A DNA stretch of 64,000 nt from Gimibacter soli (GTDB lineage: Bacteria > Pseudomonadota > Alphaproteobacteria > Sphingomonadales > Kordiimonadaceae): contig NZ_CP116805.1 of NCBI RefSeq assembly GCF_028463845.1, positions 1,364,001-1,428,000 of the forward strand, in the 5' to 3' direction. Shown here in pieces: positions 1 to 64,000 of this stretch (position 1 is its first letter; the number at the start of each line of letters is the position of its first letter). The translations under genes were made by a program, and so were the position numbers. The notes beneath the pieces were generated by a model. It did not search any database. It was not told the origin of the DNA and was given only the letters and a program-made list of their open reading frames with translations.

Positions 1-1944
1 CCGGAAGGGCGGATCAACAGGTTCGCCCCCACGTGCTGTCACACGGGCTTCGGGGGTGACACCGGCCCGGACGATTTCAAACGTTACGGCCTCGCCGGGT
101 TTGAGGCCTACAGCCGGGTCAACCAGATAGCGTTTGCCGGCGGCTTCCACAAAGGCGCGTTCCGGCACGGGGCCGGGCACAAGCTCGACCTGCCGGACCT
201 CACCTTCCCGGAAGGGCGGGGAGGGGGTGGCAGTGGCCGCAGCAGGCGGCGGAGGTGCAACTGTTTCTGTTCGCGTCACGACGGGCTGCGGCTGTGCAGC
301 CGGGGCAGGCGGTGCTGCAGGGGCGGGATTTGCCCTTGCGGTTCCGGCGGGTGGCATCCAGTTCAGGGTCATCACACCGGGCGGAGTGAGCCTGCGGCCG
401 TCCAGAAAAACGACCCGTGCTTCCGCAGGGTTCTTCGGGGCGCCGAACTCGATGGTCGCAAGCGTACCGGTCTTGAGGGGGCGGTCGGCGGTCACCGCGT
501 AAAGTTCCCGCCCGATGCGGACAACCGGCTGCTCGCTTGCCGGGTGGGCGGTCAGCGCCACTTGCCGTGTTTCGCCTTCGCGGAAGGGCGGCGGCGGTAC
601 GGCCACGGCCTGCGTGGCTGGCGGTGGTTCGGCAGCTGCAGGTGAAGGCCCGATGCGTTCAAGCGTGATGGTGACGGGCGGTGTGACCGGCTCGCCGCGC
701 CGTTCGGTCAGCAGGGCCTCAGGGGTTGGCGTCAGCCGTGTGATGTCAAGCGTGGCGCTGTCGCCGGGGCGAAGGCCGGCGGGTGGATCAAGTGCCCAAA
801 GGCTTTTGCCGGTGTCGATCACCGGGCGAGCTTCGCCTGCGACCTCGGTGATTGTCACTGCGGGCTTGTCGCCGGGTTTCCACGGCAAGGGCTCGGGCGG
901 GGTGCGCGCATTGTCGCGGAAGCTGGCGGCGGTGGCCTGTACGGGGGCTGCGGGTGGTGCCGGAGTCTCGGCCTCCGTCACCTGCGCAACACGTTCGAGC
1001 CTGATGACGATAGGCGGGTTGAGCTGCTCGCCGCGCCGTTCGGTGAGCAGCGCTTCGGGTGTGGGCGTCAGTCTGGTAATTTCGAGCGTGGCGCTGTCAC
1101 CGGGGCGCAGTCCTGCAGGTGGCTCCAGCGCCCACAGGCTTTTGCCCGTATCGATCACTGGCCTGTTGTCACCGGGGATTTCGGTGACTGTGACGCTTGG
1201 CTTTTCGCCCGGCAGCCATGGCGGCGGTGGCGGTGCCTTTTGGTCACTGCTTGTGAAGGCCGGTGGCGGGGCAAAAATCGCTGCAGCATAGGCTTGCCGC
1301 GCCGCGCTTGGGTTCGGGGCGCGCGGGTCACGCAGGGGCGGCAGGGCAAGGTCTTTCGCCGTTGCTTCCTCAGTGGGCGGCAGCGGGGTCAGCGTCGGCA
1401 GCGGGCGGCGGTAGAAACTTGCGCTGGTTGGCGGCTCGTGCGGCAGCGGGGCGACCGCCGGGGCGTCCGCTGCTGCAGGCGTGCTCGCCGGGCTGTGCAG
1501 CGCGATCACAATGAGCTGCAGGCGGACAGGCGGGTCCACGTCGCGGCCGTTCCGCTGGGTCAGGTCCGCCATGACCTGATGGCCGGTCTCGCGCACTTGC
1601 AGGGTCACATCGTCGCCCGGCTTCAGGCCTGCATCGGGCCGAAGGGCGAAGGTGGCGGTTTCGGTGATGATGATGGGGCGGCCTTCGCGGTCCACGCTCG
1701 CAATCGGGGCCTTGAGATTGTCGCCGACGGCGACATGGGCGGTGGCGGCAGCGATGGAAACAGCAGGATCACGCGCCCGTAAAGCTTCCAGCTCGGACGT
1801 GTCGGTGCGCTGCTCCCTTCTGTCCTCATGCCGCGTCTCGGCGCCGGTCTGTTGCCGGTCGCGCGAGGCAGCTGGCACCCGCTCCGGTCCCCGGCTGACC
1901 GCCGGGGTGCCTTTCGGCGGCGGTGGACCGGTTATCTCGGCCAT
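1..1944 (-). CDS. Large Pro/Ala-rich repeat protein, FliK-like (C-terminus off window)
   Basis: The minus strand is open for 648 codons from an ATG at 1944 to the window edge, so the C-terminus is missing. The start has a good ribosome site (GAGGGAAG) about 6 bases upstream and lies 42 bases after flhG, as the last visible gene of the flagellar run. The protein alternates Pro/Ala-rich linkers with about five copies of a beta-rich module built around 'LKPGDxVTxxI' and 'PxxPP'. Two copies, at about residues 245-317 and 359-431, are nearly identical; the others, near residues 75-150, 460-520 and 580-648, are divergent. The modules resemble the N-terminal part of FliK-type hook-length proteins, but a clear fliK with its C-terminal domain lies at 14961-16754. 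It may be a second ruler-like or envelope protein. The function is unproven. Confidence 0.8.
   Translation of the reverse strand, partial: MAEITGPPPPKGTPAVSRGPERVPAASRDRQQTGAETRHEDRREQRTDTSELEALRARDPAVSIAAATAHVAVGDNLKAPIASVDREGRPIIITETATFALRPDAGLKPGDDVTLQVRETGHQVMADLTQRNGRDVDPPVRLQLIVIALHSPASTPAAADAPAVAPLPHEPPTSASFYRRPLPTLTPLPPTEEATAKDLALPPLRDPRAPNPSAARQAYAAAIFAPPPAFTSSDQKAPPPPPWLPGEKPSVTVTEIPGDNRPVIDTGKSLWALEPPAGLRPGDSATLEITRLTPTPEALLTERRGEQLNPPIVIRLERVAQVTEAETPAPPAAPVQATAASFRDNARTPPEPLPWKPGDKPAVTITEVAGEARPVIDTGKSLWALDPPAGLRPGDSATLDITRLTPTPEALLTERRGEPVTPPVTITLERIGPSPAAAEPPPATQAVAVPPPPFREGETRQVALTAHPASEQPVVRIGRELYAVTADRPLKTGTLATIEFGAPKNPAEARVVFLDGRRLTPPGVMTLNWMPPAGTARANPAPAAPPAPAAQPQPVVTRTETVAPPPPAAATATPSPPFREGEVRQVELVPGPVPERAFVEAAGKRYLVDPAVGLKPGEAVTFEIVRAGVTPEARVTARGGEPVDPPFR
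652..1212 (-). repeat. Near-identical tandem module within the left-edge protein
   Basis: Two copies, about 994-1212 and 652-870, are separated by a Pro/Ala linker, with a period of about 114 codons. Both contain 'RPVIDTGKSLWAL', 'PPAGLRPGDSATL' and 'ITRLTPTPEALLTERRGE'. The match is strong at protein and DNA level, indicating a recent internal duplication. Confidence 0.85.
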
Positions 1945-1986
1945 TTCCGCTTCCCTCGGTGGGCGCTCCGGGCCTTATGGCGGGGG

Positions 1987-2772
1987 TCAGAACAGGCCGG
2001 CGGCCAGCGTCTTCACATCGCCTGCGGCATCGGACTGCGGGTGGCGCGTAAAGAGCGGCACCTGCGACCGGATGGCGTCCACAATCTTGCTATCCTGCCT
2101 GATAATACCGGCAAGTGGCGGTGAAATCTTCAAAAATCCTTCTGCGGCCCGCTTGATAGCCTCGTAGGCACGCTCGCCTTCCCGCTTGTTTGCCACATTG
2201 TTCACCACGATGCGGATATCGGCTTTGGGGTCGCGCATATGCGTGACCTTCACAAAGGCGTAGGCATCGGTCAGCGACGTGGGATCGGCTGTCATCACGA
2301 CAAGGAGCGTGCCGGCCCGGTAGCTGAGAAGCGTGACGGCGGGGTCGATCCCGGCAGCGAGATCGAGGATCACATGGTCATAATCGGCGGCGAGCGCCAC
2401 CAGCCCTTTGCGGATGCCGGTCAACGTATCGCGGTTGAGGTTGCCAAGGGCGCCTGAACCCGACTTGCCGGGCAGCACATCAAAGCCCGATCCATCCTGC
2501 TCGCGGTAAGGAATAATCACGTCCTTGAGCGTGGCGTCGCCCGAGATAACTTGCCCGAGGTCGCGTTCCGGCATCAGGCCCAGCTGGATATCTACGTTGG
2601 CAAGCCCGATATCGCCGTCAAACAGCAATACCTTGCGCCCGGCGCGCGCCAAAGCCTGTGCCAGCGTCACCGAAAAGAAGGTCTTGCCCACGCCGCCCTT
2701 GCCCGAGGCGACGGCAATCAGCTTGTGTTCAAGGGGCGACAATGGGGTCGGTTGGTCACTCATGGGTGTCAT
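1987..2772 (-). CDS. flhG: MinD/ParA-family ATPase FlhG (FleN)
   Basis: This is a 261-residue P-loop ATPase of the MinD/FlhG family, which controls flagellar number and position together with FlhF. A deviant Walker A (GKGGVGKT) sits at residues 24-31, followed by the 'LLFDGDIGLANVDIQLGL' switch region and 'VILDLAAGID'. The start overlaps the flhF stop by 4 bases (ATGA), so the two are translationally coupled, and the repeat protein follows 42 bases later. The N-terminal tail before the P-loop is short and may hold the FlhF-activating segment known in FlhG proteins; that is inference. Family assignment is firm because of the flhA-flhF context. Confidence 0.93.
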   Translation of the reverse strand: MTPMSDQPTPLSPLEHKLIAVASGKGGVGKTFFSVTLAQALARAGRKVLLFDGDIGLANVDIQLGLMPERDLGQVISGDATLKDVIIPYREQDGSGFDVLPGKSGSGALGNLNRDTLTGIRKGLVALAADYDHVILDLAAGIDPAVTLLSYRAGTLLVVMTADPTSLTDAYAFVKVTHMRDPKADIRIVVNNVANKREGERAYEAIKRAAEGFLKISPPLAGIIRQDSKIVDAIRSQVPLFTRHPQSDAAGDVKTLAAGLF

Positions 2773-3782
2773 TTCCGGTTCGGGGCTTCTTTGCGGCGCG
2801 ACGGCAGGGCCGTGATGAGACGCGCCAGCGTCATCGGCGATGCAGGTTCGAGGCCATCTGCGATATAGGGGCTGCGGCTGATGGCGGCGAGGCTGAGGAA
2901 ACCGGGCCGTGCCGCCATGATAACGCTGGCGTAGCGCCGGGCTGCATCCAGCCGGGTGGCGATGAAGCGCTGGCAGCCCATCTTCGAAAAGACGCCGGCA
3001 ATTTCCTGCGCATCAAGCGGGTCGATCCCGGCGGGCAGCACCAGCACGGGCTCGGCATCCACCGCGCGGATGAATTTCAGCAGCTCTTCCAGTTCGCCCA
3101 TGTCAAACGGGTTGGTACCGGGCGTATCGATCAGGGTGATGTCTGCGCCGCCCTTGCCGTTGACGAGGGCCGCGAGTTCGCCGGGGCTGTCGGCGGTCGA
3201 TACCGTCTGTTTCATCAGCGAGGCGAAGTGATCCAGTTGCTGCACGCCGCCAGCCTTCACGGTGTCGGTGGAAATCACGCGAGTGCGGCGTTCATGCAGC
3301 ACGGCATCGGCGGTGAGCTTGGCGGTGCAGACCGTTTTGCCAGCACCGGGCGGGCCAACCAGCATCACCGGGCGGCTGGTGCGGTCAGTGAGCGGGCTGA
3401 AACGGATCGAGGTTTCAAGCGCGGTCGAGAAAGCTTCGGCAAGGCTTGCGGCATCGGTCGCGCGGGCGGCTTCGCCCAAGTGACTGGCAGTTTCGAACGG
3501 CAGGCCGTGGTGGCTGAGCACAGCGCTGACGTCAGCGATATCAAATTCCCGCATTTTGGGGATCGGGTGCGATATCTCGAACGCCAGCGGCGTCTGTTCG
3601 GTGTCGGGTGCCCTCGGTGGTGGCGGCGGGGTGATGCCGGCTTCAAGGGCAGCGGTCACGCGCACGCCGCCCACGCCTTTGCCTTCCTCGATGGAAATGA
3701 TGATGGCGTCCGGACCCATTTCGGCCCGCACCTGATCCATCACGGCGCTCATCGTTTTGGCGTGAAAGGTTTTAAGCCGCAT
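2769..3782 (-). CDS. flhF: Flagellar SRP-like GTPase FlhF
   Basis: This 337-residue SRP-family GTPase places the flagellum at the pole. The start 'MRLKTFHAKTMSAVMDQVR' is typical of FlhF. The P-loop is GPPGAGKT (about residues 144-151), followed by an ISTDTVKAGG-like G2 region and 'LIDTPGTNP' as G3. The protein is short for FlhF because the linker between the B domain and the NG domain is only about 40 Pro-rich residues. 'IDTPGTNP' departs from the usual 'DTAGR' of SRP GTPases, so switch II may be altered. It lies 36 bases after flhA and overlaps flhG. Confidence 0.9.
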   Translation of the reverse strand: MRLKTFHAKTMSAVMDQVRAEMGPDAIIISIEEGKGVGGVRVTAALEAGITPPPPPRAPDTEQTPLAFEISHPIPKMREFDIADVSAVLSHHGLPFETASHLGEAARATDAASLAEAFSTALETSIRFSPLTDRTSRPVMLVGPPGAGKTVCTAKLTADAVLHERRTRVISTDTVKAGGVQQLDHFASLMKQTVSTADSPGELAALVNGKGGADITLIDTPGTNPFDMGELEELLKFIRAVDAEPVLVLPAGIDPLDAQEIAGVFSKMGCQRFIATRLDAARRYASVIMAARPGFLSLAAISRSPYIADGLEPASPMTLARLITALPSRRKEAPNRK

Positions 3783-3818
3783 AAAGCCGGGTCATTCCTG
3801 CGTTCAAACTCAACATAC

Positions 3819-5924
3819 TCAAATCTGGCCCAGGGTTCGTATCTTGGCCTGGGGGTGGATCTCGTTCTGGCTCATCACCACTGTTGCCGGGCGGAACCGT
3901 TCGATGATCGAGCGTACATAGGGGCGCACCAAGGGGCTCGTCAACAGCACCGGGCTTTCGCCGCGGTCGGCATGCTGGTCGTAGGTCATGCGCACCGAAT
4001 TGATGAATTCCGAAAGCTTCGAGGGCGCCATTGCAAGCTGCTTCTCTTCGCCGGGCCCCACAAGGCTGTCGGCAAAGGCATGCTCCCATTCGGGCGACAG
4101 GGTGACAAGCGGCACAAGGCCGTCCGGTGTCTGGTTCACGAAGCACAGCTGGCGGGCAAGGCGCATGCGCACATGCTCGGTGATCGAGACGATATTCTTG
4201 GTGAAGCCGGTGGCTTCGGCAATGCCCTCGAGGATCGTCGGCAGGTCGCGGATCGACACACGCTCGGACAGAAGCGCCTGCAGGATACGCTGGATGCCGG
4301 ATGCCGTGATCTGGTTCGGCACGATATCCATCACCAGCTTCGAATGCTCGGTCGGCAGGTCGGAGAGCAGCTTTTGGGTTTCGGCGTAGGAAAGCAGATC
4401 CGGCATATTGTCCTTGATCAGCTCGGTCAGGTGCGTTGTCACGACGGTGGCGGCGTCGACAACCGTATAGCCCCGGAAGGCGGCTTCTTCCTTGGTGCCG
4501 GCATCGATCCACATGGCGGGCAGGCCGAAGGCGGGCTCGACCGTCGCTTCGCCCGGCAACTGCACGGGGCGGCCTTGCGGGTCCATCACAAGGAACATGC
4601 CGGGGCGCACGTCGCCGCGCCCGACCTCGGTTTCCTTCACCCGGATCACATAGGTATTCGGTGGCAGCTGCATGTTGTCGAGGATGCGCACGGACGGCAT
4701 CACGAAGCCCATTTCGCTCGCCAGCTGGCGGCGAAGCGCCTTGATCTGGTCGGTCAGCCGGAAGCCTGAGGCATCATTGATCAGGGTCAGGAGACCATAG
4801 CCAAGCTCCAGCCGCAGCTGGTCAATCGCAAGGGCCGAGCTGATCGGTTCTTCGACCGGCGTGGCGCGCTGCGATTCCGCCTGTTTGGCTTCGGTTTCCT
4901 CAAACACCTTCTCGCGTTCCTTCCGGGCCAGCGCATAGGCGGTGTAGCCAAGCGCACCACCCATCAGGGCGAAGGGCAGGAAGGGGATACCGGGCATGAA
5001 GGCCATGGCAGTGAGAAGCGCGGACGAAACGCCAACGGCGCGCGGGTAACCGGCCAGCTGGCCGAACATCGCCTTGTCGGTCTGTCCTGTCACGCCCGCC
5101 TTGGTGACGAGCATACCGGCAGCAGTCGACACGATCAGTGCCGGGATCTGCGAGACGAGGCCGTCACCGACCGTCAGGATCGTGTAAACGTCGATGGCTT
5201 CAACGAAGGGCAGGTCGTTGATCACCACCCCGATGATGATACCGCCGATGACGTTGATGAAGGTGATCAGCAGGCCGGCGATGGCGTCGCCGCGCACGAA
5301 CTTGGACGCACCGTCCATCGAGCCGAAGAAGGCGCTTTCGTCTTCAAGCTCTTTCCGGCGGCGGCGTGCTTCGCCTTCGTCGATCAGGCCGGCGGACATG
5401 TCGGCGTCGATCGCCATCTGCTTGCCGGGCATGGCATCAAGGCTGAAGCGGGCGGCCACTTCGGCGATACGGCCCGAACCCTTGGTGATGACCATGAAGT
5501 TCACGATCACCAGGATCGCGAAGACGATAAGGCCGATGACGATCTGGCCGCCCATCAGGAAGGTACCGAAGGCCTCGATCACCTTGCCGGCGGCATCTGT
5601 GCCCTCGTGGCCTTTCGCGAGGATCAGGCGCGTGGACGCGAGGTTCAGCGATAGCCGCAGCATCGTGGCGACCAGCAGAACGGTCGGGAAGCTCGAGAAC
5701 TGCAGCGGCTTCTGGATGAACAGCGCCGTCATCAGGATCATCACCGAGAAGGTGACGCTCATGGCCAGCATGATATCCAGGAGGAAGGCTGGCACCGGCA
5801 TGATAAGGACAAGGAGAATGGCGATGAAGCCAAGCGCAAAGGCAACGTCGGAGCTCTTGAGCCCGGCCATCAGGCCGGCCAACGCCGTGTTGCCTCCGGT
5901 CTTGTCGGTGGCTGTATCGCTCAT
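3819..5924 (-). CDS. flhA: Flagellar export gate protein FlhA
   Basis: This 701-residue protein is the length expected of FlhA, the large membrane protein of the flagellar type III export gate. The first 330 residues or so carry about eight membrane segments, beginning at 'VAFALGFIAILLVLIMPVPAF', and include the conserved cytoplasmic FHIPEP loop ('RFSLDAMPGKQMAIDADM'). The soluble C-terminal half, which docks chaperone-substrate complexes, follows after a charged linker. It sits between flbD (32 bases upstream) and flhF (36 bases downstream). flhB is not in the window. Confidence 0.97.
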   Translation of the reverse strand: MSDTATDKTGGNTALAGLMAGLKSSDVAFALGFIAILLVLIMPVPAFLLDIMLAMSVTFSVMILMTALFIQKPLQFSSFPTVLLVATMLRLSLNLASTRLILAKGHEGTDAAGKVIEAFGTFLMGGQIVIGLIVFAILVIVNFMVITKGSGRIAEVAARFSLDAMPGKQMAIDADMSAGLIDEGEARRRRKELEDESAFFGSMDGASKFVRGDAIAGLLITFINVIGGIIIGVVINDLPFVEAIDVYTILTVGDGLVSQIPALIVSTAAGMLVTKAGVTGQTDKAMFGQLAGYPRAVGVSSALLTAMAFMPGIPFLPFALMGGALGYTAYALARKEREKVFEETEAKQAESQRATPVEEPISSALAIDQLRLELGYGLLTLINDASGFRLTDQIKALRRQLASEMGFVMPSVRILDNMQLPPNTYVIRVKETEVGRGDVRPGMFLVMDPQGRPVQLPGEATVEPAFGLPAMWIDAGTKEEAAFRGYTVVDAATVVTTHLTELIKDNMPDLLSYAETQKLLSDLPTEHSKLVMDIVPNQITASGIQRILQALLSERVSIRDLPTILEGIAEATGFTKNIVSITEHVRMRLARQLCFVNQTPDGLVPLVTLSPEWEHAFADSLVGPGEEKQLAMAPSKLSEFINSVRMTYDQHADRGESPVLLTSPLVRPYVRSIIERFRPATVVMSQNEIHPQAKIRTLGQI

Positions 5925-5956
5925 TCTGACTTGTGTCCTTGCATCATGCCGTCTGA

Positions 5957-7345
5957 TCAGATCGGCATGCGCTGGTTATCGCCCGGCTGGGGCACATTCA
6001 CGCCTTCGGACTGATACTGGTTGAGCTTGTTCCGGAGCGTGCGGATCGAAATCCCGAGGATGTTGGCCGCATGCGTCCGGTTGCCAAGGCAATGCTTCAG
6101 CGTGTCGATGATCAGGTCACGTTCGACCTCGGCGACCGTGCGGCCGACAAGCGAGGCATTATCCGCACCGCGGTCGGCACCGTCTGCGCCGTCAGCGGAT
6201 GCCTCGGGCGCCTGCGTGTTCGTCATGCCCGACATGGCAAGGTTGCCACTGGCATCCGGCAGAAGAATGGCAGCGGTGCTGATTTCATCGCCGGTGGCCA
6301 GCAGCACGGCGCGGTGCAGGGTGTTTTCCAGTTCCCGCACGTTGCCCGGCCAGTTGTGGGCCAGCAGCACCTTCAGGGCATCCTCCGAAAGCTTGCGCTT
6401 CGGCATATGGTTCACGGTCGCATATTTGTCGGCGAAGAATTCGGCCAGAACCTTGATGTCGCCGGGGCGGTCCTTAAGGCTGGGCACGCGGATGTTCACC
6501 ACGTTCAGGCGGAAGAACAGATCCTCGCGGAAATTGCCGGACTTCACATATTCCTGCAGGTTGCGGTTCGAGGTCGCGATGATGCGGATATCCACATTCA
6601 CCGGCTTGCCGCCGCCCACGCGGTCGATCTGGCGTTCCTGGATGGCGCGCAGGAGCTTGGCCTGTAGGCGGACGTCCATTTCCGAAATCTCATCCAGAAG
6701 CAGCGTGCCGCCGTCGGCTTCCTCGAACTTGCCGATCCGGCGGGCCACTGCGCCCGTGAAGGCGCCTTTTTCGTGGCCGAACAGCTCGGATTCCAGGAGG
6801 TTTTCCGGGATGGCAGCGCAGTTTACGGCCACGAATGCCTTGTTAGCGCGGCGGCTTTTCTGGTGAACGAAGCGCGCCATCATTTCCTTGCCTGTCCCGC
6901 TTTCACCGGTGATCAGGATCGAGGCTTCGGACGGCGCCACCTGTTCGGCCAAGGCTGCGGCCGACTTCATCACCGGGTCACGGAAGATGAAGGTCTGGTT
7001 GTCTTCGGCCACGGCTTCAAGGACAGCGGCGATCAGCTCGGCATCCGGGGGCAGGGGGATATATTCCTTGGCGCCGCCGCGGATGGCAGCCGCTGCCGTT
7101 TTCGGATCGGTGTTGATGCCGCAGGCAACAACGGGGATCGAGAAATGCTCGGCGCGCAGGCGTGGCACGAAGGTCGGGATATCCAGTGTGACCTCGATCA
7201 TCAGGAGGTCGGCACCCTTGGTACGCAGGATGCTCAATGCCGTTTCCACATCCGGGGCATTGGTCACCTGGGCCCCGCGCGACATGGCGATCTGGCTCGC
7301 CGCGCCAAGCTGGCCGTTTAAAGTGCCCACGATCAACAGTCGCAT
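5957..7345 (-). CDS. flbD: Sigma-54-dependent flagellar regulator FlbD
   Basis: This 462-residue NtrC-type activator has a receiver-like domain (about 1-115), a sigma-54 AAA+ domain (Walker A GESGTGKE at 147-154, GAFTGA loop at 194-199, GGTLLLDEIS at 212-221) and a Fis-type helix-turn-helix ('GNRTHAANILGISIRTLRNKL'-like) near residues 415-445. In Caulobacter, FlbD activates class III and IV flagellar genes. The receiver lacks the usual phosphorylated Asp: the 'ADLLMIEVTLD' strand has Glu at position 51. The N-terminal acidic pair is also absent, as in other FlbD proteins. Activation is thus probably not by a histidine kinase. It lies inside the flagellar operon, between motA and flhA. A sigma-54 promoter upstream of fliK is a likely target. 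Confidence 0.92.
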   Translation of the reverse strand: MRLLIVGTLNGQLGAASQIAMSRGAQVTNAPDVETALSILRTKGADLLMIEVTLDIPTFVPRLRAEHFSIPVVACGINTDPKTAAAAIRGGAKEYIPLPPDAELIAAVLEAVAEDNQTFIFRDPVMKSAAALAEQVAPSEASILITGESGTGKEMMARFVHQKSRRANKAFVAVNCAAIPENLLESELFGHEKGAFTGAVARRIGKFEEADGGTLLLDEISEMDVRLQAKLLRAIQERQIDRVGGGKPVNVDIRIIATSNRNLQEYVKSGNFREDLFFRLNVVNIRVPSLKDRPGDIKVLAEFFADKYATVNHMPKRKLSEDALKVLLAHNWPGNVRELENTLHRAVLLATGDEISTAAILLPDASGNLAMSGMTNTQAPEASADGADGADRGADNASLVGRTVAEVERDLIIDTLKHCLGNRTHAANILGISIRTLRNKLNQYQSEGVNVPQPGDNQRMPI

Positions 7346-7389
7346 CGTCTCTCTCCGTCAGCGGGTGCGCAGCAGCAGGCGCGCATCCC

Positions 7390-8154
7390 TTATTTGAAGA
7401 ACACTACCCGCTTGGCGGGCGGCAGAATGGTGTTCAGAAGCATTTCGAGCCGGCGGGGGTTTTCCTGCCGCCGCATCGAGGTTGCCCCGATGGCATAAAG
7501 ATTGTTCACGAGCGCTTCCTCGGTGGTGCAATGCTCGGTCTTCGCCGCCAGCGGGATGAAGATCAGGTGTGCCAGCACCGCGCCGTAAAGCGTCGTCAGC
7601 AGGGCGACCGCCATCGACGGCCCGATCTCGGCCGGGTTGTCGAGGTTGCCGAGCATTCTGACAAGGCCGATCAGCGTACCGATCAGGCCCATGGCCGGGG
7701 CCACGTCGCCCGCGCGGCGCAGGAAATCCACCGCCCGCATGTGCCGGGCGGAGGTGGTGCCTGCCTCGCGGCGCATGATCTGCTCGATCTCCTCGACCGG
7801 TGTGGCATCAGCCACCAGCTGCATTGCCTTCGCGAGGAAAGGCGTGTCCTTCACCCGGGGCAGCATGCGCTCCACCGCCAGCACGTCATTTTCCTTCCGC
7901 GCTTCGACCGCCAGCCGCAGCACCTTCACGGCCTCAGCAGCCGGATCGCGCTGGCCGTGCCGCAGCAGCGTGAAAACATGGTACGGGATGGTCAGCATCT
8001 CGCTCAGGGGGAAGCTGATCGCGGTGACGGCAATGGTGCCAAGCACCACGATGAGAATGCTTTCCACATTGATGAACGGCAGCGGCGATCCTCCCATGAG
8101 GATTGCCCCGATCACCAGCGCGAAGGCCAGAATCATCCCGATCACTGTGCTCAT
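7390..8154 (-). CDS. motA: Flagellar motor stator protein MotA (PomA-like)
   Basis: This 254-residue protein has four predicted membrane segments: 'GMILAFALVIGAILMGG', 'SILIVVLGTIAVTAISF', and the pair around 'APAMGLIGTLIGLVRML' and 'AVALLTTLYGAVLAHLIFIPLA'. These match the stator subunit MotA/PomA. The large cytoplasmic loop between segments 2 and 3 contains charged residues (RRE.., RR) that would face FliG. No motB/pomB follows; the next gene, 44 bases on, is flbD, so the partner must be elsewhere. It lies 55 bases downstream of fliN and is probably co-transcribed with the rotor genes. Confidence 0.9.
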   Translation of the reverse strand: MSTVIGMILAFALVIGAILMGGSPLPFINVESILIVVLGTIAVTAISFPLSEMLTIPYHVFTLLRHGQRDPAAEAVKVLRLAVEARKENDVLAVERMLPRVKDTPFLAKAMQLVADATPVEEIEQIMRREAGTTSARHMRAVDFLRRAGDVAPAMGLIGTLIGLVRMLGNLDNPAEIGPSMAVALLTTLYGAVLAHLIFIPLAAKTEHCTTEEALVNNLYAIGATSMRRQENPRRLEMLLNTILPPAKRVVFFK

Positions 8155-8209
8155 ACGCCCGCTTGCCCCCTTGCTGCCTTCTGCCTGCGCGTCATGTGCC
8201 CTTTTGGGC

Positions 8210-8551
8210 TCAGTTGCCGTCCAGTTTGATGATCTCGGTCATGGTCACGCCCAGATGGTCCTCCACGAGAACCACTTCCCCCCGGGCGACCAGCCGGTTG
8301 TTCACATAGATGTCGATGGCCTCGCCGACCTTGCGGTCCAGTTCGACCACGGCGCCCGGGGCGAGCTTCAGAAGCTGGCTGACCTCGAGCGTCGATTTGC
8401 CCAGTACGGCCTGAACGCGCACCGGCACATCGAAAACCGGTTCCAGCTCCTGCGCGGAACGAACCTGACCTTCTTCCTTTTTGGCGAGTTCAGGTGCAGC
8501 GCTTGATGACGCCAGATCCTGCAGGCCCATGTCGTCGGTTTCACCAGCCAT
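8210..8551 (-). CDS. fliN: Flagellar C-ring switch protein FliN
   Basis: This 113-residue protein has an acidic, Ala-rich N-terminus and a C-terminal SpoA domain with 'VFDVPVRVQAVLGKSTLEV', 'LKLAPGAVVELDRKVGEAID' and 'NNRLVARGEVVLVEDHLGV'. This is the standard FliN fold at the cytoplasmic base of the C-ring, where it binds FliH for export docking. It lies 17 bases after fliH. fliM is not in the window. Confidence 0.94.
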   Translation of the reverse strand: MAGETDDMGLQDLASSSAAPELAKKEEGQVRSAQELEPVFDVPVRVQAVLGKSTLEVSQLLKLAPGAVVELDRKVGEAIDIYVNNRLVARGEVVLVEDHLGVTMTEIIKLDGN

Positions 8552-8568
8552 TCAATTCTTCTCCCCCA

Positions 8569-9219
8569 TCAAAGCCCGGCGCCTTCGCCGCCGACTTCGT
8601 TGTTTCGTTCATCAAGCAGCATGACGAACCGCTCGACGGCGGCATCGATCTCTGACTGAATTTCGGTTTCCGACCGCTCCACGCCGCCGTCATGCCATTC
8701 CACATGGCAATCGAGCGCGCCCATGGCGGGCTCGGCGATCAGGACAAGCTCGCCCGCATAGGCAAGCGACGATTTGATGGCCTCGAGCCGCGCATCGACG
8801 GCCTCGGCGAGGCTTTCCGATACCCGCACAACTATGCGCGGTTCCTTGCGCACTGTTTGCAGGCATTCGGCGATCAGGGCCTCAAGCTCGGCGGTCGGAT
8901 AGCGCGAGATCAGTGCCGGCACGAGCCGCGCGGCGATCAGCTGCGCGAGCGCCGCCATCTGCTTCTGAAGCTCGGCCTCGATGGCGGCATGGCGCTGCAA
9001 CAGGCCGTTCACATTGGCGGAAAGCTCGGCAAGCACCTGCCGGGTCGCGGCTTCGATCTCGCCAAAGGCTTGCGTGCGACCGGCATCCACGCCTTCGGCA
9101 TGGGCCGCTGCGCGCGCAGCATCGATTTCCGCGCGCAGGGCAGCAACCTCGCGGTCGTACTTGGTACGCGCACCGCCGTCGAAAGACTGCTCGAAGGTGA
9201 ATTTGACCGGTTCTGCCAT
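8569..9219 (-). CDS. fliH: Flagellar assembly protein FliH
   Basis: This 216-residue protein sits between fliG and fliN, the usual fliH position. It has a charged Ala-rich coiled coil in the first half ('EVAALRAEIDAARAAAHAEG') and a conserved C-terminal region containing 'RIVVRVSESLAEAVDARLEAI' and an 'IAEPAMGALDCHVEWHDGGV' segment like other FliH/YscL stators. FliH regulates the export ATPase FliI and docks it at FliN. fliI is absent from the window. The assignment rests on the C-terminal motifs and context, since FliH sequences vary widely. Confidence 0.85.
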   Translation of the reverse strand: MAEPVKFTFEQSFDGGARTKYDREVAALRAEIDAARAAAHAEGVDAGRTQAFGEIEAATRQVLAELSANVNGLLQRHAAIEAELQKQMAALAQLIAARLVPALISRYPTAELEALIAECLQTVRKEPRIVVRVSESLAEAVDARLEAIKSSLAYAGELVLIAEPAMGALDCHVEWHDGGVERSETEIQSEIDAAVERFVMLLDERNNEVGGEGAGL

Positions 9220-9255
9220 ATTGCCTGACTATGATTCCTTTGCGTCGACCCTGCC

Positions 9256-10272
9256 TTAGTAGACGAGTTCGTCTTCGCCCTTGTTGTCGGACAGGAGGAT
9301 TTCGCCGGCTTCCGCCAGTTCTTTCGCCTTGTTGACCATTTCCATCTGGGCCTCGTCCACGTCGCGCAGGCGCACGGGGCCCATGGCCTCCATGTCCTCG
9401 CGCAGGATTTTGGCCGCGCGTTCCGACATGTTCGAGAAGAAGAGATCGCGCAGCGTATCCGATGCGCCCTTCATGGCCAGCGCCAGCTTGTCCTTGTCGA
9501 CGTTCCGAAGCAGCGTCTGTACACCGCTCGGATCGAGCTTGGCCAGATCCTCGAAGGTGAACATGAGGGCGCGGATGCGTTCGGCGCTGTCGCGGTTGCG
9601 GTCTTCAAGGGCTGCAAGGAAGCGGGCCTCGGCCGAACGGTCGAGATAGTTGAAGATCTCGGCGATCGTTTCATGACTGTCGCGGCGGCTGGTGCGCGCC
9701 AGGTTGTTCATGAATTCGATACGGAGCGTCTGTTCGACCTTGTCGAGGATATCCTTCTGCACGGCTTCCATGCGGAGCATGCGCATCACAACTTCCATCG
9801 AGAAATCTTCGGGCAACACGGCCAGCACACGGGCGGCGTGTTCGGGCTTGATCTTCTGCAGCACCACGGCAACGGTTTGCGGATATTCGTTCTTCAGGTA
9901 GGATGCCAGCACCATCTCGTTCACGTTGCCGAGCTTGTCCCACATGGTGCGACCAGCCGGGCCGCGGATTTCGTCCATGATCTGGGCGACACGGTCGCCG
10001 GGCAGCATTTTGACGAGCAGGCGTTCGGTGCTGTCGAACGAGCCATTGAGGTTGCCGACCGAGGAAACCTGCGAGGCGAACTCGACAAACAGGTTTTCAA
10101 CCGCCTGTGCGGACACCGACCCCAGCATCGCCATATGCTGCGACAGTTCCTTGATCTCGTCCTCGCTGAGGCTTGTCCAGATCGCCCGGCCGTGATCGTC
10201 CCCGATGGCCAGCATGAAGGCTGCAGCCTTCTGCGGTCCGGACATCTTGCTCAGATCGTTATGCACGCTCAT
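9256..10272 (-). CDS. fliG: Flagellar motor switch protein FliG
   Basis: This 338-residue protein is the rotor protein that couples the stator to the MS ring. The N-terminal FliF-binding part starts at '[20 protein letters not shown]'. The middle domain has the '[19 protein letters not shown]' EHPQ-like motif. The C-terminal torque domain carries the charged helix around '[20 protein letters not shown]', the helix that interacts with MotA. The order fliF-fliG-fliH with 30- and 36-base gaps is classical. Confidence 0.97.
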
Positions 10273-10302
10273 GCTGATAGCCCCTCTGTCGCCTGAACAC
10301 GG

Positions 10303-12018
10303 TTACTCGGCATAAAGCCACTGGCGGACGATAGCGACGGAATCGTCCGGATTTGATTTGATGATTTCCGCCACTTTCTTGAGCGCGGAATCCTTGATTT
10401 TGCCTTCGACCTTGGCAACGTCGATCTTGCTTTCGATCTGCAGGTTCGCTTCGTCCAGCGTGCCGGATTCCTTGGCGGCCCGTACGAGGGCGGCGGCATT
10501 CTCGTCGCCGGCGGCAGCGAGCGCCACGACCTCGGCGGTGATCGGCGAGTCCGGGCCCATCAGGGCAGGTGGCGCCTGCTGGGCTTCAAGGGCCGCCTTT
10601 TGTTCTGCAGCAAGCTGCGCAGCATCCGGGATGCTTTCAAGGACGCGGGTTACGATCGGCCGTACGACCAGAAGGAGTACGAGTACGGCCAGAATGAACA
10701 TCCCGACCCACGAGCCGATCTGGAATACATCTTCCTTGTTGAAGCCGAAGAAATTGAAGACGGGCTCGGGTGCTTCCAGCGCCGGCGGGTCGGCAAAGCG
10801 CATGCTCTGCACGGTGATGGCGTCGCCGCGTTCCTCATCATAGGGAATGGCCGTCAGTACAAGAGTGCGCAGCGCGTCAATCTCGGCTTCCGGCCGGTCC
10901 TGATACCCTGTCGTGGTGCCATCTGATGCCAGTTCGCGGATGCCATCCACCAGTACGGAAACGCGAATCTGCGAGACCTGTCCGGGTTCCTGCACCGTCA
11001 CCGTTTCGGTTTTGGAGTTCTGGAAGTTGGTAACTTCGTTCGACTTCTGCGACGTGCTCGTTGGTCCGCCCGCTGCGGCGTTGCCGCCTTGCTGGGCTTC
11101 CGGCAGGTTGTTATCCACCGTCACGGCATTCTGGGGGTCAGTTTCCTGCGCGCGTTCTTCGCCAACGGTCTGCGACAGGACCACCTGACCTTCAGGGTCA
11201 AATTCGGTTTCGCTGCGGGTGGTGCGGTTCATGTCCATCGACACGGCAACCTCGGCCCTCACGTTGCCACGACCCACGCGGCTGGCCAGCAGGTTTTCGA
11301 TCTTTTCCCGGTACAGCTGTTCGCGCGAAAGGCGGGCTTCTTCAAGGTTTGAAAGGCGCGCCATATCGCCGTTCGCGGCCCCGTCCGAAAGGAGGCGACC
11401 GTTCGTATCGGTAATGGTTACATGATCCGGCGAAAGGCCGGGCACGGCGGAGGCGACAAGCGCCTGTATCGCCTGTGCCTCGCGGCCTGTGAGGCCCGGG
11501 CCCTTGGGCTTGATCATGATCGAGGCAGTGGGCTCGGCGGCTTCGCGCTGGAAGGGGCGGCGCTCCGGCATCACAATATGGACGCGGGCTTCCTGCACAG
11601 ACTGGATATAGCGGATGGTGCGCGCAAGTTCGCCTTCGATGGCGCGCACATAATTGACGTTGAGTTCAAAACTGGTGCGGCCAAAGCTGTTGCCCTGGTC
11701 AAAGAGTTCCTTGCCGACCAGGCTGCCTGCGAGGCCTTCGCCGGCCAGCAGGATGCGCAGGCGGTCCACCTGATCATTGGGCACGCGGATGGTGCTGCCG
11801 CCGGCAGCGGTTTCATAGGGAATCTGGTCTGCTTCCAGCCGCTCGACAATGCTGGCAGCGGCGCCTGCTTCAAGATCGGAATACAGGGTCGCCATCGGCT
11901 TGTTTTGTAACTGGCCGATAATGAGCGTGAAAAAGCCGACGGTGAGTGCACCGACAACCGCCATGGCGATCAGCCTGCCGGTTCCCAGATTGCGCAGGAA
12001 TTGTAAAAGTCCGTCCAA
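10303..12018 (-). CDS. fliF: Flagellar MS-ring protein FliF
   Basis: This 571-residue protein forms the MS ring in the inner membrane. It has one membrane segment near the N-terminus ('LIAMAVVGALTVGFFTLII') and one near the C-terminus ('WVGMFILAVLVLLLVVRPIV', about residue 450). The YscJ/FliF ring domains lie between them ('MATLYSDLEAGAAASIVERL', 'ARVHIVMPERRPFQRE'). The C-terminal tail, which binds FliG, ends 'VAIVRQWLYAE'. It is the first gene of the long flagellar run and follows a 256-base spacer holding a CtrA-like box. Confidence 0.97.
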   Translation of the reverse strand: MDGLLQFLRNLGTGRLIAMAVVGALTVGFFTLIIGQLQNKPMATLYSDLEAGAAASIVERLEADQIPYETAAGGSTIRVPNDQVDRLRILLAGEGLAGSLVGKELFDQGNSFGRTSFELNVNYVRAIEGELARTIRYIQSVQEARVHIVMPERRPFQREAAEPTASIMIKPKGPGLTGREAQAIQALVASAVPGLSPDHVTITDTNGRLLSDGAANGDMARLSNLEEARLSREQLYREKIENLLASRVGRGNVRAEVAVSMDMNRTTRSETEFDPEGQVVLSQTVGEERAQETDPQNAVTVDNNLPEAQQGGNAAAGGPTSTSQKSNEVTNFQNSKTETVTVQEPGQVSQIRVSVLVDGIRELASDGTTTGYQDRPEAEIDALRTLVLTAIPYDEERGDAITVQSMRFADPPALEAPEPVFNFFGFNKEDVFQIGSWVGMFILAVLVLLLVVRPIVTRVLESIPDAAQLAAEQKAALEAQQAPPALMGPDSPITAEVVALAAAGDENAAALVRAAKESGTLDEANLQIESKIDVAKVEGKIKDSALKKVAEIIKSNPDDSVAIVRQWLYAE

Positions 12019-12191
12019 AGCACACCTCGACCGGGCTTCCGGTAATCCGCATGACCCTGCGAATAGACCGCTTTTTCGGTCTGTCCGCTGAATTCCCGGT
12101 TTCGGCCGTTCTGCCCCACCAGCGTCCGACTATCTGCCTGACAATCGCCCGACACGTATGATTCGGTTTTTCGAGCCTAACGCGACGACTG

Positions 12192-12206
12192 TAAACAGAT
12201 GGTTAA
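12192..12206 (-). promoter_or_regulatory. CtrA-like box upstream of fliF
   Basis: On the minus strand this reads TTAA-N7-TTTA and includes TTAACCAT. It matches the known CtrA consensus TTAA-N7-TTAA except at one base. It lies 174-188 bases before the fliF start, next to sciP. A small palindrome (AGGCAA-AAA-TTGCCT) lies at 12211-12225. Direct CtrA binding is inferred. Confidence 0.6.
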
Positions 12207-12274
12207 ATCTAGGCAAAAATTGCCTATAATCAAACAGAAAAACGCTGGTGGGGTGAACTTTGACAGAAAATGCG

Positions 12275-12547
12275 TCAGGCGCTCTTGGCCTCGCGCGGTC
12301 TTTGGATGCGTGTGACCTTCAGGCCGGATACGCCGCTGCGATCAATTGCCTGCTGCCAGGAGAGGAACTCCTCGACAGAAAGGGAATAGCGATCACAGGC
12401 CTCTTCAAGGGTCAGGAGACCGCCACGGACAGCCGCGACGACCTCGGCCTTGCGCCGAATCACCCAACGTTCGGTTGAGGGCGGCGGGAGGTCTTTCAGT
12501 TTCAGGGTCTTGCCGGTTGGTCCGACAACTTTTAGTTCAGGTTTCAT
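12275..12547 (-). CDS. sciP: CtrA inhibitor SciP (DUF1153 family)
   Basis: This 90-residue protein of the DUF1153 family matches SciP over its whole length. It has 'VVGPTGKTLKLKDLPPP', 'ERWVIRRKAEVVAAVRGGLL', 'LEEACDRYSLSVEEFLSW' and 'LKVTRIQ' near the end. In Caulobacter, SciP binds CtrA and blocks transcription of CtrA-activated genes in swarmer cells. Its position 256 bases upstream of fliF, beside a CtrA-like box, fits that role. The helix-turn-helix-like centre (residues 25-75) is the CtrA-binding and DNA-contact part in known SciP proteins. Confidence 0.95.
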   Translation of the reverse strand: MKPELKVVGPTGKTLKLKDLPPPSTERWVIRRKAEVVAAVRGGLLTLEEACDRYSLSVEEFLSWQQAIDRSGVSGLKVTRIQRPREAKSA

Positions 12548-12579
12548 GTCTTTTCCGAATACACGTTACTTAAGGGAAC

Positions 12580-12589
12580 GGACCGGTCC
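12580..12589. promoter_or_regulatory. Palindrome GGACCGGTCC upstream of sciP
   Basis: A perfect 10-base palindrome lies 33-42 bases before the sciP start. It sits just downstream of a TATAGT that could be a -10 element on the minus strand, so a bound protein would overlap the transcription start. No known factor is assigned. Confidence 0.35.
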
Positions 12590-12686
12590 ACTATAGGAAA
12601 AGGGTGTAAAAAAAGGGCTAATATCGGCTGACTTTCCTGTGATCGACGCTAAGTCTTTCTCGGAAAAGCTCTTTAAAAATGCCGAA

Positions 12687-12716
12687 ACCGGCCCGCCTGT
12701 TCTCAGGCGGACCGGT
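12687..12716 (-). terminator. Hairpin terminator after flgE
   Basis: The arms ACCGG.CCGCCTG and CAGGCGG.CCGGT pair around a 4-base loop with one mismatch. On the minus strand the hairpin is followed about 8 bases later by a T-run. It lies 43 bases beyond the flgE stop and closes the fliK-flgD-flgE unit. Confidence 0.7.
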
Positions 12717-12758
12717 CTGGTGCAAAAGAGTTGGTGGGTAAGGCCGCAGCCTGCCCCG

Positions 12759-14129
12759 TTAGATGCGGACCAGTTCCTCGAGGATTTCGTCCGAGGTCGT
12801 GATGATGCGGGTCGAGGCAGAGAAGGCGCGCTGCACCTTGATCAGTTCGGCAAACTCGTTCGCAAGGTCAACAGTCGAGAGTTCAAGCGCGTTCGGCGCA
12901 ATGGCACCGGCACCGCCTTGTCCCGCCGTCTGCAGGGCGAAGTTACCCGACAGGTTCGAGAAGCTGTAAGCGTTGCCCTGTTTGCGGGCGAGACCATCCG
13001 GGTTCGGGAAGGTTGCGACCGGCAGGCGGAAGATCGGTTCCTGCAGGCCGTTATCGAAGAGGGCATAGACGTAGCCGTCTTCACCGATCCGGATATCGTT
13101 CACGTTGCCGAACTGGGCGCCCGTGACGTTTGAGGCAATCAGGGTCGAGGGGCTGTCGAACTGCGAGAAGCCGTTCGCCTGGCCGTCAGTACCGACGTTG
13201 AAGACGATGTTGCCGTTATCAACCGAAGTAACGCCGGTGCCGTAGGTGAAGGTAAGTGCTTCGCCAGCTGCTAGGCTGACCGGGTTGCCGCCAATGTCGT
13301 TCATCGTGGAGTTCACGAGGTCGATCGAACCATCCGAATTGAAGAGCAGGCTGCCCGAAGCGATAAGGCCGTCGGTGTGGGCTGCATCCAGTTCGCTCGG
13401 ATTGTCGAAATACATTTCATACGACCAGTCGTTGGCGCTCGATTTGATCGCGGAAAGGACGACGGTGTGCGAAATGCCCTGGCTGTCGAACACTTCGAAG
13501 GTGGTTTCGAAGTCCGCGGTCACGGTGCCCGGCGGTGTAGCTGCGGCGGCGGCCATGTCGCCGACGGCATAGGTGCCGGCAGCTGCGTTGACTGAGGTGC
13601 TGGACTGCAGGTTGGCGCGCAGCGACACGCGGCCCGTGGCGCTTGCCACACCGTTCAGATTGTCGATGTTGATGGGCTCGAGGAGCGTCAGGTCGTTCTG
13701 GCGGGACGGAATGCCGCCGGTGGCGTCAAGTTTCCAGCCCATCAGGTAAAGACCTGCGGTATTCCTGAAGAAACCTTCCTCGTCCTTCGAGAAGGAGCCG
13801 GCACGGGTGAACTGGAATTCGCCGTCCTCGTTTGCATTGCCTGATTTCTTCACCACGAAGAAGCCGGCGCCGTCTACCGAGAGGTCGGTCGGCGAGGACG
13901 ACGGTTGCAGCAGGCCCTGGCGCGAAATCAGCGATTCCGTGAAGGCCCTGACACCGCCCGGCGAATAGGACGAAGCGGAAGATGTTTCGGTCACAAGGGT
14001 CGAGAAGCGCGAGCGGCTCTCTTTGTAACCGATGGTGTTAACGTTGGTAATGTTGTCGGCGATCACCCCAACGCTTTGCGAGAAAGCCTGGAGCCCCGAT
14101 ACGCCGGCGGCCAGAGCCGTGAATGCCAT
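12759..14129 (-). CDS. flgE: Flagellar hook protein FlgE
   Basis: This 456-residue hook subunit begins 'MAFTALAAGVSGLQAF' with the rod/hook motif 'NITNVNTIGYK' (about residues 27-37). The FlgE D1/D2 core includes 'DLSVDGAGFFVV', and the C-terminal helix 'VDLANEFAELIKVQRAFSAS' with 'ITTSDEILEELVRI' closes the coiled-coil core. It is secreted by the flagellar export apparatus and assembled under FlgD. It lies 139 bases after flgD and ends the unit at a hairpin. Expression is probably from the sigma-54 promoter upstream of fliK. Confidence 0.96.
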   Translation of the reverse strand: MAFTALAAGVSGLQAFSQSVGVIADNITNVNTIGYKESRSRFSTLVTETSSASSYSPGGVRAFTESLISRQGLLQPSSSPTDLSVDGAGFFVVKKSGNANEDGEFQFTRAGSFSKDEEGFFRNTAGLYLMGWKLDATGGIPSRQNDLTLLEPINIDNLNGVASATGRVSLRANLQSSTSVNAAAGTYAVGDMAAAAATPPGTVTADFETTFEVFDSQGISHTVVLSAIKSSANDWSYEMYFDNPSELDAAHTDGLIASGSLLFNSDGSIDLVNSTMNDIGGNPVSLAAGEALTFTYGTGVTSVDNGNIVFNVGTDGQANGFSQFDSPSTLIASNVTGAQFGNVNDIRIGEDGYVYALFDNGLQEPIFRLPVATFPNPDGLARKQGNAYSFSNLSGNFALQTAGQGGAGAIAPNALELSTVDLANEFAELIKVQRAFSASTRIITTSDEILEELVRI

Positions 14130-14268
14130 TTTACTTCTCCTGAACTCTTTTGCGTGTTCACGTGCGTATGGCGTTCTGCACTTGCCGGGATATCCCGGCG
14201 ATCATGGCGAGCACTTCGGCCCGCCGGTTTCTTGCGGACGCCCCTTCGGCATCCGCAGGCTTTTCCGG

Positions 14269-14934
14269 TCAGCTGTCGATCGACAGCCGCAGGATTTCGC
14301 TTTGGGTCACGGCGTAAGGGCCTGCCGCGAACCAGGGGGTGGAGGTCGATGTATCCACGCCCGTAATCTTGTGTTCCGAATAGATAAGCGACCGGATGGC
14401 GGTGGCCTGCTCGTCGGAAGCTGTCACCTTCAGGGTGTAATTGCCTTCGGGCGCCACGTTGCCGGTCATGTCCTTGCCATCCCACTCGAAGTCCTGGATG
14501 CCGGTCGCGCCATTGCCTGTGGTGCTGTAGACGGTGAAGCCGTCTTCATCCACGACCTCGAGCTTGACATTGTAAGCATCGGTTTCGAGTTCATATTGCC
14601 ACTTGCCGCCAGTGCCGGTGTTCTCGATCGTGTCGGCCTGCAGCAGGGCAGTCTTGCCGAGATAGCTGGTCGAGGCATTGATCGCGTTCACCAGAAGGAG
14701 TGACGAGATATTCTCGAGATTCTTGTTGGCGACGATCTGCTGTTCGACGCCGGCGAAAGCCACAAGCTGCTGGGTCATTTCATTGCTTTCCATGGGGTCG
14801 AGCGGATCCTGGTTCTGAAGCTGCGAGGTCAGCAGCGTCAGGAAGGTATCGAAATCCTGAGCGAGCGAGGCGCCCGAAGAGGCGGCACTCGAACTGCTGC
14901 CGCTTGCAATGCCTGCTGTGGTATTGATTTCCAT
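14269..14934 (-). CDS. flgD: Hook cap / hook assembly protein FlgD
   Basis: This 221-residue protein caps the growing hook. It has a Ser/Ala-rich secretion region, the conserved 'FLTLLTSQLQNQDPLDPM' motif (about residues 31-48) and 'EQQIVANKNLENISSLL'. The C-terminal half holds a FlgD Ig-like domain ('DFEWDGKDMTGNVAPEGNY'). It lies 26 bases after fliK and upstream of flgE, the usual hook-gene set. Confidence 0.95.
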   Translation of the reverse strand: MEINTTAGIASGSSSSAASSGASLAQDFDTFLTLLTSQLQNQDPLDPMESNEMTQQLVAFAGVEQQIVANKNLENISSLLLVNAINASTSYLGKTALLQADTIENTGTGGKWQYELETDAYNVKLEVVDEDGFTVYSTTGNGATGIQDFEWDGKDMTGNVAPEGNYTLKVTASDEQATAIRSLIYSEHKITGVDTSTSTPWFAAGPYAVTQSEILRLSIDS

Positions 14935-14960
14935 CGTTCAATCCTTTCCGAACAGGCCCG

Positions 14961-16754
14961 TCACACGCGGACGTCGATGCCGGTTTCGGCGGTTACATAG
15001 GGCAGGATCGCTTCAAGATCCGTGCTGTCGAGATGCAGGACGGCGCCTTCGGCATCGTCCGTTGCGGTGCCGTCGCCATCAGTGCCGTTGCCAGCACCTG
15101 CGGCCATGCGTTCATCGATCCGGTCGGCGAGCATGGCTTCGGCGAAGGCCTTGCCAGCGCTTTCCTGGCCGGCGCCATCGTCAAGGCTGAAGCTCAGGCC
15201 GGCCATGTCGGTCTTGTGACCGCCGGCTTCCAGCGCCTTTTCAAGCGAACGGCTATCGCGGCGCAGCATATCGAGCGTTTCGCGGCGGTCGGCGACGACC
15301 TCGGCGCGCACCACACCATCCTGCGTGAACTGCATCTTCACGGTCACCCGGCCAAGCTCCGGCGGGTCGAGGCGCACGGTGAAATTCTTGTCGCCGGCTT
15401 CCACGGCTTTGGCGATCTGGATATTCACCTGATTAAGCACGTAATTGCTTTGCGTCTGTGCCGTGAAGCCGGTGGCTGCAGGACGGCCAAGGAGGCCGGT
15501 TTCGCCCTTCAGGGTCGTCAATCCGCCGCCGATCATCGACTGGCCGCTGGTGTCAGACTGGCCGGTCAGGCTTTCGGGCGTGCTGCTGGCGGCTGGCCGG
15601 TCGTTCGACGCCAGAAGGAGGCCGGTGTCGCGGCCTGGGGTGCGGGCGGCGTCGTGGGTCTGCTGGGTTGCCGCAGCAACATCGGTGCTTGCTGCTTGCT
15701 GGCCACTGGCCGAGCCATTCCCGGCAGCAGCTTGCGCTGCTGCGGACTTGGCTTTGCCGTTCGCATTGGCGTTTGCGGATTTCTGCTGGCCGGTCTGGGC
15801 CTGCGCGAGGGCAGGGGCCGCCTCTGCAGCAGCTTCATCGGCAAGCTCGGTCACGCTCGGCATCAGGTCGGGCGAGGACGGCGCTTTCGACTTGGCGGCC
15901 GTGGCATGGGCACGGGCGGTATCCGATGCCTGCGCGGGCAGGTCGGCCACAGGTTCATCCAGCGTATCAGCCGTTACGCTTGCGTAATTAACGTCAGCTG
16001 GCTTGGGATGCGGCACAGACTGCGCGCGGGCAGCATTGGCGGCGCGCTCGGCGGCAAGCGCTGCGTCGGCGTCGCTACCGGTATCACCTTCACCCTCGCT
16101 GTCTGTGGCGGGGGCAGCGGTTGCATCATCGGCGGCAAGATCGATGTCGACGGTGGTATCGGCGTCTGCTTCAACAGTTTCCGTGGCAGCAGCCTTGGCA
16201 GGAATGCTGCTGGCAGTCTCGGTAGGCGCTGCAACCTTGTCGGTTGCTGCGGGCTGCGCGGTGGCTTTGGCCGGTGCAACAGCCACTTCAGGGGCAGGTT
16301 GCCCGGTGCCGGACTGCGTGTCTGCTTGCGCTTCCGGTGTAGCTGCCGATGCAGCGGGAACGGCGCCGTTGCCTGCAGTGGTCGGCACACTGGTATCTAT
16401 CGTATCCGAACCCGCATCGATGTTCGCGTCAGCCGTGCCATCCTCGGCACCTGTCTCACCAACGCCCAGCATATCGGGCAGGGCGACAGGCGCATCGGAC
16501 TGTACGGTCGTATAGCTATAGGGGCCTATGGCGAACATATAATCGGATGCGCTCATGCCGGCCGCGTCGGTGCCTTCCAGCAACTGCCCGTTGGCGAACT
16601 TGCCGGGGGCTGCGGTGGCGGTGACGCCGGTCAGCATGTCGGCGAAGCTCTGGCCGGCTGCGCCCTGGCCATTTGCCTTGGTGCCCATGAAAGCAGAGAG
16701 CATGCCGCTCGAGGAGGCACCAAACATCTGCATCATTTGATCGATCGGGTTCAT
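14961..16754 (-). CDS. fliK: Flagellar hook-length control protein FliK
   Basis: This 597-residue secreted protein measures hook length and switches export specificity. About 430 residues are low-complexity Ala/Thr/Asp-rich sequence. The conserved C-terminal Flg_hook domain follows near 435-525, with 'FTVRLDPPELGRVTVKMQF' and 'VVADRRETLDMLRRDSRSLE'. The extreme C-terminus, 'TAETGIDVRV', shares its last residues with three small proteins at 49.9-52.6 kb. It is the first gene of the fliK-flgD-flgE unit, with a sigma-54 promoter candidate about 90-105 bases upstream. Confidence 0.92.
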   Translation of the reverse strand: MNPIDQMMQMFGASSSGMLSAFMGTKANGQGAAGQSFADMLTGVTATAAPGKFANGQLLEGTDAAGMSASDYMFAIGPYSYTTVQSDAPVALPDMLGVGETGAEDGTADANIDAGSDTIDTSVPTTAGNGAVPAASAATPEAQADTQSGTGQPAPEVAVAPAKATAQPAATDKVAAPTETASSIPAKAAATETVEADADTTVDIDLAADDATAAPATDSEGEGDTGSDADAALAAERAANAARAQSVPHPKPADVNYASVTADTLDEPVADLPAQASDTARAHATAAKSKAPSSPDLMPSVTELADEAAAEAAPALAQAQTGQQKSANANANGKAKSAAAQAAAGNGSASGQQAASTDVAAATQQTHDAARTPGRDTGLLLASNDRPAASSTPESLTGQSDTSGQSMIGGGLTTLKGETGLLGRPAATGFTAQTQSNYVLNQVNIQIAKAVEAGDKNFTVRLDPPELGRVTVKMQFTQDGVVRAEVVADRRETLDMLRRDSRSLEKALEAGGHKTDMAGLSFSLDDGAGQESAGKAFAEAMLADRIDERMAAGAGNGTDGDGTATDDAEGAVLHLDSTDLEAILPYVTAETGIDVRV

Positions 16755-17120
16755 CTACGCGAATTCCAAACTGTCCGATCCATTCTGGCGTGTCAGGCGG
16801 CCGGGCTTCTCATGGCCGCACGGAAAATCTCGTGAAGATCATCAGCAAGGATCGGGCCAATTCTCCAAGCGGGCAGAAATCAACGGAATTTGATGTGCGG
16901 CGGGAAGGGGTGCCAAGGCCCGGAAGCGCAAGCGATCATGTCTTGCCGGGCAAAAAAGTCTGCCGGGCGGCAAGGGCGGAATCGCTTGCCGCCTTGGCCC
17001 ATCTCCCTTATATGAAGCGGCAAGAAAGGCGGGCAGCGGCCCGCGAAAAAGGCGGCCCCGGCAGCGGGTGGCGCCATTGGCGGCAGGGGCCGGATGTGCC
17101 CGCCGCACAGGAACCGAGCC
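16755..17120. other. Divergent intergenic region between fliK and mnmA
   Basis: This 366-base spacer separates the minus-strand fliK from the plus-strand mnmA. It holds the sigma-54 promoter candidate for fliK. Near the mnmA side is a GC-rich hairpin (GCGGGC-AGC-GGCCCGC, about 17032-17046). No further coding potential was seen. Confidence 0.6.
16845..16859 (-). promoter_or_regulatory. Sigma-54 promoter for fliK-flgD-flgE
   Basis: On the minus strand this reads TGGCCC-GATCC-TTGC. The GG (-24) and GC (-12) elements are spaced exactly as in the consensus TGGCAC-N5-TTGC, with one mismatch. It lies about 90-105 bases before the fliK start. FlbD is encoded in the neighbouring operon. Confidence 0.7.
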
Positions 17121-18263
17121 ATGAGTGTGAACAGTCTGGGGTTTGACCGCGCCCCCGAAAATACGCGCGTCGTTGTCGCCATGTCGGGCGGCGTGGACAG
17201 TTCGGTGACGGCAGCCCTCCTGAAAGACCAGGGCTATGACGTCGTCGGCATCACGCTGCAGCTGTATGATCACGGCGTCGCGGTGCAGAAGAAAGGCGCC
17301 TGCTGTGCGGGCCAAGATATCCATGATGCCCGCCGCGTGGCGGAAGCCATCGGGATTCCGCACTATGTGCTGGATTATGAAAGCCGCTTCAAAGATCAGG
17401 TGATGGAGGAATTTGCCGACAGCTATATCCGCGGCGAAACCCCGATCCCCTGCGTGCGCTGCAACCAGACCGTCAAGTTCAAGGATCTGCTTGCCACCGC
17501 GCGCGACCTTGGCGCCGATTGCATGGCGACCGGGCATTATGTGCAGCGTACGCTCGGCGGCAGTGGCAAGGCACAGCTCACCCGCGCTGTGGACCTTGGC
17601 CGCGACCAGAGCTATTTCCTGTTCACCACCACGCAAGAGCAGCTCGATTTCCTGCGTTTCCCGCTGGGCGGCATGGAAAAGCCGGAAGTGCGCGCACTGG
17701 CCGAGACATATGGCCTGACCGTTGCCGACAAGCCGGACAGCCAGGATATCTGCTTCGTGCCCGAAGGCCGCTATGTGGATGTGATCGAACGCCTGCGCCC
17801 AGGTGCGCTGGAAGCCGGCGAGATTGTCGATCTTGATGGCAATGTGCTCGGTCACCATGAAGGCATCATCCGCTATACCATCGGCCAGCGCCGCGGCCTT
17901 GGCATCGGCGGTGTGACCGATCCCCTTTATGTGGTGAAGCTTGATCCTGCCAACAAACGGGTGATCGTGGGGCCCAAGGAAGCGCTCGATACCCGCGCGA
18001 TTGCGGTGAAGGATGTGAACTGGCTGGGCGAGCCTGTGGGTGCAGACGGCATCGAGGTGCTGGCCCGCGTGCGCTCCACCCGCCCGCCGGTCCCTGCCAC
18101 GCTGCGTCTTGGCGACAACGGCGATGCCATGCTGGAACTCCATGACCCCGAAGCCGGTGTATCGCCGGGGCAGGCGGCTGTTTTCTATGATGGCGACCGG
18201 GTTCTCGGCGGTGGCTGGATCGCAAAAACCGTGAGCGCAGACAAGCGGTTGGCGGCAATCTGA
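17121..18263 (+). CDS. mnmA: tRNA-specific 2-thiouridylase MnmA
   Basis: This 380-residue enzyme puts sulfur on U34 of tRNAs for Lys, Glu and Gln. It has the PP-loop SGGVDSS (residues 22-28), the first catalytic Cys in 'CVRCN' (about 111-115) and the second in '[10 protein letters not shown]'. '[13 protein letters not shown]' marks the middle domain, and a C-terminal beta-barrel follows. The ATG at 17121 was chosen because it gives a family-like N-terminus; an in-frame ATG at 17094 would add nine residues. It stands alone, divergent from fliK. Confidence 0.96.
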
Positions 18264-18318
18264 CGCATTTCTTCGATCACAAGTTGCGCGGTCGCAATAC
18301 AAAGGCTTGCGGCTATGG

Positions 18319-18333
18319 TTAACAAAAGGTAAA
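18319..18333 (-). promoter_or_regulatory. CtrA-like box upstream of the PEP-CTERM gene
   Basis: The sequence TTAA-CAAAAGG-TAAA has the CtrA spacing (TTAA-N7-TTAA, one mismatch). On the minus strand it contains TTAACCAT. It lies 78-92 bases before the start at 18411 and could drive that gene on the plus strand. Confidence 0.45.
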
Positions 18334-18410
18334 CTTTGCTTCGTATTGGTCGACTCGACTTTCAGAATCGGGCGACTCTTTTTGTGACCAGATCAGATCA
18401 GGGAAGTAAC

Positions 18411-19007
18411 ATGCGCTTCGTTACCCTCAAGTCCGCAGTTTGCGCGACTGCCGTGCTGGCGGCCTGTGCCATTACCGCCCCCGTTGCGGCAACCACCAGC
18501 TTCCAGTTCAACGGCTCAATCGACGAAAGCTATATCGGCGGCATGCCCGTGGGCACCGAGTTCATGGCCTGGGGTCTCTATGACGAAACCAAGGTCGGCC
18601 TCGATGGCAAATACAGCTTTGCGAACAATGGCGGCGTGTTTTTCCTGCAAATCCTCGGCACCATCTTCAAGATGGAAGACGACGACCGCTGGGGCGGTGG
18701 CGGCGGCCCGATCCTTTCCTTCGATAACACTGACGCGCTCGACCGTTTCAATTTTGAAATGAGCGGCAGCGATATCCTCGGCATCGGCGGTACCTATCTT
18801 GGCGCCTTCGGCCTCCTTGGCTTCGAAAACGATTTCGGCGACTTCGCGAGCGGCACCTACGCGCTCACGAAACAAAGCTATCTGCCGCCGGATCCGGATC
18901 CGACCGGTGGTATCCCCGAGCCCGCAACCTGGCTGATGATGGTGATGGGCTTCGGCCTTGCCGGGGCTGCGTGGCGCCGTCGCCTGCTGCTTGTGAAAGC
19001 TGCCTGA
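18411..19007 (+). CDS. PEPxxWA-type PEP-CTERM sorting domain protein
   Basis: This 198-residue exported protein starts at 18411 after a GGGAAG ribosome site. A signal peptide covers about residues 1-27 ('AVLAACAITAPVAA'). The mature part is Gly- and Asp-rich with no known domain. The C-terminus carries 'PEPATW', a hydrophobic segment (MMVMGFGLAGAAW) and RRR, the tripartite PEP-CTERM signal. In known systems such proteins are processed by an exosortase and linked to exopolysaccharide; no exosortase is in the window. A CtrA-like box lies upstream. Confidence 0.88.
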   Translation: MRFVTLKSAVCATAVLAACAITAPVAATTSFQFNGSIDESYIGGMPVGTEFMAWGLYDETKVGLDGKYSFANNGGVFFLQILGTIFKMEDDDRWGGGGGPILSFDNTDALDRFNFEMSGSDILGIGGTYLGAFGLLGFENDFGDFASGTYALTKQSYLPPDPDPTGGIPEPATWLMMVMGFGLAGAAWRRRLLLVKAA

Positions 19008-19109
19008 GGGCCGCCGCGCAATCCCTGAAAAAGCGTCTTGACGGGGTCGGGTACGTCCATTATACCGGCCCGGCTTCCGGCAAAATGCGCCGGGGCACAT
19101 GCCTTTCGG

Positions 19110-19186
19110 GGCCGAGTAGCTCAGTTGGTTAGAGCGGCGGAATCATAATCCGTAGGTCGGGGGTTCAAGTCCCTCCTCGGCTACCA
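19110..19186 (+). tRNA. tRNA-Met (CAT)
   Basis: A 77-base cloverleaf with encoded CCA. The acceptor stem GGCCGAG pairs with CTCGGCT (a G-T pair at 1-72). The D arm is GCTC..GAGC, the anticodon loop ATCATAA carries CAT, and the T arm contains GGTTCAAGT. It resembles elongator tRNA-Met of alphaproteobacteria; a lysidine-modified tRNA-Ile2 cannot be excluded from the anticodon alone. Confidence 0.93.
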
Positions 19187-19504
19187 ATTTTCAGATAAGC
19201 CCTTGATTTCAGTGCGAAGTCGAGGGCTTATCTTTTATGCGTCTTGGTGCAGGATTTGCCATTTTAGGATCGCTTGAAAAACGTCAATCCAGCATAGTAT
19301 TTCCGCCAATATTTGGGGCGGCCAAAAATAGAGATTGATTATTTCAAAAATAAAATCTATTTATGCGCAGCGATATTTTTCTGCTGAGCTTTGGCTGTTG
19401 TGTGATTGATTCACACTCTGAACGATCCCTCCCTTTAAAATAGTCGTTACACCATCCGCGGCGCGTATGTTGCGGTCAACTACATTGCTATGAAAGGGTT
19501 CAAC
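19187..19504. other. AT-rich intergenic region between tRNA-Met and the cold-shock gene
   Basis: This 318-base stretch holds the tRNA terminator (19193-19236) and then a markedly AT-rich segment (about 19300-19400) followed by a leader of about 100 bases before the cold-shock gene. Long structured leaders are usual for cspA-type genes, but no specific cold-box sequence was recognised. Confidence 0.5.
19193..19236 (+). terminator. Terminator after tRNA-Met
   Basis: Perfect 11-base arms (AGATAAGCCCT and AGGGCTTATCT) enclose a 19-base loop and are followed by TTT, seven bases after the tRNA CCA end. Confidence 0.75.
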
Positions 19505-19714
19505 ATGGCCACTGGTACAGTAAAATGGTTCAATGCCACCAAAGGTTTCGGCTTCATCCAGCCTGATGACGGCGGCGCCGATGCCTTCGTCCACATCTCC
19601 GCTGTCGAGCGCGCAGGTCTGCGCGAAATCGTCGAAGGCCAGAAGCTCAGCTACGATCTCGAAAGCGATCGCAAGTCGGGCAAGATGTCGGCTGGCAATC
19701 TCCAGGTGCTCTAA
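19505..19714 (+). CDS. Cold-shock protein, CspA family
   Basis: This 69-residue single-domain cold-shock protein is a nucleic-acid chaperone. It begins 'MATGTVKWFNATKGFGFIQ' with RNP1 (KGFGFI) and RNP2 (AFVHIS), and the aromatic surface residues needed for RNA binding are present. The ATG at 19505 has AAGGG about 6 bases upstream and gives the standard Csp length. It is monocistronic, with a strong terminator 60 bases after the stop. Confidence 0.95.
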   Translation: MATGTVKWFNATKGFGFIQPDDGGADAFVHISAVERAGLREIVEGQKLSYDLESDRKSGKMSAGNLQVL

Positions 19715-19776
19715 TCTGGTATTTGCTTTCTCGGGATCGTTCCTTCGACACCGGTATTGAAAGCACGAGACAAATG

Positions 19777-19806
19777 AAGGTCAGGCAATTTGCCTGACCT
19801 TTTCCT
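19777..19806 (+). terminator. Terminator of the cold-shock gene
   Basis: The arms AGGTCAGGCAA and TTGCCTGACCT pair almost perfectly around a single base and are followed by a T-rich tract. Confidence 0.85.
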
Positions 19807-19844
19807 TTCCGCCCGGTCAATGGGCACCACAGTAAAGGGCGAGC

Positions 19845-20072
19845 ATGACGAATACCAATGCCAGGTCACGTCAACAGGCAGAGCCGGTTGTCGACAGGAA
19901 ACAGTTGCAGATCGTTGCGCGAGAGCGTGCCTTTGAAGAACTGGAAGAAGCTGCGTCTGCCAGCGACGAAAAGACCGTAAGGCTGCGCGAAGCGCGTCTC
20001 GCGCGGGAAATGAAAGATCGCCTGAAGGCCGCCGCCGCAAGGGCTGTTACGAAATCCGCCAGAAAGGCCTGA
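19845..20072 (+). CDS. Small charged protein, possibly DUF6481-like
   Basis: This 75-residue protein is rich in Ala, Arg, Glu and Lys and predicted to be mostly helical. The pattern 'DRKQLQIVARERAFEELEE', then 'REARLAREMKDRLKAAAAR', resembles the DUF6481 family of small alphaproteobacterial proteins, but the match is by eye and tentative. It has no signal peptide or membrane segment. It lies between two terminators, so it is a separate transcript. The function is unknown. Confidence 0.6.
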   Translation: MTNTNARSRQQAEPVVDRKQLQIVARERAFEELEEAASASDEKTVRLREARLAREMKDRLKAAAARAVTKSARKA

Positions 20073-20107
20073 CGTCGGCTATCACCTGACGGTTATTACA
20101 AAAGAAA

Positions 20108-20139
20108 AAGCCCGCAGCCATCAGGCGCGGGCTTTTCTG
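20108..20139. terminator. Bidirectional terminator
   Basis: AAAGCCCGC and GCGGGCTTT arms are flanked by A-runs and T-runs. It lies between the convergent small protein and the POT transporter and can serve both. Confidence 0.85.
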
Positions 20140-20161
20140 TTTTTCGGCCTCGTCCGCCTTG

Positions 20162-21556
20162 TCAGGCGGCGGCAGGTTCCTTGTCGCTCATCAGGCGCGG
20201 GGCGAGGAATATCTTGTAGGCGAGGAACACGGCGCCCGCGATGGCGGCAAAGCCGGCATGCAGGGCCCAGAAGCTCGTGGTCGGCATCGTCTCGTAGAAG
20301 CCGCCAACCCAGCCGACGGCGAAGTTGCCGGCGAAGAAGGCGAGATAATAGAGGCCGATCACGGTGGCGTTCACCGCCACAGGTGCGAGGCGCGAGAAGA
20401 GCGCGAGGCTGACCGGCAGCATGTGGGCAAAGCCGATCGAGTTCATGAAGTGGAAGGCCACCGGCCAGAAGAGGCCGATCTTGCCACCGTCCGGCACGGT
20501 GGCGGCGGCCATGAACAGGCAGCCCATGCCAGCGATGGAGAAGATCGAGCCGATGATCAGCTTCGTCAATTCATCGGGCTCCTGCCAGCGCTTGCCGTAC
20601 CAGCGGTAGAAAAGCGATACACCGGCAAGGAAGCTGACGCTGACCACGGCATCAAGCGTGATCAGCCAGGTGGTCGGCAACTGGGTTCCGAAGAAATTCA
20701 GGTCGAAATGCTGGTCACCCCAAACGAGATAGGTGTTGAAAATCTGCTGGTTCGGCATGATGCCAAGGGCAAGCACGGGGATCAGCAAGAGAACGGCCAA
20801 AAGCGAGATCCAGTCCTGCCGGGTCATGGCCGGGCGCGCGGCTTTCTCGCGCGGGCCTTGCGGCGTGAAATGTTCCTTCGGCAGATATTTCTGGCCCGCC
20901 AGATAGATGACGAGGCCCAGAAGCATGCCAACGCCCGCGGCGCCAAAGCCCCAATGCCAGCCGACCGTTTCGCCCAGCGTGCCGACAATCAGCGGCGAGG
21001 CAATCACGCCCGCATTGATGCCCAGATAGAAAATCTGGAAGGCATCGGCACGGCGCAGGTCGTCGGGCTTGTAAAGCGAGCCCACCTGGCTTGCGATATT
21101 GCCCTTGAACATGCCGCAGCCAACAACAAGGCAGAGAAGGGCGAACAGGAAGCTTGCCTCGAACGCCATCAGGAAGTGGCCGACCGACATGGTGATGGCG
21201 CCGATCAGCACGGTGCGCCGCTTGCCAAGCCAACGGTCAGCAATCAGGCCGCCGAAAATCGGGGTCAGGTAAACCGTGGCGGTATAGGTGCCGAAGATGG
21301 CAGAGGCCAAAGCCTGCCCTTCAAGGCCGCCATAGAGTGTGCGGAAACTGTCGAAGAAGGCGATGTTTTCGATATGGCCGGGCGTCAGCGCCACCTTGAC
21401 CATGTAAAGCACGAGAAGTGCCTGCATTCCGTAATAGGAAAAGCGTTCCCATGCTTCGGTGAAGGCAAGATAGCCAAGCCCTTTCGGGTGCCCCAAAAAG
21501 GCGCGGTCGGCATGGTCGGCTAGGGTGAGTTCAGGCGTCGCTTCGGCGCTGGTCAT
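20162..21556 (-). CDS. POT-family proton-coupled peptide transporter
   Basis: This protein of 464 residues is a major-facilitator transporter of the proton-dependent oligopeptide (POT/PTR2) family. The signature 'FTEAWERFSYYGMQALLVLYM' near the N-terminus contains the ExxER-type proton motif. A second signature, 'FQIFYLGINAGVIASPLIVG', contains the conserved FYxxINxG. Twelve to fourteen membrane segments are expected. The start at 21556 ('MTSAEATPEL') was preferred to an upstream in-frame start because it precedes the conserved region closely. It is transcribed alone. Confidence 0.92.
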   Translation of the reverse strand: MTSAEATPELTLADHADRAFLGHPKGLGYLAFTEAWERFSYYGMQALLVLYMVKVALTPGHIENIAFFDSFRTLYGGLEGQALASAIFGTYTATVYLTPIFGGLIADRWLGKRRTVLIGAITMSVGHFLMAFEASFLFALLCLVVGCGMFKGNIASQVGSLYKPDDLRRADAFQIFYLGINAGVIASPLIVGTLGETVGWHWGFGAAGVGMLLGLVIYLAGQKYLPKEHFTPQGPREKAARPAMTRQDWISLLAVLLLIPVLALGIMPNQQIFNTYLVWGDQHFDLNFFGTQLPTTWLITLDAVVSVSFLAGVSLFYRWYGKRWQEPDELTKLIIGSIFSIAGMGCLFMAAATVPDGGKIGLFWPVAFHFMNSIGFAHMLPVSLALFSRLAPVAVNATVIGLYYLAFFAGNFAVGWVGGFYETMPTTSFWALHAGFAAIAGAVFLAYKIFLAPRLMSDKEPAAA

Positions 21557-21660
21557 TGTTTTTCTGGTCCCCGTGAAAGTTATTTTGGCGTTCCCGTCTG
21601 GTCGCGGGAATCGGCAGGGGAGCGTAGGACGCAGCAATCGGCCTTGGAAAGCGTTTTTTG

Positions 21661-21689
21661 CACCGGCCGGCCAGCGTGACCGGCCGGTG
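21661..21689. repeat. GC-rich inverted repeat between transporter genes
   Basis: The arms CACCGGCCGG and CCGGCCGGTG are perfect, with a 9-base loop. It lies just after the symporter stop, but on the minus strand no T-run follows, so it may stop RNA decay rather than terminate transcription. Confidence 0.55.
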
Positions 21690-21697
21690 CCGTGTTT

Positions 21698-23257
21698 TTA
21701 CCACCAGGTGGCGTAGAGCGCTGCCGTGATCAGGATCACGAGGAGGGCGGCAAGGTTGAAACCGCCCGAGGTCTTGAAGCCGATCTCGCCAAGATCAACC
21801 GAGCCTTCCTGCACCTTGCCGCCTGCCATCAGCGACAGGACAATGGCAATGCCGGAGCAGGCGAGGAAGACGATACCGACGCGGTCGATGAACGGCAGTT
21901 CCGGCCACAGCATCTTGAAGGCGAAGGACAGGACGGCTGAACCGATGGCGGCGGCAAGCGCACCGTTTGCGGTCGTCTTGCGCCAGAACATGCCAAGGAA
22001 GAAGATCACGCAGATCCCCGGCGTGAAGAAGCCGGTGAATTCCTGGATATACTGGAAAGCCTGATCGAAATTGCCGAGAAGCGGCTTCGCGGTGAGCAGT
22101 GCCAGCACCATCGCCGACACGGCAACGATGCGGCCGATCACCACGGGGTCACGGCGTTTTTCTTCTGCCACGAAACTCGGGTAGATATCCATCGTGAAGA
22201 TCGTGGAGATCGAGTTGGTCATGGAGCCCAAGGACGAGATGATCGCGGCAATCAGGGCTGCGAACACAAGGCCCAGAAGGCCGGCAGGCAACAGCTTCAT
22301 GGCGGTGGGATAAGCCTGATCGGGTGAGGCCAGATCGGGCTGCAGCACGAACATGGCAATACCCGGCAGCACGACGATGATCGGCATCACGAGCTTCAGG
22401 AAGGCGGCGAAGGCGATACCCTTCTGGGCTTCATCAAGGCTTTTGGCACCCAGCGCGCGCTGGATGATATATTGGTTGAAGCCCCAGTAGCTGAGGTTCA
22501 TCACCCACATGCCGCCCACCAGCACCGAAAGGCCGGGCAGGGACGCATAATAGGGGTTCGACGGATCGAGGATCATGTCGAACTTTTCAGGGGCTTTCTC
22601 AAGAAGCATCGAGAAACCTGCAAGCGCGCCTGCGCCGCCCGAGATATCCTCCAGCAGCACATAGGCGATCATCAGGCCGCCGAACACCAGAAGTACCACC
22701 TGGATGATGTCGGTGAAGGCAACGGCCTTGAGGCCGCCATAAACCGAATAGGCCATGGCAAAGATGCCCAGTGCCAGCATGCCGTAGACCAGATCAACGC
22801 CGGTAACAGCCTCGATGGCGAGCGAACCGAGCCACAGGATCGAGGTCAGGTTCACGAACACATAAACGCCGAGCCAGAAGAAGGCCATCACCATACGCAC
22901 GCGGTGATCGTAGCGCTGCTCCAGGAACTGGGGCATCGTATAGATGCCGCGCTTAAGGAAGACGGGCAGCAGATATTTGCCGACGATCAGCAGCGAAATG
23001 GCCGCCATCCATTCATAGGAGGCGATGGCAAGTCCCATGGCATAGCCCGACCCGGACATGCCGATGATCTGTTCTGCCGAGATGTTGGAAGCGATCAGCG
23101 AGGCGCCGATGGCCCACCAGGGCAGGGCCTTGCCGGCCAGGAAATAATCGGAAGCATCCTTGTGGTGGCCGGCTTTTTCGCGGCTGACCCACTGCGCAAG
23201 GACGAACAGGATGACCGCATATGCGGCCACCACCGCAAAATCGATGGTGCTGAGCAT
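21698..23257 (-). CDS. Sodium/solute symporter (SSS family, SGLT-like)
   Basis: This 519-residue symporter of the SSS family resembles sodium/sugar transporters of the vSGLT type. The N-terminus has 'DYFLAGKALPWWAIGASLIASNISAEQIIGMSG', where the unwound TM1 region binds sodium and substrate; 'SVYGGLKAVAFTDIIQVVLL' is the classic SSS signature. About 14 membrane segments are expected. The ATG at 23257 has GGGGAG 5 bases upstream, better than an in-frame start at 23272. A LacI-type operator lies 52-65 bases upstream, which suggests a sugar substrate. Confidence 0.9.
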   Translation of the reverse strand: MLSTIDFAVVAAYAVILFVLAQWVSREKAGHHKDASDYFLAGKALPWWAIGASLIASNISAEQIIGMSGSGYAMGLAIASYEWMAAISLLIVGKYLLPVFLKRGIYTMPQFLEQRYDHRVRMVMAFFWLGVYVFVNLTSILWLGSLAIEAVTGVDLVYGMLALGIFAMAYSVYGGLKAVAFTDIIQVVLLVFGGLMIAYVLLEDISGGAGALAGFSMLLEKAPEKFDMILDPSNPYYASLPGLSVLVGGMWVMNLSYWGFNQYIIQRALGAKSLDEAQKGIAFAAFLKLVMPIIVVLPGIAMFVLQPDLASPDQAYPTAMKLLPAGLLGLVFAALIAAIISSLGSMTNSISTIFTMDIYPSFVAEEKRRDPVVIGRIVAVSAMVLALLTAKPLLGNFDQAFQYIQEFTGFFTPGICVIFFLGMFWRKTTANGALAAAIGSAVLSFAFKMLWPELPFIDRVGIVFLACSGIAIVLSLMAGGKVQEGSVDLGEIGFKTSGGFNLAALLVILITAALYATWW

Positions 23258-23308
23258 TGTAACTCCCCTCACTCACACTTTCCCTCGGGCACGCACGATA
23301 GGTGTGGA

Positions 23309-23322
23309 TGACAGCGCTGTCA
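23309..23322. promoter_or_regulatory. LacI-family operator upstream of the symporter
   Basis: TGACAGCGCTGTCA is a perfect 14-base palindrome with the central CG typical of LacI/GalR operators. It lies 52 bases before the symporter start, where it would overlap the promoter. No LacI-family gene is in the window. Confidence 0.65.
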
Positions 23323-23443
23323 ATTTTTACCTGCTAGGCCGCCCGTTCCAAATGAAACCCGAAACCGGTGGGGGAGCGGTAAGGGCGCTGCTACCGTCAT
23401 GGGTGTTTCGAGTTCGGCAAATCGATTGAACCAGGGGGGAGCC

Positions 23444-25042
23444 ATGTTCGATCGTCTTTTCAAAGGCCGTGCTTTCACGGCTGACGTGTCTGAGCCATCA
23501 ATTGACCGGCCCGCCCATATTGCCTCTTCGCTACATGCGGAGATGCTCGAAATCCTGCCCTATAATGTGATGCTGTGCGATATCGCCACCTTCGATATCG
23601 TTTATGCCAACCGGCGCAGTTTCGATACCGTTAGGTCGCTGGAGCACTTACTGCCGATCACGGCGGAAGAACTGGTCGGCGCCAATATCGATATTTTCCA
23701 CAAGCAGCCGCTGCATCAGCGCCAGTTGCTGGCCAAGGCGTCGAACCTGCCGCATGAGGCGGTGATCCGGCTTGGCGATGAATATCTGCGGCTGCAGGTC
23801 GATGCCGTGCGCGATGCCGGGGATACCTATCGCTATGCGCTTCTCACATGGTCGGTGGTGACAGCGGAACGGCGGGCGACGGCCAAGGCTGCTGAACTGT
23901 TGCAGGTTCTGGACAAGATGCCGATCAACGCGATGCTATGCGATCCGCAGACGCTCGAGATGATCTATATGAATGAAACAAGCCGCCACACGCTGATGGG
24001 GTTGCAGCATCTGCTGCCGATCCCGGTGGATGATATCATCGGTAAAAGCATCGACGTGTTTCACAAGGACCCGTCACACCAGCGGCGCATCCTTGCGGAC
24101 CCCACCAACCTGCCCTTCAAGACCCGCATCCGGCTGGGGGATGAATATCTCTGTCTGGAGATTTCGGCCATTCGCGATGTGACGGGTGCCTATACGGCAG
24201 CACTGGCAACCTGGGCTGTGGTGACCGCGCAGGTGGCGGTGGAACAGTCGGTCGCTGAAACCGCCGGACGGATGCAGCAGGATGTTGACGGCCTGCGTGC
24301 AACAGCGGGGGAATTGACTGGCATCGCGGGTGAAAGCAGCGACCTCGCCACGGTTGTTGCCTCGGCTGCAGAGGAAGCCAGTGTCAATGTGCAGACCGTG
24401 GCGCGCGCGGCGGAAGAACTGTCTGCGTCGGTGCGTGAAATCGGCCAGCGTACCCAGCGCACCGCCGATATTGCCTTTGCGGCACAGGAAGAAAGTGCGC
24501 GAACCCGCGATATCGTGCGTGATCTTGAGGCGTCGTCCAGCCAGATCACGGCTATCGTCCAGCTGATCGCGGATATTGCCAGCCAGACAAACCTTCTGGC
24601 GCTGAATGCGACGATCGAGGCAGCCCGGGCAGGCGAGGCCGGCAAGGGCTTCGCTGTGGTGGCGAACGAGGTGAAAAGCCTTGCCGGGCAAACGGCCTCG
24701 GCAACGCAGGAAATCACTGGTCAGGTATCCAAAATCCAGTCGGAAATCGCCCGTGTGGTGCAGACGATGGGAAGCGTGGCGACCGTGATTGACGAAGTGA
24801 ACGAGATCACCGCTGAGGTGGCCTCTGCCGTGCAGGAACAGGATGCTGCCACGCAGGAAATTGCCCGCAGCATTCAGGAAGCGGCAGAAGGCACCAACAA
24901 GGTGGCGTCGGATATCACGCAGGTGGTGGGCCTGTCACAGCGCACATCCGAAGGGGCGCACGGGCTGATGCATGCCGCTGACCGGCTGGAAGCAGGCCGT
25001 GAAAGCCTTGGCGAGGCAATCGACCGTTTGATGCAGAATTGA
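23444..25042 (+). CDS. Soluble methyl-accepting chemotaxis protein with two PAS-like domains
   Basis: This 532-residue chemoreceptor has no membrane segment. Two related PAS-like domains (about 35-142 and 153-264) share 'MLCD', 'LLPI', 'IDxFHK', 'HQR', 'IRLGDEYL' and end in 'W(S/A)VVTA'. The methyl-accepting signalling domain follows, with the conserved hairpin tip '[20 protein letters not shown]' and '[10 protein letters not shown]'. The ATG at 23444 follows GGGGGGAG. It should signal through CheA/CheW from the cytosol. PAS ligand is unknown; His residues in each 'FHK' and 'HQR' are candidates for cofactor contact. It ends at a strong terminator. Confidence 0.93.
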
Positions 25043-25065
25043 GTATCGAGTGGTGAAGTGTGTAA

Positions 25066-25099
25066 ACGCCGGGGCAGGGTAGCCGCCCCGGCGTTTTTC
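25066..25099. terminator. Bidirectional terminator between chemoreceptor and TonB receptor
   Basis: The arms ACGCCGGGGC and GCCCCGGCGT pair around a 9-base loop, with TTTTT on the plus side and TTTA on the minus side. Confidence 0.85.
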
Positions 25100-25108
25100 T
25101 ATGCTGCC

Positions 25109-27268
25109 TTAGAATTTGGCGCGCAGGCCAACCCGGAAATTGCGGCCCGGCAGCGGCACGCTGTCTTTCAGGAAGCTTGTGTGCTGGCGTGCGTCCGAAT
25201 TCGTCAGGTTCATGGCCTTCAGGTCCAGCGAGATATCCTTGTCCTCGAACGGATGGATGCTGAGGTAAGCGTTCCACATCGCATAGCTGTCGGTCGGGAT
25301 TTCAAACTCGGACGTGCGCTTCTGGGCGCCGGCGATTTCAAGCTCGGTGCGGAAATCGAAGGCGCCGGCATCGGCCTCAAACCCGACAAGCGCGGAAAGC
25401 GGCGGGATGCGCGGCAGGCGGTCGTTGCCGGTCACATCCAGCAGTTTGGCCCGCACCAGATCCATCTGGCCGGTCAGGTGGATATCCACCGTGCCGAAGG
25501 CGCTGGTGTCGAAGCTGGCTGCATGGAAATCACCCTGTGCTTCGAAGCCCATGAAGCGGGCGTCGGCGGCCTTGAAGGCGAACACGGTCAGCTCGTCGAT
25601 TTCCTCGCCCGTTGCCACTTCATAGATGAAGTTGTCGTAGCGGGTGACATAGGCGTTGACCGTGCCGCTGAACCGCTCGCCGCGGTACCCGGCCGAGGCC
25701 TCGATACCTTGCGCCGTTTCCTTGCCAAGCGTCACATCGCCCAGCTCATAGGCGCTGGTGGCGAGGTGTGGGCCGTTCGAGAAAAGTTCCTCGGTTGTGG
25801 GGGCGCGCTCGGTGCGGAAGATATTGATGCCGGCGAATGTTGTTTCGCTGAAGTCATAGCCGAGCCCGGCGGAGGCGCTGAAGCCGGTGAAATCAAGGCT
25901 CACGCCCAGTTCATCGGCCTTGTGCGTGGTGTGTTCAAGCCGCCCGCCGAAATCGATATGCCAGTTATCGATTTCCAGATTTTTCAGCGTGAACAGGCCA
26001 TACTGGTGCGACTTGGTCGGTGGCACGAAGGCCTCGTCGCCAAGGGCCGAGAAGTCACGGCTCGTCACCTGCACGCCGCTGGTGCCGGACCAGTTGCCGC
26101 CAAGGTTCTCGATCAGATCGAGCCGCGCTTCATAGCCCTTGTTTGCGAAGATGGTGCCGGTTTCATCGCCCTCGATCTCGGCATGTTCATAATCGCCGTA
26201 ACCGAACCGGACCTTGGCTTTTTCGAACCAGCCGTCATCGAAGCGATATTCGCCCATCAGGTCGACACGGGTCTGGTCCAGATCGATCGCGACGCCTTCT
26301 TCTTCGTGCGCCTCTTCCTCATGATCCTCGCCCTCCTCACCTTCTTCCTCATGGTGATGATGGCCGGCGGGGATGCCATAATCCGAACGCTGCAGTTTCA
26401 CATTCACGCCGATGAAGCCCTTGTCGCCGATCAGCGACAGGCCGGCCGATGCGCTTTTGGATTTGGAGAAGGAGTTTTCGATGATGCCGAAGGCTTCCTC
26501 TTCGCCCTCGTGCTCGTCACCTTCCTCGGCTTCTTCCATATCGCGCAGGCGCTTCGATTCGGCGAATCCGGGGATTTTATAGTCTTCGGAATCGCGCCAT
26601 GAGCCATCAAGATGCAGCACAAGGTCGGCGCCGCCGAGTTTGCCTGTGGCCACATTCAGGGCGGCGGCGGCGTCCTCGCCGTCATTGACTGTCGAGTGGC
26701 CTACTGAAACGCCGGCCTCGAAGCCATTCTCCGGCACGCGGTCGGGGATGCGGCCATCCATCACGTTGATCACGCCGCCGGTTGCCGAGCTGCCATACAC
26801 AAGCATGGAGGTGCCGCGCAGAATCTCGATTCGCTCAGCCAGTGCGGGCTCAACCGCCACGGCGTGGTCCGGGCTTGTCGAAGATGCATCGACGGAACCG
26901 ATGCCGCTATCAAGGACGCGGATACGGTCCCCGCCAAGGCCGCGGATCACCGGGCGGCTGGCACCGGGGCCAAAGAAGGTGGAGCTGATGCCGGGTTGGC
27001 GGCGCAGCGTTTCACCGAGCGTGCCATCCATCTGGCGGGCGATTTCCTCTTCCCGCAGCACGGTGGTGCCGATCACGGTCTGGTGCAGGGTGCGGCCCTC
27101 GATATTGGTGCTGACCACGATCTCTTCGATCCGGTCGGCATGGGGCGGCTGGCCGCCATCGCCGCCATCGGCAAGGGCTGCATGGCTCACCGTCGAAAGC
27201 AGAAGAACGGGCAGACTGGTACGCGCACGGTGGCTGCGGGGCGGCAGGCGATTAGGATTGAACATCAC
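25109..27268 (-). CDS. ZnuD-like TonB-dependent receptor with His-rich loop
   Basis: This 719-residue outer-membrane receptor has an N-terminal signal region, a plug domain (about 47-170, including 'GPGASRPVIRGLGGDRIRVL' and 'ERIEILRGTSMLVYG') and a 22-strand-type barrel ending in Phe ('VGLRAKF'). Two extracellular-loop insertions are metal-ligand rich: an acidic one at about 244-258 and one with HHHH and further His and Glu at about 303-325. Such loops are known in ZnuD-type zinc receptors. It lies 85 bases after a small membrane protein whose promoter has a Zur-like box, supporting zinc uptake under zinc limitation. Copper or another metal remains possible. Confidence 0.87.
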   Translation of the reverse strand: MMFNPNRLPPRSHRARTSLPVLLLSTVSHAALADGGDGGQPPHADRIEEIVVSTNIEGRTLHQTVIGTTVLREEEIARQMDGTLGETLRRQPGISSTFFGPGASRPVIRGLGGDRIRVLDSGIGSVDASSTSPDHAVAVEPALAERIEILRGTSMLVYGSSATGGVINVMDGRIPDRVPENGFEAGVSVGHSTVNDGEDAAAALNVATGKLGGADLVLHLDGSWRDSEDYKIPGFAESKRLRDMEEAEEGDEHEGEEEAFGIIENSFSKSKSASAGLSLIGDKGFIGVNVKLQRSDYGIPAGHHHHEEEGEEGEDHEEEAHEEEGVAIDLDQTRVDLMGEYRFDDGWFEKAKVRFGYGDYEHAEIEGDETGTIFANKGYEARLDLIENLGGNWSGTSGVQVTSRDFSALGDEAFVPPTKSHQYGLFTLKNLEIDNWHIDFGGRLEHTTHKADELGVSLDFTGFSASAGLGYDFSETTFAGINIFRTERAPTTEELFSNGPHLATSAYELGDVTLGKETAQGIEASAGYRGERFSGTVNAYVTRYDNFIYEVATGEEIDELTVFAFKAADARFMGFEAQGDFHAASFDTSAFGTVDIHLTGQMDLVRAKLLDVTGNDRLPRIPPLSALVGFEADAGAFDFRTELEIAGAQKRTSEFEIPTDSYAMWNAYLSIHPFEDKDISLDLKAMNLTNSDARQHTSFLKDSVPLPGRNFRVGLRAKF

Positions 27269-27353
27269 TTGTTTCCTCTAGTCCTGAAATCATTGGATAG
27301 CCGCGCGCTGCCGGGAAACACTCCGGGCGGCGACGGCAGTCATTGGATGAAGT

Positions 27354-27659
27354 TCAGGCGGAAACGGGCGGGTCGCGGGAGGACCGTGCCGGACGGACGG
27401 TCGCCACAAGGGCAAGGACCGGCAGGATTTCAATCACTGCCCCGGCTTCGGGCAGGATCAGCTGCGGCGGGGATGCCACATCAAGGGCGTCATGGGCCTT
27501 CGACACCGAGACAATCGCGCAAGGCTCGCTGCCGTGCAGGTGCTTGTCCGGCCCGAAGGCAGCCAGGTGCGCCACCAGCATCACCTGCGCAGCAACGAAC
27601 ATCACCGCAAGAAGCGGCAGGATCGTCGAAAGGCGGGCTCTGAACTGGTGCAACGTCAT
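27354..27659 (-). CDS. Small single-span protein (DUF2946-like) upstream of the TonB receptor
   Basis: This 101-residue protein has one N-terminal membrane segment or signal ('LPLLAVMFVAAQVMLVAHLAAF'), a His/Cys patch ('HLHGSEPCA'), a second hydrophobic stretch and a C-terminus 'RSSRDPPVSA'. The 'RxPP' end is like that of DUF2946 proteins, which occur near metal genes. A second protein with the same plan and ending lies at 44402-44821. It is the first gene of the unit behind the Zur-like box, with the ZnuD-like receptor downstream. The function is unknown. Confidence 0.75.
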   Translation of the reverse strand: MTLHQFRARLSTILPLLAVMFVAAQVMLVAHLAAFGPDKHLHGSEPCAIVSVSKAHDALDVASPPQLILPEAGAVIEILPVLALVATVRPARSSRDPPVSA

Positions 27660-27674
27660 GGACTGGCTGATAGC

Positions 27675-27703
27675 AGATTAATGTAACTATGTAACATTAA
27701 TCT
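27675..27703. promoter_or_regulatory. Zur-like operator
   Basis: AGATTAATGT and ACATTAATCT are perfect 10-base arms around a 9-base centre. The core resembles the proteobacterial Zur pattern AATGTTATA-N-TATAACATT. It lies 16-44 bases before the start at 27659, in the divergent region shared with the glycosyltransferase. Confidence 0.65.
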
Positions 27704-27934
27704 AAGGGGCTATGCCACCGGATGGCAAGCCCCAACGCACAGGCCTCAACCTTCGTTGAGTTTGGGGCGTTTGGGCGGGGAATCCTCCTTGCGGACCGGT
27801 CTGTCCTTCACTAATAACAATCCTGAAATGAAAATGTCATCGAACACGTCTTTAATCTCCCTGTGCAGGTGCGCCCCGGTAGCTTATTCCCGGCCGGCCA
27901 GCCGCCTGTCTTGTCGCAAGGGGGGAAAGGAGCC

Positions 27935-29182
27935 ATGTTCGAGGCCCGGATCAATTTCCAGGAGGCCATGCCTCTCGTCAGGGGCGCCAGCATGACGGCG
28001 CACGGCGAGATCAAGCCGACCGACCTGAGGGTCGCGCTCTTTTCCGGCAACTATAATTATGTACGAGACGGCGCCAATGCGGCACTGAACCGTCTTGTGG
28101 CGCACCTCGAGCAGCGCGGAGTGACCGTGCGCGTCTATTCACCCACAAGCGATACCCCGGCGTTCGAGCCGGCGGGCACGCTGGTCTCGGTGCCGTCCGT
28201 GCCGATCCCGCGCCGCAAGGAATACCGGCTGGCGCTTGGCCTGCCGGCCTCGATCCGGCGCGATCTTGATGCCTTCCAGCCGAACCTTGTGCATATCTCG
28301 GCGCCTGACTTTCTGGGCCAAAAGGCTGTGAAATACGCGCGCTCGCGCGGGCTGCCGGTGGTGGCTTCGGTGCATACACGGTTCGAGACCTATCTCAGCT
28401 ATTATCACCTCGGCTGGCTTGAAGGCCTGCTCAGCCGCAAGATCGGCGCGCTGTATAACCGCTGCGACGAGATTTACGTGCCCGGCGACTGTATGGGCGA
28501 CGTGATGCGCGCCACCGGCGTGACCACCTCGATCAAGATGTGGAGCCGCGGTGTGGACACCGACCTGTTCCACCCGTCGCGCCGCGACATGGAATGGCGC
28601 CGGTCGCTCGGTTTCTCGGACGACACGACGGTCGTCTCCTTCGTTGGTCGTCTGGTGCTCGAAAAAGGCCTCGATCTGTTCGCGGCATCCATCGAGCGGT
28701 TGAAGGATATGGGTGTGAAGGCGGAAGCGCTGATCGTTGGCGAAGGCCCCGAGCGTGAATGGTTCGCCGAGCGTATGCCCGGGGCCGTTTTCACCGGCTT
28801 CCAGCGCGGTGAGAATCTGGCGCGGGCCTATGCCTCGTCCGACATCTTCCTCAATCCATCGACGACCGAAACTTTCGGCAATGTGACGCTTGAGGCCATG
28901 GCCGCCGGTGTACCGGCTGTTTGCGCCAACGCTACGGGCAGCAACTTCCTCGTGCAGGACGGCAAGACGGGATATCTCGTCGATCCCACCGATGTGAATG
29001 CCTATGCCGACCGGATGGCTGCCATCGCGCGCGACCCGGCGCTGGCCAAGGCCCTGTCCGAGGCGAGCCGGGCACGCAGCCTGGAGTTCACGTGGGACTC
29101 GATCCTCGAGAACCTGCTCGGCCATTATATCGATCTTCTTGGACGCCGCCGGGCGGAAGAAGCGCAGCAGGCTGCGGTCTAG
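27935..29182 (+). CDS. GT4-family glycosyltransferase
   Basis: This 415-residue glycosyltransferase of the GT-B fold (family 4) has an N-terminal acceptor domain ('LRVALFSGNYNYVRDGANAA', 'VHISAPDFLGQKAVKYAR') and a C-terminal donor domain with 'VSFVGRLVLEKGLD', 'LIVGEGPER' and the nucleotide-sugar motif 'SSDIFLNPSTTETFGNVTLE'. The E-x7-E pair is present. It looks most like MgtA/SqdX-type enzymes that glycosylate lipids. The ATG at 27935 has AAAGGAG upstream. The gene 53 bases downstream encodes a polytopic membrane protein that may handle the product. Confidence 0.9.
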   Translation: MFEARINFQEAMPLVRGASMTAHGEIKPTDLRVALFSGNYNYVRDGANAALNRLVAHLEQRGVTVRVYSPTSDTPAFEPAGTLVSVPSVPIPRRKEYRLALGLPASIRRDLDAFQPNLVHISAPDFLGQKAVKYARSRGLPVVASVHTRFETYLSYYHLGWLEGLLSRKIGALYNRCDEIYVPGDCMGDVMRATGVTTSIKMWSRGVDTDLFHPSRRDMEWRRSLGFSDDTTVVSFVGRLVLEKGLDLFAASIERLKDMGVKAEALIVGEGPEREWFAERMPGAVFTGFQRGENLARAYASSDIFLNPSTTETFGNVTLEAMAAGVPAVCANATGSNFLVQDGKTGYLVDPTDVNAYADRMAAIARDPALAKALSEASRARSLEFTWDSILENLLGHYIDLLGRRRAEEAQQAAV

Positions 29183-29235
29183 AAACCCGGACTGGCCTTT
29201 TCGCGCCAAATCAGCTATGGAGTGGCGCTTGATTA

Positions 29236-30213
29236 GTGAAAGGCGCCCGCTCCTTGCAGACATTCTGGCAGAATATAGCGACCCGCATGCAGAACGGGCC
29301 GATTGTCAAATTGTTGCAATTTCTGCTCTTTTCGGTCGTGATCCTGTATCTCGCGGATCGCCTGGGTGCGATTGGCTGGCGCAATGTGATGGCCTCGCTG
29401 CCGACGAATCCCTTCTTCTATCTGGTGCTGGTGGCCGGCTATTTCGTGATGCCGATTTCCGAGCTCGCGATCTATCGCCGCCTTTGGGACCATGACCTGA
29501 AGGGCGCGATGCCTGCGTTCGTGCGCAAGAAGGTGCTGAACGAGGCAGTGGTCGGTTATTCGGGCGAGGCTTATCTCTTCCTCTGGGCGCGCAAGGCGCT
29601 GGGGATGGAAGGCCGTCAGGCCTTCTCGACGATCAAGGACAACAATCTCCTGTCGGCTGCCGTTTCCACATCCACCGCCGTGCTTCTGGTGATCTTCTTC
29701 ATGTTCACCGACTATTTCGAGGTGGTGTTCAAGGCGAGCCCCGACAATTCCACCTCGCTGATCGTGATGCTTTGCATCTCCGCCCTGATGGTGCCGATCA
29801 TCTTCCGCTTCCGCCGCAAGCTGATGAGCCTGCCGCCCGAGATGATCCGCCGCGTGCTGACGATCCATATCCTGCGGCTGCTGACCGTTGAACTGCTGCA
29901 GATCATCCTGTGGTCGATCGCACTGCCCGATGTGCCGGTGATCACATGGGTCGCCTTTGCCGCAGCCCAGATGGTGCTGACCCGTGTGCCGATGCTGCCG
30001 AATAAGGAACTGATGCTTTTGGGCCTTGGTGTCACGCTTGCCACTTATGTGGATGCACCGAGTGCGGCTGTCGCCGGCATGTTCTTCGCCGCCGGCGCGC
30101 TTCTCCAGATTTTCAATGTGCTGGCTTTCACCGCATCAAGCTTTGCCGGTGCCCGCGTGAAATCCGAGCCCATCCTGATTGAAGGCCCTTCGGAAACCCC
30201 GAAAGAGGCCTGA
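29236..30213 (+). CDS. Polytopic membrane protein, LPG-synthase-TM-like
   Basis: This protein of about 325 residues has about seven or eight hydrophobic segments, such as 'LLQFLLFSVVILYLAD', 'FFYLVLVAGYFVMPISELAI' and 'LLLVIFFMFTDYFEVVF'. The overall layout recalls the lysylphosphatidylglycerol-synthase transmembrane family (flippase-like), with 'YRRLWDHDLKGAMPAFVRKKVLNEAVVGYSGE'-like loops (residues about 80-115). Identity was judged by eye only. The start is uncertain: GTG at 29236 or ATG at 29287. It is probably co-transcribed with the glycosyltransferase and may flip or modify its glycolipid product. Confidence 0.7.
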   Translation: MKGARSLQTFWQNIATRMQNGPIVKLLQFLLFSVVILYLADRLGAIGWRNVMASLPTNPFFYLVLVAGYFVMPISELAIYRRLWDHDLKGAMPAFVRKKVLNEAVVGYSGEAYLFLWARKALGMEGRQAFSTIKDNNLLSAAVSTSTAVLLVIFFMFTDYFEVVFKASPDNSTSLIVMLCISALMVPIIFRFRRKLMSLPPEMIRRVLTIHILRLLTVELLQIILWSIALPDVPVITWVAFAAAQMVLTRVPMLPNKELMLLGLGVTLATYVDAPSAAVAGMFFAAGALLQIFNVLAFTASSFAGARVKSEPILIEGPSETPKEA

Positions 30214-30217
30214 TCCT

Positions 30218-31417
30218 TCAGGCAGCCGGCAGGGACGGCTTGCGCCGCCGCAGCCAGCGCACAATCGGCAGCCGGGGGAAAAGGTCGATGACCTTGAAGA
30301 AACCGTCCAGCGGATGCTGCCCGCACTTGTACGCAAACACGTAGAAGCACCGAAACCCTAGCGCCATATAAACGGCAAGCGCCGGCCACAGCACATAGCC
30401 CGGCGGGAACGACGTGACGTTCGATCCAAACTCCAGCACTTTGAACATCAGGATCAGGAGCGACAGCCCGATTACCACGCCCGAGGCCGATGCCCGGCGC
30501 GGCGGCGGCGCTGCGATGGCAACGGCGAGGAACGGCAGCACCAGGGGCAGCAGGCCAAGGATGATCCGCCGCTGGCTTTCGCCGCTTGCTGCCCGCCGTT
30601 CTATTTCCGGGATTTTCCCGCTCAGTGCCATGGAGATCAGCTCGGCGAGCGTGCGTTCCTTCTCGGTGCCGCCGCGATTGCGGAATTCCTCGATCAGGGG
30701 CAGGGGGACCGCGATATCATGCTGGTCGAAGGTCAGGAGGCCCGGTTGCGGCCAGTCGCTGATGCCGGCGGTGAAAATCTGCCCGTCCTCAAGCCGCAGG
30801 ATCACCACCGTATCGTTTGACGAGCGCAGGAACTGGCCTGATTTGGCTGCTGCCACAACCTCGGCACCGTTTGCGCTGTGTTCATAGAGGAAAATATCCG
30901 TCAGCATCCCTGTGTCGCGGTCAAACGATTGGGCCCGCATCGTGGTGCCTTTGCCGAGCGAGACAAATTCCGCCAGCTGGATCGACCGGCCGAATGCGCC
31001 GATGCTGGCCTTGAAGGTCAGTTCCCGGTAGGCAAACTCGCTATGCGGCTGGATATAGCTGACCAGTGCGAAATTGACCGCCGCCATCAGCATGCCGAAG
31101 ATCATGGGAACGCGCAAGAGTTGCCACGGGCCGAAACGGCAGGCCAGCATCGCCGCCATTTCCTGCTGCATGGCGATCCGCCGGTAGGCGAGGAGGACAC
31201 CAAGGAGGAGGCTGATCGGCGCCCCGAACACGGCATATTCAGGCACCATATAAACGAGCAGGTCGAACACCACTTTCAGCGGTCCGCCTTCGTTCAGGGT
31301 GAACTGGAAAAGCCGGAGCATCTTGTCGAGCAGCAGCAGAAGGATGGTCAACGCCATAGTCGCTGCCATCGGCGTGAAAATCTGTCGCGCGATATACCGG
31401 TCTAGGGAGGGGACCAT
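30218..31417 (-). CDS. lptF: LptF/LptG-family permease
   Basis: This 399-residue permease of the YjgP/YjgQ family starts 'MVPSLDRYIARQIFTPMAATM', typical of LptF, with paired membrane segments at each end and a periplasmic beta-jellyroll between ('LTDIFLYEHSANGAEVVAAAKSG', 'VVILRLEDGQIF'). In the Lpt machine, LptF and LptG with LptB extract lipopolysaccharide from the inner membrane. Only one such gene is present here; no lptG follows. The start at 31417 was chosen because it begins the conserved region. The 3' end is 4 bases from the converging membrane-protein gene. Confidence 0.85.
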   Translation of the reverse strand: MVPSLDRYIARQIFTPMAATMALTILLLLLDKMLRLFQFTLNEGGPLKVVFDLLVYMVPEYAVFGAPISLLLGVLLAYRRIAMQQEMAAMLACRFGPWQLLRVPMIFGMLMAAVNFALVSYIQPHSEFAYRELTFKASIGAFGRSIQLAEFVSLGKGTTMRAQSFDRDTGMLTDIFLYEHSANGAEVVAAAKSGQFLRSSNDTVVILRLEDGQIFTAGISDWPQPGLLTFDQHDIAVPLPLIEEFRNRGGTEKERTLAELISMALSGKIPEIERRAASGESQRRIILGLLPLVLPFLAVAIAAPPPRRASASGVVIGLSLLILMFKVLEFGSNVTSFPPGYVLWPALAVYMALGFRCFYVFAYKCGQHPLDGFFKVIDLFPRLPIVRWLRRRKPSLPAA

Positions 31418-31593
31418 GGTTTCTTCTGACTGGCCGGACTTGTGCCGGATGATTGCTCTGCCGCCTTTCATGGCAAAAAAAGCCGGATGGGTCGATAGAA
31501 AGCGAGGGGCTCACCGGAATTTTTCTCAGGGCCGCTTGTCAGCCGGCTATATGGGGCATCAGAATGCGCTTCTTTTCCAGAAAGGACATTTCA

Positions 31594-31944
31594 ATGACCA
31601 GCATGATCAGGCTTCAAACGCACGGCAAAGGCGAAAGCAATCCGATTGCCGCCGAAAAGCTGATTGCGGGCACGCCGACCGGCACGGTGGACAATCAATA
31701 TATCAACAAAGCGGGCAATTTCTTCTGCGGGGTGTGGAGCTCCGACGCCGGCATCTGGCGCATTTCCTATACCGAAGACGAGCTCTGCACGATCATCGAA
31801 GGCGAGGCCATCGTCACCGATGCTGCCGGCAATGCCGAGCGGGTGACGGCCGGCGACACGTTCGTCATCCCGGCGGGCTTCGAAGGCACGTGGGAAACGG
31901 TTGGTTCCGTCCGCAAATTCTATGCGGTTTATGAAGCCGCCTGA
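31594..31944 (+). CDS. Small cupin-domain protein (DUF861/EutQ-like)
   Basis: This 116-residue single cupin has 'GNFFCGVWSSDAGIWRISYTEDELCTIIEGEAIVTDAAG', where 'EDELCTIIEGE' is cupin motif 1 in DUF861 style. Motif 2 is 'VTAGDTFVIPAGFEGTW'. The usual metal-binding His residues are replaced (E, C, W), as is common in DUF861. The ATG at 31594 follows AAAGGA. The substrate is unknown. Confidence 0.88.
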   Translation: MTSMIRLQTHGKGESNPIAAEKLIAGTPTGTVDNQYINKAGNFFCGVWSSDAGIWRISYTEDELCTIIEGEAIVTDAAGNAERVTAGDTFVIPAGFEGTWETVGSVRKFYAVYEAA

Positions 31945-31950
31945 GCGGCC

Positions 31951-33090
31951 TCAGATCACCTCGACCGGTACCGGGTCACCGTCATTTTCCGCTGGCGCCT
32001 GATCGTGAAGCGGCAGGCAGATCACCACGATCGTGCCGGTGCCGGGGGTGGAATCGATCGATAGCGTGCCCCCCAGCGCCCGCACCAGCCGGTCGGCAAG
32101 GCTGAGGCCAAGGCCGATGCCTTCGCTGCGGCGGGCGAGGTGACCGCTGACCTGCGAGAAGGGCTCCAGCGCCCGGTTGATTTCTGCCTCGCTCATGCCC
32201 GAACCGGTATCTTCCACGCGCACCTTCAGTGTGTTTGCGGCGCGTGCGACCTTGATCCGCACGCGGCCGTCAGGGCGGTTGAATTTCACCGCATTCGAAA
32301 TCAGGTTCAGCATGATCTGCCGGATGGCGCGTTCGTCGCTCATGATGGCGCCGACCTTGATATCCCGTTCGATGGTCAGCGCGCGGGAGCTGATGAAGGG
32401 CGCGCAATATTCAAGCGCACCTTCGACCACCTTTTCGATATCGCAGGCTTCGGATCGCAGCTGCATCTCGCCGGAATCAAGCCGCGACAGATCGAGGATA
32501 TCATTGATGATATGCAGAAGGTGCGTGCCGCTGCGCTCGATGGTCTCAAGATAGTCCTTGCGCTGTTCGGGCGTCGTCGGGAATTCGTCGTTTTTCAGGA
32601 TTTGCGCAAAGCCGATCACGGCATTGAGCGGCGTGCGCAGCTCGTGGCTCATGGACGCGAGGAACACCGCCTTGGCGTGATAGGCCTCTTCTGCTGCCCT
32701 GATCTTTTCCTTGAGTGCCGCCTGTGTCTGCTTCCTGAGCTCCACTTCGGTATCGAGCATCACCAGCGCCTTGATCCAGCTGAAAAGCCCGATGCCGACA
32801 AGGATTGTGCCGGGGGCAAAGCCGAAGAGCATGATCAGTAGTTCGTTCTCGCCAGGTGCAGCGAGGCCGAGCCAGCGACCGAACGGGACGATTTCTTCAG
32901 ACATATCGAGGAAGGCGGCGACGACGGTGACGAAAATACCGCAAGAGATCAGCCAGTAACCGACCCTGCCGAGCGTTCGGGGATGCGGGCGGGTCAGGAA
33001 GGTGACGGACATGAAGGTGACACCGGCCATGAGCGCCACATCACACAGAAAACGGCTGAAGGAATAAAAAAGATCCGATTCCGGGGTCAT
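31951..33090 (-). CDS. Membrane-bound sensor histidine kinase (orphan)
   Basis: This 379-residue kinase has three hydrophobic segments in the first 115 residues and no recognisable sensor domain, followed by a short coiled coil. The HisKA domain has the H-box 'SHELRTPLNAVIGFAQIL', and the catalytic domain has 'LNLISNAVKFN' (N-box), 'DTGSGMS' (G1) and 'GIGLGLSLADRL' (G2). No response regulator is next to it, so the partner is elsewhere. The 3' end is 6 bases from the cupin gene on the other strand. Confidence 0.92.
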   Translation of the reverse strand: MTPESDLFYSFSRFLCDVALMAGVTFMSVTFLTRPHPRTLGRVGYWLISCGIFVTVVAAFLDMSEEIVPFGRWLGLAAPGENELLIMLFGFAPGTILVGIGLFSWIKALVMLDTEVELRKQTQAALKEKIRAAEEAYHAKAVFLASMSHELRTPLNAVIGFAQILKNDEFPTTPEQRKDYLETIERSGTHLLHIINDILDLSRLDSGEMQLRSEACDIEKVVEGALEYCAPFISSRALTIERDIKVGAIMSDERAIRQIMLNLISNAVKFNRPDGRVRIKVARAANTLKVRVEDTGSGMSEAEINRALEPFSQVSGHLARRSEGIGLGLSLADRLVRALGGTLSIDSTPGTGTIVVICLPLHDQAPAENDGDPVPVEVI

Positions 33091-33261
33091 ACAAAAGTCG
33101 CCTTCCTCGCGGACGATACGCTATCCGCACAAATTTCAACCTTGGCGTATAAAAGTGAACAACGTATTGACTTGCAAGAGTTACATGCATGCTAGGCACA
33201 GGCAGGGGCATCTGCTAATGCTGGCGAGTGGAGAGTGAGAGCCATGCGGAGGGATGAGGTC

Positions 33262-34020
33262 ATGAGCGAGCATATTCTGGTCGATGTCAAAGACAGGGTG
33301 ATGACCATCACCTTCAACCGCCCCGACAAGAAAAATGCCCTGACCCACGCAATGTATCAGGCGATCAACAGCGCCATCGAGCGCGCCAACACGGACAAGG
33401 CCGTTCGGGCCGTGCTGTTCCTTGGCGCGGGTGGTGTCTTCACTGCCGGTAACGACCTGATGGATTTCCGGGACAAGCCGCCGCTTGGCCCCGAAGCGCC
33501 GGTTTCGCGCTTCCTGCAAAATATGCTGAAAGCCGAGAAGCCTATGGTGGCCGCGGTTGGCGGTGTGGCCGTGGGTGTGGGCCTGACCATGCTTCTCCAC
33601 TGCGATCTGGTGATCGGTTCGAAATCCGCCCGCCTCAGCGCGCCGTTCGTTGATCTGGCCCTTGTGCCGGAAGCGGGCTCGAGCCTGCTGCTGCCGCGCG
33701 CGATTGGCCATGCGCTGGCGTCTGACATGTTCTTCACCGGCCGGGTGCTGAGCGCCGAGGAAGCCTTGGGCGCCGGTATCCTGTCGCGCCTCTATGACGA
33801 CGCAGACCTTGAAGCCGAAGCCCGCAAGCTTGCCTTGTCGCTTGCCCGCAAGGCGCCGGATGCGATCCGCCTGACGCGCCGCCTGATGCACGGTGACCGC
33901 GCCGATGTGGCAAAACGCATGGCTGAGGAAGGCGAGCTTTTCGCCCGCCAGCTTGTCTCCAAGGAGATGAAAGAGGCCATTCAGGCCTTCCTCGAGAAAC
34001 GGGCTCCCGACTTTGGCTGA
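33262..34020 (+). CDS. Enoyl-CoA hydratase/isomerase family protein
   Basis: This 252-residue crotonase-fold protein has 'ITFNRPDKKNAL' (CoA pocket), the oxyanion-hole region 'GVFTAGNDLMDF' and 'VAAVGGVAVGVGLTMLLHCD', and 'FVDLALVPEAGSS', in which one catalytic Glu of hydratases is kept. It is typical of enoyl-CoA hydratases or isomerases in fatty-acid oxidation. The ATG at 33262 has AGG 5 bases upstream; in-frame ATGs at 33235 and 33244 are possible. It lies 4 bases before the next gene, so the two may be co-translated. Confidence 0.92.
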   Translation: MSEHILVDVKDRVMTITFNRPDKKNALTHAMYQAINSAIERANTDKAVRAVLFLGAGGVFTAGNDLMDFRDKPPLGPEAPVSRFLQNMLKAEKPMVAAVGGVAVGVGLTMLLHCDLVIGSKSARLSAPFVDLALVPEAGSSLLLPRAIGHALASDMFFTGRVLSAEEALGAGILSRLYDDADLEAEARKLALSLARKAPDAIRLTRRLMHGDRADVAKRMAEEGELFARQLVSKEMKEAIQAFLEKRAPDFG

Positions 34021-34024
34021 CACG

Positions 34025-35035
34025 ATGCCGGACGCTTCTGTCCGTTCTGAAATGGCAGACCGGCTGCTGGCTGCGGCGGGATGGTCCGGTGCCGTGCGTC
34101 ACCCGCTGCCGGGTGATGCCTCCGCGCGCCGCTATATCCGTCTCACGCAGGGCGGTGAAAGCCGCATGCTTGTGGATGCGCCACCGGGGCGGGAAGATCT
34201 CGGCAAATATCTGCGTCTCAACCGGCATCTCGCCTCCCTTGGCCTTCGGGTGCCGGTGATCCATGCGGCAGACGAGGCTTCAGGCTTTGCGCTCATCGAG
34301 GATTTCGGGGATGCCACCTTCACCCGGTTGCTCGCCGCAGGTGAAGCAGAAGCCAAGCTTTACGACCGTGCCGCTGATGTGCTTGTCCGCCTGCAGCAAG
34401 CGCCGGGCGCGACCGACATTGTGGCACCGCCCTATGATGACGCACTGCTCTTGGAAGAAGCCGGTCGCTGCGCGCTCTGGTATCTGCCGCTCGCTATGGG
34501 GCGTGACCTGACGGAGGCAGAGCGTGCTGACTTTGACGCCGTCTGGCGCCGCACGCTCGGTGATATCCGCGACTGCCGCGATGTGCTCGTGTACCGCGAC
34601 TTCCATGTCGACAATCTGATGATCGTGGACGGCCCGAAGGGGCCCGAGGTCGGCTTGCTGGACTTTCAGGACGCCGTCATCGGCCACCCGGCCTATGACC
34701 TTGTCTCGCTGATCGAGGATGCCCGGCGCGATCTGGCGCCCGCGACGCGGGAACGCGTCCTTGCCCGTTACCGCGAGGCGATGGGGGTGGGGGCCGATGA
34801 ACTGGTCGAAAAGGTCGCGATCCTCGGGGCGCAGCGCCACACCAAAATCCTTGGCCTTTTCGTTCGGCTGAGCCGCCGGGACGGCAAGCATGGCTATCTG
34901 CCGCATATCCCGCGCTTGCAGCGGCAGCTGGCGGGGGCCTTGCAGCACCCTGCACTTGCCGAGGTCGCCCGCATGATGCACGAGATCGCCCCCGGCTACG
35001 AAAGCCTCAATGTGACGCCACCTAGTGGCTCATGA
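34025..35035 (+). CDS. AmgK-like sugar kinase (aminoglycoside phosphotransferase fold)
   Basis: This 336-residue kinase of the APH fold has 'PLPGDASARRYIRL', a nucleotide-binding 'RMLVDAPPG', the catalytic 'VYRDFHVDNLMIVD' (Brenner motif) and 'VGLLDFQDAVIGHPAYDLVSLIED'. It resembles AmgK, which phosphorylates N-acetylmuramate or N-acetylglucosamine at the anomeric carbon in cell-wall recycling. The usual neighbours tsaE and murU are absent; here an enoyl-CoA hydratase is upstream. The start may be ATG 34025 or TTG 34013. The last 14 bases overlap the converging stress-protein gene. Confidence 0.82.
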   Translation: MPDASVRSEMADRLLAAAGWSGAVRHPLPGDASARRYIRLTQGGESRMLVDAPPGREDLGKYLRLNRHLASLGLRVPVIHAADEASGFALIEDFGDATFTRLLAAGEAEAKLYDRAADVLVRLQQAPGATDIVAPPYDDALLLEEAGRCALWYLPLAMGRDLTEAERADFDAVWRRTLGDIRDCRDVLVYRDFHVDNLMIVDGPKGPEVGLLDFQDAVIGHPAYDLVSLIEDARRDLAPATRERVLARYREAMGVGADELVEKVAILGAQRHTKILGLFVRLSRRDGKHGYLPHIPRLQRQLAGALQHPALAEVARMMHEIAPGYESLNVTPPSGS

Positions 35036-35882
35036 AGATTGGCAGGTCGCTGTTGCCGACCAGCCATTTTGTCACCCCGCCAAGGATCAGTTCCCGCCAG
35101 CGCGCATGTGAATAGGCGCCGATCACCATCAGGTCGGCCCCTTCCTTGTGGGCGGCACCCAGGATCTGCTCGCCGATGCTGCTGCCGCTGTCTGCGGGCG
35201 TCAGGGCTTTTGCCTTGATACCATGCTGGGCCAGATAATCGGCGATGGCATTCACATCCGGCCGGTCGGGGTCGGGATCACCGATTTGCAGCAGCGTGAC
35301 TTTCTCGGCGTCGACCAGAAGCGGCAGGGCAGCGCCGACGGCACGGGCGCCCTCGGCCCGACCGTTCCAGGCGATCAGGATATGCCGGCCGATATCGCCG
35401 CTCGCTTTGGTGGCCTTCGGCACCATCAGGAGCGGACGGCCGGACCGGAACAGGAGGTCATGGAACACATCGGCAGCATCTGCCCCCATGCCTTCGGGGC
35501 CGTCGCAAACGGACAGGTCCGACGTGCGGGCACGGCGCCCGGCATGGTCGGCAATCTGGCCGACGGCAACCTGCCAGCGTGCGGTGGCGCTTTCTGCAGT
35601 CGCCGTGTCTTTCAGCGGGATGGCGGCGGCCTCCAGCGCTTGCGTAAAGCGGGTATAGCCGTCGTCAGCGTCCGCCTTGCCGGAGGAATCCGCAGCGTCG
35701 CACAGTTCCTGGATCATCACGGCGCTCATCCCTTCGCCGGTATAGGGCACGGCGGCGCGCGGGTCGGGGCGGATGAAAAGCCCGGTCAGCATCGCCCGGT
35801 TGCGGCGCGCGAGGGCCGCCGCCAGCGTCAGTGTCTGCTGGCTCGGGCAGTCGGCGGTCATGGGCAGAATGATGGATTTCAT
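35022..35882 (-). CDS. Universal stress protein with two Usp domains
   Basis: This 286-residue protein has two tandem Usp domains. The C-terminal one has the ATP-binding pattern 'VIGAYSHARWRELILGG' near the end, followed by 'SDLPIFMSH', and the N-terminal one starts 'MKSIILPMTAD'. The ATG at 35882 follows GGAAG. Usp proteins support survival in stress and stasis. The 3' end overlaps the AmgK-like gene by 14 bases on the opposite strand. Confidence 0.9.
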   Translation of the reverse strand: MKSIILPMTADCPSQQTLTLAAALARRNRAMLTGLFIRPDPRAAVPYTGEGMSAVMIQELCDAADSSGKADADDGYTRFTQALEAAAIPLKDTATAESATARWQVAVGQIADHAGRRARTSDLSVCDGPEGMGADAADVFHDLLFRSGRPLLMVPKATKASGDIGRHILIAWNGRAEGARAVGAALPLLVDAEKVTLLQIGDPDPDRPDVNAIADYLAQHGIKAKALTPADSGSSIGEQILGAAHKEGADLMVIGAYSHARWRELILGGVTKWLVGNSDLPIFMSH

Positions 35883-36055
35883 CGTGGCTTCCCCTGTCTG
35901 TTGTTCGTGTCGCAAAGTCCGGGACGGCAACCCTTTACCCGGGCGCCCGTGCCCTGTAGCTTTCTGGATGCTGACACGGACTTCGGGGGCAAGCTTTGAT
36001 CCCGATCAATTCCGGTTCATCATCCATTCAGCCGCAAGGCCCGAAAGTATAACGC

Positions 36056-36391
36056 ATGATGACCTTTATCCGAAAATTCTGGCTGGCCTTCCTCACGCTC
36101 GCACTTGTCGCCCCCCTTGCGCCCACCGCTGCCGAAGCGCAGCAGCGTGGCAGCAACCGCGCGCAAACCGAGCAGGACGAAGCACTGGCCGCACAGAAAC
36201 GCGGCGACGTGCTGCCCTACCACGAGATCAAGAAGCGCACCGAGGCGCAGATCGGCGGGAAGGTGGTGGGCCAGCGCCTGCGTAACACCAATACAGGTTG
36301 GGTTTACGAGCTGCGAGTCATGGGCGGGGACGGCAAGGTGGCCTTCGTGCTTGTGGACGCGGCCTCCGGCAAGATACTCAAGGCACGTTGA
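36056..36391 (+). CDS. PepSY-domain periplasmic protein
   Basis: This 111-residue protein has a signal peptide (about residues 1-28, cleavage near 'AAEAQQ'). A PepSY-like domain (about 55-111) has 'IKKRTEAQIGGKVVGQRL', 'YELRVMGGDGKVAFVLVDAASGKIL'. Such proteins often precede PhoP/PhoQ-like pairs, as here. The gene is 12 bases before the response regulator and forms an operon with it. It may tune the sensor kinase or act as a protease inhibitor. That is inference. Confidence 0.85.
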   Translation: MMTFIRKFWLAFLTLALVAPLAPTAAEAQQRGSNRAQTEQDEALAAQKRGDVLPYHEIKKRTEAQIGGKVVGQRLRNTNTGWVYELRVMGGDGKVAFVLVDAASGKILKAR

Positions 36392-36403
36392 TAGGAGCCC
36401 CAT

Positions 36404-37090
36404 ATGCGCATCCTGATTGTCGAAGATGATGAAGCCCTGGCCCGCCAGATGCGGGACAGCCTTGTGGAAGCCGGCTATGCCGTCGATCACGCGACAGACG
36501 GCGAGGACGGCCACTTTCTGGGCGATACCGAGCCCTATGACGCCGTAGTGCTGGACCTCGGCCTGCCGGTCCTTGACGGCCACAGTATCCTGAAGCGCTG
36601 GCGCAGCGACGGCAAGGTGATGCCCGTCCTGATCCTCACCGCCCGCGATGGCTGGACCGACAAGGTGGAAGGGCTGGATGCGGGTGCTGACGACTACCTG
36701 ACCAAGCCTTTCATGATGGAAGAACTGCTGGCGCGTCTGCGCGCCCTTATCCGCCGCGCGGCGGGGCAGGCGTCAGCCACGCTCACTATCGGCCCCCTCA
36801 CGCTCGATACCCGTTCAGGCAAGGTCAGCGTGGAAGGCAAGGCCGTGAAGTTGACGGCGCAGGAATTCAAGCTTCTGGCCTATATGATGCACCATCAGGG
36901 CAAGGTCATTTCGCGCACCGAACTGACCGAGCATATCTATGATCAGGATTTCGACCGCGATTCGAACACGATCGAGGTGTTCGTGAACCGTATCCGCAAG
37001 AAGCTCGGGATCGAGATCGTGCATACGGTGCGCGGGCTCGGCTACCAATTGGACTGGCAGGGGGAAGGTGCGAGTGCTCGCACGGCTTAG
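36404..37090 (+). CDS. OmpR/PhoP-family response regulator
   Basis: This 228-residue regulator has a receiver domain with the acidic pair 'EDDEAL', phospho-Asp 51 in 'VVLDLGLPVLDG', Thr in 'ILTARD' and Lys in 'LTKPF'. The winged-helix DNA-binding domain of the OmpR type ends 'VHTVRGLGYQLD'. It overlaps the histidine kinase gene by 23 bases and is most like QseB/PhoP. Targets are unknown. Confidence 0.95.
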   Translation: MRILIVEDDEALARQMRDSLVEAGYAVDHATDGEDGHFLGDTEPYDAVVLDLGLPVLDGHSILKRWRSDGKVMPVLILTARDGWTDKVEGLDAGADDYLTKPFMMEELLARLRALIRRAAGQASATLTIGPLTLDTRSGKVSVEGKAVKLTAQEFKLLAYMMHHQGKVISRTELTEHIYDQDFDRDSNTIEVFVNRIRKKLGIEIVHTVRGLGYQLDWQGEGASARTA

Positions 37091-38447
37091 GCACTTTTTC
37101 AGGACACTGACCGGCCGCCTTCTCGTTTCCGCCTTCCTGTGGTCGGCGGTGGCGTTGACGGTGGGCGGTTTTGTCCTGTCTGCTGCCTTCCGCTCCTATG
37201 TGCTGCAGGATGTGGACGAGCGCCTTTCGGTGCTTCTGGATACGCTTGTCGGCTCCAGCGAGGTCGCGCCCGATGGCATGTTGCGCTTCAACCGGCCGCT
37301 CGTGGACGAGCGGTTCGCTACCCCCTATTCGGGCCTTTACTGGCAGGTGTCGGAGGAGGGCGTCCCGCCGTTCCGGTCGCGGTCCCTGTGGGATTTCGAA
37401 CTTGGCAATGTGCATGCCGACCGGGTCTTCACCCTGCATATCGAGGAAGCGCCGGGGCCGGACGGCCAGCGCCTGAGGGTCGCCGAACGGGATATCATCC
37501 TGCCAGAAGCCGACCGCATCTTCCGCTATCAGGTGGCGAGCGATCTGGGCGAAGTGCAGGCTGCTATTGAACGTTTCAACCAGCTACTACTGCAGGCCTT
37601 GGGGCTTATCATGGGAACGCTGACGGCGGCACTCGTGCTGCAGGTTGCCTATGGCCTGCGTCCCCTCAGGACCATCGGCAAGAACCTCGCCGACGTACGG
37701 GCGGGCCGCGAGGCGCGACTGCCGGACGACTGGCCCGCTGACCTGCAGCCGCTGGCCGCCGAGATCAATGCCCTGATCGACCAGAATGAAAAGCTCGTTG
37801 CCCGTGCCCGTACCCATGTGGGCAATCTGGCCCATGCGCTGAAAACACCGCTTGCGGTGATCCTGAACGAAGCCGACGCCGACAAGGGGCCGCGCGGCGC
37901 CACTGTTGGGCGGGCGGCGCGGGATATCAAAAGCCATATCGACCACCACCTCAAGCGCGCCCGGATTGCCGGGGGTGGCAGCGGGCCCGGCCTGCCGGTG
38001 CGCGAGCGGCTCGACAAGCTCGCCAAGGCAATTGCCGCCATGCACCGCCACAAGGACATCGAATTGAGCGTCGAATGCGCCCCGGCCCTTGCCTTTGACG
38101 GCGAGCGCGAGGATTTCGACGAAATGCTTGGCAACCTGATGGATAATGCCGGCAAATGGTCAGCCGGGCAGGTGTCTGTCAGCGTCAAGCTGGTGGAAAA
38201 GGATTTACCGCGCCCGATGCTGGAAATCCGGGTGGAGGACGACGGCCCCGGCGTGCCCGAAGATCAGTGGCAGGTGCTGTTCGAACGTGGCCGCCGGCTT
38301 GACGAGCATGTGCAGGGCACTGGTCTCGGCCTCGCCATCGTGCGCGATATCGTTGATATGTATGGCGGGTCGGTACGGCCCGAGCATGCAGCCCTTGGCG
38401 GGCTTGCCATCGTGATGCGCCTGCCGGGCAAGCTTATCCCTTCCTGA
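37068..38447 (+). CDS. PhoQ-like sensor histidine kinase
   Basis: This 459-residue kinase has two membrane segments flanking a periplasmic domain of about 130 residues (about residues 45-170). The HAMP-like linker is followed by a HisKA-type H-box 'VGNLAHALKTPLAVILNEAD', an N-box 'MLGNLMDNAGKWS', G1 'DDGPGVP' and G2 'GTGLGLAIVRDIVDMYGG'. It is the cognate partner of the preceding regulator. The gene starts with GTG at 37068 inside the regulator gene. The 3' end overlaps the DUF423 gene by 14 bases. Confidence 0.94.
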   Translation: MRVLARLRHFFRTLTGRLLVSAFLWSAVALTVGGFVLSAAFRSYVLQDVDERLSVLLDTLVGSSEVAPDGMLRFNRPLVDERFATPYSGLYWQVSEEGVPPFRSRSLWDFELGNVHADRVFTLHIEEAPGPDGQRLRVAERDIILPEADRIFRYQVASDLGEVQAAIERFNQLLLQALGLIMGTLTAALVLQVAYGLRPLRTIGKNLADVRAGREARLPDDWPADLQPLAAEINALIDQNEKLVARARTHVGNLAHALKTPLAVILNEADADKGPRGATVGRAARDIKSHIDHHLKRARIAGGGSGPGLPVRERLDKLAKAIAAMHRHKDIELSVECAPALAFDGEREDFDEMLGNLMDNAGKWSAGQVSVSVKLVEKDLPRPMLEIRVEDDGPGVPEDQWQVLFERGRRLDEHVQGTGLGLAIVRDIVDMYGGSVRPEHAALGGLAIVMRLPGKLIPS

Positions 38448-38817
38448 GTACCCCGGCACCCAGCATCAGCCAGCCCGTGATAAAGGCAAGGCCGCCAAGC
38501 GGGGTGACCCAGTGCGCGGCCCCAAGGCTGCCGGGGCCATGGATCGCCAGCCAGTAAAGGCTGCCCGAAAAGGCCAGCATCCCGAAAACGAACGCCCAGA
38601 CGGAAGCGCCAATCAGGCGGCTTGCCGACAGCGTTGCCGCGAAGGCGGCAGCAACCAGCGCGAAACTGTGCAGATACTGCATACGCACCGCCATTTCCCA
38701 CCAGTCCTTGCCTTTTTCGCCGACGTCCGCAGGCAGGGCATGGCTGCCCGCTGAGGCCGCGATGGTGGCAAGGGCAGCCAGGAATGCGGCAAGGGCGAGG
38801 ATGCGGCGTGGTGTCAT
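38434..38817 (-). CDS. DUF423 family inner-membrane protein
   Basis: This 127-residue protein has four membrane segments and the DUF423 signature: 'AASAGSHAL' near the start, 'QYLHSFALVAAA' and 'FSGSLYWLAIHGP', ending 'TPLGGLAFITGWLMLGAGVL'. The start at 38817 gives the family-standard length. The function is unknown. Its 3' end overlaps the kinase gene by 14 bases on the opposite strand. Confidence 0.92.
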   Translation of the reverse strand: MTPRRILALAAFLAALATIAASAGSHALPADVGEKGKDWWEMAVRMQYLHSFALVAAAFAATLSASRLIGASVWAFVFGMLAFSGSLYWLAIHGPGSLGAAHWVTPLGGLAFITGWLMLGAGVLRKG

Positions 38818-38942
38818 GGCGGGTGTCCTACTATCTTTCGGCATTGGAGGTTCGTTTAGTTTCGTGCAACTTTTATCGCTATCACGGGAAGTGGCCCCTA
38901 AGATGGTGGCCGAACTGACAAAAACCAGTAAGGGGGTAGACG

Positions 38943-40733
38943 ATGATTGGCAAGGCACGCTTGCTCGCGGCGCTCGCCGTGTTCGGAGGGGTGATGATCG
39001 GATTTGGGGACAGTATCAAGGCGGATGATCTGGTGGCGCGCGGCGACAATCGCGGGACCCGGATCAACGGTGCAGACTGGGCGACACGCAGCCCGGCGCT
39101 TGCAACGAACGGCATGGCCGCGACCTCGCAGCCGCTGGCAACGCAGGCAGCGCTTGATGTGCTGAAGGCCGGCGGTACGGCGGTCGATGCCGCGATTGCC
39201 GCGAACGCTGTCCTTGGCCTTGTGGAGCCCACCGGCAACGGCATGGGCGGCGACCTGTTCGCCATCGTCTGGGACCCCAAAACCAAAAAGCTTTACGGCC
39301 TCAATGCCTCGGGCCACAGCCCGAAGGGGCAGACACTGGATGACCTGAAAGCCAAGGTGAAGGCCAAGGGGCTTGATGCCATTCCGGGCTGGGGCGTGCT
39401 GCCGGTGACCGTGCCGGGCACCGTGGACGGCTGGTTCACCCTGCATGGCAAGTTCGGCAAATTGCCGATGAAGGACAATCTGGCGCCGGCCATCCATTAT
39501 GCGCGGGAAGGGTATCCTGTTACCCAGCTCATTTCCTATTATATGCAGCGCTCGCAGCCGATGTTCGAAGCGAAGTTCAAGGATGGCGTGCTGGAAGAAA
39601 TCGACAACTACCGCAAGACCTACCTGATCGACGGCAAGGCGCCGGCGGAAGGCCAGATTTTCAAGAACCCCGATCTCGCCAACACGTTCGAGGCAATCGC
39701 CGAGGGCGGTCGCGATGCCTTCTATAACGGCCCGCTGACCGACACGATGGTTGCCTATTTCAAACGCCTCGGCGGCGCGCTGACGAAGGAAGATTTCGCC
39801 AGCCAGCATGCCGATTGGGTGGAGCCCACCTCCACCAATTATCGTGGCTATGACGTGTGGGAACTGCCGCCGAACGGGCAGGGCATCGCCGTGCTGCAGA
39901 TGCTGAATATCCTTGAAGGCTATGACCTGAAGGCCATGGGCCACAATTCGGTGGATTATCTGCATGTGATGGCCGAGGCCAAGAAGCTGGTTTACGAAGA
40001 CCGTGCCCGTTTCTATGCCGATCCGAAATTTGTGGATGTGCCGGTTGAGGGACTGCTTTCCAAAGCCTATGCCAAAAAACGCCGCGCGCTGATCGATATG
40101 AAAAAGGCCGCCAAGGAAGTTGATCCGGGCGATCCGATCCTTGGCCACGGCGACACGATCTATATGACGGTGGCCGACAAGGACGGCATGATGGTCTCCC
40201 TCATCCAGTCCAACTTCCGGGGGATGGGGTCGGGCCTTGTGGCGGATGGCCTCGGCTTCATGTTCCAGGACCGGGGTGAGCAATTCGCGCTGGATGCCAG
40301 CCACCCCAACGCCTATGCGCCGGGCAAGCGGCCGTTCCACACCATCATCCCGGCTTTCATGACGAAGGACGGCAAGCCGCTCCTGTCGTTTGGCCTGATG
40401 GGCGGCGACATGCAGCCGCAGGGTCATGTGCAGATCGTGGCCAACATTGTCGATTTCGGCATGAATGTGCAGGAAGCGGGCGATGCGGCGCGCTACTATC
40501 ACACGGGCTCAACCGAGCCTGACGTGCTGAAGCGCATGACGGATGGCGGCGAACTGCAGCTGGAAACCGGTGTGCCGCAAGCGGTGGCGGATGCGCTGAG
40601 GGCGCGTGGCCACGCTGTGTCCTATTCGAAGGGGCCGTATGGCGGCTATCAGGCCATCCTGCGCGATCCGGAAACCGGCGTTTACTGGGGTGCCAGTGAA
40701 ATGCGCAAGGACGGGATGGCGGCCGGTTACTGA
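38943..40733 (+). CDS. Gamma-glutamyltransferase family protein
   Basis: This 596-residue Ntn-hydrolase of the gamma-glutamyltransferase family has an N-terminal signal segment ('LLAALAVFGGVMIGFG'). The large subunit motif 'GGTAVDAAIAANAVLGLVEP' and 'GNGMGGDLFAIVWD' is clear. The likely autocleavage and catalytic Thr is T405 in 'GHGDTIYMTVADKDG', a variant of the usual TTHxSVxD motif. 'MGGDMQPQGHVQ' is also typical. It would cleave gamma-glutamyl bonds, for example of glutathione, in the periplasm. The variant motif places it in the YwrD-like branch, so the substrate may differ. Confidence 0.9.
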   Translation: MIGKARLLAALAVFGGVMIGFGDSIKADDLVARGDNRGTRINGADWATRSPALATNGMAATSQPLATQAALDVLKAGGTAVDAAIAANAVLGLVEPTGNGMGGDLFAIVWDPKTKKLYGLNASGHSPKGQTLDDLKAKVKAKGLDAIPGWGVLPVTVPGTVDGWFTLHGKFGKLPMKDNLAPAIHYAREGYPVTQLISYYMQRSQPMFEAKFKDGVLEEIDNYRKTYLIDGKAPAEGQIFKNPDLANTFEAIAEGGRDAFYNGPLTDTMVAYFKRLGGALTKEDFASQHADWVEPTSTNYRGYDVWELPPNGQGIAVLQMLNILEGYDLKAMGHNSVDYLHVMAEAKKLVYEDRARFYADPKFVDVPVEGLLSKAYAKKRRALIDMKKAAKEVDPGDPILGHGDTIYMTVADKDGMMVSLIQSNFRGMGSGLVADGLGFMFQDRGEQFALDASHPNAYAPGKRPFHTIIPAFMTKDGKPLLSFGLMGGDMQPQGHVQIVANIVDFGMNVQEAGDAARYYHTGSTEPDVLKRMTDGGELQLETGVPQAVADALRARGHAVSYSKGPYGGYQAILRDPETGVYWGASEMRKDGMAAGY

Positions 40734-40758
40734 CCGGCCGCCCCTGCGGTTCACTGTT

Positions 40759-41199
40759 TCAGGGAACCAGAACGATCGGGATGCCGACCGTGTGTGCCAG
40801 CGAGTTGGCCACACTGCCCAACAGCAGGTCGGCAACCCGCGACCGCCCGCGACGGCCCACAAAGGCCATCACGGCCTTCTCTTCCTTGATGCGCTTCTTC
40901 AGCACATCAACGGGATGCCCCCAGTGAAATTCCTTGGTGATGGTCACGCCGCTTGCCTTGTGCTTGGCGACGAGCGGATCAAGGATTTCACTGCTGGCGC
41001 GGGCTTCCTCGCCCGCCTTTTCCAGCGGCCGGGCTGCGATCTCTTCGACCGACAGCGGCTGGATGCCCGACCAGGGAATGACAGTGACCAAGCGCACTTC
41101 GGCGCCAGTTTGTTTGGCTAGCGAGACGGCTTTATCCGTCGCGCGTTCCCCCCACTCACTGCCATCCACGGCGACCATGTAAAGTTGATGCTTGGACAT
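40759..41199 (-). CDS. Universal stress protein (single domain)
   Basis: This 146-residue Usp begins 'YMVAVDGSEWGERATDKAV' and ends 'FVGRRGRSRVADLLLGSVANSLAH', 'PIVLVP', which includes the ATP-binding 'G-x2-G-x9-G(S)' type motif. The gene is preceded by a hairpin that overlaps its ribosome site, so translation may be regulated. Confidence 0.93.
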   Translation of the reverse strand: MSKHQLYMVAVDGSEWGERATDKAVSLAKQTGAEVRLVTVIPWSGIQPLSVEEIAARPLEKAGEEARASSEILDPLVAKHKASGVTITKEFHWGHPVDVLKKRIKEEKAVMAFVGRRGRSRVADLLLGSVANSLAHTVGIPIVLVP

Positions 41200-41207
41200 T
41201 GAAACTT

Positions 41208-41249
41208 CCCTTTCGCTGTTTGACTGGTATCAACCTAACAGCGAAAGGG
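41208..41249 (-). promoter_or_regulatory. Hairpin covering the ribosome site of the stress-protein gene
   Basis: The arms CCCTTTCGCTGTT and AACAGCGAAAGGG are perfect 13-base complements with a 16-base loop. On the minus strand the 3' arm ends in AAAGGG, which continues as AAG, the ribosome site, 6 bases before the ATG at 41199. It could instead be the end structure of the upstream operon. Confidence 0.6.
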
Positions 41250-41275
41250 AGGGCTCTTTTTGCGCAAGATCAAAT

Positions 41276-42892
41276 TCAGGCGCGATAGGCGGCCTTGATG
41301 ATATCGGCGCAGCGCTCGGCAATCATGATGGTGGGCGCATTGGTGTTGCCGCCAATGAGGCGCGGCATCACCGAGGCATCGGCCACCCGCACGCCGGCAA
41401 GGCCCACGACCTTCAGGTCCGGGTCCACAACGCTTGTTGCATTGTCAGTCGGGCCCATCGCGCAGGTGCCGACGGGGTGATAGATCGTCTCGGCCAGGTC
41501 GCGGATCGCGGCTTCGGTGCCGGCATCATCGTCAATATCGATGCCATGCCACGGGTCTTTCTCGCGCGAGATGAAGGCCGCAAGCGCAGGCTGCCGGTAC
41601 ATGCGGCGCACCAGCTTCACGCCTTCCCGCATCACCCGCAAATCCTCAGCTTCGCTCAGATAGCCGGGGTCGATCTTGGCAGGCGCCAACGGGTCGGCGC
41701 TTTGCAGGCCGATGGTCCCGCGGCTGTGCGGGCGCAGCTGGCACATGTGGATGCCCATGCCGTGCTCGTGCGGCTTTTCAAAGCCGTGCGGCACATCTGC
41801 CATCGCCAGCATGATATGGAACTGGATATCCGGCCGTTCGAGCGCCTTGTCGGTTTTCAGAAACGCCCCGACCGGTGTGACGCAGTCGGACAGCGCGCCG
41901 GGTTTGTGGAGGAACCATTTGGCCATCTCGATCAGGCCCGCTACCGGCTTCTGGTAGCGCATCATCGAGATCGGGTCCTTCAGGTGCGCGTTCACATTGA
42001 TGTCCAGATGGTCCTGCATATTCTTGCCGACGCCCTTCAGGGCATGCACGACCTCGATCCCGTGCGGCTTGATATCGTCGGGATTGCCGACGCCGGAAAG
42101 CTGCAACAGTTGCGGGCTGTTGATGGCCCCACCTGCCAGAACCACTTCGCGCGCAGCTGTGTAGGTTTCAACCTTGCCGTTGCGGCTGAGTTCCACCCCT
42201 GTGGCGCGCTTGCCATCAAATACCACGCGGCGGACCTGCGCTTCCGACAGGATCGTCAGGTTTGGGCGGTCCTTCGCGGTTTCAAGATAGGCGCGGGCCA
42301 CCGTCATGCGGCGGCCGTCATGGATCGTCTGGTCGTAGGGGCCGATGCCTTCCTGCTGCGGGCCGTTGAAATCGTCGGTCTGCGGCAGGCCCATCTGTTT
42401 CGACGCTTCGACGAACGCGTCGTTCAGCGGATGGGTGGAGGTGCGCTGGGTGGTTTTCAGCGGGCCGTCTGTTGAGTGATACTCACCCGCCGGGCGGTCG
42501 CTGCCTTCGGACTTCAGGAAATAGGGCAGGACCTTTTCCCATGTCCAGCCGGTGCAGCCGGCCTGCGCCCATTCGTCATAGTCGCGGGCATGGCCGCGCA
42601 CATAAAGCATGCCGTTGATGGCGGACGAGCCACCGACGACCTTGCCGCGCGGCCAGAAAAGCTTGCGGCCATTCAGCGCCTTCTGGGGCTCAGTCCAGTA
42701 GGACCAGTTGATATCACACGGCGGCACGACCTCGGCGATCATGGCGGGCATGGCAACCTTCAGCCCGCCCGATGCCTTGCCGGCCTCGATCAGCAGCACA
42801 TTGAAAGACGCCACTTCGGAAAGGCGTGCAGCGATGGTGCATCCCGCCGAGCCTGCGCCGACGATGATGAAGTCGAAAGTCTTGTCGGTCAT
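41276..42892 (-). CDS. GMC-family FAD-dependent alcohol dehydrogenase
   Basis: This 538-residue oxidoreductase of the GMC family has an N-terminal FAD Rossmann motif 'FIIVGAGSAGCTIAARLSE', the GMC signature 'PRGKVVGGSSAINGMLYVRG' and the second 'LAGGAINSPQLLQLSGVG'. The C-terminal active-site 'HPVGTCAMG' with its catalytic His is followed by 'NTNAPTIMIAERCADII'. It would oxidise alcohols, probably of medium- or long-chain compounds. It starts 4 bases after the P450 gene, so the two form an operon for sequential oxidation. Confidence 0.95.
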   Translation of the reverse strand: MTDKTFDFIIVGAGSAGCTIAARLSEVASFNVLLIEAGKASGGLKVAMPAMIAEVVPPCDINWSYWTEPQKALNGRKLFWPRGKVVGGSSAINGMLYVRGHARDYDEWAQAGCTGWTWEKVLPYFLKSEGSDRPAGEYHSTDGPLKTTQRTSTHPLNDAFVEASKQMGLPQTDDFNGPQQEGIGPYDQTIHDGRRMTVARAYLETAKDRPNLTILSEAQVRRVVFDGKRATGVELSRNGKVETYTAAREVVLAGGAINSPQLLQLSGVGNPDDIKPHGIEVVHALKGVGKNMQDHLDINVNAHLKDPISMMRYQKPVAGLIEMAKWFLHKPGALSDCVTPVGAFLKTDKALERPDIQFHIMLAMADVPHGFEKPHEHGMGIHMCQLRPHSRGTIGLQSADPLAPAKIDPGYLSEAEDLRVMREGVKLVRRMYRQPALAAFISREKDPWHGIDIDDDAGTEAAIRDLAETIYHPVGTCAMGPTDNATSVVDPDLKVVGLAGVRVADASVMPRLIGGNTNAPTIMIAERCADIIKAAYRA

Positions 42893-42896
42893 ACAC

Positions 42897-44231
42897 TCAG
42901 TCCAGCGGCTCGAGGGTTATGGGCAAGCCGTCGACAGGTTTGATCAGCGGCAGGATCTGGAATTTTGTCTGGTAGCCTTCGGGCAGCGTGATGCGCCAGT
43001 GGGGCAACAGGTGGGTCATGATCACCTTGGCCTGCATATAAGCAAAATGCAGCCCGAGGCACATGTGCGCGCCGCCCCCGAACGGGATCCAGGCATATTT
43101 GTGCCGGCCCTTGCTGTTTTCGGGTGTGAAGCGCAGCGGATCGAACTTCCCGGGTTCCGGCCACAATTCCTCGCTCCGGTGCGTGTAAACCGCACTGATG
43201 CCGATCGTGGTGCCCTTCGGGATCGTGTAGCCGGCAAACTCCACATCGCGCACCGTCTTGCGGGGCATTGCGGGCACCGGCGGGTTCATGCGCAGGGCTT
43301 CCTTGAAGGCATATTCGGTGAGCGTCAGTTCACCCATCCGCTCATAGGGCAGCCGGCCTTCATTCAGGCCCATCGTGGCGATTTCCTCGCGCAGCTTGTC
43401 CTGCCAGTCGGTATGACGACCGATTTCATAGACAAGTGTGGTGACGGACGAGGTGATCGTGTCATGGGCGGCGAGCCACATGAAGATCATATGGTCGATC
43501 ACTTCCTGATCGGTGAAGGCATTGCCGTTTTCGTCTTTCGCATTGACCAGCTGGGTGAACATGTCGGTGCCTTCGCGGCCGCGCCGTTCAGGGATAAGAC
43601 CGCGCAGATAGTCTACGATGAACTTGCGGCCCTTTACGCCTTTTGCCATCTGGGTGCCGGGGATCGGCACGCGCACGACAGCAACGGCGGCCAGCACCAT
43701 ATCAGTCAGCGCCTGGAAGATTTTCTTGTTGTCTTCGCTATCGGGATCGATGCCGAGGAAAACGGCCGAGGCCATATCAAGCGTCAGCTGCTTGATCGCG
43801 GGATAGAAGGCGAAGTGCTCCATCTCGCCCCAGCGCGCGATGCGCTTTGGAATCTCGTCATTCAGCCGGTCCATATAGCCTTGCATCGGTCCGGTCTTGA
43901 AGGCGGCAGCCATGATGTGGCGGTGGGCCTTGTGTTCATCGAAATCCATCAGCATCAGGCCGCGCGGGAACAGGCGGACCAGATAATTGTTCCAGCCTCC
44001 CTCGCTTGAGAAATTGCGGCCCTTGTCCATGAGGACGAACTCGTTCGCCTCGGGGCTCAGCATATTCACCTGATCATGGAAAAAGGCGTTCGAGCGGTAA
44101 ACGGAACCATATTGCTGGCGCATCCGCTTGCCGTAAGCTTCCGAGTCCCTCAGAAGCTCAAGCGTGTGGCCAAGGATCGGCAGGCCGCTATCCCCCGGAA
44201 TATCTTCAAGTCTGGCTTGGCGCGCTGTCAT
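42897..44231 (-). CDS. Cytochrome P450
   Basis: This 444-residue soluble P450 has the I-helix 'FMWLAAHDTITSSVTTLVYE' (the oxygen-activation Thr is preceded by an unusual AHDT), the K-helix 'EALR', and the heme-binding 'FGGGAHMCLG' with Cys near residue 391. It lacks an N-terminal membrane anchor. No ferredoxin or reductase gene is adjacent, so redox partners lie elsewhere. It is the first gene of the P450-GMC operon, with a TetR-type operator 34-49 bases upstream. A hydrophobic substrate is likely. Confidence 0.95.
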   Translation of the reverse strand: MTARQARLEDIPGDSGLPILGHTLELLRDSEAYGKRMRQQYGSVYRSNAFFHDQVNMLSPEANEFVLMDKGRNFSSEGGWNNYLVRLFPRGLMLMDFDEHKAHRHIMAAAFKTGPMQGYMDRLNDEIPKRIARWGEMEHFAFYPAIKQLTLDMASAVFLGIDPDSEDNKKIFQALTDMVLAAVAVVRVPIPGTQMAKGVKGRKFIVDYLRGLIPERRGREGTDMFTQLVNAKDENGNAFTDQEVIDHMIFMWLAAHDTITSSVTTLVYEIGRHTDWQDKLREEIATMGLNEGRLPYERMGELTLTEYAFKEALRMNPPVPAMPRKTVRDVEFAGYTIPKGTTIGISAVYTHRSEELWPEPGKFDPLRFTPENSKGRHKYAWIPFGGGAHMCLGLHFAYMQAKVIMTHLLPHWRITLPEGYQTKFQILPLIKPVDGLPITLEPLD

Positions 44232-44264
44232 AATGCCCTCCCTTGCATGTCAGACCGGCCTTCT

Positions 44265-44280
44265 TGGACTATAAAGTCCA
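44265..44280. promoter_or_regulatory. TetR-type operator upstream of the P450 gene
   Basis: TGGACT-ATAA-AGTCCA is a perfect inverted repeat of two 6-base arms. It lies 34-49 bases before the P450 start. The same arms and spacing occur at 63871-63886. Confidence 0.65.
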
Positions 44281-44401
44281 GTAAATGAGTGTAGGCGAGC
44301 CTGCGAGCCTGTCAATTCTTTTACGCGGCCCTTCGGGGTGTGACGATGTGCCGCTTTCAGGAAACTTGCAAGGGCGCAGGTGCCGCGCTAGACGCACCAT
44401 T

Positions 44402-44821
44402 ATGTACGCCTTCTATTCCCAAATGCGCCATGCGGCCAAGCTGATGCGCCTTCTGCATGCCCGGATGCCGGTCCTTGCGGTGGCGATGCTTGTCGTCTGG
44501 CAGGGAATCGTCGGCGCCAGCGTGATGGCTGGTGACAATCAGCCTCTCGGTGGTCGTCCGGCGGCCTTGTCCTATGTGGTTGACGGCGAACGGGTCCAGC
44601 TTCCCTCGTCGCTCGCCTATTGCAATTTTTCGGACAGCGAAACGGACGGCAAGGGCGCCTGCCCGGACTGTGCCGGTGCGAATGCAGCCGCCCTCGTCAC
44701 GCCGATCCTTTCCTTGCCCCGGATTTATGCCGGCTTGCCCGTGTTGCCGGCAGCGATGCGGCATCTTGTCGGTATTGCCCCGGCTGCCCGCTCAGCGCGG
44801 GACCCGCCCCTTTCTTTCTGA
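44402..44821 (+). CDS. Small exported Cys protein, DUF2946-like
   Basis: This 139-residue protein has an N-terminal hydrophobic segment ('MPVLAVAMLVVWQGIVGASVMA'), a central CxxC ('CPDCAG') plus one further Cys, a second hydrophobic stretch and the end 'RSARDPPLSF'. The layout and the 'RSxRDPP' end match the small protein at 27354-27659. A Met/His-rich outer-membrane barrel follows 66 bases later. A role in metal handling is inferred. The ribosome site is weak. Confidence 0.7.
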   Translation: MYAFYSQMRHAAKLMRLLHARMPVLAVAMLVVWQGIVGASVMAGDNQPLGGRPAALSYVVDGERVQLPSSLAYCNFSDSETDGKGACPDCAGANAAALVTPILSLPRIYAGLPVLPAAMRHLVGIAPAARSARDPPLSF

Positions 44822-44887
44822 GACTTCGACCTGTTCGACCCGGCGCTACCTGCAGCCGGGCCTATTCCTTTGAAAGAAAGACATATC

Positions 44888-45838
44888 ATGACTTTGACCA
44901 AATCCGGCGCGGCCCTGATGCTGGCCGCCGCCCCCGTGCTGTTTTCAAACGCTGCCTCCGCCCATGAGGGGGAAGGCTATACCGCCCGCGTGGACGATCA
45001 TGCGCCGATCGGCGTGATGGCCGACCATTTCCACCGCAAGGGCGAATGGATGGCCTCGGCCCGCCTGATGCTGATGTCGATGGATGATCCCGAGATGGCA
45101 ACAGGCGCCCAGAAAATGTCTGGTACCATGGTGATGGCGGGGATGATGTTTGCCCCTACCGACTGGGTCACCCTTACTGCCGGCCTTTCGTGGGCCGACC
45201 GCGACATGACGATGGCGATGCCCATGGGCGGCATGATGGGCGGCACGATGGAAAGCGAAATGTCGGCGAAAGGCATTGGCGACCTCAAGCTCAATGCGCT
45301 GTTCCCGATCATTGCCGACAAGGAAAACCGCTTCCTCCTGAAGGCGGGTATCACGCTGCCGACCGGCAAGAACGGTTTGGAAAGCGATGCAGGCACCCGG
45401 CTGATGGCCAGCCTGCAGCCGGGCACGGGCTCTTATGCCTTCACGCCGGCGGCCACCTATGTGCGGTTTGGCGAGGGCTGGTCGCTCGGCCTGCAGGCGG
45501 CCGCTGACCTCTATCTTGATCACAACGATCACGGTGAAAAGACCGGCGACCAGTATAAGGCGACGGCATGGGCATCCTATACGCTTGTCGACAATCTCAG
45601 CGCTTCCGTCCGTGTCGCGCAGGCGTGGGACAAGCCGCTGAAGTCGGCCATGGCAATGGGCGGTGAAACTTCGACCCAGACGACGCTTCTTGGCGGCTTC
45701 AATTATGTGATCCGCTCGGGCGCGCTCAAGGGTAACCGCTTCGCGGTCGAGGTCGGCCTGCCGGTTGGTGGCGATCGCGGCTGGCGGCCTTTGAAGCCCG
45801 ATACGTCACTGACGCTTGGCTGGCAGCTCGCCTGGTAA
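44888..45838 (+). CDS. Met/His-rich outer-membrane beta-barrel protein
   Basis: This 316-residue protein has a signal peptide (about 1-25, 'AAAPVLFSNAASA'). A barrel ends in an aromatic residue ('LGWQLAW'). The first part, 'HAPIGVMADHFHRKGEWM', is typical of proteins labelled 'transporter' of the PF13557 (phenol-degradation MetA) type. The next 100 residues are very Met-rich ('DMTMAMPMGGMMGG'). Met and His clusters suggest copper or silver binding. It is preceded by the small Cys protein and ended by a strong terminator. Confidence 0.8.
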   Translation: MTLTKSGAALMLAAAPVLFSNAASAHEGEGYTARVDDHAPIGVMADHFHRKGEWMASARLMLMSMDDPEMATGAQKMSGTMVMAGMMFAPTDWVTLTAGLSWADRDMTMAMPMGGMMGGTMESEMSAKGIGDLKLNALFPIIADKENRFLLKAGITLPTGKNGLESDAGTRLMASLQPGTGSYAFTPAATYVRFGEGWSLGLQAAADLYLDHNDHGEKTGDQYKATAWASYTLVDNLSASVRVAQAWDKPLKSAMAMGGETSTQTTLLGGFNYVIRSGALKGNRFAVEVGLPVGGDRGWRPLKPDTSLTLGWQLAW

Positions 45839-45845
45839 AACAAAG

Positions 45846-45874
45846 AAGGCGCCGGGGCTGTCCGGCGCCTTTTG
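45846..45874. terminator. Bidirectional terminator
   Basis: The arms AAGGCGCCGG and CCGGCGCCTT, a 6-base loop and a following T-run lie between convergent genes. Confidence 0.85.
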
Positions 45875-45876
45875 CC

Positions 45877-46230
45877 TCAGATGTCGTCAAGGCCGACGGC
45901 GTAGGTGCGCTCCACCTTTGCCACACGGGTGATGTAAGCCCGGTACCAGCGCTTCTGGCCGGCGGCCTGCGCGGCGCGGTGGTCGGCGTTCTTCTTCCAG
46001 GCCTTGATGGCGGCTTCGTCCCGCCAGTAGCTGACGGTGATGCCGACGCCCTCGGCATCCCGCACGCTTTCAACGCCCAGATAGCCATCCTGCTGCGCCG
46101 CCAGTGTGACCATCGCTTCGGCGGTCTGGGCGTAGGCATCGGGTTCGGCATCGTTGCGGATGTTCGAGAAAATCACTGCGTAATAGGGTGGTTCAGGGGT
46201 GCGGGCGAGGGGGCTGCCGTGACTGCTCAT
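45877..46230 (-). CDS. Antibiotic-biosynthesis-monooxygenase (ABM) domain protein
   Basis: This 117-residue protein of the ABM ferredoxin-like fold has '[11 protein letters not shown]', '[36 protein letters not shown]' and '[24 protein letters not shown]'. Related YgiN/HmoA-type proteins include monooxygenases and heme-degrading enzymes. Its ATG overlaps the stop of the oxoprolinase gene (ATGA), so they are co-translated. The substrate is unknown. Confidence 0.88.
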
Positions 46231-49200
46231 TCTTCTTTCTCTCCATAACCGCCGCCGCCGGGGGTTTCGACCCTGATGCGGTCGTCGGGTTCGACGCTGG
46301 CGCTGCCAGTAGCGCCAAGCTCATCAATCGCGCCACTTGCACGAAGGATATGGGTATGGCCGACCATGCCGGGCTCGCCGCCCATAAGGCCGGGTGGGGC
46401 GATTCGGCGGTGGCCCGAGAGAATCGATACATCCATCGCTTTAAGGAAGCGGATCTCGCGAACGATGCCGTTGCCGCCATGGTGCAGCCCGGCGCCGCCG
46501 GAGCCGCGCCGCACGCCAAAATGTTCGACCCGCACCGGATAGCGCCATTCCAGCACTTCGGGGTCGGTCAAACGGCTGTTGGTCATGTGCGACTGAATGG
46601 CGTCGGCGCCGTCGAATGTCGCGCCTGCACCGGTGCCGCCGCCGATGGTTTCATAATATTGGTGGCGGGCGTTGCCGAAGGTCAGGTTGTTCATGGTGCC
46701 TTGGCTGGCTGCCATCACACCCGTTGCCATCAGAAGCGCGTTCGTCACCGCCTGGCTCGTTTCCACATTGCCGGCCACGACAGCGGCGGGCGGCTCTGGG
46801 TTCAGGCAGCAGCCGGCGGGCACGATCAGTTTGATTGGCTTCATGCAGCCGGCATTCAGCGGGATATCGCTGCCGGCAAGCAGGCGGAAGACATAAAGGA
46901 CAGCAGCACGGGTAACGGCCAGGGGTGCGTTGAAGTTGGTGGTGCTGAGGCCGCTTGTACCTGTGAAATCGACCGTCACGCCGCGCGCGGCGCGGTCCAC
47001 CCGCACTTTCACCTTGATGGTGATGCCGCAGTCCATCGGGTAGCTGACGTCGCCGTCCGTCAGCCGTTCGATGGCGCGGCGCACGGCTCCTTCGGCATTG
47101 TCCTGCACATGCTGCATATAGGCGTCAACGACCGGTGCGCCGAACTCGCCAACGAGCCGGAGGACGCCATCGATGCCGCGCCGGTTGGCAGCGATCTGGG
47201 CCTTGAGGTCGGCGATATTCTGGTCCGGATTGCGGGCAGGGTGCGGGCCGGCCGCCAGCAGTTTGCGGATCGTGGCTTCACGGAACTTGCCGCCCTCCAC
47301 AAGGGCTGTGCTCGCAAAAGCGATGCCCTCTTCCGTGATGCTGGTCGAGTTCGGCGGCATCGAGCCGGGCGTGATACCGCCGATATCGGCATGGTGCCCG
47401 CGCGAGGCCACATAGAAACGCGGCGGTTCGTCCGGGTTCAGCCAGACGGGCGTGACGACCGTGATATCCGGCAGGTGGGTGCCGCCATGATAGGGATCGT
47501 TCGTCATGAAGGCGTCGCCCTGCCGCATGGTGGTGCCATTGGCGGCGATCACGGCCTTCACGCTGGCACCCATGCTGCCAAGATGCACCGGCATGTGCGG
47601 GGCGTTGGCGATGAGTTCGCCGTCTGCATCGAATACGGCGCAGGAGAAATCGAGCCGTTCCTTGATATTCACCGAGTGCGCGGTGCGGGCCAGCACGCCG
47701 CCCATATCCTCGGCAACCGACATGAACAGATTGTTGAAGACCTCAAGCAGCACGGGGTCAGCTTCCTGAAGCGAAACGCCACGCCGTGTGGTGGCGGCTG
47801 TCCGGGTTAGCAGAAGCTGGTCGTCATCCGTCCGCTCGGCCCGCCAGCCGGGCTCCAGCACGGTGGTGCTGCCGTTTTCAAGGATGATGGCCGGGCCATC
47901 AAGCGGCGTGCCGGGCACGATGCTGCGGCGGTCGATCACCGGCACGGTGCGATGCTTGCCGGCCATATAGATCTGGCGAGGCTCGTGCGCCTTGGCCGCA
48001 CTCCCCATGGCCGCTTCAAGCGTGCCCTCATAGCCGCCGCCCGAGGCCTCGACCTCGACCGCTTCCACAAGGATCGGCCTGTCATCTTCCGTGAAGCCAT
48101 AGGCCTCGGCGTGGGCAGCGCCGAAGGCGGCGCGCATTTCACCGGCACTGCCGAAGGCGATGGGCAGGGTCGTGTCCGATCCCTTGTATTTGAGCCGCGC
48201 GTCGATCCGCAGCGCAACGTCAGCGCGCGGGACACCCTGCGCGACAAGCGTGTCGGTGACCGTTTCTTTCAGGTCCTCTACGATATCGGCGAGGTCGGCT
48301 TCAGCCTCAATCGGTGCTTCGACGGCGGCGGTGCGCAGGGCCTTGAGATCGGCGAGACCCATGCCGAGTGCGGAAAGGACCCCGGCAAAGGGCGGGATCA
48401 CCACGCTATCCATATGGAGCGACGCGGCGAGGAGGCAGGCATGCTGCCCGCCGGCGCCGCCAAAGGTAAGGAGGCTGTAGCCCGTCACATCGTGCCCGCG
48501 GGCCACCGAAATGCGGCGGATCGCGCGGCCCATGTGTTCCACCGCCACATCAAGGAAGCCTTCGGCGATGGCCTCGATTTCCATGCGTTTGCCGGTCTCT
48601 GTTTCGATCCTGTCGGCAATCGCGGTGAAACGTTCACGGGCTGCAGCCACATCAAGGGGCGCGTTGCCATGCGGGCCGAAAACGGCAGGGAAAAGATCGG
48701 GCTGCAGTTTTCCCAGCACCACGTTGCAGTCGGTGACTGTGGCGGGGCCATCGAAACCATAGCTCGCGGGGCCGGGGTAGGCGCCCGCCGATTCCGGGCC
48801 GACCTGGAAGCGACCGTCCTCGAACCGGCAGACCGAACCGCCACCCGCCGCCACTGTTTCAATCGACAGCATGGGCACACTGACCGGGATACCGGCAAGG
48901 GTGGCGTCCACGCAGCGCTCATAGACGCCGCGATAATGGGTCACATCGGTAGATGTGCCGCCCATATCGAAGCCGATCAGGCGTTCCTTGCCCGCCCGGC
49001 GGCCCATTTCCGCCATGGCGACAACGCCGCCTGCTGGGCCTGAAAGCACGGCATCCTTGCCGTTGAACGTGTCGGCGCGAGTCAAGCCGCCGTTCGACTG
49101 CATGAAGAAAAGCGGTGCGCCGTTCACGTCATCTTCCAGCCGACCCACATACTGCGCCAGCACGGGGGAAAGATAGGCATCCACAACACTGGTGGCCCCG

Positions 49201-49823
49201 CGCGGGATCAACTTCATCAGCGGGCTGACCTTGTGGCTCACCGACACATGGGTGAAGCCCTCGTCAACGGCGATGGCAGCGGCGAGCGCCTCGTGCGCCG
49301 GGAAGCGGTAGCCATGCATGAAGACGATGGCGAGGCTGGTGAAGCCATGGCGCCGCGCTTCGGCCAGCGCATGGCGCACTTCCACGGCATCCAGCTCGGT
49401 GATGATATGGCCGTGCGCATCGATCCGCTCGTCCGCCTCGATGACAAGGTCATAGGGCGGGACAGCCCGACCTGGCTTCAGGGCGAAAAGATCTTCGCGG
49501 TGTTGCTGGCCAATCAGCAAGGCATCCGCCATGCCGCGCGTGATGAGAAGGGCGGTGCGGCAGCCCTTGCGTTCAAGGAGTGCGTTGGTGGCCACCGTGG
49601 TGCCCATGCGGATGGTGGTCACGCGCTCGGCAGGAAAGGGGGCCTTGGCCTCAACGCCCATGATCTGCCGCATCGCATAGACAGCGGCGTCACGGTAGCG
49701 GCCGGGGCTTTCGGACAGATATTTGTGTGCGGAAAGGATGCCTTCGGGGTTGCGTGCGATCACATCGGTGAAGGTGCCGCCCCGGTCGATCCAGAATTGC
49801 CATTTGCCATCATCTGCACTCAT
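46227..49823 (-). CDS. Fused 5-oxoprolinase / hydantoinase (HyuA-HyuB)
   Basis: This 1198-residue enzyme has an N-terminal HyuA ATPase half ('DRGGTFTD' at residues 13-20, '[14 protein letters not shown]' around 285, '[14 protein letters not shown]') and a C-terminal HyuB half ('[14 protein letters not shown]', '[14 protein letters not shown]'). Fusion of the two is characteristic of ATP-dependent 5-oxoprolinase, which opens pyroglutamate to glutamate, although hydantoinases have the same plan. A gamma-glutamyltransferase lies about 6 kb away. The start at 49823 was chosen before '[10 protein letters not shown]'. The ABM gene follows directly. Confidence 0.94.
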
Positions 49824-49886
49824 GCGCGCTACCCTAAGCCAGCCTATGGCCGGACGCCAGCGCACAATCGCAGTATCGGTTTTATG

Positions 49887-50099
49887 TCAGGCCTTTATAT
49901 CAACCTTGCGGCCCACGCCTTGCGCCTTGGCGGATCGGCGGGCGTTATCGGCGCGGCGATCTGCGGCGATACGCTCGGCATCGGCATTATGCTTGCGGGC
50001 ATTATCCTGTGCGGCACTTTCGCGTGCCTTTTCCCTGATCCGGGCCTGTTGGGCAAGATTCTCCGCCGACAGGCCGCCCCCTTTGCTAACGGACGTCAT
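49887..50099 (-). CDS. Small Ala/Arg-rich protein with a conserved C-terminal tail (A)
   Basis: This 70-residue protein starts at 50099 after a very good GGGGGAA ribosome site. It is helical, Ala/Arg/Asp-rich and without membrane segments. The last 30 residues, 'ADRRADNARRS...VGRKVDIKA', align with the end of the protein at 50288-50929 ('AERRSSAANRLS...TGEKLDISV'). The function is unknown. A TTAACCAT half-site and a perfect inverted repeat lie upstream. Confidence 0.75.
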   Translation of the reverse strand: MTSVSKGGGLSAENLAQQARIREKARESAAQDNARKHNADAERIAADRRADNARRSAKAQGVGRKVDIKA

Positions 50100-50174
50100 T
50101 CTGTTCCCCCTGAGCGGGCCGACACGCGCTCCCGGCATGCCTTTCAGAGCCCGATCAGGTGATTCTGCGTCAAA

Positions 50175-50182
50175 TTAACCAT
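50175..50182 (+). promoter_or_regulatory. CtrA half-site TTAACCAT
   Basis: This 8-base match to the CtrA half-site lies 76 bases before the start at 50099, in the promoter region of that gene. The second half-site is not conserved. Confidence 0.35.
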
Positions 50183-50191
50183 GTTGGGAAG

Positions 50192-50221
50192 CCTTTATGG
50201 CCATCTAGGTGGCCATAAAGG
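50192..50221. repeat. Perfect 12-base inverted repeat
   Basis: CCTTTATGGCCA and TGGCCATAAAGG flank a 6-base centre. It lies between the start region of the small gene at 50099 and a terminator. It has no T-run and could be an operator or an RNA hairpin. Confidence 0.7.
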
Positions 50222-50234
50222 TGCTTCAGATATG

Positions 50235-50261
50235 AAAAAGACGCCTCTCGGGGCGTCTTTT
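50235..50261 (-). terminator. Terminator downstream of the repeat-rich small protein
   Basis: GACGCC and GGCGTC arms with flanking A-runs and T-runs lie just after the stop at 50288. The T-run on the minus strand makes it a good terminator. Confidence 0.8.
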
Positions 50262-50287
50262 CAGGTCTCAAGCTGGCCGGATGGGGC

Positions 50288-50929
50288 TCAGACGCTGATG
50301 TCGAGCTTTTCGCCGGTGCCAGGTGCCGTGGCCGACAGGCGGTTAGCTGCGCTGGAGCGGCGCTCCGCGACACGGTCAGCGGCCGCGCTGCGGCTGTCGC
50401 GCTCGTCGCTTGCGGTCGTTTCACGCGAAGCCTGACGGGCGGCGAGTTTCTCGGCGAGGCGGCCTTCGGCAGTGGTTGCCTTCTTGGTCGTCGTCGTGGC
50501 AGCAGGTGCCGACGCACTTGAGGTTTCAGCCGGCTCGGACGTTTTGGCAGCGGGTTGCGCCTGCGAGGCTGCCGGGGCAGCATTCGCGGCAGGTGCTGCT
50601 TGCGTTGCGGGGGTGCCACTGCGGGCAGTCTGACGGGCAGAAAGCTTCTCGGCGAAGCGTTCTTCGGCCGAGCGCAGGCCCTGCTTCTCTTCCGACTTCG
50701 ATTGTTCCGTCGGCTGCGAGACCGTGGCGCTTGCATTCGTTTTGGTCGCGGGGGCGGTTTGCGAGGCCTGTGCCGACTGCTGCGCCTCCTGTGCGCCGCC
50801 GCCAGTCAGCCGGTTCGCGGCACCTTCGCGGCGGGCCAGAACGGCGGCTTTGCGAGCGTCCGCTTGTGCGCGCGCTTCGCTGGCCAGTTGCGCCGATGAA
50901 AAACCGGCATAGCTGTTCACTGCAGGCAT
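50288..50929 (-). CDS. Ala-rich repeat protein with a conserved C-terminal tail (B)
   Basis: This 213-residue soluble protein has four short charged helices separated by Ala/Pro/Thr/Ser linkers. The helices are near 25-43, 86-103 ('SAEERFAEKLSARQTAR'), 152-169 ('TAEGRLAEKLAARQASR') and 180-199 ('ADRVAERRSSAANRLS'). The second and third are clear copies. The end 'GTGEKLDISV' resembles the ends of proteins at 49887 and 52433 and of FliK. The last 32 residues align with protein A, so the two are likely paralogues. The function is unknown. Confidence 0.8.
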   Translation of the reverse strand: MPAVNSYAGFSSAQLASEARAQADARKAAVLARREGAANRLTGGGAQEAQQSAQASQTAPATKTNASATVSQPTEQSKSEEKQGLRSAEERFAEKLSARQTARSGTPATQAAPAANAAPAASQAQPAAKTSEPAETSSASAPAATTTTKKATTAEGRLAEKLAARQASRETTASDERDSRSAAADRVAERRSSAANRLSATAPGTGEKLDISV

Positions 50930-51052
50930 GATGTCACCCTGTTTAAGGGACTTCCGGCGCGACCCACGCGGTGGAAATCCAACCCGATCAGGCGATCATT
51001 ACGCCATGGGCAAAATAAAGCAAAGCTTTGGATAAAATTGTATCGAGTTTGC

Positions 51053-51634
51053 CTAGCTGCGGGTGAGGGCAGCTACTTCACCCAGCACGCGGGCGCGGGC
51101 GGCGGCAATCACGGTCGAGCCCTTCTGGCGGGCACCGGCGCCAAGATCGGCCTGCAGGTTCATCAGGCGCGAAAAGTGCGGCGATGCTTCGTGGTCCGAT
51201 ACCAGCGAAGCCAGTTCACCGGCGGTGAAATGCTGCTGGTAAAGGTCGGCCATCACTTCGTCCCATGCGGCACCATAGGTGCCCTGGGCATCGCGGATGA
51301 GGCGGACGACAATCGTTTTGGCAGCTTCAAAGCCATAGCGCTCGACAAGCGCCGCGACTTCGGGGGTCGTTTTCACGTCGTTCAGGATCAGCAGCGAGAG
51401 ATTGCGGTTCAATTCCGTCTCGCGGATGAAGCGCAGTGCCGTGACGCGCGCGTCCGTTGCTGCCAGTTCAAGCGTCGGGCCGAAGCTTTCGGCGCTTGCC
51501 ATATCGGGCGTGCTGAAATCACCCGGCATGCCGGCAGCTGCAGGCAGCGTGAGGCCAAAATACAAAGCCGCCTGCAGAAGGGTGCGGGGGGCAAGGCCGT
51601 GACGGCGGGGCATGTTCAAATGAGTCGTGCGCAT
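51053..51634 (-). CDS. Exported protein, possibly DUF2059-like
   Basis: This protein of 193 residues has an N-terminal signal peptide ('LLQAALYFGLTLPAAAG'). The C-terminal part has 'MADLYQQHFTAGELASLVSDHEASPHFSRLMNLQADLGA', which recalls DUF2059 proteins, a family without a proven role. The start could be ATG 51613 instead. The assignment was made by eye and is tentative. The gene is separate from its neighbours. Confidence 0.7.
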   Translation of the reverse strand: MRTTHLNMPRRHGLAPRTLLQAALYFGLTLPAAAGMPGDFSTPDMASAESFGPTLELAATDARVTALRFIRETELNRNLSLLILNDVKTTPEVAALVERYGFEAAKTIVVRLIRDAQGTYGAAWDEVMADLYQQHFTAGELASLVSDHEASPHFSRLMNLQADLGAGARQKGSTVIAAARARVLGEVAALTRS

Positions 51635-51993
51635 GTCGACGCACGTAAAGATGTTCAGTTACAGGAATGTGACAAAGGGGCCTCTGTCACGCCAATTTCA
51701 CATTGAGGGGCGAAAAATGGCCTATGTCATAAAAAATTCATAAAACAGTCATCGCCATGTAATCGATTCGGGAACCGGCAGAAATGCTCGGGTCGGGGTG
51801 TAACATTCAGAAAAGCGGCAGACTTCTGCGGAAAATCTGAATTATGACGCATTGCATCGGTCGCCCGCTGGCCGATAATGGAGCCATACCAAGCGTCGAA
51901 GCGACCATGAGAGTTTCAAAAGGCGTTTCGAAGCGATCTCGGGCACAATCAAGCGAATCTCGTGATCAAGTAACAAGTGGAAGGGGTAGTGAC
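51635..51993. other. Intergenic region between divergent exported-protein genes
   Basis: This 359-base stretch contains AT-rich DNA near 51720-51770 and is divergent between the minus-strand gene and the plus-strand gene at 51994. An in-frame leader of about 50 codons precedes 51994 but lacks family features. No structured RNA was recognised. Confidence 0.5.
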
Positions 51994-52362
51994 ATGGAAA
52001 AACAACTCAAGAAAGCGCTGGCCATCGGTTCCTTCGCCGTTCTGTTCGGCGCATCGTCAGCAATGGCACAACCGGTTGCCGCAATGCCGAATGAAGAGGG
52101 CAAGACCTTCGCGGCTGAAGCGATGAAATCCGGTGACTGGTCGAGCGCAGAAGAAGACCTGATGGGCAACGGCGAATCCGTCTTTGCCAAACTGAACCTC
52201 GCTTCGGTCTATGCCCAGACGGGCCGCACCGACAAGGCGGTGGCGCTGTATCAGGAAATCATCAACGGCGACGAAAATCCCTATGCCGTGCTCCTGAACG
52301 GCAAGCCGCGCCGCGTGAAAAACATCGCCAAGTTTGCCTTGGCTCAGCTGTCCACCAACTGA
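51994..52362 (+). CDS. Small periplasmic TPR-like protein
   Basis: This 122-residue protein starts at 51994 after GAAGGGG. A signal peptide covers residues 1-25 ('FAVLFGASSAMAQ'). The mature part has one or two helix pairs of TPR type, 'GKTFAAEAMKSGDWSSAEEDL' and 'LASVYAQTGRTDKAVALYQEI'. It has no catalytic residues and is likely a protein-binding module. The strong terminator after it makes it monocistronic. Confidence 0.8.
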   Translation: MEKQLKKALAIGSFAVLFGASSAMAQPVAAMPNEEGKTFAAEAMKSGDWSSAEEDLMGNGESVFAKLNLASVYAQTGRTDKAVALYQEIINGDENPYAVLLNGKPRRVKNIAKFALAQLSTN

Positions 52363-52380
52363 GCCTGAAGCGGCGGCAAT

Positions 52381-52420
52381 AAAGAAGGGGCGTGACCGGC
52401 TGGGTCACGCCCCTTTCTTT
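52381..52420. terminator. Strong bidirectional terminator
   Basis: The arms AAAGAAGGGGCGTGACC and GGTCACGCCCC(T)TTCTTT pair over 16 bases around a short loop. It sits between convergent genes. Confidence 0.9.
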
Positions 52421-52432
52421 TCGGGTTTGGCT

Positions 52433-52615
52433 TCAGACCTTGATATCGATCTTCAATCCCTTGCCGCCACCGGCAGGGGAAACGATCTGGGCGGCGTTGC
52501 GAGGCTTGCCACCCTTATCCATCACGATATCGTTGCCATGATCCTTGTTCATCGCGCCGACCTTGGAGGCCAGCTGACTATGGACACCCGAGACAATCGC
52601 TTTGATCGCGGCCAT
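52433..52615 (-). CDS. Small protein with a conserved C-terminal tail (C)
   Basis: This 60-residue protein starts at 52615 with GGGAG about 10 bases upstream. It is basic, Gly/Ala-rich and without membrane segments. It ends 'GLKIDIKV', sharing the last residues with proteins at 49887 and 50288 and with FliK, but the rest does not align. The function is unknown. Confidence 0.6.
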   Translation of the reverse strand: MAAIKAIVSGVHSQLASKVGAMNKDHGNDIVMDKGGKPRNAAQIVSPAGGGKGLKIDIKV

Positions 52616-52774
52616 TGTCTATTAGCTCCCTTGAACTCGAAAACTATACGCTACATTCGGTGCCTGATGAGCCGGTTCTACCTGCAAAAAATGTGGGTGT
52701 GAAGATGTGCCTAAAAATTTAGGAAATTCCAAAGTCGTCCGTATATATGTTGTTTAAAATCATGTGGTTGAATA

Positions 52775-52804
52775 AAAACGCCGGGCAAGATTGCCCGGCG
52801 TTTT
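52775..52804. terminator. Terminator after the MAPEG gene
   Basis: Perfect 14-base arms, AAAACGCCGGGCAA and TTGCCCGGCGTTTT, flank two bases. On the minus strand it is followed by a T-run. Confidence 0.9.
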
Positions 52805-52824
52805 GCGTTATTCTGGCCGTAAAT

Positions 52825-53211
52825 TCAGAGCAGGGCGAGGGCGATCTTGAAAAGCCCGACGACCGACACGGCCCAGGCGAGCGGGCGCACCCACGGTACC
52901 GGGAAAAGATAGAGCACCGCATGCACCACGCGGGCATAGAAGAAGAGCTGGGCGCCGAGAATTGTCGCATCGGTCGAGACGCCCGCCGCATGCGCGATCA
53001 GCACGAGCGGCGCGAACATCACCATGTTTTCCATCATGTTGTTGCGCAGGCGCGTGGCGCGCTTGTTGAAGACCGAGGGCTCCGGCATGTTGTCGCGCGG
53101 GCCGGCCTGTACGGCGCCGCCATTCTTCAGGATGGCCTCGCCGGCCGGAATCATGATCAGCACGAAGAAAAGGATCGTGCTGTAAAGAAGCATCGTCAGT
53201 TCAACGGACAT
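52825..53211 (-). CDS. MAPEG-family membrane protein
   Basis: This 128-residue protein has four membrane segments and the MAPEG pattern 'NMMENMVMFAPLVLIAHAAG', 'GAQLFFYARVVHAVLYLFPV'. The conserved 'ENxxxF' and 'RxxHxxxY' residues are present. The family includes glutathione transferases, but bacterial members are mostly uncharacterised. The ATG at 53211 follows GGAGG. It lies 93 bases after the KASIII pair and may belong to the same unit. Confidence 0.9.
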   Translation of the reverse strand: MSVELTMLLYSTILFFVLIMIPAGEAILKNGGAVQAGPRDNMPEPSVFNKRATRLRNNMMENMVMFAPLVLIAHAAGVSTDATILGAQLFFYARVVHAVLYLFPVPWVRPLAWAVSVVGLFKIALALL

Positions 53212-53304
53212 TGTTTCCTCCCCAGAAAATGTCACTTGGTGTGACAGAGGATAGCGACCGCCGGCCATATATGCCAGCGGCTCTTTTCAGGGAGGAATGG
53301 AGCC

Positions 53305-54435
53305 TCAGATCCGCTCGAGAATGAAGGAGCCGATCGAATAGCTTGCGCCGAACGAACAGAGGAGACCGAACTCGCCCGGCTTGAAATCGTCCTTGTATTT
53401 ATCAAAGGCGATGATGCAGCCGGCGCCCGCCGTGTTGGCATATTCATCCAACACAATCGGGGCCTTGTCCTGTGTCGGGTCTTCACCCAGCAACTTGCGG
53501 GTCGCGAACATATTCATGTTGATGTTCGCCTGATGCAGCCAGAAGCGCTTGAAATCCTCGACCTTGTAGCCCTTCGCGGCAAGCTGGGCATTCACATGGT
53601 CGATCACCTTCGGCAGCAGTTCCTTGAAGACGACACGGCCCTGCTGGATGAAGCGCTGGTCAGGATGGCTGATCTTGTCGCGCTCGATCAGCGTACGGGT
53701 GCCGAAACCGGCGGCGATATTCGTGGAATATTCGGTGAAAAGCTTGCGGTCGTGGATGCGGAAGGCGCTGGTCGATTTCGTCTCGGCCTCGCGTTCGATC
53801 ACGATGGCAACGGCGGCGTCGCCGAAGATGAAGTGGCTGTCGCGGTCGGTATAGTTCATCGCGGGCGTGATATATTCCGCCGTCACCACCAGCGCCTTGT
53901 TGGCCATGCCGCTTTGCACGGCATCAACCGCTGTCGACATGCCGAAGGTGGCGCTGGAGCAGGCCATGGCCATATCGAAGGCAAAGCCCTTGGCACCAAG
54001 GATCTTCTGCAGTTCGGTCGCCATCGAGGGCACGAAGCGTTCCCAGATCGAGGACGACAGGATCACCAGATCGATATCTTCGCCTTTGAGGTTGGCTTCT
54101 GCGAGTGCCTTTTCAGCCGCCGCCAGCGCCATCTGCACCTGCACAGGCGTGCCCATCGGGCCTTCGGGCGCCAGTTCCGAAAGGTTCGGATACATGCGCG
54201 TCGGGTCCGTCGGGCCCTTGCCGTCCATCATGAAGCGGTTCTTGATGCCCGATGCCTTTTCGATGAATTCCACGGAAGACATCTGCATGGCGTCGATGGT
54301 GCCTGCCTCGATTTCCGCCTTGTGGTCATCGTTCCAGGCGGTTGCCCAGGCGTTATAGCTTTCCACAAGCGTTTCGTTGCTGATGGAATGCGGCGGGGTG
54401 TAAACACCCGTGCCGCTGATCACGATACCGGTCAT
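53305..54435 (-). CDS. Beta-ketoacyl-ACP synthase III-like enzyme (1)
   Basis: This 376-residue KASIII-family protein is longer than E. coli FabH. It has 'SSVEFIEKASGIKNRF' and the catalytic triad Cys159 ('MACSSATFG'), His301 ('WLHQANINMN') and Asn334 ('EYANTAGAG'). It is probably a decarboxylating condensing enzyme in fatty-acid or ketone biosynthesis. The substrate pocket is not predictable. Related enzymes of this length in Pseudomonas divert acyl-CoA into fatty-acid synthesis. It follows a related enzyme by 31 bases and ends near MAPEG. Confidence 0.9.
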   Translation of the reverse strand: MTGIVISGTGVYTPPHSISNETLVESYNAWATAWNDDHKAEIEAGTIDAMQMSSVEFIEKASGIKNRFMMDGKGPTDPTRMYPNLSELAPEGPMGTPVQVQMALAAAEKALAEANLKGEDIDLVILSSSIWERFVPSMATELQKILGAKGFAFDMAMACSSATFGMSTAVDAVQSGMANKALVVTAEYITPAMNYTDRDSHFIFGDAAVAIVIEREAETKSTSAFRIHDRKLFTEYSTNIAAGFGTRTLIERDKISHPDQRFIQQGRVVFKELLPKVIDHVNAQLAAKGYKVEDFKRFWLHQANINMNMFATRKLLGEDPTQDKAPIVLDEYANTAGAGCIIAFDKYKDDFKPGEFGLLCSFGASYSIGSFILERI

Positions 54436-54466
54436 AAACCTTGCCTCCCCGTCAGGTTTTGCCGCG

Positions 54467-55600
54467 TCAGCCGCGTTCTACGATCAGGCTGCCGATCGAA
54501 TAGCCGGCGCCGAACGAGCAGATGATGCCCTTGGCGCCTTTCGGCAGGTCGGCCCGGTGCTTGTGGAAGGCGACAACCGAACCGGCGCCTGCCGTGTTGC
54601 CATATTCATCGAGCACGGTCGGGGCCTCGTTCGGCTCGGGCTCGCGGCCCAGAAGCTTCTTCGCGGCATACATATTCATGTTGATGTTGGCCTGGTGCAG
54701 CCACATGCGGGCGAGATCGGAAACCGTGAGGCCATTGTCGGCCAGTTGCTTCGAGATGAAGTCGGTGACGATGGGCAAGAGTTCCTTGAAGACCTTGCGG
54801 CCTTCCTGAACGAAGAACATGTCCTTGCGCATCATCGAGCCGTCATCAAGCCGCGTGAAGGGGCCATAGTTCGACCGGATATTGTTGGAATACTGGGTGA
54901 AAGACCGGGTGTTCAGCACTTTCCAGTGGTCGCGGCCTTCGGCGAGATCGGCGCGTTCGAGCACAACAGCCGTGGCGATATCGCCGAAGATGAAGTGGCT
55001 GTCGCGGTCGCGGTAATTCACAAGGGTGGAGAAAATCTCCGGGTTGATCATCAGGACGCGCTTGGCGGCACCCGATTTGATCGAATTGACGGCGGCGATC
55101 AGGGCGTAGGTCGCGCTGGAGCAGCCCATGACCATGTCATAGGCCGAGCCGCCCTCGATGCCCAGATGGTGCTGCACTTCAACGGCGATTGCCGGGAAGG
55201 AGCGCTGCAGGAGCGCGGTGCCGCAGATGATCTGGTCGATATCGCCGGGTTGAAGGCCGGCCTGTGCGATGGCCTGCTTGGCGGCATCAAGCGCCATCCT
55301 GGCCTGCAGGGCGGGTTCTTCAGTGGTGCCGTGCGCGCCTTCAGGGCAGCGCGACAGCAGACGGTCGAGATCCATCACGCCACCGACTTCCACCAGATGG
55401 CGCTTCTTGATGCCCGAGGCTTTTTCGATGAATTCGGCGGAGGAATATTGCTTCGCGGGGGTCAGGCCAGCGTCGATATCGGCTGCGTGCTCGGCATTAT
55501 ACTGATCGACGTGGGCATTGAAGGCCGCAACCAGTTCTTCGTTGGTGATTGCGGCAGCCGGTACGTGGAGACCGGTGCCCGTGATGACTACATCAACCAT
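54467..55600 (-). CDS. Beta-ketoacyl-ACP synthase III-like enzyme (2)
   Basis: This 377-residue paralogue of the following gene has the same layout and catalytic residues Cys160 ('VMGCSSATYA'), His302 ('WLHQANINMN') and Asn335 ('EYGNTAGAG'). Shared blocks include 'FIEKASGIK', 'RDSHFIFGD' and 'YSIGS'. Each copy keeps its own N-terminal substrate loop, so they are likely a heteromer or two steps with different acyl substrates. The ATG at 55600 was chosen with GGAGA upstream; a TTG at 55621 is possible. A small inverted repeat lies 51-64 bases upstream. Confidence 0.9.
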   Translation of the reverse strand: MVDVVITGTGLHVPAAAITNEELVAAFNAHVDQYNAEHAADIDAGLTPAKQYSSAEFIEKASGIKKRHLVEVGGVMDLDRLLSRCPEGAHGTTEEPALQARMALDAAKQAIAQAGLQPGDIDQIICGTALLQRSFPAIAVEVQHHLGIEGGSAYDMVMGCSSATYALIAAVNSIKSGAAKRVLMINPEIFSTLVNYRDRDSHFIFGDIATAVVLERADLAEGRDHWKVLNTRSFTQYSNNIRSNYGPFTRLDDGSMMRKDMFFVQEGRKVFKELLPIVTDFISKQLADNGLTVSDLARMWLHQANINMNMYAAKKLLGREPEPNEAPTVLDEYGNTAGAGSVVAFHKHRADLPKGAKGIICSFGAGYSIGSLIVERG

Positions 55601-55650
55601 ATCTTCGCTTTCTCCGGACAAGCTAGGCGGGCGGTTTCCGTCCGTCCCAC

Positions 55651-55664
55651 TGACATATTTGTCA
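55651..55664. promoter_or_regulatory. Inverted repeat TGACA-TATT-TGTCA
   Basis: Two 5-base arms with a 4-base spacer lie 51-64 bases before the first KASIII gene. It is a likely operator for a dimeric regulator, but the family is not assigned. Confidence 0.4.
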
Positions 55665-55812
55665 CAAACGCGCCAAGCTATACTGCCTTTTATCGGGCGG
55701 GGAAACCGAACAATCGGCTTTTGCCATCAACTTTCCTCAAGTTTTCGCCTAGTGCCTTCTAAACACTGACTTTCGAGTGGCTGACGCCGAGCGGGCATGC
55801 TAGGGGAAAGGC

Positions 55813-56568
55813 ATGTCCATCTGGGGAAAAATCATCGGTGGTGCGGCCGGGCTTGCCCTTGGCGGGCCGCTTGGCGCGCTTGTCGGCCTTGCGGTCGGCG
55901 CAGCGGTCGACGTGGGGATCGAACGCACCCCCGCAACCGCCCGTACAGCACGCCACACGCGGGAGGTGACCTTCACCATCGGTGTGATCGCGCTTGCCGC
56001 CAAAATGGCGAAGGCGGACGGCGTCGTGACCCGCGCCGAGGTGGATGCCTTCAAGAAAGTATTCAAGGTACCGCCCGCCGAGATGCGCAATGTGGGCCGG
56101 GTCTATGATCTCGCCCGCCAGCATACGGCAGGGTTCGAGGCCTATGCCCAGCAGATCGCCTACCTGATGCAGGGCAACCGACCGGTACTGACCGATCTTC
56201 TGGAGGCGCTGTTCTTCATCGCCAAGGCGGACGGCGAGGTGCACCCGGCGGAGCTTGCCTTCATCCGCACCGTTGCCGATATTTTCGGCTTCTCGCCCGA
56301 CGAGATCGAAACGATGATCCTCAGGCATATCGGACCTGATCCGGAAAGCCCTTATACGATCCTCGGGGTGACACCGATGACGGATGATGCGACGCTGAAG
56401 GCGCGCTACCGGCGACTGGTGCTTGAAACCCACCCCGACCGCCTGATGGCGGAAGGTGTGCCGGCGGACCTAATCGCGGTGGCAACGCGGCGGTCGGCGG
56501 AGATCAATGCCGCCTACGATGAAATCATGGCAGCGCGCCGCAAGGTGCGCGAACGGGGAGCCGTCTGA
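55813..56568 (+). CDS. TerB/J-domain protein, DjlA-like
   Basis: This 251-residue protein has an N-terminal glycine-zipper-like hydrophobic segment (about 6-34). A TerB-type domain (about 51-170) has two acidic loops, 'MAKADGVVTRAEVDAF' and 'IAKADGEVHPAELAF'. The C-terminal J-domain has the conserved HPD (207-209, 'ETHPDRL'), which activates DnaK. This layout is that of DjlA, a membrane-anchored co-chaperone of envelope stress. It is followed without a gap by the DMT exporter. Confidence 0.92.
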   Translation: MSIWGKIIGGAAGLALGGPLGALVGLAVGAAVDVGIERTPATARTARHTREVTFTIGVIALAAKMAKADGVVTRAEVDAFKKVFKVPPAEMRNVGRVYDLARQHTAGFEAYAQQIAYLMQGNRPVLTDLLEALFFIAKADGEVHPAELAFIRTVADIFGFSPDEIETMILRHIGPDPESPYTILGVTPMTDDATLKARYRRLVLETHPDRLMAEGVPADLIAVATRRSAEINAAYDEIMAARRKVRERGAV

Positions 56569-57471
56569 ATGACGCCACGGGACTTCATCCTGCTGATCGG
56601 TATCAATCTCGTATGGGGCCTTAATTTTCTGGCGGTGAAGTGGGCAGTTGCCGATCTGCCGCCGCTTGTGGCCAATGCTGCGCGCTTCTTTATTGTGCTT
56701 CTGTTCCTGTTCCCCTTCCTGCGGTTGGTGCCAGGGCGGATGAAAGCGCTGATCACGCTCGCGACCGTTCTCGGTTTCATGCATTTCGGCGCTGTTTTCA
56801 TTGGCATGTCGCTCGCCGAGGATATCAGCGCGGTTGCCATCGCGACCCAGCTTTCCACGCCTTTCTCGACCCTTCTCGCCATTGTCTGGCTGAAGGAAAA
56901 GGTCGGCTGGCGGCGTATCCTCGGTCTTTCCATGAGCTTTTCCGGGGTGTTGGTGCTGGGGCTTGATCCTGCAGTGCTCAACTATCTGGATGCGGTGGCC
57001 TGGATCGTCTTTTCGTCTTTCCTTTATGCAACCGGTACCATCCTCATGCGGCAGTTGCGCGATGTGAATGCGTTCACAACGCAGGCATGGATCGCCATCA
57101 GTGCAATCATTGGCTCGCTGTTGCTGTCGGCGTTCATGGAAACGGGGCAGGTAGAGGCCGTTCAGAACGCCCACTGGCAGGCATGGGCAGCAGTCCTTTA
57201 TGCCGCAGTCTTCTCGTCTATCGTCGGCCATGGTGGTGTGAACTATCTGCTGCGGCGGTACGAGGTGTCGGTCCTGTCGCCTTATTTCCTCCTCACCCCA
57301 TTTTTCGCCATCGGGGCTGGTGTCATTGTGCTCGGCGAAAGCCTGACATGGCGGGTGCTGCTGGGCGGTGCCCTCACACTTGCCGGCGTGTTGATCGTCA
57401 CACTCAGGAACGCGCGGCGAAACCGCGCTCTGGCAGACACAATCGTGCAGGCACGGACGAGTGGGGAATAG
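56569..57471 (+). CDS. EamA/DMT-family transporter
   Basis: This 300-residue protein has ten membrane segments in two EamA repeats ('LLIGINLVWGLNFLAVKWAV' in the first and 'FVVATGTILMRQL'-type starts in the second). The second repeat has 'GALTLAGVLIV' at its end. Members of this family export metabolites such as amino acids. The start follows the J-domain gene stop directly, so it is co-transcribed. Confidence 0.93.
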   Translation: MTPRDFILLIGINLVWGLNFLAVKWAVADLPPLVANAARFFIVLLFLFPFLRLVPGRMKALITLATVLGFMHFGAVFIGMSLAEDISAVAIATQLSTPFSTLLAIVWLKEKVGWRRILGLSMSFSGVLVLGLDPAVLNYLDAVAWIVFSSFLYATGTILMRQLRDVNAFTTQAWIAISAIIGSLLLSAFMETGQVEAVQNAHWQAWAAVLYAAVFSSIVGHGGVNYLLRRYEVSVLSPYFLLTPFFAIGAGVIVLGESLTWRVLLGGALTLAGVLIVTLRNARRNRALADTIVQARTSGE

Positions 57472-57478
57472 GGCGCCC

Positions 57479-58216
57479 ATGCAGGCGATTTCCCATCCAT
57501 CACCGAACCGCGATGCCCGGGCGGGCGGTATCACGCCCGATATGGTGATCCTGCATTATACCGGCATGGAAACAGGCGAGGCGGCACTGGCCCGGCTCGT
57601 TGATCCCTCGGCTTCGGTGTCCGCCCATTATCTGGTTGAGGAAGACGGCCGTATTTTCCAACTGGTGGATGAGGCCGACCGTGCGTGGCACGCCGGCGTG
57701 TCCCACTGGCAGGGACGCGAGGCATTGAACCACCATTCCATCGGGATCGAGATCGTCAATCCGGGGCACGAGTTCGGCTATCGAGCATTCCCCGAGGCGC
57801 AGATCGCGGCGCTTCTGGCTCTGCTTGCCGATATCGCGGGGCGACGTGCGATCCGGCGTGACCTTTATATCGGCCACAGCGATGTGGCGCCGGACAGGAA
57901 AACCGATCCCGGCGAGCTTTTCCCGTGGGAGCGGCTGGCTGCAGCCGGATTCGGCGTCATGCCGGCGGTGGAAGATGCTGTCCTCGCCGACACAGGCGAC
58001 GCGCCTGCCGATCAACTCGCCGCGTGCTGGCACCATCTGGCCGAGATCGGCTACAGAATTGACGCAAACGATCCCTATGGTAAAGGGGCGGACATTGTGG
58101 CCGCTTTCCAGCGCCACTGGCGGCGCGGCGCGGTGACAGGTCAGATCGACCGGGGCACGGCTGCCGCCATTGCCAGCGTCCGTGACCAGATTATCCGCCT
58201 GAAGGAGGCTTCATGA
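57479..58216 (+). CDS. N-acetylmuramoyl-L-alanine amidase (AmiD-like)
   Basis: This 245-residue Amidase_2 enzyme has zinc ligands His26 ('ILHYTGM'), His133 ('YIGHSDVAP') and Asp143 ('KTDPGE'). 'HHSIGIEIVNPG' is the conserved core. A C-terminal peptidoglycan-binding helical domain (about 170-240) ends 'AVTGQIDRGTAAAIASV'. It cleaves the muramyl-peptide bond. It lacks a signal peptide, so it could act in the cytosol on recycled anhydro-muropeptides, like AmpD, although the length resembles AmiD. Its stop overlaps the next start (ATGA). Confidence 0.93.
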   Translation: MQAISHPSPNRDARAGGITPDMVILHYTGMETGEAALARLVDPSASVSAHYLVEEDGRIFQLVDEADRAWHAGVSHWQGREALNHHSIGIEIVNPGHEFGYRAFPEAQIAALLALLADIAGRRAIRRDLYIGHSDVAPDRKTDPGELFPWERLAAAGFGVMPAVEDAVLADTGDAPADQLAACWHHLAEIGYRIDANDPYGKGADIVAAFQRHWRRGAVTGQIDRGTAAAIASVRDQIIRLKEAS

Positions 58217-59427
58217 AACCTACTGCCCTCGCTGTTCTTGCCCTTTCTGCCTTCGGGGCCGCCGCGCAGGCTGCACCCCAGCTGGGGGTGACGTCGGATC
58301 ACGCACCGAACGCCGAAACGGTTGCCTGTCTTGAAGCGCTGACCGCAGATTGCGCCATTGATGCAGCGCTCAAGACAGTGATTGCCGAGGAACTGGGGAT
58401 CGACCGCGCCCGGGTGCTGATCGGCGTGGCACGCTCGCTGATCGCCGCCGGGCAGCAGGAACAGGCGCAACAGACCCTGATGCTGGCGATGGAAGAGGCA
58501 CGCTCGGTGCAGCTGTCGCTTGTCACGCAAGGCATGATCAAGACGATTGCCCCCCTGATGGTGCGGGCCGGCGATATGGCGAGCGCACTGGCGCTGACCG
58601 AAGAACTGACGATCGAGACGATCCGCGATCAGGTCTATCTGGCCCTCGCTGATGAGGCCGGGCATCGTGGCGCCTACGGCGACATCAAGGTGGCGCTTTC
58701 AAAACTGGCGAACCCGGCGCGCGGGCGCTGGAAGATGATCGACCTGATGCTCATCCTGCCGAAGGAAGCGCTGCTTGCTGACCGCATGAGTGAAGCCATC
58801 GCCTTTGTCGGCAGCCTTGATGACCCGAAGGAACAGTATCGCGGCCTTGTGGCGCTTGCTGCGCTCAATGACAAGCTTGGCGATACCGGCACGCGCGACG
58901 CACTGATGGTGGAAGCCGGCGAAACTTTCCAGGCCGTGTTCGGGATCAATGACCGGGCCGAGGCCTCGGCGCAGGCGCTGAAAGCGCTTGTCACGGCAGG
59001 TGCCGACGAAAGCCTTATCAGTGCGGCCTACGATCTTGCCCTGATGCATGGCGGGCGGGTGCGCTCCCGCGAGGACCGTGCTGATATCGATATGGCGCTC
59101 GGCCCCGTGGAAGCTGCCAATGGCCATGTCGATACGGCATTCAAGCGGCTTGAAGGCTTCGATGAGGGGGCAGGGCAAGCGGGCTATCTGGCCGCCGTTG
59201 CCACACGCCTGCCGCAGGGCGAGAACCGGCTCATGGGGTCGGTCAATGCCGTTCTTGATGATATCGATGAAATCGACGGCGCTTATGACCGCGACCAGAT
59301 GCGCCTCACGCTGCTGGACGGTCTGGTCGCCGGCGGGCACAAGGCGCCCGCCGAAGCACTGGTTAAACGGATCGAGGATGACGACAGTCAGGCCCTTGGC
59401 CTCGCGCTTCTCGCTCCAATGCTCTGA
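58213..59427 (+). CDS. Periplasmic helical-repeat protein of unknown function
   Basis: This 404-residue protein has a signal peptide (about 1-21, 'LALSAFGAAAQAA'). The rest is a run of helix pairs like TPR or SEL1-type solenoids, for example 'IGVARSLIAAGQQEQAQQTL' and 'LVALAALNDKLGDTGTRDAL'. No catalytic motif was seen. It is translationally coupled to the amidase and so may bind or regulate it, or bind peptidoglycan. That is inference. Confidence 0.8.
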   Translation: MKPTALAVLALSAFGAAAQAAPQLGVTSDHAPNAETVACLEALTADCAIDAALKTVIAEELGIDRARVLIGVARSLIAAGQQEQAQQTLMLAMEEARSVQLSLVTQGMIKTIAPLMVRAGDMASALALTEELTIETIRDQVYLALADEAGHRGAYGDIKVALSKLANPARGRWKMIDLMLILPKEALLADRMSEAIAFVGSLDDPKEQYRGLVALAALNDKLGDTGTRDALMVEAGETFQAVFGINDRAEASAQALKALVTAGADESLISAAYDLALMHGGRVRSREDRADIDMALGPVEAANGHVDTAFKRLEGFDEGAGQAGYLAAVATRLPQGENRLMGSVNAVLDDIDEIDGAYDRDQMRLTLLDGLVAGGHKAPAEALVKRIEDDDSQALGLALLAPML

Positions 59428-59437
59428 CTATTAAGTC

Positions 59438-62400
59438 TCAGCTTTTGGCTTCCGCCTCCGCGCCTTCGGGCACGGGGGTGTGGCCGCTGCCATCGTTGCC
59501 GATGCTGATGGCTGCATAGGGCCGCATCCGGGCGAGTACGAGGAAGGCGGCCGGGGCGAAATAGAAGCTCACGATCATCGACAGGAATGTCCCGCCCACG
59601 ATCGCGACGGCAAACGGCGGCCAGAAGGCCCCGCCATCGAGGATCAGCGGCATGAAACCGCCAACCGTCGTCAGCGTCGTCGAGATGATGTGGCGGCCCG
59701 TTTTCATCACTCCGTGCACCACAGCCTCGCCGTCGCCGTCACGGGCAGCGGGCATGTTGCGCAGCTCTGACAGGATCACGATGGCCGCGTTGATCGCGAG
59801 GCCGACAAGGCCCATCAGGCCGATGATCACCACGAAGGTGAGCGGATAACCGAAGAACCACAGCGAGAAGAAGCCGAGGCCCGCTGCCTGCACGGCGGCA
59901 AGGAAAGTGACGAGGGCAAGGCGGAAGCTGTTGAAGGTCAGCACGATGGTCAGCACCATCAGGATGACAAGAAGGCCGACGGTTGCGAACAGCTGCCCGA
60001 GTGCCTCGCCGCGTTCTTCGCTTTCGCCGCCAAACTCCAGCCGGTAGCCCGGCGGCATCTGCAAGGGATGCGCGGTCAGTTCTTCCTTCAGGGCGTTGAA
60101 GGCGATATCGGGGATCGTGTTGAACTCGAGGAAGCCCTGAATCTCATTGATCCGTTCGCCGTCATGGTGGGCAATAACACCAACCTTCGAATTCAGCCGC
60201 ACATTGGCAACCGCCGAAACCGGCAGGTCCTCGCGGAAGCCGTCCGCCGTGTTTTGCGGCATGGTGCCGATGAGGCCCATGTCGGCAACCGAGTTGATAT
60301 CGGTGCGCGCCCCGCGGTCCACGATCAGGCGCACGGGCACCTGCTGGGTTTCCTCGATGATATGGGTGGCGATCACACCGCCGGTGAGGGCGGCCATCTG
60401 GCTTTCAACATCCGAAAGCGTCAGGCCGGCAACCAGCACGTCATCCTCGCGGGCGTCGATCTCGACAAGCGGCAGCGAGCCTTTGAGCGTGGCGGAGGTG
60501 TGGGTGACTTTCGGCAGGCGGCTGACAATCTCGCGGACCTTGTCACCATATTCCTGCAGCACGGCGAGATCGGGGCCAATCACACGCACCTCGATGGGGG
60601 CCTGGATCGGCGGGCCGGTTTCCAGCTCGCGCACCTGCACGACCGCCTCGGGCAGCAGGGCCGGGGCTTCACGCTGCAGGCGCGGCATGATCTCGGCCAG
60701 CCGGTCATAATCATCCAATGTGACCATGGCTTCGGCGATGCTGACCACGCCGTCGTTCGAGGCGATCACGCTGTAATAGAATTTGCCGGGGCGCACGCCG
60801 ATGTACCAGTGCAGGCTTTCCACGCCTTCATACTGGCGCACGAAGGCATCAAGCTTGCGGGCTGCCGCTTCGGTTTCCTCGATCGAGACCTGCCCTGGCA
60901 TCTGCAACTGCAGGCGGAACTGGTTGCGGTCGCTGATCGGGAAGAACTGGCTTTCTACCTGTGTAGCTGCCACGAAACCGAGCATGGGGATAAGCATGGC
61001 AAGCGAGGCCGACAGGATCGGACGTTTCACCGACCAGCGCAGCGACTTTTCAAAGCGGGACGAAAGCCAGCGGCCTTCCACCCCGTCGCGCCACCAGACG
61101 CGTTCGGGCTTTGCGCTCATGTCCGCATTCGGGTCGCGGCCTTCGACCACACGGCCGGCAACGGCCGAAATGATGGTGAAGCCGATGACATAGGACGCAA
61201 TCAGCGAAGCGATCACGGCGGCAGGGATCCCTACCAGAAAATCACCCGCGTTGCCCGGCATCAGAATGAGCGGCATGAAGGCGATGATGGTGGTGGCGGT
61301 GGAGCCTGCAAGCGGCAGCCACAGTTTCCGCACCGTGATGCCAACGGCGGTGGAGCGGCGCACGCCCATCAGGCGCAGATGCTGGATCTCGTCGGTGATC
61401 ACAATGGCGTTGTCGACCATTATGCCAAGCGCCACGATCATGCCGGTGACAAGCACCTGCTCGATCCGCAGCCCCATGATATTGACGATGGCAAGGGCGG
61501 CGAGCAGCGTGAGTGGCAGGATGGAAGCGGACACAAGCGAGGCCCGCCAGCCAAGCGACACCAGAAGCACAGCCAGCACCACAAAGGCACCTTCGGCAAG
61601 GTTTGCCATCAGGCCGTTCAGGCGGTCATCGGCATACAGGCGCTGGTCGAAGATGCGCTCCAGCTTGATCGAAGCGGGCAGCGTTTCTTCGGATTCCGCC
61701 ATCATGCGGCCAACGGCATCCGACCAGCGGTCAATGCGGCTGTCTTCAAACATGCGGGCGGCCACCACAACGCCGTACGAGCCTTCGTTGATGGCAACCG
61801 TGCTTGCCGGGTTTTCAAAGGTGCGCTCGATGCGGGCGATATCGCCTAGGCGCACGGCAGCGCCTTTTTCATCCTGTCCGAGCGATACGCGGGCGAGCCG
61901 CGCGATATTGTCGATGGCGCCCGATACCTGCACAACCATGCGGTTGGTATCGCTGCTGACGATGCCGGCAGCGCCCTTGGCGTCAGACCCGGCAACGCGG
62001 GCGGCGACCTGCGCCACCGTCAAGCCGTGGGCGGCAAGGGCCTTGGGGTCGAACGATACGCGGATTTCCTCGTTCGGCAGGCCGAGAACGTCCACAAAGT
62101 CGGTGCCTTCAAGGTTACGGAGCTTGCGTTCGATCTCCCGCGCGTGGCGGCCAAGGATGGCGTAATTGACCGGCGTGTCGCTGTGCCATGTCAGCGCCAG
62201 AATGGCCGAGTGGGCATAGATGCGGGTGTCCGAGAAATCGGGGGCTGTGACGCCTGCTGGCAGGTCCGTCACTTCAGCCACCTTGTCTTTCAGGCGCTGG
62301 GTGATGGGCTTGGCGTCTTCGACCCGGTCTTCAAGCTCAATGCTGATGAAGCTGATCCCGGCGCGGGTGACGGATTTCACCTCCTTCACCTCGGGGATTT

Positions 62401-62611
62401 CGAAAATCTTGCGCTCCAGCTTTTCGGTGACCTCGGCCTCCACCCGTTCCGTATCGGCGCCGGGATAGAAGGTTGTCACCTGAACGACCCGGCTTTGCAT
62501 GTGCGGGTCTTCAAGGCGGGGCATGTGGGTATAGGCGTTGAAACCGGCGATCACGATCACCAGAAGGATCAGCCACACCAGCCGGGGGTGATTGTAGAGA
62601 GAGCCGCGCAT
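59438..62611 (-). CDS. RND-family efflux transporter permease
   Basis: This 1057-residue inner-membrane pump of the RND/HAE1-type family has twelve membrane segments. The first is near the N-terminus ('LVWLILLVIVIAGFNAYTHM'). Two large periplasmic loops hold 'FYPGADTERVEAEVTEKLE', 'GMIVALGIMVDNAIVITDEI' is TM4 with the proton-relay acidic residue, and 'NAAIVILSELRN' in the second half gives the mirror segment. It exports drugs or hydrophobic compounds with the adaptor just upstream. No TolC-type outer-membrane gene is in the window. Confidence 0.95.
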   Translation of the reverse strand: MRGSLYNHPRLVWLILLVIVIAGFNAYTHMPRLEDPHMQSRVVQVTTFYPGADTERVEAEVTEKLERKIFEIPEVKEVKSVTRAGISFISIELEDRVEDAKPITQRLKDKVAEVTDLPAGVTAPDFSDTRIYAHSAILALTWHSDTPVNYAILGRHAREIERKLRNLEGTDFVDVLGLPNEEIRVSFDPKALAAHGLTVAQVAARVAGSDAKGAAGIVSSDTNRMVVQVSGAIDNIARLARVSLGQDEKGAAVRLGDIARIERTFENPASTVAINEGSYGVVVAARMFEDSRIDRWSDAVGRMMAESEETLPASIKLERIFDQRLYADDRLNGLMANLAEGAFVVLAVLLVSLGWRASLVSASILPLTLLAALAIVNIMGLRIEQVLVTGMIVALGIMVDNAIVITDEIQHLRLMGVRRSTAVGITVRKLWLPLAGSTATTIIAFMPLILMPGNAGDFLVGIPAAVIASLIASYVIGFTIISAVAGRVVEGRDPNADMSAKPERVWWRDGVEGRWLSSRFEKSLRWSVKRPILSASLAMLIPMLGFVAATQVESQFFPISDRNQFRLQLQMPGQVSIEETEAAARKLDAFVRQYEGVESLHWYIGVRPGKFYYSVIASNDGVVSIAEAMVTLDDYDRLAEIMPRLQREAPALLPEAVVQVRELETGPPIQAPIEVRVIGPDLAVLQEYGDKVREIVSRLPKVTHTSATLKGSLPLVEIDAREDDVLVAGLTLSDVESQMAALTGGVIATHIIEETQQVPVRLIVDRGARTDINSVADMGLIGTMPQNTADGFREDLPVSAVANVRLNSKVGVIAHHDGERINEIQGFLEFNTIPDIAFNALKEELTAHPLQMPPGYRLEFGGESEERGEALGQLFATVGLLVILMVLTIVLTFNSFRLALVTFLAAVQAAGLGFFSLWFFGYPLTFVVIIGLMGLVGLAINAAIVILSELRNMPAARDGDGEAVVHGVMKTGRHIISTTLTTVGGFMPLILDGGAFWPPFAVAIVGGTFLSMIVSFYFAPAAFLVLARMRPYAAISIGNDGSGHTPVPEGAEAEAKS

Positions 62612-62626
62612 GACTGTGCCCTCCCG

Positions 62627-63787
62627 TTAACTGCGGGGTTCGGCGGCGCTTGCCGACTGGGTGGTGCTATCCACGGCAGCCACGCGCTGGCCGGGGGCAA
62701 GGCGCTCTGTGCCGTCGGCAATGATCTTGTCGCCGTTCGAGATGGAGCCTGTCACGAACACGCGGTCGCCGTTGGTGTACAGCACTTGCACATTCTCGAT
62801 CCGGGCTTCGGTGCCGGCAGCGCCGTCCACAATCTTGAAGACACGCCACAGGCCGCGGACGTCTGCGGTGATGGCGCGCAGCGGCAGCCAGGTGCCGGTG
62901 CCGGCGCGGCGATCCTCGATCACGGCGTTAACGAGCTCGCCGCGGGCAGCGCTGCCCTCGGGCAGGTCGAAGGTAACAAGCATGGTGCGGGTCTGGCCGG
63001 TGATGACGGGCACAAGCCCGCGCACTGTGCCGCCCTTGATCTCGTGACGGGAGCCGTCAAACAGCTGATAGGGCGCACCGCCCGCAATCGCTTCGGCATG
63101 GTTCTGCGGCATGCCGATATGAGCTTCGATGCGGCCGTTTTCGGTCAGTTCCACCACCGGTGCGCCGGGGCCGACAATCACGCCTTCATCCAGATAGCGT
63201 GCGGTGACGGTGGCATCGAACGGTGCCTTCAGCGTCGCCTTGGCAAGATCGACTTCCATGGCGCGGATGGCGGCATCCACACGGGCAAGGCGGGCAATGA
63301 CCGTGGCATGGTTCGCCTGCGCTTCATCCAGCCGCTGGGCCGACACATGGCCGTTCTTGAACATATCTTCGGTCCGCGCCAGCGTGACATTGGCCAGATT
63401 GAGCGAGGCGTTCGCTTCCGCCCGTTCGGCCTTCAGCTGGGCAAGGCTTGCCTGAAGGCGGGCCGCGTCGAGTCGCGCAATCACATCGCCTTTTTTCACC
63501 CGGTCCCCCAGATCGACGGCCACAGAGGCGAGCGTGCCGCCCTGTTCGAACGCCAGCGCCGACAGACGCCCGGCGACGACGCGGCCGGTAAAGCTGCGGC
63601 GGGCCATATAATGATCTTCGATGGAAACTTCGGCCACATTTACGGGAAGAACGCGCGAAAGCCCTGCTTTTGCCTGCTCTTCATCAGGAGCGGCGGCGAT
63701 CAGTCGAACGGCGAGAAGGGCGGTGATGCCAAGCCCGGCTGCCATGAATGCGACACGGCGGCGGGTGAGCGCGGGGAGCTGTCTCAT
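62627..63787 (-). CDS. RND efflux periplasmic adaptor (MFP family)
   Basis: This 386-residue adaptor has an N-terminal membrane anchor ('VAFMAAGLGITALLAVRLIA'), a lipoyl-type hairpin around 'LASVAVDLGDRVKKGDVIARLDAARLQASLAQLKAERAEAN' (about 80-120), and the beta-barrel and MP domains. The pump gene follows 15 bases later. The promoter region carries the TGGACT-N4-AGTCCA repeat 84-99 bases upstream of the start. Confidence 0.94.
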   Translation of the reverse strand: MRQLPALTRRRVAFMAAGLGITALLAVRLIAAAPDEEQAKAGLSRVLPVNVAEVSIEDHYMARRSFTGRVVAGRLSALAFEQGGTLASVAVDLGDRVKKGDVIARLDAARLQASLAQLKAERAEANASLNLANVTLARTEDMFKNGHVSAQRLDEAQANHATVIARLARVDAAIRAMEVDLAKATLKAPFDATVTARYLDEGVIVGPGAPVVELTENGRIEAHIGMPQNHAEAIAGGAPYQLFDGSRHEIKGGTVRGLVPVITGQTRTMLVTFDLPEGSAARGELVNAVIEDRRAGTGTWLPLRAITADVRGLWRVFKIVDGAAGTEARIENVQVLYTNGDRVFVTGSISNGDKIIADGTERLAPGQRVAAVDSTTQSASAAEPRS

Positions 63788-63870
63788 TTCCTCAATCCTG
63801 CTGGCGTATATGGGCTGGCCAAATCGGCCCGCCTCTGTTTTTATAACGATGGTGCAATGAATACCAAAAT

Positions 63871-63886
63871 TGGACTAGTCAGTCCA
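63871..63886. promoter_or_regulatory. TetR-type operator at the RND promoter
   Basis: TGGACT-AGTC-AGTCCA has the same arms and spacing as the P450 operator at 44265-44280 and the same flanking TT and G. It lies between the adaptor gene and a possible divergent gene at 63976. Confidence 0.65.
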
Positions 63887-63975
63887 GAAAATAATCTTTC
63901 CCCATTGGCAGAAGCGTCTCCCATCGGTTACGATAGGGAAATGCCTAGTTTTCAAGGCCGCGAAGAGGGACACAA

Positions 63976-64000
63976 GTGACCGAGTTGAAGAGATTGGTTC
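63976..64000 (+). CDS. Possible start of a divergent regulator (partial)
   Basis: A GTG at 63976 with GAGGG about 8 bases upstream starts an open frame to the window edge ('MTELKRLV'). Only 8 codons are visible. A TetR-type regulator next to its operator and divergent from an RND pump is the common arrangement, but the protein cannot be identified. Confidence 0.35.

Follow-up and report, generated by a model that had tools for sequence, protein, structure and literature searches.

Known flagellar export signals are N-terminal. In Salmonella, the last five residues of FliK have been proposed to contact the cleaved FlhB domain (FlhB-CCD) and so to flip the export switch (PMC13344023), and the switching of the export gate by the last residues of FliK is still under study. 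When Caulobacter FliK-C lacks its LDIRI end, Lon no longer degrades it and its overexpression no longer affects motility, and it is only for this protein that Lon turnover needing the last residues of such a tail has been shown (PMC8545394). LarA (DUF1150), the Lon activator of alphaproteobacteria, is a small protein that also acts through its last five residues, including a terminal histidine required for activity (PMC10665427). The YjfB family (PF14070, putative motility protein) comprises small, flagella-linked proteins; YjfB is uncharacterised and its gene forms a sub-module with that of sigma-28 (PMC10802407).

Tail genes in the window

The window, that is, the whole stretch of 64,000 nucleotides of Gimibacter soli DNA analysed here, belongs to a genome consisting of a single contig of 3.59 Mb, whose nearest named relative found was Pseudokordiimonas caeni. 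Small proteins encoded in it carry a phi-D-phi-x-phi tail at the C-terminus, as FliK does. The first gene (49887-50138, reverse strand, as are the next two and fliK) is a small Arg/Ala-rich ORF of 83 aa, or 70 aa from an inner ATG, which ends in VGRKVDIKA (codons for GRKVDIKA at 49890-49913). The second (50288-50929) encodes an Ala/Arg/Glu-rich protein of 213 aa ending in TGEKLDISV (codons for GEKLDISV at 50291-50314), and the third (52433-52615) a protein of 60 aa ending in KGLKIDIKV (codons for GLKIDIKV at 52436-52459). The fliK gene of the window (14961-16754; Flg_hook PF02120, E 1.8e-13) ends in TGIDVRV, the codons for its last five residues, IDVRV, being located at 14964-14978. For the 50288 protein, modelling from the sequence alone predicted three helices with low-confidence linkers between them and an unstructured tail.

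None of the three tail proteins matched a Pfam model even at E 10, Flg_hook PF02120 included, and NCBIfam had no family for them; YjfB_motility (PF14070) had no match among the window proteins or across the whole genome. The identity of these proteins with LarA was considered and dropped because LarA has a terminal histidine, whereas the window proteins end in Ala or Val; none of them matched the DUF1150 model either.

The coordinates and endings given in the earlier note all proved exact. It had also taken the 49887 and 50288 proteins as paralogues, with the third sharing only the tail. Both statements were upheld by alignment. With the tail removed, the 49887 and 50288 proteins aligned with a score of 74, against 43 +/- 6 for shuffled sequences, and none of 500 shuffles was as good; the 52433 protein showed no similarity to the other two outside the tail. 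The 49887 gene lies almost wholly inside a 392-bp segment (49892-50283) that is missing from P. caeni, which has 19 bp in its place, and its protein aligns gap-free to the 60 residues that directly precede the 50288 protein's tail; the gene is therefore likely to be an incomplete copy of the adjacent one, either gained here or lost in P. caeni. The P. caeni orthologues of the 50288 and 52433 proteins retain their tails, and relatives of the 52433 protein with 37-45% identity retain KG[LV]KIDIKV.

Other features of this region were noted in passing. The 392-bp segment contains a palindromic stretch, CTTTATGGCCA..TGGCCATAAAGG, at about 50193-50222. A single protein of 1212 aa with fused hydantoinase A and B (oxoprolinase) domains is encoded at 46227-49865. 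A ketoacyl-ACP synthase III-like gene (53305-54435, Pfam match) is adjacent to a gene at 54467-55621 that looks like its paralogue.

Frequency of the tail and its association with flagellin

In the window, the loose pattern TNRAYRTNNNNGYNTRR had five matches, one of which ends in TGG and not in a stop codon. The expected number was 0.86, and all of 100 shuffles stayed below five. Genome-wide counts were obtained from pattern searches and sampled stretches. Over the whole genome, G-x-x-[phi]-[DN]-[IV]-x-[VA]-stop had eight matches, compared with two for the reversed pattern. Six of the eight were small ORFs with D in the tail, and three of these were outside the window (C1:351522, C1:1773206 and C1:2110549), encoding proteins of 109 aa ending in LGQIIDIRV, 57 aa ending in AGTQVDVKV and 60 aa ending in VGERVDVQA. 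The pattern had been derived from three of the six matches, which leaves three as a test: from the C-terminal residue frequencies of sampled genes, 0.066 matches to the 8-mer were expected in about 3400 genes, which gives roughly P = 5e-5 for three (Poisson, by hand). The looser pattern [LIVM][DN][IVT]x[VAI], applied to ORFs of at least 40 aa in 400 kb sampled as 20 stretches, of which three (60 kb) had been picked around the extra tail genes, recovered only those three genes.

The strict pattern and its reversed control were counted in 290 alphaproteobacterial genomes, in which flagellin was scored by PF00669. Flagellin-positive genomes (n=182) had 161 matches compared with 52 for the control, and flagellin-negative genomes (n=108) had 22 compared with 24 (Fisher p 3e-4 for the contrast between both groups). 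Genomes of at least 3 Mb gave 121 matches and 34 controls with flagellin, and six and 10 without it. Kinship was handled solely by counting one genome per family, which gave 62 matches compared with 18 controls in flagellin-positive genomes (Wilcoxon p 4e-5) and 11 compared with eight, not significant, in flagellin-negative ones; between groups, p was 0.003 by a rank test and a weak 0.08 by Fisher's test. Judging by the control counts, chance would produce roughly one third of the matches in flagellin-positive genomes, and many of the matches in these genomes were plausible small genes. Five flagellin-negative matches were inspected (L038, L039, L065, L067 and L069), four of which were frames of 8-11 codons and one of which had no proper start.

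The tail thus exceeded its control only in flagellin-positive alphaproteobacterial genomes, although another trait of flagellated lineages could be the source of this correlation. The earlier note had proposed a C-terminal motif with a flagellar link, perhaps a docking or sorting signal, for example for flagellar export. The enrichment over the control and the confinement of the excess to genomes with flagellin sustain the motif and its link; export of the carriers would be hypothetical, the known signals for it being N-terminal.

The tail is beyond chance. A five-residue pattern picked by eye, short and defined only after the sequence had been seen, is what a chance resemblance would look like, but this explanation is scarcely credible here, since the genome matches outnumbered those of the reversed pattern and the 8-mer expectation, the window surpassed its shuffles, and the sampled 400 kb, the 290-genome survey and the count of one genome per family all spoke against it. 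So did an arginine ahead of the tail, described below, which emerged independently of the search pattern.

Carrier proteins and their likeness to FliK and YjfB

The ORFs behind 130 fetched loci were inspected and 70 credible carriers were kept by length and by eye, a set that is incomplete and may contain false members; about half of the fetched matches were dropped as short or implausible frames, in agreement with the control count. The 70 carriers had a median length of 76 aa and were enriched in Ala, Pro, Ser and Gln; 66 had no Cys and 64 no Trp. Outside the tail they did not align (8% mean column identity). Their consensus was R-G-x-x-[LIV]-D-[IV]-x-[VA]-COOH, with Arg at position -9, which was not in the search pattern, in 47 of the 70. 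Position -2 was mostly polar or charged, and the last residue was Val more often than Ala, the only two residues that the alphaproteobacterial search pattern permitted there.

The endings LDILV and LDVVV, which some carriers have, seem to resemble the D-phi-phi-phi signals of type I secretion. That the tail as a whole is such a signal, at the extreme C-terminus, is nevertheless very improbable, given the polar or charged residues that mostly occupy position -2 and an excess tied to the presence of flagellin; moreover, no type I secretion family was clearly among the commonest neighbours of the carriers.

When Pfam was run on 73 proteins, namely the three window proteins and the 70 carriers, the sole models with more than one match were YjfB_motility (five) and Flg_bbr_C (four), and both are flagellar families. 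The latter (PF06429) is the C-terminal domain of rod and hook proteins, and the window proteins do not match it; Flg_bbr_C-like carriers L071, L137 and L138 end in ALLDILA, ETLDILA and DTLDILA. The corresponding ending of rod proteins forms the tip of a packed helix. Most of the YjfB members inspected end in Gxx[VIL][ND][TIV]xA, and they are small and flagella-linked like the carriers, but the YjfB model matches none of the three proteins from the window. A YjfB-like protein had no match when compared with viral contigs.

Carrier tails obey residue rules similar to those of the FliK and YjfB ends. Among alphaproteobacterial FliK ends, examined by hand, 19 of 28 fitted [LV]-D-[IV]-x-[IVA] and 26 of 28 fitted [LVY]-[DN]-[IVL]-x-[IVA]; FliK and the carriers share the last five residues by the rule [LV]-[DN]-[IVL]-x-[IVA], as well as a free C-terminus. 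In contrast to FliK, the small carriers have neither the Flg_hook domain nor the ruler, and most of them have R-G-x-x, which FliK ends lack, ahead of the last five residues. FliK was found in all 26 genomes with YjfB. In beta- and gammaproteobacteria with YjfB, the last residue was mostly Ala in both FliK and YjfB (for example, YjfB ends GRNVNTTA, GTQVNTFA and GNSIDVMA accompanied FliK ends VDIFA, VNTFA and VDLYA), unlike in alphaproteobacterial FliK, where it was Val or Ile. These parallel differences between groups, obtained with a carrier search confined to Val or Ala ends, suggest that the tails of FliK, YjfB and the carriers may have one common reader.

The earlier note had regarded the motif as undescribed. 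This did not hold for FliK, since a function of its last five residues is already known; what appears to be new is that many unrelated small proteins have such a tail, and a search of the open-access literature, outside which most subscription papers lie, returned no report of it on proteins besides FliK.

Genomic context and candidate readers of the tail

Carrier genes lie outside flagellar operons, and no flagellar family was among the 25 commonest neighbour families of the carriers. In the studied genome, which has nine flagellin matches, sigma-54-like promoters of the type TGGCAC-N5-TTGC were found roughly 90-120 bases before the start of four of five flagellin genes examined (L278, L279, L281 and L282). 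None of the six tail genes of this genome had a convincing sigma-54-type promoter, and common control by a flagellin-type one was discarded.

The commonest neighbour family was the uncharacterised DUF2336 (PF10098), with eight of 122 neighbours. It was present in nine carrier loci (L106, L117, L121, L123, L124, L125, L126, L156 and L167) from at least six families, mostly divergent from the carrier, and is itself strongly associated with flagellin, being found in 143 of the 182 genomes with flagellin and in 11 of the 108 without it. DUF2336 could be a partner of the tail or merely a co-inherited flagella-linked gene; the open-access literature search found no paper on it. If this or another receptor common in flagellated alphaproteobacteria read the tail, the likeness to FliK would be partial or convergent. 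We consider this improbable: flagellated genomes that lack DUF2336 have carriers too (21 matches compared with nine controls in 39 genomes), and in the studied genome none of the five or six DUF2336 genes adjoins a tail gene.

The tail probably serves in the building of the flagellum as a tag for docking or for degradation. It could primarily be a Lon degron, small flagella-related proteins being made and then removed via their last residues like Caulobacter FliK, so that a common tail would mean a common protease and not a common docking site. The earlier note had already named a protease among the possible readers, a suggestion that gains from analogy with the LDIRI degron of Caulobacter FliK, whose FliK-C is stable without these residues (PMC8545394). 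Furthermore, the five C-terminal residues of LarA can suffice for recognition by Lon and are transferable (PMC10665427), and the tail studied here, which is partly hydrophobic, is both free and unstructured. Nevertheless, we hold degradation as its primary role to be rather unlikely. A general degron should exceed the control in aflagellate genomes too, which it does not, unless its substrates are solely flagellar. The described autonomous Lon H-degron ends in His (PMC11986505), as does LarA, whereas the last residue here is Val or Ala; and outside alphaproteobacteria the FliK and YjfB ends shift alike, the FliK tail having there a documented switch function.

We tentatively prefer, at slightly less than even confidence, to see the tail as a FliK-type C-terminal peptide ligand carried by small flagellar accessory proteins and docking at the export apparatus. 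In other species the last five residues of FliK act, as shown or proposed, on the cytoplasmic domain of FlhB, and export specificity flips. The small proteins present these five residues, in most cases preceded by R-G-x-x, on short bodies, disordered or helical, that lack the switch domain of FliK, and may dock by them at the site of the FliK tail. Once docked, they might compete with, time or tune the action of FliK or the entry of substrates. Through this tail the alphaproteobacterial carriers may also be substrates of Lon, like FliK, and hence short-lived. Docking at the export gate, most likely on FlhB-C, would be the role we put first, with recognition by Lon second and possibly simultaneous, as in FliK. 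The position of carriers outside flagellar operons, tail genes without the sigma-54 promoters of flagellin, and an R-G-x-x foreign to FliK ends argue against docking. It is possible, although we lean against it, that many flagellated bacteria each encode several small proteins, unrelated but for one FliK-like C-terminal peptide, which use it to address the same site on the export machine. This widespread class, YjfB among its members, would then be a layer of small flagellar-export regulators that has so far gone unrecognised.

If Lon were to read the tail, there would be a second class of C-terminal Lon degron beside the His-ended one. If the docking reading is true, natural small proteins with the FliK tail and without the ruler or switch domain would be ready-made probes of the export-gate site, the uncharacterised YjfB family would have a candidate role, and many unannotated small proteins of flagellated bacteria would bear a searchable mark.
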